Shown piece after piece: positions 1 through 40,676 of a stretch of 40,676 nucleotides of DNA. The stretch is from contig LCCS01000001.1 in the NCBI GenBank assembly GCA_000998045.1, positions 1-40,676 of the forward strand. The letters are read 5' to 3'. Each line of letters begins with the position of its first letter. The stretch's first letter is position 1. This DNA comes from Parcubacteria group bacterium GW2011_GWD2_42_14 (GTDB taxonomy: Bacteria > Patescibacteriota > Minisyncoccia > Phycocordibacterales > UBA12088). The notes beneath the pieces were generated by a model that saw only the letters and a program-made list of their open reading frames with translations, was not told where the DNA came from and made no database searches. The position numbers and the translations under genes are program-made.

Positions 1-44
1 ATCTCTTCACGTTCTGTAAAGGTAAGCCTTGTGTATTTGTTCAT
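1..44 (-). CDS. IS30-type transposase, N-terminal fragment (runs off left edge)
   Basis: Only the first 14 codons are inside the window. They read MNKYTRLTFTEREE on the minus strand from an ATG at 44. This resembles the opening of IS30-family transposases, where a short YxxLTxxER stretch begins the N-terminal helix-turn-helix that binds the element ends. The family cuts and rejoins DNA with a C-terminal DDE catalytic domain, which is not visible here. The assignment is supported by the inverted repeat just upstream at 72-115, which matches the repeat behind a transposase C-terminus at the other end of the window. The fragment is too short for certainty on its own. Confidence 0.6.
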   Translation of the reverse strand, partial: MNKYTRLTFTEREE

Positions 45-71
45 ATGACTGTGAACTATACCGTACGAAGT

Positions 72-115
72 GTTGCGTTAGAAATTTGAGAGGAAGTAGA
101 ATTAGAGTGGTAATT
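72..115. repeat. Terminal inverted repeat of the left IS30-type element
   Basis: This 44-bp stretch lies 27 bp upstream of the left transposase start. Read outward it matches the reverse complement of 40564-40607 at 36 of 44 positions with no gaps. Similarity stops abruptly after TAATT on both sides, which marks the likely outer edge of the elements. Confidence 0.65.
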
Positions 116-165
116 CTTTTTCATCACCTAAGTCTCTAATTGGTTCATTTAAAATTATTTCTTTC

Positions 166-205
166 TTTCTACTCGCAACTCAGAACTCGCCTTACTCGCG
201 ACGGG
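166..205. repeat. CGAGT-rich intergenic repeat, copy 1
   Basis: On the minus strand this stretch reads as repeated GAGT words (GCGAGTAAGGCGAGTTCTGA and onward). The GAGTTCTGAGTT core is shared with the copy at 3983-4017. The rest of 116-272 holds AT-rich sequence (including a weak TTTGAAAATTAAAAT block) and no recognisable gene or promoter. Confidence 0.4.
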
Positions 206-272
206 TGTTCATTTCACTTCAATTTGAAAATTAAAATACTATCCCCCTAAATGCTCTGTGAAATAGCTAAAC

Positions 273-2426
273 ATGAAGTCAATACTCCCGTATACTAGGG
301 TTATGGCAGAGCCAGAACTTTCTCCAAAACAAAATACGATGGCCACGAACGACGATAGGCGTATTACGTACTTCGGGTTGACAGATAGTAGAAATGAAAA
401 AATACCCTTTGGTATCAGACGCGAGGACCGGAGTCGTCACATGTATGTGATAGGTAAAACTGGTATGGGTAAATCCACCCTACTAGAGAACATGGCGGCA
501 CAGGACATTTTGAACGGCGAAGGTATGTGCTTTATTGACCCTCACGGAGGTTCGGCAGACAAGCTTCTCAACTACATACCTGAAAATCGGGTGAAAGATG
601 TACTCAACTTTGCACCTTTTGATATGGAGTATCCTATTTCGTTTAACGTACTTGAGAATGTGGATGCGGACAAACGACACCTCGTGGTGGCAGGACTCAT
701 GAGTACGTTTGAAAAGATTTGGGTAGACGCATGGAGTGCTCGTATGGCATACATTCTTCAAAACACGATTGGTGCATTGCTTGAATTCCCAGGGGCGACG
801 CTCCTTAGTGTCAACAGAATGTACATCGACAAGGAGTATCGAAAGAATGTTATAGCAAAAATTACCGACCCATCTGTGCGTTCATTCTGGGTTGACGAGT
901 ACAGCAAGTACACCGACCGCTATGCCCAGGAAGCCACGCCCGCCATCCAGAACAAAATAGGACAGTTCGCTTCAAACGCTCTCGTGCGTAATGTCATCGG
1001 ACAACCACAAAGCTCGTTCAACATCCGTGAGCTCATGGATGAGGGAAAGATATTTATCGTGAACCTCTCGAAGGGAAGGGTGGGAGAAGGAAACGCAAAC
1101 CTACTCGGCTCGATGCTTATTACCAAGATTTACCTCGCTGCTATGAGTCGCGCCGATACGCATGCTTCTGAAATGCATAAGTTGCCCCCGTTCTACCTCT
1201 ATGTGGATGAGTTTCAAAACTTTGCAAACAAAAGCTTCGCAGACATTCTTTCAGAAGCTAGGAAGTACAAGCTTGCTCTTACTGTGGCGCACCAGTATAT
1301 AGAACAGATGGAAGACGAAGTGCGGGCTGCAGTGTTTGGTAACGTCGGAACCATGATGACGTTTCGTGTGGGAGCCTATGATGCTGAGGTGCTTGAAAAG
1401 GAGTTCGCCCCCACATTTACTGCGGAGGATCTTGTAAACCTTGGAGCTCGACAAATATATCTCAAGCTCATGATAGATGGCGTGTCTTCACAACCGTTTA
1501 GCGCGGTCACCATGCCTCCTGTGCCTGAGCCGGAAATAAATCATGGTCAACGAGCTATAGCATTTTCTCGTGGACGATACTCAAAGCCTCGGGCAGAGGT
1601 AGAAAAGAACATTAGTGACTGGGTGGGCCAAGTGTTTGAAGACCCTGAGAAGGATGCAAAGGAAGCCGCGCGATTAGAGCGACGAGCCCAGCGGGATGAA
1701 GGTGAAAAAAATCAGAACTCCGCTCCTCCTGCACCCCGTACTCGTATGGAGTCACATCCTCCACGACCGGAGAGAAATCATTCGGCACCACGTCCTCCAT
1801 TTCCTAAAAAACCGCCAGCTCCTGAAGACAAAAAAGACCTTCGTGAACTTTTGGCAAAAATGGCTACAACTGAGAAAAAAATAGTTACACAACCAGAGAT
1901 AAAGAAGAATGATAAAAATGTTGTACGACTGCCCCCGGTCGTACAGGTGCCAAAGAAATTTGTTCCCCGTGACGATGGAAAAGGTGTGACTGATAAGGGA
2001 AAGGAGGAGCTCCGTAAACTACTCTCATCGCTCGTAAAAGATCAGCCTGCAACAACACCTATATCTCCCACACACGTGCAAAAACAAGTGGTGCAATCAG
2101 AGACACTACAGGAGAAAGGAAAGGAGCCCGTGAGAGAGCAACCAACTCCAGCTCCCAAGGAACAATCGACAATATCTCGAGAGGCTTCTACTAAAGACAC
2201 TGGTCGGATACCTGAAGATGCAAAAAAGGAACATCTTAGTGGAGGAGTTCCGCAACAAGGGGGAAGACCCGAGGTCCCAAGTGAACCGCACGAAGTCCCA
2301 AAGGAAGGACATGGCAACAAGGGAGTCCCGCAGCAGGGAAAAATTAAGGAGATTCCAAAGGAACCCCGCGAAGTTCCGAGGGAAAAAATGGAGGAGATTC
2401 TCCATGTTACTAAGCCTAATTTCTAG
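273..2426 (+). CDS. VirD4/TraM-type conjugative coupling ATPase
   Basis: This is an ATPase of the type IV secretion coupling protein class, which uses ATP to move DNA or protein substrates at the membrane. A Walker A motif, GKTGMGKST, lies at residues 61-69 and a Walker B, MCFIDPHGG, at about 85-93. A second acidic motif, YVDEFQNF at about 310-317, is followed by SEARKYKLALTVAHQY, as in the TraM-recognition part of VirD4/TraD proteins. From about residue 440 the protein becomes charged, Pro/Gln/Glu-rich and repetitive, and it ends in two 26-residue repeats starting GVPQQG (residues 658-709). No transmembrane segment is evident at the N-terminus, unlike classical VirD4. Starts at M11 (303) or M23 (339) are also possible, and none has a clear ribosome site. 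No other secretion genes are nearby. Confidence 0.82.
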   Translation: MKSILPYTRVMAEPELSPKQNTMATNDDRRITYFGLTDSRNEKIPFGIRREDRSRHMYVIGKTGMGKSTLLENMAAQDILNGEGMCFIDPHGGSADKLLNYIPENRVKDVLNFAPFDMEYPISFNVLENVDADKRHLVVAGLMSTFEKIWVDAWSARMAYILQNTIGALLEFPGATLLSVNRMYIDKEYRKNVIAKITDPSVRSFWVDEYSKYTDRYAQEATPAIQNKIGQFASNALVRNVIGQPQSSFNIRELMDEGKIFIVNLSKGRVGEGNANLLGSMLITKIYLAAMSRADTHASEMHKLPPFYLYVDEFQNFANKSFADILSEARKYKLALTVAHQYIEQMEDEVRAAVFGNVGTMMTFRVGAYDAEVLEKEFAPTFTAEDLVNLGARQIYLKLMIDGVSSQPFSAVTMPPVPEPEINHGQRAIAFSRGRYSKPRAEVEKNISDWVGQVFEDPEKDAKEAARLERRAQRDEGEKNQNSAPPAPRTRMESHPPRPERNHSAPRPPFPKKPPAPEDKKDLRELLAKMATTEKKIVTQPEIKKNDKNVVRLPPVVQVPKKFVPRDDGKGVTDKGKEELRKLLSSLVKDQPATTPISPTHVQKQVVQSETLQEKGKEPVREQPTPAPKEQSTISREASTKDTGRIPEDAKKEHLSGGVPQQGGRPEVPSEPHEVPKEGHGNKGVPQQGKIKEIPKEPREVPREKMEEILHVTKPNF
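2244..2399 (+). repeat. Two tandem 78-bp in-frame repeats in the ATPase tail
   Basis: The units start at 2244 and 2322, each beginning GVPQQG and containing E(V/I)PxEPxEVPxE. They are diverged at the DNA level but keep frame, so they look like an old internal duplication in the disordered tail. Confidence 0.6.
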
Positions 2427-2535
2427 AGAGTATGCGAGGGAGAATTCTTTTCAGTGTCGATTGTATAGCAAAGGACTTACGCAGTCGGATGCAGTTCAAG
2501 GCGCCCTAGCAAAATGGAACGAGTTGTATGAATAA
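2404..2535 (+). CDS. Possible small ORF overlapping the ATPase 3' end
   Basis: This 43-codon ORF (MLLSLISREYARENSF at its start, LAKWNELYE at its end) starts inside the last codons of the ATPase gene in another frame and ends 8 bases into the next gene. It has a plausible amphipathic composition (LYSKGLTQSDAVQGALAKW) and bridges two genes in an overlap chain. It could be a small coupled gene, a frame-shifted tail of the ATPase, or chance. The ATPase already has a plausible ending (VPREKMEEIL), which argues against a sequencing frameshift. No homologue is recognised. Confidence 0.25.
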   Translation: MLLSLISREYARENSFQCRLYSKGLTQSDAVQGALAKWNELYE

Positions 2536-3982
2536 TACTACGAGAGGCATTTTGTGCAGGGCAACGATGAAATGCGCCGTCTGTGTAAGTCTTTTAGTGC
2601 TCTGCTTTCCTATATTGGTAAACGCTTCTGTGATGATTTCTGAAGTTGCTTGGATGGGATCTGCTGACGACGCAAATGCAGAATGGATTGAGCTTTACAA
2701 TGATGGTGAGAGTCAAGATGTGTCCGGGTGGACACTCGTAGCGAGTGATGGCCAGCCAAGTATTACCCTTGAAGGCACGATAGGGAGCCACGCCTATGCA
2801 CTTCTTGAACGGACGGATGATGATACGGTCGCGGGAGTCACTATGTTTATGAAGTTTACTGGGGCTCTTAGCAATGTCGGCGAAGAGCTACAACTTCGTA
2901 ATCAGAACGGTGCGTTGGTGGATTCCGTTGATGGTACAGACGGATGGAGTATAGGTGGGGACAATGTGTCGAAAGACACCTTGCAACGAAGTGGTGAACC
3001 ATCGGTAGGTGCGTGGATTACTGCACCCGCTTCTCCAGGACGAGGAAACTCTGGAGTAGGGACGTCGAGCAGACAATCACATACGGCTCCTCGTAGCAAA
3101 AGCATACTCTACGGTCTTCCAGATGAAGAAGACAGCAAACCTCGTTTGGAACCTGCTCTCGTACTTGATCTTGGAGAAGAGCGGACAGTGACTGTGGGCG
3201 TACCTACGGTATTCCTCGCGAAGACATTTAAAGAGCGAGGTGAGGAAATAGTGGTAGAAGATATTGAGTGGAATTTTGGTGATGGTACGACAGGTAAGGG
3301 AAGAGAGGTGACTCATACCTACCGCTATGAGGGGTCGTACGTAGTAACAGCCAAAGGGAATCGCAAAGGGTACCTGCGTGAAATTACCGACACTGCGCAC
3401 CTTGTTGTACACGTCGGCAAACCTTCTGTGGAGATAGTACATGTTGATGCTGGGTATATTGAACTGAAGAATACAAGTAGCGAGGTGGTGGAGGTGTCGG
3501 GTTATGTATTGTTGTCTGGAACGAGTCATTTTACTATTCCGAAAAACACGCACATACTTCCAGATACGCTTGTTCGGCTTTCATACGCAACTACAAAAAT
3601 AAGAGGGGGAGAAGTACGTTTGTTTCGCCCCGACGGCGTTCTTGTCTCCGTGTATGGAACACCCATTGTACCCACACCCATACAGAAGTCAGCTGTGCAC
3701 CCAAGTGTACAAAAAGGTGAACCCGTTTCTTTAGGTAAAAAGAGCGCGACAATTCTTGAGGGTCTTGAGTTCCTAGACAGTGCACCTGAGTTTGCCGAGA
3801 CAGCGAGTGCATTTACAAATATTGAAAAACCGCACGAAGAAGACCGAAGCGCTTCCCGTACATGGCTCTGGATACTTGGTTTGATTGCCTCTATAGCCAC
3901 AGCGGGATTTACTGTGGTACTTCTGCGCCATGAACAGCAAGAGGTTATAGAGGGGTTTATGATAGAAAGTGAAAAAGAGTAG
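2528..3982 (+). CDS. Secreted lamin-tail / PKD-domain surface protein with C-terminal anchor
   Basis: The protein has a signal peptide (MKCAVCVSLLVLCFPILVNA, possibly starting at the internal Met at 2570). A lamin-tail domain follows at about residues 35-150, with the typical opening VMISEVAWMGS and the AEWIELYN strand. A PKD-like segment (WNFGDGTTGKG, then THTYRYEGSYVVTA) sits around 250-280. A second, shorter lamin-tail-like part (GYIELKNTSSEVVEVSGYVL) spans about 305-380. A single membrane helix near the C-terminus (WLWILGLIASIATAGFTVVLL) precedes a short charged tail. Lamin-tail domains in bacteria occur on extracellular proteins, often with nucleases or adhesins. No enzymatic motif is seen, so a structural or adhesive role at the cell surface is inferred. 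Its start overlaps the preceding small ORF. Confidence 0.8.
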   Translation: MNNTTRGILCRATMKCAVCVSLLVLCFPILVNASVMISEVAWMGSADDANAEWIELYNDGESQDVSGWTLVASDGQPSITLEGTIGSHAYALLERTDDDTVAGVTMFMKFTGALSNVGEELQLRNQNGALVDSVDGTDGWSIGGDNVSKDTLQRSGEPSVGAWITAPASPGRGNSGVGTSSRQSHTAPRSKSILYGLPDEEDSKPRLEPALVLDLGEERTVTVGVPTVFLAKTFKERGEEIVVEDIEWNFGDGTTGKGREVTHTYRYEGSYVVTAKGNRKGYLREITDTAHLVVHVGKPSVEIVHVDAGYIELKNTSSEVVEVSGYVLLSGTSHFTIPKNTHILPDTLVRLSYATTKIRGGEVRLFRPDGVLVSVYGTPIVPTPIQKSAVHPSVQKGEPVSLGKKSATILEGLEFLDSAPEFAETASAFTNIEKPHEEDRSASRTWLWILGLIASIATAGFTVVLLRHEQQEVIEGFMIESEKE

Positions 3983-4017
3983 GAGACGAGTTGCCGAGTA
4001 GTGAGTTCTGAGTTTCG
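3983..4017. repeat. CGAGT-rich intergenic repeat, copy 2
   Basis: The stretch directly follows the stop codon of the lamin-tail gene. It contains ACGAGTTGCCGAGTAGTGAG, nearly the same as the start of the copy at 8848, and GAGTTCTGAGTT shared with the copy near 166-205. Confidence 0.5.
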
Positions 4018-4071
4018 AAAAAAGCGAAAAGCTTATCATTTCAAATTAGTCTACCCGCAGTAGTTGATTTT

Positions 4072-4080
4072 TGGTATAGT
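4072..4080 (+). promoter_or_regulatory. Extended -10 promoter of the epimerase gene
   Basis: The sequence TGGTATAGT fits an extended -10 (TG, one base, TATAGT at 4075-4080). No good -35 is seen at 17 bp. The bases just after it, TTTGAAGA, also follow the promoter-like sequence of the repeat element at 5029-5148, suggesting a shared origin. The leader to the ATG at 4165 is about 80 bases. Confidence 0.45.
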
Positions 4081-4087
4081 TTGAAGA

Positions 4088-4100
4088 CCTGTCCCGTAAG
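4088..4100. repeat. Possible degraded left end of the CCCGTTAGAGAC element family
   Basis: CCTGTCCCGTAAG differs at one of 13 bases from CCTGTCCCGTTAG at 5026-5038, the left end of the first complete element. No partner inverted copy is found before the next gene, so this is at most a half-site. Confidence 0.3.
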
Positions 4101-4120
4101 TCTGGAATTTTTTCAACTGA

Positions 4121-4163
4121 TTCATTATTTTATTTATTAAAAATTTCAAATTAAAATTAAAAA
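4121..4163. repeat. AT-rich start-side repeat before the epimerase
   Basis: This block contains ATTAAAAATTTCAAATTAAA and ends one base before the ATG at 4165. It is the same family as the blocks at 10525-10563 and 11691-11732, which also sit directly in front of start codons. Confidence 0.5.
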
Positions 4164-4164
4164 G

Positions 4165-5025
4165 ATGACTAAAAATACTATTGTTGTGACGGGAGGTGCT
4201 GGCTTTGTGGGGAGTCATCTTATTGAGGCGCTCGTAAAGGATGAGAACAATCGCGTTATTTCACTCGACAATTACTTTACCGGTACCAAGGAAAATCATA
4301 TTGCAGGTGCGGAATATATCGAAGGGCACGCAAAAGATATTGCAAAACACATTACCGTACAACCTAACCTTATTTTTCATCTAGGTGAGTATGCACGTGT
4401 TGAAAAAAGTTTTGAGGATATTAAGTTGGTGTGGGATTTGAATGTCCCAGGTACGTTTTCAGTACTTGAGTTTGCACGCGAGTGTGGAGCAAAAGTGGTG
4501 TACGCTGGGTCAAGCACGAAGTTTGGTGACGGGGGTATGGGTCGAGACCAGAGTCCGTACGCATGGACGAAGGCAACGAATACCGAACTCGTGCGTAACT
4601 ATGGTGACTGGTTTAATCTTGATTATGCAATTACGTACTTTTACAACGTCTACGGAGGGCGAGAGCGGAGTGGCTCTTTTGGTACGCTCATCGCCATCTT
4701 CAAAGAACGTATGGAAAAAGGCCTACCGCTCTTAGTGAACGCCCCTGGCACACAACGACGCAACTTTACCCATGTGGAAGATATTGTTGATGGTTTGATG
4801 CGTGTAGGTGCAAGCGGGCATGGAGACGAGTTTGGTCTTGGAGCCCCAGCGAGCTATTCCATTCTCGAAGTAGCGGAACTATTTGGAGGTAAGATAGAGA
4901 TGCAACCAGAAAAGAAAGGGAACAGAATGAATGGCAAGCTTGATATCCGTCGTGCAACAGGCGAGCTTGGGTGGGAAGCAAAACACTCGCTTTCCGAGTA
5001 TATTAAAGAGGTGATGCGACAGTAG
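4165..5025 (+). CDS. NAD-dependent nucleotide-sugar epimerase/dehydratase
   Basis: This is an extended short-chain dehydrogenase/reductase. The NAD-binding loop GGAGFVG is at residues 10-16 and the catalytic Tyr/Lys pair is Y132 and K136 (YAWTK). A Ser/Thr cluster at 116-118 would supply the third catalytic residue. YNVYGGRERSGSFGTLI and RNFTHVEDIVDGLM are typical of the UDP-glucose 4-epimerase / dTDP-glucose dehydratase branch. At 286 residues it is a little shorter than most (about 310-340). It probably interconverts or dehydrates an NDP-sugar for the surrounding glycan locus; the exact substrate cannot be read from sequence. It is the first gene of the plus-strand glycan region and has its own promoter-like sequence. 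Confidence 0.85.
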   Translation: MTKNTIVVTGGAGFVGSHLIEALVKDENNRVISLDNYFTGTKENHIAGAEYIEGHAKDIAKHITVQPNLIFHLGEYARVEKSFEDIKLVWDLNVPGTFSVLEFARECGAKVVYAGSSTKFGDGGMGRDQSPYAWTKATNTELVRNYGDWFNLDYAITYFYNVYGGRERSGSFGTLIAIFKERMEKGLPLLVNAPGTQRRNFTHVEDIVDGLMRVGASGHGDEFGLGAPASYSILEVAELFGGKIEMQPEKKGNRMNGKLDIRRATGELGWEAKHSLSEYIKEVMRQ

Positions 5026-5028
5026 CCT

Positions 5029-5148
5029 GTCCCGTTAGAGACAAAAACTGTGATATATTTGAAGATATTCAGTGTTATGTTTACCTGTATTCAGAACAAC
5101 GTTATCAGTCTAAGCGACGTCCCGATATATCGGGGTCTCTAATGGGAT
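5029..5148. mobile_element. Terminal-inverted-repeat mini-element A (no ORF)
   Basis: The 120-bp element is bounded by GTCCCGTTAGAGAC (5029-5042) and GTCTCTAATGGGAT (5135-5148). These pair as inverted repeats with two mismatches, one internal and one at the outermost base. It starts 4 bp after the epimerase stop, and its last two bases are the first two of the ATG at 5147. Inside are an extended -10 like sequence, TGATATATT (5051-5059), and a perfect palindrome, CCCGATATATCGGG (5121-5134), just before the right end. It resembles a non-autonomous (MITE-like) relative of the GIY-YIG element at 27391-27669. Confidence 0.7.
5051..5059 (+). promoter_or_regulatory. Promoter-like extended -10 inside element A
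   Basis: TG-A-TATATT lies 8 bases after the left terminal repeat (hexamer at 5054-5059). The -35 region would fall within the terminal repeat itself. It would drive the glycosyltransferase at 5147 with a leader of about 80 bases. Confidence 0.4.
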
Positions 5149-6322
5149 GACTAAGCGAATTTTAATTTTTTCACTGGCGTACTACCCAAGACATGTGGGA
5201 GGTGCGGAGGTTGCTATAAAAGAAATTACCGACCGTATCAGCGGGGAAGAGTTTGAGTTTCATATGATTACCCTGCGTTTTGATGATAATCTTCCAAAGA
5301 CGGAGAGAATCGGAAATGTTTTAATCCATCGAGTTGGTTTTGGTGGAAAGTATATTTCAAAAATACTGTACGTACCTTTAGCAGCTATGTACGCAAAACG
5401 ATTACATAGACAAGAAATGTTTGCAGGGGTATGGGCAATGATGACGTACATGCTATTTCCGACAGTGCTGTTGCATATGTTGGGGGTACGGCTTCCATAT
5501 GTCGTTACGCTTCAAGACGGTGACCCATTTGAATATGTTTTTAAACGACCGCATATACGCGTTTTTTCGCCACTTTTGCGATATGGCTTTCGTCATGCAA
5601 CGATTGTGCAAAGTATTTCAACATACCTTGCGGATTGGCTACAGAAGTTTGGCACAACTTGTCCCGTGGTGGTTGTGCCAAACGGAGTAGATATGCAAAA
5701 ATTCTCTGTCCGTGGTACGGAAAAGGAGAAGGAATTGTTTCGAAAAAAGTTTGGAAAAAACAAAAACGATATTTTGCTGATTAGCACGTCGAGATTGGTT
5801 TATAAAAATGCGTACGATGATATCATTCGTGCCTTGAAAAAGATTTCCGAGAACGTACATTTAATAGCTGTCGGCCAAGGGAAAGACGAAGCATATCTGC
5901 GGGACCTTGCAATGAAAGAAGGAGCGTCTGCTCGTGTTGTGTTTGTGGGACATGTTGACTACATAGACATTCCGAAATATCTTTCTGCGAGTGACATTTT
6001 TATCCGACCATCACGCAGTGAAGGCATGGGCAACTCTTTCATTGAGGCTATGGCCTCAGGATTACCTGTCATTGCGACACAAGAGGGGGGACTTTCTGAT
6101 TTCATTTTTGATGAAGTTCACAACCCGGATAAACCGAAAACAGCTTGGGTTGTGCCCAGAGACGCTCCCGATGCCATAGCCCACGCGGTAGAGGATATTG
6201 TTACTCACCCGGAAAAGGTTCGTGAGGTTGTTCACAATACACGTGTGTTGATTACAGGATCATATGAATGGGACACGATCGCTTCTCGTATGAGTAAAGA
6301 AGTGTTCACAAAACTGGTATGA
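5147..6322 (+). CDS. Glycosyltransferase family 4 (GT-B)
   Basis: A retaining GT-B glycosyltransferase that transfers a sugar from a nucleotide donor to a growing glycan on the cytoplasmic side of the membrane. The N-terminal acceptor domain opens RILIFSLAYYPRHVGGAEVA, with the usual glycine-rich GGAE loop. The C-terminal donor domain contains ISTSRLVYKNAYDDIIRAL and the acidic E-x7-E signature in RSEGMGNSFIEAMASGLPVIAT. At 391 residues it is of normal length. The ATG at 5147 lies exactly at the right edge of the inverted-repeat element A and there is no Shine-Dalgarno site. The last four bases overlap the next gene (ATGA), which suggests translational coupling. Donor and acceptor are unknown. 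Confidence 0.9.
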   Translation: MTKRILIFSLAYYPRHVGGAEVAIKEITDRISGEEFEFHMITLRFDDNLPKTERIGNVLIHRVGFGGKYISKILYVPLAAMYAKRLHRQEMFAGVWAMMTYMLFPTVLLHMLGVRLPYVVTLQDGDPFEYVFKRPHIRVFSPLLRYGFRHATIVQSISTYLADWLQKFGTTCPVVVVPNGVDMQKFSVRGTEKEKELFRKKFGKNKNDILLISTSRLVYKNAYDDIIRALKKISENVHLIAVGQGKDEAYLRDLAMKEGASARVVFVGHVDYIDIPKYLSASDIFIRPSRSEGMGNSFIEAMASGLPVIATQEGGLSDFIFDEVHNPDKPKTAWVVPRDAPDAIAHAVEDIVTHPEKVREVVHNTRVLITGSYEWDTIASRMSKEVFTKLV

Positions 6323-7326
6323 GTAAGAAAAGTATTCTCATTGTCACCCCACTAGTTCCACCCGAGTCTGGCGGACCTTCGTACCTCTCTGTTTCCTTGA
6401 AAGAAGCATTGGAGAAGAAGGGTGAGAAAGTAGATCTTATAGCCTTCAAGGAAGTACGAAACTACCCAAGTGGTATACGACACTTTCTGTTCCTTTACAA
6501 GGTGCTCTGGCGAGCACGTAAGGTGGATGCGCTCATTATTCTTGACACAGTAAGTGTGGCGTTACCTGCGGTACTTGCAGGCTGGCTGTTGCAAAAAAAG
6601 ATGATAGTCCGTGCAGGGGGTGATTTTGTGTGGGAGAGGTATATTGAGCGGACAAAGGAGAAAGTGTTACTTTCTGTGTTTTACAAGGAACGTCGTGAGT
6701 TAAATAGCAAGGAACGGTTACTCATTTGGGTGCAAAAAAGAATTATATTTCCACTCGCAACCACTATCGTGTTTAACACTTCTTGGTTTAGGGATATTTG
6801 GATTGAAGCGTACCATATCAATAAAAACAAAACTGCCATAATTGAACACGCTCACCAGAAAAAAGAGGAGATTCACGTAGGAGGAAAGGGGTTTTTGTGT
6901 GTATGGAGACCTACAGCTTTTAAAAACATCCCAGCTCTTGAGAAAGCCTATATACTTGCCAAGAAAAAAAATCCTGATATTACCTTGGAAATATATAAAA
7001 ATATATCTCGTGAAAAACTATTTGATCACATGAAATACGCGCGAGCTCTCATTATCCCCTCTCTTACGGAAACTTCATCGGTACTTGCTCGCGAAGCACT
7101 TGAAATTGGCTTGCCGGTACTACTTACAGATGATTGTGGTTCGAAAACACTGCTCGACACGCATGTTACGTGGGTTAACCCATTAGATCCCTATGATATT
7201 GCTGAAAAAATGTGTGCGTTGATGGATGAAAAAAGATATGAGCAAGAAAAAGAAAAAGTAAAAAATTTTACATACTCGCATACGTATGAACAAATAGCAA
7301 ATGAATTTCTGAATGAGTTAAATTAG
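6319..7326 (+). CDS. Glycosyltransferase family 4-like
   Basis: The protein opens SILIVTPLVPPESGGPSYL, a GT4-type N-terminus with a glycine-rich loop, and has the donor-site motif PSLTETSSVLAREALEIGLP near residues 250-270. It is 335 residues, on the short side for the family. It overlaps the upstream glycosyltransferase by 4 bp and its stop codon overlaps the stop of the convergent gene at 7323, so there is no room for a terminator between them. The role is sugar transfer in surface glycan synthesis; specificity is unknown. Confidence 0.82.
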   Translation: MSKKSILIVTPLVPPESGGPSYLSVSLKEALEKKGEKVDLIAFKEVRNYPSGIRHFLFLYKVLWRARKVDALIILDTVSVALPAVLAGWLLQKKMIVRAGGDFVWERYIERTKEKVLLSVFYKERRELNSKERLLIWVQKRIIFPLATTIVFNTSWFRDIWIEAYHINKNKTAIIEHAHQKKEEIHVGGKGFLCVWRPTAFKNIPALEKAYILAKKKNPDITLEIYKNISREKLFDHMKYARALIIPSLTETSSVLAREALEIGLPVLLTDDCGSKTLLDTHVTWVNPLDPYDIAEKMCALMDEKRYEQEKEKVKNFTYSHTYEQIANEFLNELN

Positions 7327-8390
7327 TTGTTATAAATTTTTTTTATATATTTTGCTAAGTTCTCAGCAAAAAGTTCCGCATCAACATAGTTAACAATAAA
7401 GTTACGTGCATTTATTTCAATTTTCTTGCGTTTTTCCTCATCTTTGAGTAATTTTTGTATTTCACTACGCATGTTCTCTACATCATGAGGGTTTACGAAT
7501 ACTCCTGTAACACCATCTTCAATATAAGAAGCAAAAGAATTAGTTCTCGTGACGATAACCGCCTTGCCCATGGACATCGCCTCTGCAACTGAAAATGTTC
7601 CCATTGAATCGTTACTGTTTGGTTTGATATTCAAGCCGTTAACGACAATTTTTGCATTTGCGAATAGTGCAGGCATTTCTCCAATATCGTACTTTTTGCA
7701 GAAATATTTTTTTGACAGAGGTTCAAATTCTTTAATCATTGAGGGCTTGGTTGCAAGTTTTACTTTAATATCGAGATTTTTTGTTGCTTCAATCAAAGTT
7801 TTAAAATCACGACTAGGATCAAGACCTACTGAAAGTATGTAGTCGTCGGTATGTTCAGTAGCTTTCATTGGCTTAAAATAATTTGAATCAACTCCTTCGC
7901 GAAGGAAAATTATGTTGTCTTTTAAGTGAGGGAATATTTCTTTTAACTTTTTTTCTTCAGCTTCGGATATGGCCACAATCCCATCACATTTTGAAACAGT
8001 CCATCTAAATACTTTTTGTTTTATTGTTTCTGCGTTTCCAATACTACCGGATATATTAAAATCGACCATAATCCATTTGGGTCGTTTTATATGGAGGAGA
8101 GATTTTACCAGAAGAGAACCATAGGCTGTTGAACTTATGATTACGTCATGTCGCAATAAAAAGGGGAATAAGGGAAGATGAATCCACCATATATTAAAAA
8201 TATGTTTTCTAAGAAAATTAGCAAACCATAGTGGCACATACTGCTCTATTTCAATGTAGCTAGTCTCGAAACCATGTTTTCTTAAACGAAGCATTCCTAA
8301 AAAAGAGTTATCATTAGAAACACCTTTAGCAATCTTTTCTAGTTTCTCTGTTCCATGAATAACGCTGTTAAATAGATATAGGACTTTCAT
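7323..8390 (-). CDS. Glycosyltransferase family 4
   Basis: I place the start at the ATG at 8390 (MKVLYLFNSVIHG), because a 16-residue upstream extension is hydrophobic and unlike family N-termini. The donor domain includes YILSVGLDPSRDFKTLIEA, and the E-x7-E region reads NSNDSMGTFSVAEAMSMGKAVIVT. The acidic residue usually found at the start of this motif is replaced by Asp/Ser here. The protein has about 355 residues and no membrane helix except a weakly hydrophobic patch (IWWIHLPLFPFLL). It is the only glycosyltransferase of this half on the minus strand and is read toward its neighbour, sharing 4 bp at the stop codons. Confidence 0.85.
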   Translation of the reverse strand: MKVLYLFNSVIHGTEKLEKIAKGVSNDNSFLGMLRLRKHGFETSYIEIEQYVPLWFANFLRKHIFNIWWIHLPLFPFLLRHDVIISSTAYGSLLVKSLLHIKRPKWIMVDFNISGSIGNAETIKQKVFRWTVSKCDGIVAISEAEEKKLKEIFPHLKDNIIFLREGVDSNYFKPMKATEHTDDYILSVGLDPSRDFKTLIEATKNLDIKVKLATKPSMIKEFEPLSKKYFCKKYDIGEMPALFANAKIVVNGLNIKPNSNDSMGTFSVAEAMSMGKAVIVTRTNSFASYIEDGVTGVFVNPHDVENMRSEIQKLLKDEEKRKKIEINARNFIVNYVDAELFAENLAKYIKKIYNN

Positions 8391-8463
8391 AGAATAGATA
8401 AATAAATAATAGTAGGTTAAGAAAGTTGATATATGCAAATCATATAGTTAAACGTATACAATT

Positions 8464-8496
8464 CAAGCCCTGCACACGTGTGCAGGGCTTGTTTTT
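8464..8496. terminator. Perfect 28-bp palindrome with T-run (terminator hairpin)
   Basis: Positions 8464-8491 form an uninterrupted 14+14 palindrome centred on CACGTG, with a GCCCTGCAC stem. TTTTT follows at 8492-8496 on the plus strand. It begins 3 bp after the stop of the small minus-strand gene, so it can end that transcript, although the T-run is better placed for plus-strand transcripts running antisense through 7323-8390. Bidirectional action is likely. Confidence 0.75.
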
Positions 8497-8776
8497 AGGA
8501 TGCACGTAGCAACCTACTTTTAACTTTCAGCAAAAAAACGAACAGAGCAATTTTTTTCTTGCATTTTTTTTGAAAGTGCGCATACGCGTTAGTGTACTCC
8601 TGACTGTTCAGAGTATATCCGAGTCGTGATAAACGTGGACACGTCAATTTTCGCTTGTATTCGTCTGCTAATTTGTTGGTAGTATTATTTGCTCGAGACG
8701 ACTCGGAAACAGTATCAATTAAGTATTGCTTCCATGCTATCTCCAACACTGACATTCCCCTTATATTCGTTGTCAT
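8495..8776 (-). CDS. Orphan small protein, 93 residues, strong expression signals
   Basis: I do not recognise this protein. The start at 8776 is chosen because a full consensus ribosome site, AAGGAGGT (minus strand, 8783-8790), sits 6 bases upstream; this is the clearest Shine-Dalgarno site seen in the window. The product starts MTTNIRGMSVLEIAWKQYL and is basic, with a Lys-rich region KKCKKKIALFVFLLKVKSRL near the C-terminus that could be an amphipathic or membrane-binding helix. It is a self-contained unit with promoter, ribosome site, gene and hairpin. No domain is identified. Its position between two glycosyltransferase genes gives no direct functional clue. Confidence 0.6.
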   Translation of the reverse strand: MTTNIRGMSVLEIAWKQYLIDTVSESSRANNTTNKLADEYKRKLTCPRLSRLGYTLNSQEYTNAYAHFQKKCKKKIALFVFLLKVKSRLLRAS

Positions 8777-8814
8777 GCTTCTACCTCCTTGGCTAAGGTT
8801 CAAATCTGTCCGTA

Positions 8815-8843
8815 TGTATACCACGGGCGTAAAATAAAGTAAA
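8815..8843 (-). promoter_or_regulatory. Promoter of the 93-residue gene
   Basis: Read on the minus strand: TTTACT (8838-8843) as -35, a 17-bp spacer ending in TGG, and TATACA (8815-8820) as an extended -10. The predicted start point is near 8808, about 32 bases before the ATG at 8776. Confidence 0.6.
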
Positions 8844-8847
8844 TAGG

Positions 8848-8895
8848 GACGAGTTACCGAGTAGCGAGTAACGAGTTTCCGAGTTCCCGTTACTC
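8848..8895. repeat. CGAGT-rich intergenic repeat, copy 3
   Basis: The block contains ACGAGTTACCGAGTAGCGAG, closely matching the copy at 3983, and continues with further CGAGT words. GAGTAACG (8866-8873) and CGTTACTC (8888-8895) can pair into a hairpin with a 14-base loop. It lies between the divergently transcribed small gene and the glycosyltransferase at 8931. Confidence 0.5.
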
Positions 8896-8930
8896 ATGGC
8901 GCTTGTTTTCTAACTAAACAAATTTAATGT

Positions 8931-10088
8931 ATGCTTCTATGTATGCATCCTAATCGGATAAAAGTGCTTTCTATCGGCATGGACAAAGACCTTTTGAGGG
9001 AGGGTAGTATTTCGTTTAAGAGACATCAAGTCTACGCACAGCATGTAGAGGTGCTACATGCTGTCATTTTTGCACGTAAGGAGTATGGACGAGATATTGT
9101 ACAGATAGCCCCGAATGCTTGGGCACATCCTACGTACTCGAGCAATATGTTCGGGCTCTTTTACGATGCATTTCGCATCGGGAAAAGTTTGCTCAAGGAG
9201 GAAGGTGACTGGGTCATCAGTGCGCAAGATCCTTTTGAGTCTGGGATAGTGGCGTACCTCCTTGCACGCATGACGGGTGCACCTTTTATGATACAAGAGC
9301 ATGGCGATTTTTTTTCTGAGCCGTACTGGCGTGAGGAATCTTTCATGAACCGCGTACGCTTCAAGGTCGGCACATGGCTACTTCCTCGTGCAGATCATGT
9401 TCGAGTCGTGAGCAAGCGTATAGCCAAAACAATGCAGACCTTTGGTGTTCGTAAAGAAAACATCACGATACATCCAGTGTATACCGACGTGAAGTCGTTT
9501 CAAAGTGCAGAGCCGGACAAAGAGATACAGGCACAGCAAGGTGAGAAGGAAATTCTTATTCTTTCAATAGGACGCTTTGTTCCTCAAAAAAATTTGGGAA
9601 TGCTTGTGCGATCCTTTATCAAGGTGCTCGAGCGTGGGGTACGCGCGAAACTACTACTCTATGGCAAGGGGATTGAGGAGTATACGTTACGAGAGCTCGC
9701 ATCGCATGCTCCAAAGGGGAGTATCGTTTTCAAAGAATGGACAGACAATCCGGCTTCAGTCATGCATGCGGTAGACATCTACGCGCTCCCTTCAAACTAT
9801 GAAGGGTGGGGAAGGGTGTGCATAGAGACACTTGCATCCGGTGTACCCCTCCTCATGACTGATGTGGGGTGCGCGGGGGAAATAGTGTTTGATGGGGTGA
9901 ACGGTCTCGTTGTGCCGATAGATGATGAATGGGTATTTACCGAAGGTTTGTACAAACTTGCAACTGACGCTACACTACGGGGGCAATTGAAAAAGGATGG
10001 CTTGACCACAGTAGAACAGTTGCCAACCTTTGAGGCAAATGTAGCGTTATATATAGAGAGCCTAGAGAAAACCCGTAGTAATTTTTAA
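8931..10088 (+). CDS. Glycosyltransferase family 4
   Basis: A GT-B glycosyltransferase of 385 residues. The donor domain contains ILSIGRFVPQKNLGMLVRSF, a typical GT4 strand-loop-helix, and the signature SNYEGWGRVCIETLASGVPLL. The acceptor domain includes the ISAQDPFESGIVAYLLARMTGAPFMIQEHGDF region (residues about 99-130) seen in capsule and lipopolysaccharide enzymes. The start could instead be the ATG at 8943 (MHPNRIKVLSIG); neither has a ribosome site. Its last codons and stop (SNF-stop) are encoded by the beginning of an AT-rich repeat block, a pattern repeated at the end of the YvcK-like gene. Confidence 0.88.
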   Translation: MLLCMHPNRIKVLSIGMDKDLLREGSISFKRHQVYAQHVEVLHAVIFARKEYGRDIVQIAPNAWAHPTYSSNMFGLFYDAFRIGKSLLKEEGDWVISAQDPFESGIVAYLLARMTGAPFMIQEHGDFFSEPYWREESFMNRVRFKVGTWLLPRADHVRVVSKRIAKTMQTFGVRKENITIHPVYTDVKSFQSAEPDKEIQAQQGEKEILILSIGRFVPQKNLGMLVRSFIKVLERGVRAKLLLYGKGIEEYTLRELASHAPKGSIVFKEWTDNPASVMHAVDIYALPSNYEGWGRVCIETLASGVPLLMTDVGCAGEIVFDGVNGLVVPIDDEWVFTEGLYKLATDATLRGQLKKDGLTTVEQLPTFEANVALYIESLEKTRSNF

Positions 10089-10130
10089 TTTTTAATTTAA
10101 AATTTATAATTAATTTTTAATTAAACAATT
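10080..10130. repeat. AT-rich repeat block between glycosyltransferase and S23-type gene
   Basis: Repeated TTTTTAATTT and AATTTATAATTAA words, beginning in the last codons of the upstream gene and ending a few bases before the next start codon. It is in the stop-side orientation of the family also seen at 11582-11620. Confidence 0.45.
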
Positions 10131-10136
10131 TGAAAC

Positions 10137-10493
10137 ATGAAATATGATTTAGAAGAAAGAACATTGAAATTTAGTGAAAATATTATTGATTTGCTCAAAA
10201 CTATTACTTTTACAGAAATTAATAGACCAATAATTAACCAACTTGTTCGTTCATCAAGTAGTGTTGGTGCAAATTACTGTGAAGCAAATGGAGCGAGTTC
10301 AAAGAAAGATTTCAAAAACAAAATCCATATCTGTAAAAAGGAAATTAATGAAACAAAATACTGGTTGCAACTTATAGAAAAAACAAATCCTGAAAAGAAA
10401 GAAACAATAAAGCCTTTAAAAGATGAAACTCAAGAACTTACTCTAATTTTTTCTAAAATTGCGGGTACAATGAGTAAGAGTCAAGTGGAATAA
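10137..10493 (+). CDS. Four-helix-bundle protein (S23 / rRNA intervening-sequence type)
   Basis: A 118-residue helical protein carrying the family signature RSSSSVGANYCEANGASSKKDF, followed by FKNKIHICKKEINETKYWLQLI. The family was first seen encoded in intervening sequences of 23S rRNA in Leptospira and is now known as stand-alone genes in many bacteria, including CPR. It forms a homopentameric four-helix bundle related in fold to Avd of diversity-generating retroelements. Its cellular role is not established. The gene is AT-rich compared with its neighbours and has AT-rich repeats on both sides, so it may have arrived as a small cassette. No reverse transcriptase or rRNA is nearby. Confidence 0.9.
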   Translation: MKYDLEERTLKFSENIIDLLKTITFTEINRPIINQLVRSSSSVGANYCEANGASSKKDFKNKIHICKKEINETKYWLQLIEKTNPEKKETIKPLKDETQELTLIFSKIAGTMSKSQVE

Positions 10494-10524
10494 GGAGTTT
10501 TTTTCATTAAATTAATCCATTTGG

Positions 10525-10563
10525 TCATTCATTAAAAATTGTAAATTAAAAATTATAAATTAA
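10525..10563. repeat. AT-rich start-side repeat before the YvcK-like gene
   Basis: It begins TCATTCATTAAAAATTGTAA and ends 9 bp before the ATG at 10573. The same sequence appears inverted at 11582-11620 behind the same gene, so the gene is bracketed. Confidence 0.55.
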
Positions 10564-10572
10564 CCACCCCTT

Positions 10573-11592
10573 ATGTCCCAAAAAGTAGCTCAATTCCGTC
10601 GTCCCCGTATCGTCACTATTGGTGGTGGTACGGGTCATTTTGCTCTTCTCTCAGGGCTCAAAAATTGTAAGGTGGATCTAACAGCAGTCGTGACTATGGC
10701 AGACGACGGTGGTTCTACTGGGGTTCTGCGTGATGAACTTGGAGTTCTTCCGCCAGGAGATTTGCGACAGTGTCTCGTTGCACTTTCTGAAGCGGACGAA
10801 CTTGTTCGAGAACTTTTCACACACCGCTTTGCTAAAGGGTCACTCAAAGGACACAGCTTCGGCAATTTATTTATTAGTGCACTTGAGCAAGTCTCAGGCT
10901 CAATTGAGCGCGCTGTGGAGGGTGCTGCCGATGTACTGAAAATTCATGGTGAGGTACTGCCAGTGACACTTGATAAAACAAAGCTCATTATGACTCTGGC
11001 TGATGGTACGAAACTCGCAGGTGAACATGCAGTGAGTGCTAGCAAGAACATACGTGCAGTAGGTATCAAGAGTATGCGCCTAGCGCCAAAAGCAGAACTC
11101 AATCCAAAAGTTGAACGAGCTATACGCCAAGCAGATCTTATTGTACTTGGCCCAGGGAACCTATACTCGTCCCTCATACCCAACCTCCTTGTACCAGGGC
11201 TACCTGAAGCCCTTCGGCGTGCACATGCACCCACGGTCTTTATCATGAATCTTATGAACAAGGAAGGTCACTCAGACGATTTTTCATGTGGGCAGTATCT
11301 CGACGAAGTCGAAAAGCATGCAGGAGGTTCTTTTGTTGATTTTGTACTGTATAACACAGGAGTACTCCCCGACAGACTCGTGAAGCGCTACGAAAAAGAG
11401 GGGAAGCCTGTAAAGTGCAAACCTCCCAAGAAGAGTATGACCCCACACTTTGTCGGGGCAAATGTTATTTCGACATCAGTACCGAAAAAGAGGAAAGGAG
11501 ACCCACTAGAACGTACCCTCATACGCCATGACGGAGATAAATTGGCACGAGCAATTATGAAAATACTTGAGGAAACAAGTAATAATTTTTAA
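10573..11592 (+). CDS. yvcK: YvcK/CofD-like protein (gluconeogenesis factor family)
   Basis: The family binds UDP-sugars (UDP-GlcNAc in Bacillus and Mycobacterium) and is needed for correct cell-wall synthesis and growth on gluconeogenic carbon; it is related to the CofD transferase fold. Seen here are the GGGTG loop at residues 17-21, MADDGGSTG at 42-50, PPGDLRQ at 60-66, the KGHSFGNLF segment and LGPGNLYSSLIPNL. At 339 residues it has the usual length. A regulator that senses UDP-sugars fits a locus consuming them, but its presence here may be coincidental, since the gene stands alone between two AT-rich repeats. Its last codons (SNNF-stop) lie in the downstream repeat. No Shine-Dalgarno site is seen. 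Confidence 0.88.
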   Translation: MSQKVAQFRRPRIVTIGGGTGHFALLSGLKNCKVDLTAVVTMADDGGSTGVLRDELGVLPPGDLRQCLVALSEADELVRELFTHRFAKGSLKGHSFGNLFISALEQVSGSIERAVEGAADVLKIHGEVLPVTLDKTKLIMTLADGTKLAGEHAVSASKNIRAVGIKSMRLAPKAELNPKVERAIRQADLIVLGPGNLYSSLIPNLLVPGLPEALRRAHAPTVFIMNLMNKEGHSDDFSCGQYLDEVEKHAGGSFVDFVLYNTGVLPDRLVKRYEKEGKPVKCKPPKKSMTPHFVGANVISTSVPKKRKGDPLERTLIRHDGDKLARAIMKILEETSNNF

Positions 11593-11620
11593 TTTGAAAT
11601 TTAAAATTTTTAATGAATGA
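11582..11620. repeat. AT-rich stop-side repeat after the YvcK-like gene
   Basis: It contains TTTTTAATTTGAAATTTAAA and ends TTTTTAATGAATGA, the reverse complement of the TCATTCATTAAAAA that begins the block at 10525. It overlaps the final codons of the gene. Confidence 0.55.
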
Positions 11621-11650
11621 AGTAATTATCCAATTTTGAATAAAACCTTC

Positions 11651-11671
11651 GTCATTGCGAGTCGCAATGAC
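11651..11671. repeat. REP-like 21-bp palindrome
   Basis: GTCATTGCGA and TCGCAATGAC are perfect inverted arms around a single G. It is GC-richer than the AT-rich blocks on either side and lacks a T-run, so it is more likely a palindromic repeat than a terminator. Confidence 0.55.
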
Positions 11672-11690
11672 GCGTTCTATCGTTTATATC

Positions 11691-11732
11691 ATTAAAAATT
11701 CATTTCAAATTGTAAATTAAAAATTTCAAATT
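11691..11732. repeat. AT-rich start-side repeat before the dehydrogenase
   Basis: It contains ATTAAAAATTCATTTCAAAT followed by TGTAAATTAAAAATTTCAAA, and ends 12 bp before the ATG at 11745. Same family and orientation as the blocks at 4121 and 10525. Confidence 0.5.
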
Positions 11733-11744
11733 ACACAAAGCATT

Positions 11745-12677
11745 ATGAAAAATATTAATAAGGAAAGTAATAAAGTTATGTATCGACGGAAACCCATTAT
11801 TGGGTTCGTTGGTCAGGGATTCATTGGAAAAAACCTCGCCGATGATTTTGCACGTCGTAAGTATCCTGTCGTACGTTACGCTCTTGAGAAGCCCTATGTA
11901 GAAAATAAGGATCAAATTTCCACCTGTGACATTGTGTTTATTGCTGTTCCTACGCCGACAACACCGCAAGGTTTTAACGACACTGCACTCCGGCGTGTGC
12001 TTCCACTCGTAGGATATGGAAAGGTAGCTGTCATCAAATCGACTATTCTCCCAGGTAAAACAGAGGAGATGCAAAAGGAGTTTCCACACTGCTTGATTCT
12101 TCACGCACCAGAGTTTCTCACAGAAAAGAATGCGATGCTAGATACCCAGAAACCACAGCGTAATATTGTTGGGATACCCAAAAATACAAAACGGTATAGG
12201 GAAGTGGCTGAACAAGTACTAAGGGTGTTACCAAAAGCACCTTTTGAAATGCAGTGTCTCGCCCGAGAAGCGGAACTAATAAAGTATGCAGGAAACTGTT
12301 ATCTCGCAAACCGTGTTGTCTTTATGAACGCATTATATGATCTTGCAATGTCCGAAGGTGTTCGTTATGAAGTTATCACTAAAGCAATGTCTGCGGATAA
12401 GCGTATAGGAGGGACACATATGAAAGTTGTTGACAATAGTGGGCACAAAGGAGCTAAAGCGGGAAGAGGAGCGGGAGGACACTGTTTTCCTAAAGATCTT
12501 GCCGCTCTACGTTTACATGCTGAGGAAACACTAGGTAAAAGTTCTCGTAGTGCAAGGTTATTAGAGAGGCTAGAAGATATAAATCTTCAGTTACTTTGTG
12601 AATCCGAGAAGGATATGGATCTTTTGACTGAGATATACGGACAGACTGTGCTACGGCACAGGTGCCGCAGACAATAA
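11745..12677 (+). CDS. Short UDP-glucose/GDP-mannose dehydrogenase-like protein
   Basis: Related to NAD-dependent 6-dehydrogenases that oxidise UDP-glucose or GDP-mannose to uronic acids. The NAD-binding fold begins IGFVGQGFIGKN; IKSTILPGKT and APEFLTEKNAM correspond to the STVPVGT and NPEFL motifs. The central helix ELIKYAGNCYLANRVVFMNAL is conserved, and the nucleophile is likely C247 in GAGGHCFPKD (GFGGSCFPKD in relatives). The protein stops at 310 residues, about 100 short of the usual 410-450, so the C-terminal UDP-binding domain is missing. No in-frame continuation is seen after the stop. It may be a specialised short form or a non-functional remnant. A start at M12 (11778) is also possible. 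Confidence 0.78.
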   Translation: MKNINKESNKVMYRRKPIIGFVGQGFIGKNLADDFARRKYPVVRYALEKPYVENKDQISTCDIVFIAVPTPTTPQGFNDTALRRVLPLVGYGKVAVIKSTILPGKTEEMQKEFPHCLILHAPEFLTEKNAMLDTQKPQRNIVGIPKNTKRYREVAEQVLRVLPKAPFEMQCLAREAELIKYAGNCYLANRVVFMNALYDLAMSEGVRYEVITKAMSADKRIGGTHMKVVDNSGHKGAKAGRGAGGHCFPKDLAALRLHAEETLGKSSRSARLLERLEDINLQLLCESEKDMDLLTEIYGQTVLRHRCRRQ

Positions 12678-12708
12678 CAAAGCCAAGAAAAAACAAAAGT
12701 AAATCAAT

Positions 12709-12744
12709 ACTAGTATTTGTACTAGTATACATACTAGTATTATA
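12709..12744. repeat. Three 12-bp direct repeats ACTAGTAT-N4
   Basis: Units start at 12709, 12721 and 12733, exactly 12 bp apart. Each begins ACTAGTAT; the second and third sit in the larger palindromes TACTAGTA and ATACTAGTAT. The array lies 33 bp upstream of the methyltransferase start at 12778, the place expected for an operator or a repeat-binding protein. The 12-bp spacing is close to one helical turn. Confidence 0.6.
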
Positions 12745-12777
12745 ACAATAGATATGATTACTATATAATTTCCTAAA

Positions 12778-13491
12778 ATGTCTGAGCTCAAAAATTTTTT
12801 TAAAAAGGTGCAAATGCTGTTTTCACGAAAAGGTTTTGGGTATGTAAAAGTGTATTTTTATAAAAAAACGAAACACGCTTCAGCAAAAGATATTTTTACC
12901 ACTATATATAAACATTCTCTTTGGGGAGATAGTGCATCCGTCTCAGGGGCAGGTTCTGACTTGGAGGGTACAGAAAAAATTAGAAAAGAGATACCAAAAC
13001 TTCTTTGTTCGAAGAACATAAAAACTGTGTTGGATATTCCGTGCGGTGATTTCTTTTGGATGAAAGAAATGGAGCTTGAGGTAGACCGATATATAGGAGC
13101 TGATATTGTTACCGAGTTAATAGAGAATAATAAAAAATATGAAAATAACAAGATTTCATTTGTAGAAATGGATCTTCTGCATGACAAACTCCCCGAAGTG
13201 CAAATGATACTTTGTCATGATTGTCTTTTTCATTTTTCATATAATGACGTTGTTAAGGCTTTACAAAATATTAAACGTTCCAAGGCGCAGTACTTGCTCG
13301 TTACTACTTTTGTAGGGCCGAAAGAGAATACTGACATTCCCACGGGGTCTTGGAGACCACTTAATTTAGAGTTGGCACCCTTTAACTTTCCTAACCCCCT
13401 TGTTTCTATTGAAGACTATGCAAAAGAAGATACGTATCCTCATAAGCGCTTAGCGCTTTGGGAAATTAACAGCTTGCCAATAAGTCTATAG
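12778..13491 (+). CDS. Class I SAM-dependent methyltransferase
   Basis: A 237-residue Rossmann-fold methyltransferase. The SAM-binding loop is VLDIPCGDFFWMKEM (motif I), with acidic GADI ending the second strand and CHDCLFHFSY as the motif IV/post region. The N-terminal part IYKHSLWGDSASVSGAGSDL matches a subgroup often found in exopolysaccharide and O-antigen loci. It probably O-methylates a sugar or a glycan terminus. It is the first gene after a three-unit direct repeat and appears to head the run of genes to 20407. Confidence 0.82.
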   Translation: MSELKNFFKKVQMLFSRKGFGYVKVYFYKKTKHASAKDIFTTIYKHSLWGDSASVSGAGSDLEGTEKIRKEIPKLLCSKNIKTVLDIPCGDFFWMKEMELEVDRYIGADIVTELIENNKKYENNKISFVEMDLLHDKLPEVQMILCHDCLFHFSYNDVVKALQNIKRSKAQYLLVTTFVGPKENTDIPTGSWRPLNLELAPFNFPNPLVSIEDYAKEDTYPHKRLALWEINSLPISL

Positions 13492-13524
13492 TAATAGGCT
13501 ACTAAATCATGTAATAGATATCCC

Positions 13525-14562
13525 ATGAAATTATTAGTACTCACACAGGTGGTAGATAAGAACGATTCGTTCTTAGGTTTTTTCCATACATGGGTTGAGG
13601 TCTTTGCAAAAAACTTTGAGTACATTACAGTCATTTGCCTCAAGGAGGGAGTACACAACCTTCCTGAGAATGTTCAAGTTCTTTCTCTGGGTAAGGAGCA
13701 GGGGGTGTCACGATTCACATATCTAAAAAGATTTTATTCGTATATATGGAAGTACCACAGAGAGTATGATGCAGTGTACGTGCACATGAACCAAGAGTAC
13801 GTACTCCTCGGAGGATGGCTCTGGCGACTCATGGGGAAGCGAGTGACCATGTGGCGCAACCATTTCGCAGGCAGTTTTCTCACCGATACCGCTTCTCTCT
13901 TTTGTCACAAAGTGTTCTGCACCTCACACTACTCATACACTGCAAAGTACAAAAAAACTGTATTTATGCCAGTAGGTGTTCCGGAAGACAAGTTCTTTCC
14001 TAGTGAGTCCGAGTCTATACCAAGCTCAATATTATCCTTTGTCCGTATTTCACCGTCTAAGAAGATAGAGCAACTCATAGAAGCACTTGAATTACTTAAG
14101 AAAAAAGGAGTTGCTTTCACAGCAACCATTTGCGGAGATGCTACAATGGAACTCAAAGACTACGAAGCAAAACTGCATAAGCAAGTGAAAGACCTCGGAC
14201 TTGAAAATCAGGTACTGTTTCGAAGCGGGGTACTGTATGAAGAGGCACCAAAACTGTATCATGAGCACGAGATAAGCGTAAACCAAAGCCCAAGCGGCAT
14301 GTATGACAAGACACTGTTTGAGGCGATGCTTTGTGGTAAGCTTGTTCTATCCTGCAACGAGAATTTACGAGGTGAGATTGATGATATGTTTCTTTTCAAT
14401 GAAAATGACGTTACTGGTTTAGCCGACAAGCTGACATATCTCCTCGCATTAAAAGGTGAAGAAAGGAGTATGCAGGGCAAACAGCTTGCCAAGTATGCAA
14501 AGGATAACCATTCTCTTAGTCACCTTGCGGTACGGATGAGGAAGGAATTAGATACGATGTAA
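13525..14562 (+). CDS. Glycosyltransferase family 4
   Basis: 345 residues, GT-B fold. The acceptor domain opens LLVLTQVVDKNDSFLGFFHTW, typical of enzymes whose first strand is followed by a short loop. The donor domain has FVRISPSKKIEQLIEALELL and the signature NQSPSGMYDKTLFEAMLCGK, in which Ser replaces the first Glu of the E-x7-E motif and the second Glu is kept. It sits 14 bp before the next methyltransferase gene, so the two are probably cotranscribed. Confidence 0.85.
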   Translation: MKLLVLTQVVDKNDSFLGFFHTWVEVFAKNFEYITVICLKEGVHNLPENVQVLSLGKEQGVSRFTYLKRFYSYIWKYHREYDAVYVHMNQEYVLLGGWLWRLMGKRVTMWRNHFAGSFLTDTASLFCHKVFCTSHYSYTAKYKKTVFMPVGVPEDKFFPSESESIPSSILSFVRISPSKKIEQLIEALELLKKKGVAFTATICGDATMELKDYEAKLHKQVKDLGLENQVLFRSGVLYEEAPKLYHEHEISVNQSPSGMYDKTLFEAMLCGKLVLSCNENLRGEIDDMFLFNENDVTGLADKLTYLLALKGEERSMQGKQLAKYAKDNHSLSHLAVRMRKELDTM

Positions 14563-14576
14563 TAAACTATATATTT

Positions 14577-15245
14577 ATGAGTTCTGTAAAGGAAGTTAAA
14601 AAAATGGACGTTCAAGTCCCAATGTCACATTATTTAGATGAGAAATATATATCCCTTGAGAGGTATATTTCTTACTTCTATCAAATTGACAGTATTAGGA
14701 ATTGTGAACCCCAATCAGTTCTTATTATTGGTGTTGGAGATGATGTGGTACCGATGTTTTTGCGAAAAGCCAACTACACGGTAACTACTATAGATATTGA
14801 CCAAGAACTTCACCCAGACGTAGTGGCGGATGTGAGATATATGCCTTTTGATAACGGTTCGTATGATATTGTATGTGCGTTTCAAGTCCTTGAACATTTA
14901 CCCTACAAAGAATTTGAAGGTATTATCAAAGAATTACACCGAGTTTCGAAAAAAAATGTAATCATATCGGTTCCTCACAGAAGGACAGGTTTTGAAATAA
15001 TTATTAAATTTCCTTTTATTAGATCACTATTGCATAAAGATTTTATACGCTTTGCCCTGCGTTTTCCTGTAAAATTTCAAGGTTTTGAGTCATCAGGTCA
15101 GCACTATTGGGAAATCGATTGGTTTACCACTAAGCTTAAGAAAGTTCGTACCGACATGGGGAAGTACTTCACGATAACAGAAGAGACCACTCCAGTACTC
15201 GATCCATATCGACGTTTTTTTATTTTGAGGAAAAAAACTATGTAG
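14577..15245 (+). CDS. Class I SAM-dependent methyltransferase (Methyltransf_11 type)
   Basis: 222 residues. Motif I is VLIIGVGDDVVPMFL, the acidic end of strand 2 is TTIDID, motif II/III is VADVRYMPFDNGSYDIVCAFQVLEHL, and HRVSKKNVIISVPHR follows. The CAFQVLEHLPY motif is common in small-molecule and sugar methyltransferases. Tightly packed between two glycosyltransferase genes (14 bp and 5 bp gaps), it most likely modifies a sugar or lipid-linked intermediate in the same pathway. Confidence 0.82.
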   Translation: MSSVKEVKKMDVQVPMSHYLDEKYISLERYISYFYQIDSIRNCEPQSVLIIGVGDDVVPMFLRKANYTVTTIDIDQELHPDVVADVRYMPFDNGSYDIVCAFQVLEHLPYKEFEGIIKELHRVSKKNVIISVPHRRTGFEIIIKFPFIRSLLHKDFIRFALRFPVKFQGFESSGQHYWEIDWFTTKLKKVRTDMGKYFTITEETTPVLDPYRRFFILRKKTM

Positions 15246-15250
15246 TTAAT

Positions 15251-16426
15251 ATGAATGTTAAAACATCAAAAAGATTATTATTTGTTGTAAACTTTGACTG
15301 GCGAAACATTTTTCAAACAGGAAAAGAAGAGTTTTATGAAAAACTTCAACGTGATCAACTCAGTCCTGAGGTAAATGAGTTTTTCTTTTTTTCTTGGGCA
15401 AAGGAAACCTATGATGCCTGTGATGGAAAGTGGTGTACTAAACACCAAAGAACATTTGGACTTGAAAAACTTAGACCTATCCTAAATTTCTGGGCGCTTT
15501 TTGCAATTCCATATACCGTATATACTCACAAAGTTCGGCCTGATGTGTGGGTTGTGTATGATTTTGGAATGGTGCCTGCAGTATGGCTAGCACACAAGCT
15601 TTTTGGAGGGGTGCTCGTAATGATTGTGAACAATCAACCACAGATATACTCGCAAACAAGAAAGTTTGGGAAAATAAAAGGTACTTACTCTTGGGTTGCA
15701 GAACGTATAGGGGTGCCTTTTGTGGAACACTTTTTCACTCTTAATGAGACTATGCGAGCCTACCTTAAAACACTCGGAGTACCCAGAGAAAAGACTTCTA
15801 TTTACACAGTGAACACTATTGAACGTGATAGTGAGTACATTGCAAAAGCCAAAAAAGGCGTCATAAGACAAAAATACAACATACCTCAGGATACAAAAAT
15901 TCTTCTTACTGTCGCTCGCCTCGAAGCAGAAAAAAATTATCCCTTACTTCTTGATTTGTTTTCTACACTTCCTTCTGAGTACGTACTCTTTTGTTTGGGA
16001 ATGGGGAGTCTCTTACCTCAACTTCAAGAACAAGTTGAGAATCTAGGTTTACAAAATAGAGTCTTTTTCCCTGGATTTGTAGAACGTGATAAAATATGGG
16101 AATACTATAGAGACGCTGATGTGTTTGTACTTCTTTCAAAAGCCGAGGCGCTTGGTATCGTATTTTGGGAGGCTATGTATGTAGGGGTGCCAACACTTGG
16201 AAGTGATATACAGGGTATAAAGGAATCTTTAGGAAGTCATGGTGAAAGAGGGAGGATTTGGAGGGAAAAAGATGGAGAGGGGGGTTTTCATACAGACATA
16301 TCTTTTTGCGTTACTGCATGTAAAGAGCGTGATACCATGCTCGCCCAAGCAAAAACATTTGTTGATGAACAAATACGTAACAAGCAAACGGTAAATGATT
16401 TTTTAAGTACGTACAAGAAAAAATAA
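15251..16426 (+). CDS. Glycosyltransferase family 4
   Basis: 391 residues, GT-B fold. VWVVYDFGMVPAVWLAHKLF and MIVNNQPQIYSQTRKFG belong to the acceptor domain. LLTVARLEAEKNYPLLLDLF and KAEALGIVFWEAMYVGVPTL belong to the donor domain, with E-x7-E intact. The gene ends 7 bp before the left terminal repeat of element B. It is cotranscribed with the methyltransferase upstream on spacing evidence. Confidence 0.87.
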   Translation: MNVKTSKRLLFVVNFDWRNIFQTGKEEFYEKLQRDQLSPEVNEFFFFSWAKETYDACDGKWCTKHQRTFGLEKLRPILNFWALFAIPYTVYTHKVRPDVWVVYDFGMVPAVWLAHKLFGGVLVMIVNNQPQIYSQTRKFGKIKGTYSWVAERIGVPFVEHFFTLNETMRAYLKTLGVPREKTSIYTVNTIERDSEYIAKAKKGVIRQKYNIPQDTKILLTVARLEAEKNYPLLLDLFSTLPSEYVLFCLGMGSLLPQLQEQVENLGLQNRVFFPGFVERDKIWEYYRDADVFVLLSKAEALGIVFWEAMYVGVPTLGSDIQGIKESLGSHGERGRIWREKDGEGGFHTDISFCVTACKERDTMLAQAKTFVDEQIRNKQTVNDFLSTYKKK

Positions 16427-16433
16427 AATATGA

Positions 16434-16560
16434 ATCCCGTTAGAGACGATAAAGTGTAATATACTAGCAATGCAGTCAATTTCATGACAAATACACAAGA
16501 AAAAAACAAGGAAGACAAGGAAACTGCGGCCCGTCAAGGCGGGGCTGTCTCTAACGGGAT
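16434..16560. mobile_element. Terminal-inverted-repeat mini-element B (no nuclease)
   Basis: 127 bp with perfect 14-bp inverted ends, ATCCCGTTAGAGAC (16434-16447) and GTCTCTAACGGGAT (16547-16560). The last two bases are the start of the ATG at 16559. The left end reads MNPVRDDKV-stop from an ATG at 16430, the same reading as the first residues of the GIY-YIG ORF in element C, as if the coding part had been deleted. A -10 like TATACT lies at 16460-16465. The inner right part is unrelated to elements A and C by eye. Confidence 0.75.
16460..16465 (+). promoter_or_regulatory. Promoter-like -10 inside element B
   Basis: TATACT sits 12 bases after the left terminal repeat, nearly the same distance as in element A (11 bases). 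The -35 region would overlap the terminal repeat. It would transcribe the GT2 gene at 16559. Confidence 0.35.
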
Positions 16561-17500
16561 GAAAGTTTCAATAGTATTGCCTGTATACAATGAAGAAAAA
16601 AACATTCCTATTCTCTACAAAGAGATTAAGGAGGTATGTGCAAAAAACAGTATAGCGTACGAGATACTGGCTGTTGATGATGGTTCGCGAGACAGAAGTT
16701 TTGAGGAGCTTTCTAAGATTGCAGAGCAAGACAAAAATGTGAAGATACTGCGGTTTCGCTTTAACTGTGGACAAACGGCTGCTATGGCTGCAGGAATAAA
16801 AATGGCTTCTGGAGACATTGTTATACCTATGGACGCTGACTTACAGAATGACCCAGCTGATATACCAAACTTTTTAAAAAAAATAGATGAGGGAAAAGAT
16901 GTAGTATGTGGTTGGCGAAAAGATAGAAAAGACACCTATATTACTCGGAAAGTACCTTCGCTTATTGCAAACTCACTCATCCGAAAGATAACCGGTGTGC
17001 ACGTGCACGACTATGGGTGTACCATGAAAGCCTTTCGTAGAGAGGTAATACAAGGAATACAACTGTACGGTGAAATGCATCGTTTTATTCCTATGTACGC
17101 AAGCGCAGTGGGAGGTAAGATAACGGAAATAGAGGTACACCACAGACCTCGTACACACGGTACGACAAAGTATGGCTTAGGGCGTGTCTACAAAGTACTC
17201 CTTGATTTGATTGTAGTGAAGTTTTTACAAAAGTATATGAACCGACCCATGCACTTTTTTGGCGGAGTGGGGTTTATTTCTTTTTTCTTTGGAATACTTG
17301 CCGGCACAACAGCTGTTATCCTAAAGCTGTTGGATTTGAGGAGTTTCGTTGAAACACCGCTTCCTATATTTTCCGCACTTTTGATAATTGTTGGTGTACA
17401 GCTCCTTGCTATGGGTGTTATAGCGGAAATGCTTATGCGGATATACTACGAGTCTCAAAACAAAACACCATACGAAATTGTAGAAATCTTAAATAAGTAG
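16559..17500 (+). CDS. Polyprenyl-phosphate glycosyltransferase, GT2 (DPM1/GtrB type)
   Basis: An inverting GT-A enzyme that moves a sugar from a nucleotide donor onto undecaprenyl phosphate for later use on the outer face. The start at 16559 (MKVSIVLPVYNEE) is chosen because it is where family homology begins and it coincides with the element edge; a 25-residue upstream extension from 16484 is low-complexity and encoded inside element B. VDDGSRDRS at residues 39-47 and DADLQND at 92-98 are the nucleotide- and metal-binding motifs; the RPRTHGTTKYGLGR stretch is typical of the family. Two membrane helices follow at about 233-257 and 268-292. Its polyprenyl-linked sugar could feed the GT-C enzyme at 24428. 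Confidence 0.88.
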   Translation: MKVSIVLPVYNEEKNIPILYKEIKEVCAKNSIAYEILAVDDGSRDRSFEELSKIAEQDKNVKILRFRFNCGQTAAMAAGIKMASGDIVIPMDADLQNDPADIPNFLKKIDEGKDVVCGWRKDRKDTYITRKVPSLIANSLIRKITGVHVHDYGCTMKAFRREVIQGIQLYGEMHRFIPMYASAVGGKITEIEVHHRPRTHGTTKYGLGRVYKVLLDLIVVKFLQKYMNRPMHFFGGVGFISFFFGILAGTTAVILKLLDLRSFVETPLPIFSALLIIVGVQLLAMGVIAEMLMRIYYESQNKTPYEIVEILNK

Positions 17501-17505
17501 TCTAT

Positions 17506-19383
17506 ATGTGCGGTATTGCGGGATATTGCGGGAAGGGGAACGAGACCATACTTGAGAGCATGAACATCTCGCTCAAACATCGTGGACCAGATGACGCTGG
17601 TTTGAAAGTATTTCAAAAAACAGATTCTTCGATAGGTATTGCACAACGACGTCTTTCCATAGTTGACCTTTCTCCTGCAGGGCACCAGCCAATGACAAAC
17701 GAAACCGAAGATGTTTGGATTGTTTTTAACGGGGAGATTTACAACCATCACGAGCTCCGGGAGGAGTTGAAAAACAAGCATACATTTATTGGGAAAAGTG
17801 ACACCGAAGTTATCGTACACCTCTATGAAGAGATAGGGGAAGAAGTGTTTTCAAGACTTGAGGGCATGTTTGCTATAGCACTATATGATGTAAAAAAAGA
17901 TTTGCTTTTCCTTGCGCGTGACCGTATGGGTAAAAAACCTTTGTACTGGAGTCTGCAAGAGGGAACACTCCTTTTTGGCTCTGAACTCAAAGCACTTATG
18001 GTACACCCAAGCTTTGTTCGTGAGGTAGACCTGGTGTCGGTGAATAAGTACTTTCAGTATGAGTATGTGCCCACACCACACACTATTTTCAAAAACACAT
18101 GGAAGCTTGAGCCAGCGACCACGCTCGTATGGAACGGAAAGACTGCTCGCAAGAGTACATTCTGGAAGCCAACATTTTTACCCAAAAGTACCTCATTTGA
18201 AAAAGCCAAAGGCGATCTCGACAAAGCACTCACGAAGGCGGTAGCAAGTAGACTTGAGGCAGATGTGCCACTGGGTATATTCCTTTCTGGTGGTATCGAC
18301 AGTAGTGCGGTGGCATATTACGCGACGAAGACGAGCAAACAAAAAGTAAAAACATTCTCAATAGGCTTTAAGGAAAAGTCCTTTGACGAGTCTACGTATG
18401 CTCGGCAAGTGGCAGAGCATCTGGGTACAGAGCACCATGAAGAAATACTATCTGTGGAGGACTGCTTGAAGCTTATTCCTGAGATAGGCGAGTACCTTGA
18501 TGAACCTGTAGCGGACTCGTCGATAATTCCCACCTACTTACTTTCTCGTTTTACACGTGAACATGTCACCGTAGCTCTTGGGGGTGATGGGGGAGATGAG
18601 CTCTTTTGTGGGTATGACACATTTCTGGCACAACGCTTCGCTTCTGTGTATGAGCGGGTACCTGCTTTTTTACGAAAGCTTGTGGCGAAAAGCGCGCGCA
18701 TGCTTCCTACTTCACATAGCAACATGAGTCTTGACTTTAAGTTGAAGAAATCAACGAAGGATTTTGAAGGAAACCCCAACTATCGAAACCAACGCTGGCT
18801 TGGTGCGTATGGAGAGGAAGATAGGAGAAAGCTTTTTAATCAAGAAGTGTGGGAGGCTGTTGGACATAAAAATGTGTATGAGGATATAGATGGATACCTG
18901 AGAGAAGCAGACTCACGGGATACATTCGACAGATTAGGGCTGGTGTATGAACGCATGTACATGATGGACCAAGTGTTGGTCAAGGTGGACCGTGCGAGTA
19001 TGATGCATGCACTTGAGGTACGCGCACCTTTCTTAGATACGCATGTAGTGGATTTGGCAAACCACATGCCGAGTCACTTTAAACTACGTAGGACAGAGCG
19101 AAAGTATATTTTGAAAAAACTTTTGGAAGGGAAGTTACCGAGAGGAATTATTTATCGAAAGAAAAAAGGCTTTGGTATACCTGTAGGCGCGTGGATGAAA
19201 GGAGAGATGCGTCCACTACTTGAGGAACACCTTGGAAAAGATTCACTGAATACGATAGGGATTTTTAATACAGAGTACGTTGGTAAACTTCTAGCCGATC
19301 ATGTGGAGGGAAGGTGTGACAATCGCAAGCAACTCTGGACACTCCTTGTCTTCGTGCTCTGGTGGAAGAGATGGATTGTTTAA
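17506..19383 (+). CDS. asnB: Asparagine synthase-type glutamine amidotransferase
   Basis: 625 residues with both domains of glutamine-hydrolysing asparagine synthetase. Cys2 of the MCGIAGY N-terminus is the Ntn-type nucleophile that releases ammonia from glutamine. The synthetase domain has the ATP pyrophosphatase loop SGGIDSS at 261-267 and a GGDGGDELFCGYD motif. In glycan loci, homologues such as WbpS amidate uronic acids instead of making asparagine; the dehydrogenase-like gene at 11745 could supply such an acid. It might equally be an ordinary asparagine synthetase. The ATG lies 6 bp after the GT2 stop. Part of its last codons recurs, diverged, behind galE. Confidence 0.9.
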   Translation: MCGIAGYCGKGNETILESMNISLKHRGPDDAGLKVFQKTDSSIGIAQRRLSIVDLSPAGHQPMTNETEDVWIVFNGEIYNHHELREELKNKHTFIGKSDTEVIVHLYEEIGEEVFSRLEGMFAIALYDVKKDLLFLARDRMGKKPLYWSLQEGTLLFGSELKALMVHPSFVREVDLVSVNKYFQYEYVPTPHTIFKNTWKLEPATTLVWNGKTARKSTFWKPTFLPKSTSFEKAKGDLDKALTKAVASRLEADVPLGIFLSGGIDSSAVAYYATKTSKQKVKTFSIGFKEKSFDESTYARQVAEHLGTEHHEEILSVEDCLKLIPEIGEYLDEPVADSSIIPTYLLSRFTREHVTVALGGDGGDELFCGYDTFLAQRFASVYERVPAFLRKLVAKSARMLPTSHSNMSLDFKLKKSTKDFEGNPNYRNQRWLGAYGEEDRRKLFNQEVWEAVGHKNVYEDIDGYLREADSRDTFDRLGLVYERMYMMDQVLVKVDRASMMHALEVRAPFLDTHVVDLANHMPSHFKLRRTERKYILKKLLEGKLPRGIIYRKKKGFGIPVGAWMKGEMRPLLEEHLGKDSLNTIGIFNTEYVGKLLADHVEGRCDNRKQLWTLLVFVLWWKRWIV

Positions 19384-19414
19384 CATATTATTTTTAACCC
19401 CCACACGAACTACT

Positions 19415-20407
19415 ATGAATTCAAAAAAGTATATTCTTGTTACAGGTGGGGCTGGTTATATTGGTAGTCATACTTGCAAAGCCTTAGCACAGGCCGGCTA
19501 CATACCTGTGGTATACGACAATTTGGTTTATGGACATGAGTGGGCTGTAAAGTGGGGACCTTTTGAAAAAGGTGATATTACGGAACGAATGCGTTTGGAT
19601 GAGGTTATTGCCAAGTACAATCCAATTGCGGTGATGCATTTTGCGGCCTATGCATATGTTGGCGAATCAGTAGAAAACCCAGGGAAGTATTATCGGAATA
19701 ATGTATATGGTTCTCTTGTTCTTCTTGAAGCAATGCGTGACCATGGCGTACAAAAGATTATTTTTTCAAGTACTTGTGCAACATATGGTGTTCCAAAAGA
19801 AATACCTATTGCAGAAAACCATGCTCAAAAACCAATCAATCCATATGGAACTTCCAAATTAATGATTGAGCAGATTTTGAAAGATTTTGACACTGCACAC
19901 CATATACAATCAGTGTCTCTTCGTTATTTCAATGCTGCAGGAGCGGATGTTGAGGGTGAAATAGGTGAAGTGCATGACCCTGAAACACATCTCATACCAC
20001 TTGTGTTGGATGTAGCTTCCGGAAAACGTTCTCATGTAACTATTTTTGGAGATGACTACGAAACAAAAGACGGGACTTGTATACGAGATTATATTCATGT
20101 TACAGATTTAGCAGACGCGCACGTACGAGCTTTACAGTATCTTGAAAATATCAATCAAAGCACAGTTTTTAATCTAGGAAATGGTAATGGTTTTTCAGTA
20201 AAAGAAGTTGTGGCAACTGTTGAGAAAGTTACTGGTGCTGAGGTGCCTCTTGAAATTGGTGCCAAACGTGCGGGAGACCCTGCATGTCTTATTGGGGATG
20301 CTCGTAAGATTCAGACGGAGTTACAGTGGAAACCGAAATTTAGTAATCTAGAAACAATTATTCAAACTGCTTGGAATTGGCATCAAAATAATCACAAGAA
20401 AAATTAG
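19415..20407 (+). CDS. galE: UDP-glucose 4-epimerase
   Basis: Interconverts UDP-glucose and UDP-galactose (or the N-acetyl forms), supplying donors to the transferases. The start at 19415 is used because MNSKKYILVTGGAGYIGSHT begins the fold; an upstream extension overlaps asnB. NAD-binding GGAGYIG is at residues 11-17, the catalytic pair is Y144 and K148 (YGTSK), with SSTCATYG before it. LRYFNAAGAD and GTCIRDYIHVTDLADAH are diagnostic of GalE. At 330 residues it has normal length. It is more AT-rich than asnB, and a scrap resembling the asnB 3' end follows its stop, suggesting insertion at this place. Confidence 0.93.
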   Translation: MNSKKYILVTGGAGYIGSHTCKALAQAGYIPVVYDNLVYGHEWAVKWGPFEKGDITERMRLDEVIAKYNPIAVMHFAAYAYVGESVENPGKYYRNNVYGSLVLLEAMRDHGVQKIIFSSTCATYGVPKEIPIAENHAQKPINPYGTSKLMIEQILKDFDTAHHIQSVSLRYFNAAGADVEGEIGEVHDPETHLIPLVLDVASGKRSHVTIFGDDYETKDGTCIRDYIHVTDLADAHVRALQYLENINQSTVFNLGNGNGFSVKEVVATVEKVTGAEVPLEIGAKRAGDPACLIGDARKIQTELQWKPKFSNLETIIQTAWNWHQNNHKKN

Positions 20408-20411
20408 TTTT

Positions 20412-20442
20412 CTCTGGACACTTCTTGTTTTTGTGTTCTGAT
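20412..20442 (+). pseudogene. Remnant of an asnB 3' end
   Basis: This 31-bp stretch matches 19333-19363 inside asnB at 26 positions. In the asnB frame it reads LWTLLVFVF-stop against LWTLLVFVLWW. All five differences are transitions and three are silent third-position changes, as expected for diverged coding sequence. It begins 5 bp after the galE stop. Nothing else of a second asnB is visible. Confidence 0.6.
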
Positions 20443-20479
20443 AAAAAAATAAGTGGGGGAAAAGTAAAGAAGAAATTTC

Positions 20480-20488
20480 TGGTATACT
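20480..20488 (+). promoter_or_regulatory. Extended -10 promoter before the methyltransferase at 20519
   Basis: TG-G-TATACT with the hexamer at 20483-20488 and no clear -35. A tiny ORF, MKYSLCI (20499-20522), starts 10 bp later and its TGA overlaps the ATG at 20519, so it could be a coupled leader or chance. Confidence 0.5.
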
Positions 20489-20518
20489 TAATTTTTATAT
20501 GAAATATTCATTGTGTAT

Positions 20519-21370
20519 ATGATTTTTTCAAAAAAAACAGATTTACTTAACTTATTTGTATTAACAATATCTTTTTTTGAGTATATACCGTTACGAATTG
20601 TTCGAAAGTTTTTCTTTTCAGAAAAAACACTGGATGTAATTGGTTTGTACGTTCCTTACTATAAAGTAAACAACAATAGAGTGAATGCGTCTAATGTAGC
20701 CTTAAAGTTTTTTGAGCATATAAAAAATAATTTCAATTTAGAGAAACCCGAAAAATTAGTTGTATTGGAGGTTGGATCTGGAGCAACAAACGCTATTGGT
20801 TATGAGTTAGCAAGTAGAGGTTTCAGGAAGATAATAACTTACGAACCATACATGTCATTCGATCAGTCTGCTGATGGATTACTTTTAGAGGAGACATGCA
20901 ATATGCACAACCTAAAAAAAGAAAATATTTTAAAAAAAGTAACCAGAATAAATTCACTAAATGAGCTACCTAAGAGTACCAAATTTGATATAGTAATTTC
21001 TAATCATGTGCTTGAGCATGTAACAGATCCTACAAATTTATTTATTCAACTAACCTCAATGATGAATAAAAAAAGCATACAAATACATTTCATTGGATAT
21101 ATTGATCATTTTTTTAAATACCCATACCACTTACTTATGTTTAATAAAAAAACATGGGAACAATGGTTGAATCCTGGTAATTTACCTGGGTGGCGCTTGT
21201 ACGATCATATTGATATATTGTCAAAATTGGGACTTCATTCAAAAGTGTTAGATATAGAAAGTGATGAAGAGGAATTTATAAAGGTTAAAAACTATATTAG
21301 CAGTGATTACGATAAAGATAATAACTATCTTGAAGTTAATTATTGCACTTTGTTAATTGAAAATATTTAG
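20519..21370 (+). CDS. Class I SAM-dependent methyltransferase
   Basis: 283 residues from the ATG at 20519 (a GTG at 20513 is possible). Motif I is VVLEVGSGATNAIGYEL, strand 2 ends in TYEP, and FDIVISNHVLEHVTDP is motif IV with the following helix. A hydrophobic N-terminus (LFVLTISFFEYIPLRIV) may bind the membrane. The C-terminal part has IHFIGYIDHFFKYPYHLLMF, fitting a larger acceptor. It is AT-rich, like the next two genes and unlike those before 20400, and has its own promoter-like signal. Probably a glycan or polyprenyl-linked sugar methyltransferase. Confidence 0.8.
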   Translation: MIFSKKTDLLNLFVLTISFFEYIPLRIVRKFFFSEKTLDVIGLYVPYYKVNNNRVNASNVALKFFEHIKNNFNLEKPEKLVVLEVGSGATNAIGYELASRGFRKIITYEPYMSFDQSADGLLLEETCNMHNLKKENILKKVTRINSLNELPKSTKFDIVISNHVLEHVTDPTNLFIQLTSMMNKKSIQIHFIGYIDHFFKYPYHLLMFNKKTWEQWLNPGNLPGWRLYDHIDILSKLGLHSKVLDIESDEEEFIKVKNYISSDYDKDNNYLEVNYCTLLIENI

Positions 21371-21381
21371 TCTTGGAAGAT

Positions 21382-22542
21382 ATGAGAATTTTACTTTTAA
21401 ATTATGAGTACCCACCATTAGGAGGTGGTGCGGGTAATTCAACAATGAATATCGCAAAATCTTATGCAAAATTGGGACATCAAGTATTAGTTTTAACCAC
21501 GTGGCATGAAAATCTTCTTGAGTTAGAAAAAAACAATAATTTAACAATTGTAAGAATCAAATCTAGGAGGAAAAGAAAAGATAGATCAAATCCCTTTGAA
21601 ATGCTTTCCTATTCATTTTTAGCCATAAAAAATAGGAAATTAGTACTTGATTTTATGCCAGACTATTCAATAGCTTTTATGGCTTTACCATCTGGAATTC
21701 CCGCATACTTTTTTTTTAAGAAATTTAAAATCCCTTATATATTATCTGTGCAAGGTGGAGATGTTCCTGGTTTTTTGTCAAATATTATTTCGTTAAGAAT
21801 TTATCATTTTATTTCATTACCTCTGACTAAAATTCTTTGGAGAAATTCGATAAAAGTAATTGCAAACAGTAAGGGTCTTATGCAACTAGCACAAAAGACT
21901 GGCACAAAAATTAATACAAAAATTGGCTATTTTCCTAATGGAGTGGACCTTGATTTTTTTAAACCAAAAATAAAAAGAATTGAAAACAAAAAACCAACCA
22001 TTATCTTTGTTGGACGTTTTTCACCTCAAAAAGGTCTGGAATATTTATTAGAGGCTACTTTTCTACTGAAAAAAAAATATGGAGATTGTTTCTTTAAACT
22101 TGAATTAGTGGGCGATGGACCAGAGAAAAAAAAGATCGTTAATTTGATAGATGAATATGACTTAAAAAAGATTGTAACAATTTCACCTTGGTGTTCTAAA
22201 GAAGAGTTGCTAGAAAAATATCAAAATTCAGATATATTTGTCTTGTCGTCTCATGAAGAGGGTATGCCCAATGTTTTGTCAGAAGCTATGGCGTGCAGAT
22301 TATCGATAGTTTCTACTAGAGTAAGAGGTAGTGATGAATTGATAGAAAATAATGTAAATGGTTTTTTAGTTGAGCCAAGAAACGCTGAAGAACTTGCTGA
22401 TAAAATTGATATTTTGATTAGTAATAAAGAAATCAGAGAAAGATTTTCTACAGAAGGCTTGAAAAAGATTTCAAATTTTAGTTGGGAAAATGTTGCAGAA
22501 TACTATCTTAATGTGTATGAAAAATATAAAAAACATTTATGA
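21382..22542 (+). CDS. Glycosyltransferase family 4
   Basis: 386 residues. I use the ATG at 21382 (MRILLLNYEYPPLGGGAGNS) over a TTG three codons earlier because the family begins there. VQGGDVPGF and ANSKGLMQLA are acceptor-domain features; FVGRFSPQKGLEYLLEA and HEEGMPNVLSEAMACRLSIVS belong to the donor domain, with E-x7-E intact. It begins 12 bp after the methyltransferase and overlaps the next gene by 4 bp. Very AT-rich codon use. Confidence 0.9.
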   Translation: MRILLLNYEYPPLGGGAGNSTMNIAKSYAKLGHQVLVLTTWHENLLELEKNNNLTIVRIKSRRKRKDRSNPFEMLSYSFLAIKNRKLVLDFMPDYSIAFMALPSGIPAYFFFKKFKIPYILSVQGGDVPGFLSNIISLRIYHFISLPLTKILWRNSIKVIANSKGLMQLAQKTGTKINTKIGYFPNGVDLDFFKPKIKRIENKKPTIIFVGRFSPQKGLEYLLEATFLLKKKYGDCFFKLELVGDGPEKKKIVNLIDEYDLKKIVTISPWCSKEELLEKYQNSDIFVLSSHEEGMPNVLSEAMACRLSIVSTRVRGSDELIENNVNGFLVEPRNAEELADKIDILISNKEIRERFSTEGLKKISNFSWENVAEYYLNVYEKYKKHL

Positions 22543-23441
22543 TTAAAATGAAAACTAAAGTTAGTATTAAAGCAGAGCATATACTTGAGGTGCAAAAATC
22601 ATACAGTACATATTATTCTTGTTTAGGAAAAATTGATGCTAGTAAAATTACAAAAGATATATTGTCAACAAGTAAAGTGCACGACCAGATAAAAATAATA
22701 CAAAGATATCAAAAAGAAAGTATACAAAATAAAAAAATTTTAGAAATCGGCTCAGGATATGGGTTGTTTGTTGCCGTTGGAGTAATAGACTACAATGCTG
22801 ACGTATATGGTGTTGAACCTTCAGCTCTTGGCTTCGGAGGTTCTTTTGAAATGGCACAAAAAATTCTTGTTTCTAATAATTTAGAGCAAAGTCGAATTGT
22901 TTGTGCGGTTGCTGAAGATTTACCTTTTGAAGATAATTTTTTTGACATTGTGTACTCAACGAATGTTTTTGAGCATGTAAATGACCCAGAAAAGGCATTT
23001 TCTGAAGCTATAAGAGTTTGTAAACCTGGTGGTTTGATTCAAATCGTTATACCAAACTACGGTTCTTTTTATGAGGGTCATTATGCATGTTGGTATATAC
23101 CATACACTCCAAAAAAACTTTGGAAACTATGGCTTAAATATGTACTTAAAAGAGACCCCTCTTATGCCGATACACTTCGAACGAATTTAAATTATTTTTC
23201 AGTTCAAAGATATCTAAAACCGTTCAAAGATGCAAATGTGATTGCAGTTTTAAGTATGGGAGAAGAAATATTTTTTGAAAGGATGAATACAGGCGACTTT
23301 GTGCCTTATGTCGGTTTAACAAAAGTGCAACATGCTCTGTCTTTACTTAAAAAATGTAAATTGGTGTGGCTAATCAGTAAGATATTGATGGTTGTTAAAT
23401 CTCACTCACCCCTTATTGTAACGATAAGAAAAAAGAACTGA
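22539..23441 (+). CDS. Class I SAM-dependent methyltransferase
   Basis: 300 residues. ILEIGSGYGLFVAVGV is motif I, ADVYGVEPS ends strand 2, and VCAVAEDLPFEDNFFDIVYS precedes TNVFEHVNDPEKAFSEAIRV and CKPGGLIQIVIPNYGSF. The layout is that of sugar or lipid methyltransferases near glycosyltransferases. The ATG overlaps the stop of the upstream glycosyltransferase, so the two are coupled and probably act in sequence on the same glycan. Confidence 0.85.
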   Translation: MIKMKTKVSIKAEHILEVQKSYSTYYSCLGKIDASKITKDILSTSKVHDQIKIIQRYQKESIQNKKILEIGSGYGLFVAVGVIDYNADVYGVEPSALGFGGSFEMAQKILVSNNLEQSRIVCAVAEDLPFEDNFFDIVYSTNVFEHVNDPEKAFSEAIRVCKPGGLIQIVIPNYGSFYEGHYACWYIPYTPKKLWKLWLKYVLKRDPSYADTLRTNLNYFSVQRYLKPFKDANVIAVLSMGEEIFFERMNTGDFVPYVGLTKVQHALSLLKKCKLVWLISKILMVVKSHSPLIVTIRKKN

Positions 23442-23451
23442 CGGTGAAGTT

Positions 23452-24411
23452 ATGAAAAAAATATTTATAAATTTAAGTCTCTTTTTGAGAATCTGTTTTT
23501 CATTTCTACTTGTTGGAGTTTTGATATACAAAGTTTCGTTATCTGTCATTATTGATACTGTAACAGCATATCCTTTACGGATTGTTTTTTTTGCAGCTTG
23601 TATTCACTTGTTGGCAACGGGAGTTTCAGCTTTAAGGTGGAAGATATTGTTACCAGTATTCTCATACATAGACTTATTGAAGTTTTCCTTTGTGGGACAG
23701 TTTTATGCCATGGTATTACCGGGGCAAATTACGGGGGAAATAGCGAAAGCTTATCGGGTAAGTAGAGGAAGTAATGAAAATGCGGGTAAAGTCACAGCAT
23801 CTATTGCTGTTGATAAAATTATAGGACTCATCGGGGTGATGTTTGTAACTATTCTTGGCTTACTGTTTACTGATTTACCTGAGAAAAATACATGGATTGG
23901 TAGCATTGTTTTATTATCGTTAATTTTTATAACTATTTTTGTATTTATTAGTAATGAGTATGTTCATCAAAAAACTCAAAAGCTTTTGCAAAAATCTGAG
24001 ATAAGATTTTTTAACCTTGGAAAGGTTTTTGTGTTTATTAAAGGAGTATTTGAAGGTTTTAAACAATACTCAAGTAACCCAAAAACACTAATCGTGAGTC
24101 TTTTTTTAGCAATTCTATTCCAAATACTTGCAGTTTTAATAATACTGATTTTTGCATTAGGGCTTGATATTCATATCCCATTTCAAAATTATTTCTGGAT
24201 ATTTGGAATTGTTTCGTTGGCGGTGATGTTGCCTGTTACTGTAGCTGGTCTCGGGGTAAGGGAAGGGTTATTTGTATATTTTCTGTTACAATTCAACGTG
24301 CCACCCGAGCAAGGTTTAATACTTTCACTCTCTGTTTTTTCACTTCAAGTGTTAGCAGCATGCATCGGTGCTTTTTTTGAATTAATTACTTTTTATAAAA
24401 ACAGATTTTGA
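23452..24411 (+). CDS. Flippase-like membrane protein (lysylphosphatidylglycerol synthase TM family)
   Basis: 319 residues with about seven or eight membrane helices. The family (YbhN/AglD/MprF flippase domain) contains proteins that move or modify lipids. Diagnostic stretches are ALRWKILLPVFSYIDLLKFSFVGQFY, the LPGQITGEIAKAYRV region and VTVAGLGVREGLFVYFLL near the C-terminus. In glycan loci these proteins are often placed with polyprenyl-phosphate transferases and GT-C enzymes, as here. Export of lipid-linked sugars is a plausible but unproven role. Confidence 0.85.
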   Translation: MKKIFINLSLFLRICFSFLLVGVLIYKVSLSVIIDTVTAYPLRIVFFAACIHLLATGVSALRWKILLPVFSYIDLLKFSFVGQFYAMVLPGQITGEIAKAYRVSRGSNENAGKVTASIAVDKIIGLIGVMFVTILGLLFTDLPEKNTWIGSIVLLSLIFITIFVFISNEYVHQKTQKLLQKSEIRFFNLGKVFVFIKGVFEGFKQYSSNPKTLIVSLFLAILFQILAVLIILIFALGLDIHIPFQNYFWIFGIVSLAVMLPVTVAGLGVREGLFVYFLLQFNVPPEQGLILSLSVFSLQVLAACIGAFFELITFYKNRF

Positions 24412-24427
24412 AACATAGAGATTATTC

Positions 24428-26098
24428 ATGTTCAAAAAAATGACTTACAAAAAAACAACAGCACTGGCATTACTTGGAGCATTGTCTCTTTGGCTAGTAT
24501 TACACCTCCCGGGCGTCTTCTATGGCACAGAGGATACCCCCCTCCATGTATCCTACATGACTGCTGATGAGCAGTCACCAATTAACGGGGCACTCCATAT
24601 ACTTAAAGATAGAAGTGTATTAGGTCTTAAAAATCAAAATACCCTCTACTACGGACCTGTACTAGCTATGCTTGCTCTTCCTGCAGTCGCTGTAGATTAT
24701 TCCCTTAATCTATTAAAAGGAACTGTTGCGGGAGCAGAATCGTACAAAGATTTTATAGTGTGGGACTGGGGTGGAATACTAGAGTGGGCACGTGTCATAG
24801 CAGTGTGTGCCGGCTTTTTAGGCATTCTTGCCGTCTATTTGATATTTAGTACAGCAACAGTAAACCGTTCAAAAAATCAGTTGATGCCTTTCATTGCCTC
24901 ATTTCTACTTGCTGGAAATTATCTTTATTTTGAATATACTAACTTTTTTAGGCATTGGATTTTTATTGTAGTCATCATCCTATGGCAGATTTACTTTGGA
25001 ATAAAAATATTTGAATCAAAAGAAAAACGTTTACTTTTTTGGTCTGCCCAAACCGTATTAACAATTTTTGTTTTTGGCATTAGCTATTCAGGCGTTTTAT
25101 TCCTCGTTTTTTGGGTACCGTTTTTGTTCCTGTGGTTTAAGGAGAAGCAATGGAAATTGTTAAAAGAGTTCCCAATACACACACTCATTGTACTTCTTGG
25201 ATGTGCAGTAATGGTATGGTGGCATCCATATGCATTCTTTAGAATCCTCGGACTTGTGGGTACTGATGTGGTTTCTCCGCTGGGCACCGTATCTCCTGTT
25301 CTAAATATAGAATCTGACTTAAACCCATTTCTAAGTTTAATTTTTTATACAAAGGTACTGTTTGTGAATAATTTCTTCTTAATTCTTGGAGGTTTTATTT
25401 TACTAACAGTACATTTTCGGGAGATGATTTACAAGAGCATCCTACCATGGGCATTTTTAGCCCCTGCCGTTTTGAATTATGTTATTTTCAGCTCACTCGA
25501 GCATCATGAGACAAGGTACATATTTCCTGTGTCTGTATTACTAACACTCTTTGTGTACGCTCTGTTTTTTGAAGCGTACCAAGTCTTAGGATGGAAGGAT
25601 AAAATCGTGCGTCTTGTTGTCTTTTTGATTGGACTTTCATTTATAATCAACTGTTTACAGATTGTTCTGTGGCAAAGGATGATTCTGACAGGACCACCTG
25701 AGAGGAGGGAAACTATTTCGCAAATCCATGAATGGCAAGAAGAAGACCAAGGAACAAAGACATTAGTAGTAAAAAATTGGCCACTTGGGTATGTGCATAC
25801 ACATAATGCGTATGAAGATTATATAACACGATATAATAAAAAGGGGTATGATTTGTGGCAGTATGTATTGACACTTAATCCTCCTGAAGGAATCGAACCT
25901 CTCAATGTATACTATATTCACACTGACGAGGAATTAACGAGCGAGTTACTTGAGGAGTACGATCACGTAGTAAAGCACGCTGGCGCTAGTGTCGGTAATG
26001 ATATTGCTAACGAGAGTCCAAATGATGAGTTTGATATACGTCCGTGGCATCTTTTACACTTTAAAAAATATCAAGAAACATTTTCCATAATAAAATAA
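24428..26098 (+). CDS. Multi-pass GT-C type glycosyltransferase (GT39/PMT-like)
   Basis: 556 residues with about eleven membrane helices and a soluble C-terminal part from about residue 430. The first outer loop after helix 1 contains YGTEDTPLHVSYMTADEQSP, whose acidic residues are the likely catalytic site of polyprenyl-linked sugar transferases. Conserved aromatic stretches (YTNFFRHWIFIVVIILWQIY, SGVLFLVFWVPFLFLWF) are typical. Enzymes of this fold take sugars from polyprenyl phosphate on the outer side. The GT2 at 16559 and the flippase-like protein just upstream could supply that substrate. The exact subfamily is not certain. Confidence 0.75.
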   Translation: MFKKMTYKKTTALALLGALSLWLVLHLPGVFYGTEDTPLHVSYMTADEQSPINGALHILKDRSVLGLKNQNTLYYGPVLAMLALPAVAVDYSLNLLKGTVAGAESYKDFIVWDWGGILEWARVIAVCAGFLGILAVYLIFSTATVNRSKNQLMPFIASFLLAGNYLYFEYTNFFRHWIFIVVIILWQIYFGIKIFESKEKRLLFWSAQTVLTIFVFGISYSGVLFLVFWVPFLFLWFKEKQWKLLKEFPIHTLIVLLGCAVMVWWHPYAFFRILGLVGTDVVSPLGTVSPVLNIESDLNPFLSLIFYTKVLFVNNFFLILGGFILLTVHFREMIYKSILPWAFLAPAVLNYVIFSSLEHHETRYIFPVSVLLTLFVYALFFEAYQVLGWKDKIVRLVVFLIGLSFIINCLQIVLWQRMILTGPPERRETISQIHEWQEEDQGTKTLVVKNWPLGYVHTHNAYEDYITRYNKKGYDLWQYVLTLNPPEGIEPLNVYYIHTDEELTSELLEEYDHVVKHAGASVGNDIANESPNDEFDIRPWHLLHFKKYQETFSIIK

Positions 26099-26100
26099 AC

Positions 26101-26757
26101 ATGAATAAAGTTATTGAAGGATACAATGCTAGATCAAACAAACTGCTTGATGGTGGCGAAGGCTTGTACGCAAAAGAAAGGAGTGGGCAAATAAAGAAAG
26201 CACTCAAGAAAGGAAGTAAGGTTATTGATTTGGGTTCAAACCACGGTGCTTTCACAAAGTTTTTTGTTGAATACTGTAATGTTACAGCGGTTGATTTTGA
26301 TGAAGTGAATTTACAAATAGCGAAAGAAAGGTTGGGAATTGATACGATTGTCTATGATCTAAACGAAGATATCTCATTACTTGGAAGAGGGAAGTGGGAT
26401 GCAGTTATTATGAGTGAGGTTTTGGAACATTTGTTTTTTCCAGAAAAAAAAGTATCAGAAATAGCAACTCTGCTAAAAAAAGACGGTGTGTTTGCAGGCA
26501 CTGTTCCAAATGGATTTAGTTTAAAGAATCGTATTCGATTATTTTTAAATAAGCCTGAGGGTACAACCATGTCTGAGCCAACACATGTAACACATTTTAG
26601 TTACAAAAAGATTAAGAAAATTTTAGAGCAAAACTTTGATTTTGTTAAAATTACACCAATTGGGAAAAAGCAGTATGCGCACCTCGCTAACTTCTCACCG
26701 AACTTGTTTGCTTTTGATTTGGCGTTTGAATGTAGAAATCCTCGTGTAAATGGCTAA
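26101..26757 (+). CDS. Class I SAM-dependent methyltransferase
   Basis: 218 residues. VIDLGSNHGAFTKFFV is motif I, TAVDFDEVN ends strand 2, and WDAVIMSEVLEHLFFPEKKVSEI is followed by LLKKDGVFAGTVPNGFS. The ELHL-type acceptor segment is small. It begins 2 bp after the GT-C gene and 12 bp before another methyltransferase. The two methyltransferases are not close relatives of each other and would modify different positions or substrates. Confidence 0.83.
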   Translation: MNKVIEGYNARSNKLLDGGEGLYAKERSGQIKKALKKGSKVIDLGSNHGAFTKFFVEYCNVTAVDFDEVNLQIAKERLGIDTIVYDLNEDISLLGRGKWDAVIMSEVLEHLFFPEKKVSEIATLLKKDGVFAGTVPNGFSLKNRIRLFLNKPEGTTMSEPTHVTHFSYKKIKKILEQNFDFVKITPIGKKQYAHLANFSPNLFAFDLAFECRNPRVNG

Positions 26758-26769
26758 CTATGAAATAAC

Positions 26770-27390
26770 ATGCCAACGCCATGGAGAAAACTATCATACG
26801 AACAACTTTCGACTTTAGAGCTTTCTGGTAAAGTGCTTGATCTTGGTGGTTCAAGAAAATCAAAGTACCATGAACTCATAAGAGGGAATCATGCAATCGA
26901 AGTGGTTAATATTGATGAAAATTCAGGTCTTGATAACAACTTCGATTTAGAAAAACCTTTTCCATTGCAGAGTGAAAGTTATGACGCTGTACTCGCTTGT
27001 AATGTGCTTGAGCACATCTACAACTATCAAAACATTTTTACAGAAAGTTGCCGTGTGTTACGTAAAGGAGGAACTATTATTATAATCGTACCGTTTATAA
27101 TGTTTTTCCATCCGTCACCTCACGATTACTGGCGTTATACCAAGGAAACGCTGAATAAGTTGCTTATAGAATCCAATTTTATTGATATTTCAATAGTTCC
27201 CATTGGCCAAGGTCCATTTTTAGTTTTAGGCCAAATGTTTGGAGGAGTTCGTATACCTGAATTATTGAGAATGATTTTGTATTACAAATTATTTCTACTT
27301 GATAAAATTATTTCCTTATTTGTTAAATCAGAAGCTCTAAAGGAGCGGTATCCACTCGGGTATTTTGTAACTGCTAAAAAGAAAGTGTGA
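26770..27390 (+). CDS. Class I SAM-dependent methyltransferase
   Basis: 206 residues. LSGKVLDLGGSRKSKYHEL is motif I, VVNIDEN ends strand 2, and SYDAVLACNVLEHIYNYQN with VLRKGGTIIIIVPFI follows. The HPSPHDYWRYTKETLNKLL segment is typical of a group of methyltransferases in polysaccharide loci. Its stop codon is followed at once by the left terminal repeat of element C. Confidence 0.85.
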   Translation: MPTPWRKLSYEQLSTLELSGKVLDLGGSRKSKYHELIRGNHAIEVVNIDENSGLDNNFDLEKPFPLQSESYDAVLACNVLEHIYNYQNIFTESCRVLRKGGTIIIIVPFIMFFHPSPHDYWRYTKETLNKLLIESNFIDISIVPIGQGPFLVLGQMFGGVRIPELLRMILYYKLFLLDKIISLFVKSEALKERYPLGYFVTAKKKV

Positions 27391-27669
27391 ATCCCGTTAG
27401 AGACAAAAATATGTGGTATGTGTATGTACTTAAAAGTCAGAAAGATGGTAATCTGTATACAGGTTTTACGGGGGACTTACGGAAACGATTAAGGCAACAT
27501 GAGAAAGGAGAAAGCAACTCAACAAAGAACAGAGGACCATTTACATTAATATATTATGAAGCAAGTAATAACGAGGAAGACGCCAGGGCGCGTGAGAAGT
27601 ACCTTAAGTCTGGTATGGGCAAAAGGTATATTAATAATCGCCTCAAACGTTTCCTGTCTCTAACGGGAT
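27391..27669. mobile_element. Terminal-inverted-repeat element C carrying a GIY-YIG nuclease
   Basis: 279 bp with perfect 14-bp inverted ends, ATCCCGTTAGAGAC (27391-27404) and GTCTCTAACGGGAT (27656-27669). It begins at the base after the upstream stop codon, and its last two bases are the start of the ATG at 27668. The only gene inside is the GIY-YIG nuclease, so this is a candidate complete copy, with A (5029) and B (16434) as shortened relatives. No target-site duplication is obvious. Confidence 0.75.
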
Positions 27670-27671
27670 GA
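27411..27671 (+). CDS. GIY-YIG endonuclease (UvrC/URI-type, single domain)
   Basis: 86 residues from the ATG at 27411; a GTG at 27387 would add MNPVRDKN, encoded by the terminal repeat. The nuclease core is WYVYVLKSQKDGNLYTGFT (the GIY and YIG strands), then an Arg-rich helix DLRKRLRQHEKG and the catalytic Glu in LIYYEASNNEEDARARE. Such nucleases cut or nick one DNA strand and are found in homing elements, UvrC and stand-alone URI proteins. The final LSLTG-stop is encoded by the right terminal repeat, and the stop overlaps the next gene's ATG by 4 bp. It could mediate movement of the element or be a passenger; neither is shown. Confidence 0.87.
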   Translation: MWYVYVLKSQKDGNLYTGFTGDLRKRLRQHEKGESNSTKNRGPFTLIYYEASNNEEDARAREKYLKSGMGKRYINNRLKRFLSLTG

Positions 27672-28726
27672 AAACGGTTCTCTATTTTGGGAATATTGAT
27701 TTAGAGGTATCGCGTAACAAGATTTATGTGGATGGTTTGCGAAAAAATGGAGTGGAGGTACTCTTGTGTGTTGATAGAAGTAGGGGAATAAGGAAATACT
27801 GGAATTTGTATAAAAAACACAAAGAACTCTTAGGGAAGTACGATGCACTTATTGTAGGGTATGGGGGATATGTAACCGTACCAATGGCAAAATTGATTTC
27901 AAATAAACCGGTTATTTTTGATGCACTATGTTCATTCTATGAAACAGAAATACTTTCCCGAGATGCCTTAAAAGAAATCCCCTTTAGGATTTTATACGTA
28001 CGTTTTATTGACTGGCTTTCTACTTACTTTGCAGACAAAATACTCGTAGAGTCTAATAAGCAGAAAGAATATTTTAGTGAAAAATTAAAAGTTAAAAGTG
28101 AAAAGTTGCTGACGGTGTACACGGGAGTGGATGATTCTATTTTTAAATTTGATGAAAGCATAGAAAAATATGAGAAATTTACCGTTCTTTTTAGAGGGCG
28201 AATAATGAGTGAGGCAGGGGTTCCAACTATCATTAAAACAGCAAAGTTTCTTGAGAATAAAAATATTGATTTTCTTATCATAGGACATGGATATAATGAC
28301 GCAATGCGAGAGTTTGAAAAAGTTCTGAAAGAAGAAAATCCAAAAAATGTAACGTATGTTGGAAAACAGCTACCTTTTGATGAGCTTGTGATTTTAATGC
28401 AAAAATGCCATGTTTCTCTTGGGCAGTTTGCTAAACACGAGAGACTTGAACGCACCATTCCCCATAAAGCATATGAGTCGTTAGCTTTGAAACTGCCCTA
28501 CATAACTGCACGTACAGGAGGAGTGCAGGAGGTCTTACAAGAAGATGTTCATTGTCTCATGGTAAATCCTGAAGATCCTGAAGACTTGGCTCAAAAAATA
28601 AAGCTGATATGCAAGGATGGTTCGTTAAGGGAAAAACTTTCGGACGCTGGCTACCTGCTTTACAAAGAGAGGTTTTCACCAAAAGAGGTTGTTAGTTCTA
28701 TAGTATTTTCATCTAGTCTGCAGTAA
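27668..28726 (+). CDS. Glycosyltransferase family 4-like
   Basis: 352 residues. The acceptor domain opens MKTVLYFGNIDLEVSRNKI; the donor domain has FRGRIMSEAGVPTIIKTAKF and FAKHERLERTIPHKAYESLA in place of the usual E-x7-E stretch (the second Glu is kept). RTGGVQEVLQEDVHCLMVNP is a normal family C-terminal loop. Its start is exactly at the right edge of element C. An A-rich repeat inside the gene (28076-28108) encodes SEKLKVKSEKL. A convergent gene begins 4 bp after its stop. Confidence 0.85.
   Translation: MKTVLYFGNIDLEVSRNKIYVDGLRKNGVEVLLCVDRSRGIRKYWNLYKKHKELLGKYDALIVGYGGYVTVPMAKLISNKPVIFDALCSFYETEILSRDALKEIPFRILYVRFIDWLSTYFADKILVESNKQKEYFSEKLKVKSEKLLTVYTGVDDSIFKFDESIEKYEKFTVLFRGRIMSEAGVPTIIKTAKFLENKNIDFLIIGHGYNDAMREFEKVLKEENPKNVTYVGKQLPFDELVILMQKCHVSLGQFAKHERLERTIPHKAYESLALKLPYITARTGGVQEVLQEDVHCLMVNPEDPEDLAQKIKLICKDGSLREKLSDAGYLLYKERFSPKEVVSSIVFSSSLQ
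28076..28108 (+). repeat. In-frame A-rich repeat inside a glycosyltransferase gene
   Basis: Two similar AGTGAAAA(A)TT words separated by AAAAGTTAAA, encoding SEKLKVKSEKLL. The composition resembles the intergenic AT-rich blocks and not the surrounding codons. It falls near the hinge between the two GT-B domains, where an insertion may be tolerated. Confidence 0.35.
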
Positions 28727-28730
28727 AAAA

Positions 28731-29456
28731 TTATTTGTTCCGGATAAAAATAGAATCTTCAAACAATGGTTCGTTGTTTTTAGGATGCCGTTTTTGATGG
28801 GTACTCCCATGGTATCTAAAGCCTAAAGTGTTAAGTAATGAATAAATCTCATCAAACAAAGGTTGATCTTTATAAAAAGCATAGAAAGATGTTTCTATAA
28901 GAACAATTTTTGTTTTAGCCAGTATTTTTTCAGCTCCTTTTAACACCTTGTCTTCATAGCCTTGGACATCCAGCTTAAACAATATATTTTCTTCAATACC
29001 TTCTATCGGTAAAAGAGTGTCAAGTCTTTCAATTGATATTTCTTCTTCAGTGGATTTTTTTGTAAAAGGGAATGTTTCTTCCTGGAATTCAGTATTTTTT
29101 AAAAGTGAAGAACTGGGAGCATAGTCGTTTTTAAAAATAACCTTTTTTTCTGTACACTCGCCAAGTGCATAGTTATATGCGGTGAAAAAATTATCATTTT
29201 TAAAATTATTTTTGAGTTTAATAAAACACTCTGCCATTGGTTCAAAAGAATGAATTTGTGCATCGGGGAGAACTTCTCGCACCTCAAGTGCAAATTGACC
29301 AACGTTTGCACCTGCATCAATTACTGTTTTTATTTCATAATCAACTAAAAAAGTAAGTGGTTTAAGTTTTTTTTTGTAACGCGTAATATCTAACCCAATA
29401 ACATTAAAAGGTGTTCTGCATATTTTTTTTACTAGTGTCCTCATATTTGTTGTCAT
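28731..29456 (-). CDS. FkbM family methyltransferase
   Basis: 241 residues. TVIDAGANVGQFALEV is motif I, IHSFEPMAECFIKLKNN follows strand 2, and LFKLDVQGYEDKVLKGAEKIL is the FkbM signature. The family O-methylates sugars and natural products and is frequent in polysaccharide loci. It is the last gene of the minus-strand operon, 8 bp after the WavE-like gene, and ends 4 bp from the convergent glycosyltransferase. Starts at 29456 or at the Met at 29444 are both possible. Confidence 0.9.
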   Translation of the reverse strand: MTTNMRTLVKKICRTPFNVIGLDITRYKKKLKPLTFLVDYEIKTVIDAGANVGQFALEVREVLPDAQIHSFEPMAECFIKLKNNFKNDNFFTAYNYALGECTEKKVIFKNDYAPSSSLLKNTEFQEETFPFTKKSTEEEISIERLDTLLPIEGIEENILFKLDVQGYEDKVLKGAEKILAKTKIVLIETSFYAFYKDQPLFDEIYSLLNTLGFRYHGSTHQKRHPKNNEPLFEDSIFIRNK

Positions 29457-29464
29457 AATAGATT

Positions 29465-30478
29465 CTATAAAGAAATAGGAATTGAGTCTCTAAAATTTAT
29501 ATCAAGCACATGTTCTGGGTAAACTACTGGGTTCTTATTATACAGCAAAAGCCAATCTTTAAATGTTAGGTAATCAGTGGTATTTGCCTCATACGACGTA
29601 AGCCTATCTTCTTTGTAGTGGTCATATTTCGGCCAATATAAGTCAATAGTTCTTTTGTCTATTACAATAAAATGTTCTGCGTAAGCATCCCAAGAGTCTT
29701 TAATGGTCCAGCTTAAATGCCTACCTATTCTTTCTAAGTATTTTGATTCAAGATATGTTTCCGCAAGTTTACTTTTTGCATAATCGCGTACTGTTACATC
29801 AGTATTACCGACACCCGGCAGTCTTTCATCCAAAGGTACTTCCCAGTAAAAAAGTAAATCATCAATAGTACCAAATTGAAATTGATCTGTTGCGCCGTAC
29901 GGTCTGTATTTAAGAGTTTCATGGCTACAAAGAACAATCCTTTCTTTCTGTTTAGTAAATTTCCCGGTATAAGAGAAGGTCTTAGTAAGAGTCGACAAAA
30001 ATGGAAATAATTCTGTAGAGTAAAATCTTTGATCGGTGCGTGATTTTATTACATACTCCGCACCATATTTTTTTGCTATTTTAAGTCCTTCATACGTTGA
30101 CACTATTTGCATGTTTATGTTTCGTGGCCCTCTGTTTTTTGGTTTTTCGGACTGTACAACAATTGCACCTTCTTTCTCTGCTATCTGTAATAACAGTGGA
30201 GATTCTTCCTTCCAAGTAGAGACAATAACTTGTGTGGTTGGGAAAAGCTTTTTATACAATTTGATTGTTTCAATTGTAAAGTTGTCCACAGTAAAAAAAG
30301 GACCCTGGAGAATGATAGCAGTTTTATTTCCTTCGTTAGAAAAATGTAGAAGAGGAGAAACACTAACAGCGTATTTAGGTCTTATAATAATGGTAACATA
30401 TCGTTTGGCTACTTTTTCAAAAAGAAAAAAGCCTTTTTTTGAAATGTATCGTATACATTTATTTTTTAGTTTTTCCAT
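29465..30478 (-). CDS. WavE-type surface polysaccharide protein
   Basis: 337 residues with the WavE-family layout: TAIILQGPFFTVDNFTIETI near the N-terminus, then STWKEE, and NRGPRNINMQIVSTYEGLKIAKKYGAEYVIKSRTDQRFYS. WavE was defined in the Vibrio cholerae lipopolysaccharide core locus and is thought to be a glycosyltransferase-like protein; biochemical activity is not firmly known. The KSRTDQR motif may take the place of a DXD metal site. It lies directly after a nucleotidyltransferase gene (5 bp) and before the FkbM gene. Confidence 0.8.
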   Translation of the reverse strand: MEKLKNKCIRYISKKGFFLFEKVAKRYVTIIIRPKYAVSVSPLLHFSNEGNKTAIILQGPFFTVDNFTIETIKLYKKLFPTTQVIVSTWKEESPLLLQIAEKEGAIVVQSEKPKNRGPRNINMQIVSTYEGLKIAKKYGAEYVIKSRTDQRFYSTELFPFLSTLTKTFSYTGKFTKQKERIVLCSHETLKYRPYGATDQFQFGTIDDLLFYWEVPLDERLPGVGNTDVTVRDYAKSKLAETYLESKYLERIGRHLSWTIKDSWDAYAEHFIVIDKRTIDLYWPKYDHYKEDRLTSYEANTTDYLTFKDWLLLYNKNPVVYPEHVLDINFRDSIPISL

Positions 30479-30483
30479 CTAGC

Positions 30484-31257
30484 TTACTTTTTAAGTGTAA
30501 TTTTCTTCTCAGAAAGAGCTTTTTGGAACAATACCAGTTCTTCAGGGGTCCCCATTCCATACATTTGTTTTTCAGGGATTTCAAAAATTCCCACTTTGCC
30601 ACCTTGAAGGATTATTTCATTAAATGCTGGGCAAATATAGAATTCGTTATTGTGTCTAATATTCTTTTTAATCATTGACTTAAGCGCCGAAACAAATACT
30701 TTTCCTGTTTTGTAGTAGTACAAACCAACAGTTGCATGATTTGATATTACTTTCTTTTCAGCTGCTTCAATTACTTGCCCCTTTTCATCAGTACGAACAT
30801 AACTCCACCGAGGATGACTTGAGTTAAAGGTCATGATGTATCCATCAGCGTTTTTCTTCCTTGCTTCTTTTATAAAATCATCTATTTTACAGTTCAAAAA
30901 TTGGTCAGCATTTGCAAGTAAGACCTCATTATCGGTATCCAAATACTGAATAGCGGAGAGGGCAGTAACCGCTGCTCCTTGTGTGGAATTGCCCACAGTA
31001 ACAACCTCAAAAGAATTATTCGTTGCATTTTTAAAGATATTGTGAAAATCGTATTTGTCATACTGCTCTTTTAGTACAACAAAAACGAATTTGTGTGAAA
31101 CGGCTGGTTTGACGTTGTTAATAACAAGCTCAACCATCGTCTTTCCTTCAATATCAATCAAAGGTTTAGGAAAAGCGTATCCAGCTTCAACAAAAGCTTT
31201 ACCACTACCAGCCATGGGTATAAGAATTAACAACTCTTTTTCCTTTTCTTTTTTCAT
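30484..31257 (-). CDS. Sugar-phosphate nucleotidyltransferase-like protein (divergent loop)
   Basis: 257 residues of the NTP_transferase fold. ILIPMAGSGKAFVEAGYAFPKPLIDI is the nucleotide-binding start. Where most relatives have G-x-G-x-R-F, this protein has GSGKAF, so the usual Arg is Ala. The sequence AVTALSAIQYLDTDNEVLLANADQFL contains an acidic metal site (NADQ in place of GDxx). It may activate a sugar or alditol phosphate with CTP, GTP or UTP. It and the next gene upstream are diverged paralogues in tandem. Confidence 0.8.
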   Translation of the reverse strand: MKKEKEKELLILIPMAGSGKAFVEAGYAFPKPLIDIEGKTMVELVINNVKPAVSHKFVFVVLKEQYDKYDFHNIFKNATNNSFEVVTVGNSTQGAAVTALSAIQYLDTDNEVLLANADQFLNCKIDDFIKEARKKNADGYIMTFNSSHPRWSYVRTDEKGQVIEAAEKKVISNHATVGLYYYKTGKVFVSALKSMIKKNIRHNNEFYICPAFNEIILQGGKVGIFEIPEKQMYGMGTPEELVLFQKALSEKKITLKK

Positions 31258-31261
31258 ATAA

Positions 31262-32083
31262 CTAATGCATAGGTTTTTTTAATGGGCAATGGTCCAGAAA
31301 ATATTCTAAATCACTTGGTGTACCAAGACCCCAAACCTCAGGAATAATAGCAGCCTCAACATGATGACCTTTGTTTATTAACTCTTGGTAGAGGGGGGCA
31401 ACATAAAATTCAGCTTTACCTTCTTCTCCTGTGCGTTTGTTGTGTGTGATTGAATCTTCTACTGCATCAAAAAAATATTTTGCTTTAGAAAAATAATATG
31501 AACCAATGTTAGCATGCGCTCCTTGTTCCATAAGAGAACGATCTTTTTCTCCAACTTGGTTGATTGTATTTGAATCATTTTCAATAAGAGAATAACTCCA
31601 TTTTGGGATACCTTCGTTACGAGCCACAAAAACAGGTATGATGCCTGCAGTGTCTGAACGTCGGTTGTTTATAGCAGTCTCTAGGTTTGTTCCATCAAAA
31701 TAATGGTCAGAATCTGTTACTATTAATTCCTCGTTTTCGTCAACATATTCTTTTGCTTTCAGTGCCGTCTCGGCAGCGCCGCGGGTAACGGCGTCAAGGG
31801 TTATTACGTTTATGTCTTTTGAATATATATCGTACAGTCCCTGAACAAGGTTGTGTTCCTTGTCATGTTCCTTTAGAACGATAAAAATTAAATCCTTATA
31901 CAATACTTTTGCTTTTAAATCTGTGCTGTTGCTTGAAACAAAAGGAAGGGAACCGGTTGCCCAGCGAACCATTGGGATTCCTTTTACAGAAATAAAAGGT
32001 TTGGGTTTTTTATACTCAGGGTTCGTGTCTGCTACTTTTGCAAATCTTGTACCCAAACCAGCCATAGGAATTACCACCTTCAT
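31262..32083 (-). CDS. Sugar-phosphate nucleotidyltransferase
   Basis: 273 residues, NTP_transferase fold. The loop VIPMAGLGTRFAKVA at residues 4-18 carries the full G-x-G-x-R-F motif, followed by KKPKPFISVKGIPMV with the phosphate-binding Lys. TRGAAETALKAKEYVDENEELIVTDSDHYF has the acidic metal site. The substrate is not predictable. A TATACT -10 like hexamer ends only 6 bp before the ATG, so the transcript could be leaderless. Confidence 0.83.
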   Translation of the reverse strand: MKVVIPMAGLGTRFAKVADTNPEYKKPKPFISVKGIPMVRWATGSLPFVSSNSTDLKAKVLYKDLIFIVLKEHDKEHNLVQGLYDIYSKDINVITLDAVTRGAAETALKAKEYVDENEELIVTDSDHYFDGTNLETAINNRRSDTAGIIPVFVARNEGIPKWSYSLIENDSNTINQVGEKDRSLMEQGAHANIGSYYFSKAKYFFDAVEDSITHNKRTGEEGKAEFYVAPLYQELINKGHHVEAAIIPEVWGLGTPSDLEYFLDHCPLKKPMH

Positions 32084-32089
32084 GTTTAA

Positions 32090-32095
32090 AGTATA
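32090..32095 (-). promoter_or_regulatory. Possible internal promoter for the nucleotidyltransferase gene
   Basis: Minus-strand TATACT preceded by TG, ending 6 bp before the ATG at 32083. Transcription would begin at or next to the start codon. Confidence 0.35.
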
Positions 32096-32102
32096 CAGGA
32101 AA

Positions 32103-32975
32103 CTAGACGTTTGTTAAAAGGTTTTTTACGTGGTCTGGATAGTCTGTGCAGTACGCATCTGGTTCTAATTGGAGAATTTCTTGCATTCTTGCGGTAAGGA
32201 CATCTTTATTTACAGCGTCAGGGTGTGATTCATTTCCTAGAAGATTTGGGGAAGTGCCATGTAGTTCTGGTGAGACCACAGCAATTTTTAATCCCTTTAA
32301 TCTAACTCTATTAAATGTATCTGTTGTGTAAAGTTTTTTTTGATTATTATGTTCATCAAGTTTGTCCCACTCATCAAGCCATGCCCCAGAAAAAATTGCA
32401 GAATGTTCTTCTAATTCTTTCAACGAAAGTAGTGTGCCACCAACAGCAGAATTAAATCTCTTTATATCATACGGATGAGCAACTGAAGCAAAAATTTGTA
32501 TTGATGGATTTTTTTCTCTGATATATTTTGCGATAGCGATTGAGGTGTCAAAAATAATATATTTTGAATAATCAGTTTTATTAAGTATTTCTAAAAGTGT
32601 ATTCAAATCTGATTCATTTTGATGGTCGTGTTTAACATGTAGGGCAGACCAAGTAGCGTCACTTGTATTCTTCTCAATTAATGAAAATAAATTAGGAATA
32701 GTAACAAGTGTACCTTGTGAAGAAAAAATTTCGGTAAGTTCCTCACAACTGATTTCTGAGACTAGTCTAGAATCTTTTCCATGTGTTATTCTCTCAATTG
32801 TTTTGTCGTGCAGTGCTATAGGTACACGGTCTTTTGTAAATCGAATATCAAATTCTATACCAAATCCACGACGTAGTTGGTCATCAAAGGCTTCATATGA
32901 ACTTTCCCCAAAATACTCACCTTTGTCTGGATCAAGACCTCGGTGCGTTAAGATGATGGTTTTGTCTTTTTGCAT
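32103..32975 (-). CDS. Glycerophosphodiester phosphodiesterase family protein
   Basis: 290 residues, GDPD TIM-barrel. THRGLDPDKGEYFGESSYEAF has the first catalytic His and Arg (residues 11-12), GIEFDIRFTKDRVPIALHD has the metal-binding Glu/Asp and the second His, and YCTDYPDHVKNLL closes the barrel. These enzymes cleave glycerol-phosphate diesters and, in glycan loci, related phosphodiester-linked groups. There is no signal peptide, so it acts in the cytoplasm. It shares one base with the HAD gene, so the two are coupled. Confidence 0.88.
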   Translation of the reverse strand: MQKDKTIILTHRGLDPDKGEYFGESSYEAFDDQLRRGFGIEFDIRFTKDRVPIALHDKTIERITHGKDSRLVSEISCEELTEIFSSQGTLVTIPNLFSLIEKNTSDATWSALHVKHDHQNESDLNTLLEILNKTDYSKYIIFDTSIAIAKYIREKNPSIQIFASVAHPYDIKRFNSAVGGTLLSLKELEEHSAIFSGAWLDEWDKLDEHNNQKKLYTTDTFNRVRLKGLKIAVVSPELHGTSPNLLGNESHPDAVNKDVLTARMQEILQLEPDAYCTDYPDHVKNLLTNV

Positions 32976-33589
32976 TATTTGAAAAGTAAATTCTCAAATA
33001 AAGAAATGTTTACGTCTTGTACGCCACGCACTTCATATACGGTAGCCCCACTTGCTTTTGCTGCAGCAATTCCATGAGGAGCATCTTCAACTATGATACA
33101 TTCTTTCGGTGTAAGCTCGAGACGCTCCATAGCAGTCAGGTAAATTTCAGGGTCTGGTTTTGATTTCGATACCTCATCGTTGCCAATTATTAAATCAAAG
33201 AAATCAAAAATTTCAGCAGATTTTAACATGAGGTGCAATGTTTCTCTAACGGAGTTTGAGCAGCAAGCCACCTTAAAACCTTTACGTTTTAGGTGGCCCA
33301 AGAGGATTATCTTTGAATAGTCTGGTACGCAGTACTTTGGGATTATTTGTTTTGTACGATCCTGTTTAAGTTCGTTGATGAATTCAAGAAGCCCAGAAGG
33401 GAGCCTGCCTTGTCGTTCAAGCTCTGCAACTTTTTTGCGAGTTGGAAGTCCATTAAAAAAATTAATATGCTCCTCTTCTTCTATTTCAGTTCCAAATATC
33501 CGCAATGTATCATTGAGGGCTTCAAAATGTCCTTTTGGCATATTTACCAAGACTCCGTCAAGGTCAAATAATACTGCTTTGTGTTTCAT
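32975..33589 (-). CDS. HAD-superfamily phosphatase (beta-phosphoglucomutase type)
   Basis: 204 residues. The nucleophile and acid are D9 and D11 in VLFDLDGVLVNMP; motif II is ACCSNS; motif III/IV is KSKPDPEIYLTAME and IIVEDAPHGIAAAKASGA. This set fits the helical-cap HAD group of sugar-phosphate phosphatases and mutases. It overlaps the carbamoyltransferase stop by 4 bp and the GDPD start by 1 bp, within a tightly coupled operon, and probably handles a phosphorylated precursor used by the neighbouring nucleotidyltransferases. Confidence 0.88.
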   Translation of the reverse strand: MKHKAVLFDLDGVLVNMPKGHFEALNDTLRIFGTEIEEEEHINFFNGLPTRKKVAELERQGRLPSGLLEFINELKQDRTKQIIPKYCVPDYSKIILLGHLKRKGFKVACCSNSVRETLHLMLKSAEIFDFFDLIIGNDEVSKSKPDPEIYLTAMERLELTPKECIIVEDAPHGIAAAKASGATVYEVRGVQDVNISLFENLLFK

Positions 33590-35469
33590 TTTCGTAGTAT
33601 GAGTATACCCTCTATAAAGAGATAGTCCATATCCGTATCAAGAAAATCTACAATTGCATCTTTTGGACTTTCTACGATTGTGCGACCATGTTTATTGAAA
33701 GAGGTGTTGATTAAAACACCAAATCCATTAATTTTTTTTACCTCCTTAAGAAGTTTGTAGTAATGTTTATTGTCCTCTTCAGTAACAAACTGAGCACGTG
33801 CAGTTCCGTCTATATGTATTGCGGAAGGAAGTTTTTCCCAATATTCTTTTTTCATACGAAAAGCACACGTCATGTGTTTGTTAAGATAAAATTTCTCAAA
33901 AAGTCTTTCGCCCTCTTCTGCAAGTATTGAAGGACAAAACGGTTGAAATGCAGGTCTCTTTTTAATTGTCTTATTAATTTTATCCCTGAACTCTGGTCTC
34001 GTCGGATCTGCGACAATACTTCTGTTTCCAAGTGCTCGAGGCCCCCACTCCATTCTTCCATGAAAAATTGCTCCTACCTTTCCTTCGGTAATTAAGGTAG
34101 CTGCTTTTGTTGGCCAATCTTCAGTGTATATGGAATATGAAACTTGGTTTTCAAAATCAGAAATTGCCTCAATGATTTCGCTTTGAGTGTATGATGTGCC
34201 GTTGTATGGCATGCGTTCTCCTTGTAGCCACGATAGGTCCTCCGTAGTAAAACCGAATTTTTTTAGTAAAAGAATAGCTGCACCTTGCGCCGTTCCGTCA
34301 TCCGCCATAGCAGGTGTTATGTGAATGTTATCTGTAATGGTTTCAAAAATATCTAAGTTCACTATCACATTTGCCGTAGCTCCTCCTGACAAACAAATAT
34401 TTTTTTCGCCAGTTTCTTTTACGAGGTGTTCAATATACAAGTGTGTGATATCTTCAATAAATTTTTGTACAGATGCAGCTATTGTCTCTCGAGAAAGTGA
34501 ATGTATATATGTGTCCATTATTTCTTTCGAGATAGTTTTTTCTGCTAGCTCAATGTTGCATTCAAGTGCGTGAGATTCTTTGTTTAGGGTAAAAAGTTGC
34601 ATAAATACGTTATACAACTCTTTATTAGGCTCTGAGTAAGCTGCTAAAGCTTCAACCTTACCCTCTTCTGAAAGGGGTTTAAAACCTAAAAGGTGTGTAA
34701 CGTATGCATATATGCCAGCAGGGGATCCATTAATTTGATTAGGATATTCACTTGAACTAACAGTTACACGATTGCAGACAGAGCTTGCAAATAAATTCAT
34801 TTCTTCTGCACTTGCCAAATAAGTTCTTGAAAAAAAATCATCACCCCAACCGTCGTATGAAATAGACAGTGCCTTTTTGAAGGGTGAGGTAAAAAATGCT
34901 GCTGTGGCATGACAGAGCTGGTGATCAAAGAACTCAATGTGAATTTCTGCATTTGGAAAGATTTTCTTTAGTTCAAATTTTAATATTTCATCAATATGGT
35001 ATTTCTTAGAAAGCTTAAGAGAATCAAAAATCTTGTCTTGTAATATTTTCAAACCAGCTTTTGTTTTAGAAAGAGAATATATTTTTTTTAGAGTTGAGTA
35101 GTTTTTAAAATCCTTACGTGCTTGTTCTAGGTCCCGTACATACTTAATGGAGAAGTGTTTTCTTTCTGCTTTTTGCAGTTCGTATTCATTGAGTTTAAAA
35201 AGGGTGTTTTTTTCTGATGTAAATGAATGTCCTAAATATACTTTTTGAATTTTTTCTCCTTGGATTTTTTTATACGCCAATGCTTTTTCTAAAGCAGGGA
35301 AGAATAACATTTTGTCATGCTTCACCCTCGTTACTCTTTCGGTAGAAAGCGCAATAATGTCTTTGTCTTCAGGAGTTATTAAATAGACTGCACTATCGTG
35401 TCCAAATATATTTCCACCAATGTACAGTGCACCCATTTCCTTTTTTTGCTTTTTACTCATGTTAGACAA
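33586..35469 (-). CDS. Carbamoyltransferase (NodU/CmcH family)
   Basis: 627 residues. The N-terminal kinase-like half contains GHDSAVYLITPEDKDIIAL and STERVTRVKHDKMLFFP. HQLCHATAAFFTSPFKKAL and SYDGWGDDFF are the metal/ATP-site motifs, and CLSGGATANVIVN follows. The C-terminal YrdC-like part has GRMEWGPRALGNRSIVADP. The enzyme makes carbamoyl-adenylate from carbamoyl phosphate and transfers it to a hydroxyl, as in Nod factor and antibiotic synthesis. Here it would decorate a sugar of the surface glycan. It overlaps the flippase gene by 8 bp. Confidence 0.93.
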   Translation of the reverse strand: MSNMSKKQKKEMGALYIGGNIFGHDSAVYLITPEDKDIIALSTERVTRVKHDKMLFFPALEKALAYKKIQGEKIQKVYLGHSFTSEKNTLFKLNEYELQKAERKHFSIKYVRDLEQARKDFKNYSTLKKIYSLSKTKAGLKILQDKIFDSLKLSKKYHIDEILKFELKKIFPNAEIHIEFFDHQLCHATAAFFTSPFKKALSISYDGWGDDFFSRTYLASAEEMNLFASSVCNRVTVSSSEYPNQINGSPAGIYAYVTHLLGFKPLSEEGKVEALAAYSEPNKELYNVFMQLFTLNKESHALECNIELAEKTISKEIMDTYIHSLSRETIAASVQKFIEDITHLYIEHLVKETGEKNICLSGGATANVIVNLDIFETITDNIHITPAMADDGTAQGAAILLLKKFGFTTEDLSWLQGERMPYNGTSYTQSEIIEAISDFENQVSYSIYTEDWPTKAATLITEGKVGAIFHGRMEWGPRALGNRSIVADPTRPEFRDKINKTIKKRPAFQPFCPSILAEEGERLFEKFYLNKHMTCAFRMKKEYWEKLPSAIHIDGTARAQFVTEEDNKHYYKLLKEVKKINGFGVLINTSFNKHGRTIVESPKDAIVDFLDTDMDYLFIEGILILRK

Positions 35470-36715
35470 ATTCTTTTCTAATCATAAAATATGATATTCC
35501 AAGTATTATATATGATGTTGCTACACGAGCGATGCATACACCCGTTATACCACCGTAATGTATTGCTGGTAGTAGGGTAACGATTTGAAAAATTGACCCA
35601 TAAATTGTTGCTTTTGCTATTTCACCTTCTCTTTTTTGAGCGATAAATAAGGATGAAGGAATCATTCCAAGAGCTGAAATTATACTAAGCGATAATATCT
35701 GTGAAAAGAAAATTGATTCAGGGTATTTTGGAAAAAACAAATCATATAAAAATGGTGCACTGAGCAAATATAAAATCGTTAATATAATCACCACAATAAA
35801 TAACTGCCATGTTTTTCTGCGTACTTCTATTTTATTATTTTGAATGCTTTGTTCAGTGAATTTTGGAATCATTAATATGTTTAAGTTTTTCAATAAAGCA
35901 CGCACCCTGTCAGGAAAAGCAGATGCAAAGCCGTATATAGCAAGCTCAACAGCACCCAAATATGTGTACACAATAACTTTATCAATGTGAGTTGTTACTA
36001 TGCCTACAATATTAAGAAGACTTAACTTGAGTCCATAATTTGCTAACTCAGGATCTTCCTTGTCGTTTGGTTTGTAGTGCTTAAGTGTTTTAGAATAAAA
36101 ATAATATCGTATAAATATATTAGAAAAAAAGTATCCTGTAAGGATTAAAAGAACGTTTTGAGTAAAAAATAATGTGCATATAACAGTTACTAAGGGGATG
36201 GTGTTGTCAAAAACAGTGTACAAACTTAGTCGCCGAAAGTCCTTTTTTCCATTTATAAAACTTGCATACAGTCCAAGACTGTGGAAAAAAGGAAGTGAAA
36301 TAGCTAGAAGTAAAAGTGATAATCCAAGAAATTGATTGTCTCGCCAAAAATAATATATAGAACCACTTAAGGCACCAAAGATTGCAACAAAACTCCAGCG
36401 TGCATTTAGAAGAAAACCTTGCTTAAGTGAACCCTCGTAGCCTTTTGCAACCGACTGAACTATAGCTGTGTATAAACCAGATAAAGTGAAAGCAGATAGA
36501 ACAGAAAAAACAGACAATATATATTTATAGTCACCGTACCCGCTTTTTGGGAGGTAGTATCCAAAAGCCACTGTTGAAAAGAAACTTACAAGAGTGATAA
36601 AAAATTGAGACCCACTCAACCAGAAACCTCCGGTAATCAAATACACCATATCTGTTTTGGTATACTTCTCACTCCAACGAAGGAGGTGGTAAATGCGCTT
36701 TTTAAGGTTGTCCAT
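35462..36715 (-). CDS. Oligosaccharide flippase, Wzx/RfbX type
   Basis: 417 residues with about twelve membrane helices. GGFWLSGSQFFITLVSFFST near the N-terminus and the GYGDYKYILSVFSVLSAFTLSGL region match the polysaccharide exporter (MATE-like) family that flips undecaprenyl-linked oligosaccharides to the outer face. It is the first gene of the minus-strand operon; no Wzy-type polymerase is recognised nearby. The upstream 195 bp is a divergent intergenic region shared with the acetyltransferase gene. Confidence 0.87.
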   Translation of the reverse strand: MDNLKKRIYHLLRWSEKYTKTDMVYLITGGFWLSGSQFFITLVSFFSTVAFGYYLPKSGYGDYKYILSVFSVLSAFTLSGLYTAIVQSVAKGYEGSLKQGFLLNARWSFVAIFGALSGSIYYFWRDNQFLGLSLLLLAISLPFFHSLGLYASFINGKKDFRRLSLYTVFDNTIPLVTVICTLFFTQNVLLILTGYFFSNIFIRYYFYSKTLKHYKPNDKEDPELANYGLKLSLLNIVGIVTTHIDKVIVYTYLGAVELAIYGFASAFPDRVRALLKNLNILMIPKFTEQSIQNNKIEVRRKTWQLFIVVIILTILYLLSAPFLYDLFFPKYPESIFFSQILSLSIISALGMIPSSLFIAQKREGEIAKATIYGSIFQIVTLLPAIHYGGITGVCIARVATSYIILGISYFMIRKEFV

Positions 36716-36888
36716 GAAGCATTAAGCCTTTGCAATTTTTTAGATGTAACTGTCCTAGATAGTATTAAACATAGTACTTGGTACAAAAGTTTCAAATAGT
36801 CTATTTATTAACGCCATTACCTCAAGCATACGGTATGTCCGATTAGGTGGCAATAAAGCAAGAATCACTAGTTTAGATTGTTATCAGA

Positions 36889-36897
36889 TGATATATT
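36889..36897 (+). promoter_or_regulatory. Extended -10 promoter of the MBOAT operon
   Basis: TG-A-TATATT with the hexamer at 36892-36897. The predicted start point is near 36904, leaving a leader of about 7 bases before the ATG at 36911. The rest of the divergent region 36716-36888 shows no clear repeat or hairpin. Confidence 0.5.
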
Positions 36898-36910
36898 GAG
36901 ACCTTATAGC

Positions 36911-38356
36911 ATGCTGTTCAATTCCATTCATTTTTTGGTTTTTTTCCCAATTGTTGTTGGACTTTATTACAGTATTCCCCATAGATTTAGATGGGTACTT
37001 CTATTATTAGGTAGTTATTACTTTTACTTAAGCTGGAAAGCAGAGTATATAATTATAATATTTCTTTCAACACTAATTGATTATTTTGTTGCAAAAAGAT
37101 TGTATGATACAAAATCCCAAAAAATAAAAAATTATCTTTTAGGGGTAAGCCTCGTTTTCAATTTAGGAACACTGTTTGCTTTTAAATATTTCAATTTTTT
37201 TAGCGATTCTACCAGAGAGATATTCCAACATTTAAGTATTCAATTAGATCCAATAACACTCCAAGTCCTTTTACCTGTGGGAATAAGTTTTTATACTTTT
37301 CAAACACTCAGTTATACGATTGATGTGTACAGAAACAATATTAAACCAGAAAAACATTTTGGAATATTTGCTCTGTATGTATCTTTTTTTCCGCAACTTG
37401 TTGCAGGACCAATTGAAAGAGCAAAAAATTTACTTCCTCAATTTTATGAGAAACATGAGTTTAATTATGACAGAGTAACTTTTGGTCTTAAGTTGATGCT
37501 TTGGGGGTTTTTTAAGAAAGTGGTGATAGCTGATAGGTTGGCTGTAGTGGTCGATACTGTTTTTGGAAATGTGTATGAACACACTGGAACCGCTTTTATT
37601 CTAGCCACTTTTTTTTATGCTTTTCAAATCTACTGTGACTTTTCTGGATACTCAGATATTGCGATAGGTTCAGCACATGTAATGGGTTTCCGACTCATGA
37701 CAAACTTTAGAAGACCCTATTTTTCTAAGTCAATTCCAGAATTTTGGAGAAGATGGCACATATCACTTTCAACATGGTTTAAAGATTATGTGTTTATCCC
37801 GCTAGGTGGAAGAATGGTGACCATTCCGCGACTATATTTTAACTTAACGGTCGTTTTTGTTGTTAGTGGACTGTGGCATGGTGCAAACTGGACCTTTGTG
37901 GCATGGGGTCTTCTAAATGCAGTGTATATGATACTCGACACAAGTATACAATTGTTTAGAGAAAGATTTTTTAAACCGATTAAGTCAGAAAATGAATCTC
38001 CTGTAATATCTATATTTAAAATTTTACTTACATTTGTACTCGTGAATATTGGTTGGATATTTTTTAGAGCAAACAATGTTTCAGAAGCTCTTTATATTGT
38101 ATCCAATTTATTTTCAAAAATATCGTTTACTATCCCTAGTTTAAATATGGGTCTCACGTATTTTGGGTTAGTGTATATCTTGATGTTAATTGGTTTTTTG
38201 ATGTTTGTTGAGTTTATTCAAGAACGAACGAGTATAAAGAAATTGCTAGAAACTTTTCCCGTAGCCATAAGATGGAGTGGGTATATAGTCCTACTCTTAA
38301 TAATTACTACTTTTGGAGTGTTTAATCACACTCAGTTTATATACTTTCAGTTTTAG
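36911..38356 (+). CDS. MBOAT O-acyltransferase (AlgI family)
   Basis: 481 residues from the ATG at 36911 (MLFNSIHFLVFFPIVVG, the standard family start). About ten membrane helices. RRWHISLSTWFKDYVFIPLGG and the catalytic His323 in VVSGLWHGANWTFVAWG are diagnostic. AlgI-type proteins pass acetyl groups across the membrane for O-acetylation of polysaccharides, working with an SGNH-type partner. That partner is probably the next gene, 11 bp away. Confidence 0.93.
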   Translation: MLFNSIHFLVFFPIVVGLYYSIPHRFRWVLLLLGSYYFYLSWKAEYIIIIFLSTLIDYFVAKRLYDTKSQKIKNYLLGVSLVFNLGTLFAFKYFNFFSDSTREIFQHLSIQLDPITLQVLLPVGISFYTFQTLSYTIDVYRNNIKPEKHFGIFALYVSFFPQLVAGPIERAKNLLPQFYEKHEFNYDRVTFGLKLMLWGFFKKVVIADRLAVVVDTVFGNVYEHTGTAFILATFFYAFQIYCDFSGYSDIAIGSAHVMGFRLMTNFRRPYFSKSIPEFWRRWHISLSTWFKDYVFIPLGGRMVTIPRLYFNLTVVFVVSGLWHGANWTFVAWGLLNAVYMILDTSIQLFRERFFKPIKSENESPVISIFKILLTFVLVNIGWIFFRANNVSEALYIVSNLFSKISFTIPSLNMGLTYFGLVYILMLIGFLMFVEFIQERTSIKKLLETFPVAIRWSGYIVLLLIITTFGVFNHTQFIYFQF

Positions 38357-38367
38357 AATTGCATAAA

Positions 38368-39357
38368 ATGAATACTCAGACAAAAATATTTCTAAAAAAT
38401 AGTTTACTTTTTACAGGTTTAGTATTGGTTATATTTTTATTAATTAATTCTTTGTACATACACAAAATTGAAAAAAGAAAACAAGTGTATCGCAAAGAAT
38501 ATCAATGGCAAGAATTTAGCAATACCTTACCGCAAGGTACATTGGACTATGCTTTTTTTGGTGATTCTCATGCAGACAGAGCTCTTAACCCAGAGTTTGT
38601 TCCTAATTCCTTCAATTTTGCAGGGTCTGGGGAAAGTTATACTGAGACCTACTATAAAGTTAAAAAATTGATTGAAAATGACAATGTTAATATTAATACT
38701 ATTGTTCTCGAAATTGATCTTCAAATATTTTCCGATAAAAAAGGTTTGCCGTTTTCTGCATTAAGGTATTTTTCTACCTTTGTTCCTTTATCAGAAATAG
38801 CTGATATGAGAGGAGAAAATGAATTAGCTTTATACCTTAAAAAAGGTTTTATTGTCTTTGGAAAAGGAAATGAAATTATTTCTTATTTACTTAAACAAAA
38901 TAACGAGACTCCTGTTAGTTTAGGTTGGGTAAAAACAGATGGTGATTTTTCAAATTTTACAAATAAATCAAAAAGTGCCTTTGAAAGTTTTGAGGCAGAA
39001 TTTTCAAATGAACCAAATTTGATAGAGGAAGATGGTTTTAATTATTTTTTAAAAATATTACAAATTGCTGAAGATAATAATATAAATATAATTTTTATTA
39101 TGTATCCAGTAAGTTATGAATATGATCTTGAAATACAAAAACATTTTATCGTAAGAGAAGTGTATTACAAAAAACTGTTTGATTTAATTGACGATGTTGT
39201 TACAAAGTATGATGTTCTAGATTACTATAAGCTATTTTTTGAAGAACCTGAAAAGTTTACTGATGCTGACCATCTTAATTATGTTGGAGCAGAATCATTC
39301 TCAAAAATTGTTGCAAAGGATCTTGAAAAGATTTCTGAAAAACAGAATAAAGATTGA
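38368..39357 (+). CDS. Membrane-anchored SGNH-like protein, partner of MBOAT
   Basis: 329 residues from the ATG at 38368. One N-terminal membrane helix (FLKNSLLFTGLVLVIFLLINSLYI) leaves the rest outside. AFFGDSHADRALNP has the nucleophile-type Ser67 in a GDSH block, and FTDADHLNYVGAESFS near 297-312 has the Asp/His pair (D299 or D301, H302). This is the arrangement of AlgJ/AlgX/DltD-like proteins that finish O-acetyl transfer outside the cell. The gene is very AT-rich. Exact family membership is inferred from motifs and position. Confidence 0.72.
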   Translation: MNTQTKIFLKNSLLFTGLVLVIFLLINSLYIHKIEKRKQVYRKEYQWQEFSNTLPQGTLDYAFFGDSHADRALNPEFVPNSFNFAGSGESYTETYYKVKKLIENDNVNINTIVLEIDLQIFSDKKGLPFSALRYFSTFVPLSEIADMRGENELALYLKKGFIVFGKGNEIISYLLKQNNETPVSLGWVKTDGDFSNFTNKSKSAFESFEAEFSNEPNLIEEDGFNYFLKILQIAEDNNINIIFIMYPVSYEYDLEIQKHFIVREVYYKKLFDLIDDVVTKYDVLDYYKLFFEEPEKFTDADHLNYVGAESFSKIVAKDLEKISEKQNKD

Positions 39358-39436
39358 AGAATCTTTCCCGTTTATAAAATTGTGTAAACCTTACTAGGTA
39401 TTATCAAGTCCGCGGTGACCAGCTATGTATACCTTG

Positions 39437-40465
39437 CTATTTTTCTGCATCAAAGTCTGCTTTCGTCATGCGTTCAGCCAGTGTGCGGAACGTTATTTTT
39501 GGTTCCCATCCGAGTACCTTCTTTGCCTTTGATGCGTCTCCGAGGAGTATATCAACTTCTGCGGGTCTGAAGTATCGTTCGTCTATCTCTATGAGCGTCT
39601 TGCCACTTTTTTTGTCCATTCCTTTTTCCTTAAGTCCTTTACCTTCCCATACGAGGTCATACCCGAGGTGACGCGCAGACTCTTTTGCGAATTCGCGGAC
39701 ACTGTGTTCTTCACCCGTAGCGAGGACGAAGTCATCCGGCTCGGTGTGCTGAAGCATGAGCCACATACCGTACACAAAATCTTCGGCATGTCCCCAGTCA
39801 CGTCGTGCGTCTAGGTTACCTAAGAAAAGCTTCTCATCTTTTCCAAGTTTAATTCTCGAAAGTCCTCTTGTAATCTTCCGTGTTACGAATGTTTCTCCAC
39901 GTCGCTCACTCTCGTGGTTGAAGAGTATGCCGTTTGACGCAAACATGTCGTAGCTTTCACGGTAGTTTTTCGTTATCCAATAGGCGAACACTTTCGCACA
40001 GCCATACGGAGAGCGAGGATGAAAGGGAGTTTCTTCAGTAAGAGGGAGCTCTTTCACTTTTCCAAACATCTCGCTGGAGGAAGCTTGGTAGTAGCGGGTT
40101 TTGAGTCCTATATCACGTATGGCATCGAGGAGGCGTAGACTGCCGAGGGCGACAATATCACTCGTGTACTCTGGCATGTCGAAGCTCACTCGGACGTGGC
40201 TCTGTGCGCCAAGGTTGTATATCTCGTCTGGCTTCACCCTCATAAGTAGGCGACTCACATTGCTTGCATCTCCGAGGTCTCCGTAGTGGAGGTGCAAGTT
40301 AACTCCCTTGTCATGTGGGTCTTGATACAGGTGGTCTATTCGACTGGTATTGAAAGTACTGGCTCGTCGGATGAGTCCGTGTACCTCGTAGCCTTTTTCA
40401 AGGAGGAGTTCTGCTAAATAGGAACCGTCTTGCCCGGTGATACCTGTAATAAGTGCTTTTTTCAT
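39437..40465 (-). CDS. gmd: GDP-mannose 4,6-dehydratase
   Basis: Converts GDP-mannose to GDP-4-keto-6-deoxymannose, the first step toward GDP-fucose, GDP-rhamnose or GDP-perosamine. 342 residues, normal length. NAD(P) loop TGITGQDG at residues 7-14, catalytic SSSE at 129-132, Y154 and K158 in [30 protein letters not shown] and [19 protein letters not shown] are typical of Gmd. No reductase or epimerase partner (Fcl, Rmd) is next to it in the window. It is clearly more GC-rich than the acetylation genes beside it. Confidence 0.95.
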
Positions 40466-40493
40466 TATTTTTTCTAGTTATATTGATGTGACA

Positions 40494-40502
40494 AGTATAA
40501 CA
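40494..40502 (-). promoter_or_regulatory. Extended -10 promoter of gmd
   Basis: Minus strand TG-T-TATACT, hexamer at 40494-40499, with a leader of about 22 bases to the ATG at 40465. No -35 match at 17-18 bp. Confidence 0.5.
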
Positions 40503-40563
40503 AATTTGCGTAAAAAAGGTTTCGAAGGCAATGCGAAAGACGCAATGATAATTTTGCATACTT

Positions 40564-40607
40564 AATTATCACTCTAGTTCTACTTGGTCTCAACGTTTTA
40601 ATGCAAC
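40564..40607. repeat. Terminal inverted repeat of the right IS30-type element
   Basis: The 44-bp partner of 72-115 (36 of 44 matches in inverted orientation). It overlaps the last codons of the transposase and ends at AATT, 98 bp beyond the gmd start codon. Confidence 0.65.
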
Positions 40608-40676
40608 AGTTTTGCTAATGCTTCGTATGGTGTCTTCCAGTCTAGCACTTTTCTTGGACGAGTGTTGAGGAGGAAT
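40598..40676 (-). CDS. IS30-type transposase, C-terminal fragment (runs off right edge)
   Basis: The minus-strand frame reads LNTRPRKVLDWKTPYEALAK before a TAA at 40598-40600. N-x-R-P-R-K-x-L-x-x-K-T-P-x-E is the hallmark C-terminus of IS30-family DDE transposases. The rest of the gene lies outside the window. It points the same way as the fragment at 1-44. Confidence 0.75.
   Translation of the reverse strand, partial: FLLNTRPRKVLDWKTPYEALAKLLH

Follow-up and report, generated by a model that had tools for sequence, protein, structure and literature searches.

The window, by which we mean the whole stretch of 40,676 bases analysed here, belongs to a multi-contig draft genome of 1.08 Mb (G000), and the closest relative of this genome is Parcubacteria GW2011_GWA2_43_11 (G001). 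The locus reads GT2, asnB, galE, a short scrap of DNA, a methyltransferase (MT1), a glycosyltransferase (GT), a second methyltransferase (MT2) and an LPG gene. In G001 the order is GT2, asnB, an FkbM-like gene (named by eye), MT1, GT, MT2 and an LPG-synthase-like gene; GT2-asnB before the gap and MT1-GT-MT2-LPG after it are common to the two genomes. The coordinates of the features are collected in Table 1.

Table 1 Features around the asnB-galE junction, in positions of the window.
Feature	Position	Strand	Basis
asnB-like glutamine-hydrolysing asparagine synthase/amidotransferase, intact	17506..19383	+	Pfam PF00733, PF13537; TIGR01536 above cut-off
Repeat copy 1, within the intact asnB tail	19333..19361	+	Direct-repeat comparison
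galE segment: last asnB codons, 31-bp spacer, galE, four T	19377..20411	+	G001 DNA match ends at 19376, resumes at 20412
galE, UDP-glucose 4-epimerase	19415..20407	+	TIGR01179, 472.8 bits (cut-off 262.3)
asnB 3'-end remnant: LWTLLVFV followed by decayed codons across the region of the former stop	20412..20477	+	Alignment with G001 asnB tail
Promoter-like element TCTGGTATACTTAA (extended -10, TGnTATACT), retained from the former gap between asnB and the methyltransferase	20478..20491	+	Exact 14-mer in G001
Methyltransferase adjoining the scrap (MT1), homologue of G001 C14:3824-4642	20513..21370	+	PF13489; 55% aa
Glycosyltransferase of the diverged block (GT)	21373..22542	+	44% to G001
Second methyltransferase (MT2)	22539..23441	+	74% aa to G001; diverged at synonymous sites

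The window asnB is 93% identical to that of G001 at the amino acid level and 90% at the DNA level up to position 19376, where the DNA match stops, and the C-termini differ (RWIV* in the window, RWMGKTVR* in G001). As a baseline for divergence between the two genomes we used 92 reciprocal-best orthologue pairs, with a median dS of 0.54 and a median third-position identity of 0.73. The corresponding values were 0.53 and 0.74 for asnB, and 0.37 and 0.80 for its upstream neighbour GT2. Since the divergence of both genes from G001 is ordinary, the window asnB does not look like a foreign newcomer. Its identity to G001 is even up to 19376, with no step in divergence; a closely related donor would leave none.

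The galE segment behind it has no counterpart at the same place in G001 or G004, and asnB stands intact without galE behind it in G001, G004 and bin-3837. galE is clearly new to the family, within which its closest relative is only 34% identical. Of 147 other genomes from the order, two have strong homologues, with 46% identity in the best case. In a survey of 80 other asnB loci, no galE of at least 40% identity was found near asnB, and no asnB-galE donor came to light. The original prediction was that asnB and galE had together replaced, or been inserted into, an older asnB. The part about a recombination or insertion footprint holds up, with the scrap being an asnB 3' end by homology to G001, and so does the novelty of galE; the idea of asnB as a newcomer does not fit its genome-typical dS. 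The prediction is supported in part: joint arrival of asnB and galE, for which those 80 loci gave no donor, and a greater age of the scrap are no more than possible.

We looked for signs of a dedicated mobile element. There is no inverted repeat joining the ends of the segment and no transposase, galE being the sole ORF of at least 80 aa inside it, and a transposon insertion was rejected for lack of these signs. Site-specific integration at the gene 3' end was likewise rejected, as the repeats are 86% identical rather than near-identical att sites and the segment contains no integrase ORF. In a microhomology search at the galE-scrap junction the best match, a short and suggestive one between the end of galE and the asnB sequence just before the break, was not significant (P 0.08).

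Directly behind galE, with four T between its stop codon (20405-20407) and position 20412, lies the scrap. The repeat reported in the original prediction was reproduced exactly: 19333-19363 and 20412-20442 are identical at 26 of 31 positions, the five mismatches consist of transitions only (four C/T, one G/A), and the reading LWTLLVFV is kept, the scrap giving LWTLLVFVF* in the asnB frame. When 20412-20440 is set against 19333-19361, 25 of 29 positions agree. This pair is the top direct repeat within 17-22 kb, and the asnB 29-mer has no other site at up to nine mismatches on either strand of the window. We then searched for LWTLLVFV in any codons, using the degenerate DNA pattern YTNTGGACNYTNYTNGTNTTYGTN. 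It has exactly two sites in the 1.08 Mb genome, asnB and the scrap. Across 397 genomes of the order the count rises to five, with none outside this genus; these sites are the scrap, three intact copies of asnB and an orphan tail in the genome G002. The reversed pattern, used as a control, gave zero matches in the same 397 genomes.

Comparison with G001 extended the homology well beyond the repeat. Positions 20412-20491 align with G001 2869-2950 at 77% identity over 82 columns (blastn E 1e-7); the local score was 66, whereas 300 shuffles reached 25 at most, and the window's own asnB tail scores 38. The alignment crosses the asnB stop codon and runs into the following spacer, with identities of 27/29 in the LWTLLVFV part, 23/36 in the middle and 14/14 at the end. 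The original prediction called for a relative whose asnB end is closer to the scrap and is followed by the same downstream sequence, and G001 is such a relative: its asnB is closer to the scrap than the window's own asnB is, and behind it come the same sequence, including the 14-mer, and further on the MT1 homologue. Because the homology passes through the stop into the 14-mer, and because the MT1 homologue lies downstream in G001, the scrap is an asnB end together with the promoter behind it.

G000 and G001 each have a single copy of the 14-mer TCTGGTATACTTAA, placed behind an asnB tail in both, and the other genomes of the genus lack it. It contains TGnTATACT, and in G000 the 80 bp in front of ORFs are enriched about 19-fold in the motif TGNTATAMT (13 of 40 sites; reversed control 2 of 20), so that TCTGGTATACTTAA is probably a promoter. 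Set against G001, the scrap has 15 differences, 11 of them G>A or C>T, among which TGG TGG in the stop region has become TGA TAA; such a GC-to-AT bias is what a decaying remnant would be expected to show. No known RNA element was matched by Rfam anywhere in the window, and no terminator was found at the scrap. Judged from its sequence, the scrap is a real, decaying leftover of an asnB end and of the promoter that once stood behind that end, in other words a recombination scar.

The coding remnant is about 30 bp long, so that a handful of sites bear on where in the genus the scrap came from. At third positions it matches G001 in 7 of 8 degenerate codons, which can be set against identities of 0.74 for vertically inherited asnB and 0.46 for the diverged block described below; vertically inherited asnB fits better, with a likelihood ratio of about 14 from this tiny sample. 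Columns 21 and 25 of the tail group the window asnB with G001 against the scrap, a pattern that would fit simple decay and descent from a more distant allele equally well.

Downstream of the scrap, the stretch 20513-23600 is very AT-rich (GC 0.29-0.32 versus 0.42 genome-wide), and the corresponding block of G001 is similarly AT-rich. MT1 is present only in G000 and G001 among the 397 genomes. Third-position identity to G001 drops to 0.46 in MT1, 0.44 in GT and 0.50 in MT2, and near 23.6 kb, within the LPG gene, it recovers to about 0.8. The G001 glycosyltransferase is 46-47% identical to those of G004 and bin-3837, compared with 44% to that of the window, and a clade of the window GT with the G001 GT was rejected (p-AU 0.022). 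The block 20513-23600 is likely to be exchanged DNA. As the divergence of asnB is normal and that of MT1-GT-MT2 far higher, the scrap lies at the left edge of this diverged block.

Other relatives show that the slot behind asnB varies. In G004 and bin-3837 (L023), GT2-asnB is followed by other genes and then by GT-MT2. The cluster of G002 is collinear with the window, with homologues of the 273-16426 genes on the left and of 27668 and 28731 on the right; it has no asnB, yet carries an orphan asnB tail, RGDNRKRLWTLLVFVMWWKKWVKKND, with the frame intact to the stop. A sulfotransferase-like gene (named by eye) precedes this tail (L013:7453-7555, contig C11 near 67,450-67,555), an SDR gene in convergent orientation follows it, and the genome lacks the asnB in question. 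It begins upstream of the window break, at about residue 593-603 versus 610, and with these different starting points the two breaks are not the same. An asnB tail profile run over 84 loci found it as the sole orphan tail besides that of the window; two further matches, at L038 and L039, look like asnB genes interrupted by a stop or frameshift. The start of both orphan fragments of the genus falls in roughly the final 5% of the gene, and different genes fill the slot behind asnB in the relatives seen. It is conceivable, though rather doubtful, that gene swaps in Parcubacteria surface-polymer clusters preferentially use the 3' end of asnB as a break point.

The view of asnB as the sole gene that leaves scraps was rejected, as the intergenic DNA of these clusters also has fragments of glycosyltransferases, methyltransferases and small proteins; since such fragments are there, gene scraps belong to the normal turnover of these clusters. 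Several individual stretches were noted along the way. In G002, L127 14163-14573 (contig C11 near 54,160-54,570) holds what looks like the remnant of a glycosyltransferase, a fragment of about 100-125 aa on the reverse strand. On contig C14 of G001, L014:11681-12000 into L125:1-380 is a methyltransferase-like stretch without a long ORF, between polymer genes and the conserved flank. The window has a 94-aa ORF at 27387-27671 whose G002 homologue (L127:15188-15472) lies on the opposite strand and seems to be frameshifted, with 76% identity over 51 residues; this is a small gene moved or inverted between the relatives.

Taking these results together, we propose, with a probability of roughly 0.6, that the scrap was once the 3' end of an asnB allele and has since been displaced and is decaying, with the next gene's promoter still behind it, and that a galE piece entered at the asnB 3' end. 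The ancestral order would have been GT2-asnB-promoter-MT1. A DNA piece with galE, perhaps plus a matching piece of asnB, would have entered at the 3' end of asnB, joined by homology within asnB on one side and by an illegitimate join just behind the galE stop on the other. This would have left asnB whole with new last codons and pushed its old 3' end behind galE, where the remnant would have drifted towards A+T while the MT1 promoter was kept. The MT1-glycosyltransferase-MT2 stretch may have been exchanged, or have diverged separately, as part of the turnover of the surface-polymer cluster. The presence of the ComEC and RecA families in G000 was counted in favour of an insertion of galE. The order of events at asnB-galE-scrap is less certain than the identity of the scrap.

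The scrap might instead have arrived with the diverged block. A donor stretch of asnB tail, promoter, MT1, GT and MT2 would then have joined by homology on the right, near 23.6 kb, and illegitimately on the left, behind a galE already resident, and the scrap would be the end of the donor's asnB, not of an older resident. The strong third-position divergence of the block between two normal flanks, the rejected glycosyltransferase clade and the two tail columns that set the scrap apart from both the window and the G001 asnB all speak for this account, which we regard as possible although not likely. Against it stand the near-identity of the scrap's coding part to G001 and its exact 14-mer, and 7 of 8 matching third positions would be expected with a P of only about 0.02 at an identity of 0.46. 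A local duplication is a further alternative: the galE insertion itself, through a staggered break or template switch, would have duplicated about 44 bp of the asnB 3' end, making the scrap a copy of the window asnB. The G001 match, stopping at 19376 and restarting at 20412, would define the copied stretch as 19333-19376, and a second asnB allele would be unnecessary. However, the copies differ from each other at 4 of 29 positions and from G001 at 2 of 29 each, and they have no change relative to G001 in common, which makes this explanation improbable in our view.

Two further explanations concern whether the arrangement is real. It is seen in one assembled genome only, a multi-contig draft, and could in principle be a chimera of two strains' loci; but the repeat copies have an exact run of 11 bp at most in common, a length insufficient for an assembler to have merged them, and the galE side of the junction has no sequence in common with G001, so that a chimera seems very improbable. 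For the coding match alone, which is short, one could entertain a coincidence or a conserved signal that has nothing to do with asnB, and yet this is hardly credible given the blastn E value, the absence of the pattern outside the genus, the passage of the homology beyond the asnB stop into the promoter, and the contrary evidence of the relatives. An excision model, with G001 derived from the window state through recombination between the repeats, was not favoured either, as the G001 tail alternates between the two copies without a single switch.

The proposed galE insertion, with displacement of the old asnB end, has parallels in other bacteria. In the capsule locus of Neisseria meningitidis, as here, acquired polysaccharide genes are flanked by an intact gene (galE1) and, at their other end, by a remnant of the same gene that is truncated at the 5' side (galE2), and illegitimate recombination into the resident gene was proposed (PMC5349592). 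The features that mark such a scar are all found in the scrap, which is homologous to the end of the neighbouring intact gene, is linked to the relatives' downstream sequence, and is set off by intervening DNA absent from the relatives. Unlike the scrap, galE2 lies in the inverted Region D' and keeps 615 bp (PMC5349592); the scar in the window is direct, has about 30 bp of readable coding sequence, derives from asnB and encloses a cargo of one gene. The effector-immunity arrays of the Vibrio cholerae T6SS (PMC5361080) similarly combine a new 3' module, homology upstream, an illegitimate join on the other side and an old 3' end moved downstream, whereas the window has no toxin or immunity gene, its leftover is not functional as a protein, and only one step is seen. 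Homology-facilitated illegitimate recombination (PMC3240628), with homology at one end and an illegitimate join at the other, matches the mechanism suggested here, in our case from one junction.

Patescibacteria have been reported to take up and recombine DNA, and competence has been reported for them (PMC10633639, PMC12455944), reports with which the scar is in keeping. It is a readable recombination scar in an uncultured, ultra-small bacterium of the candidate phyla, with a close relative showing the pre-insertion state, and scars like it could be of use in dating and counting gene exchange in the surface-polymer clusters of Patescibacteria. Comparable scars are known elsewhere among bacteria, and the window offers a clear and well-anchored example of them rather than a new kind of system.
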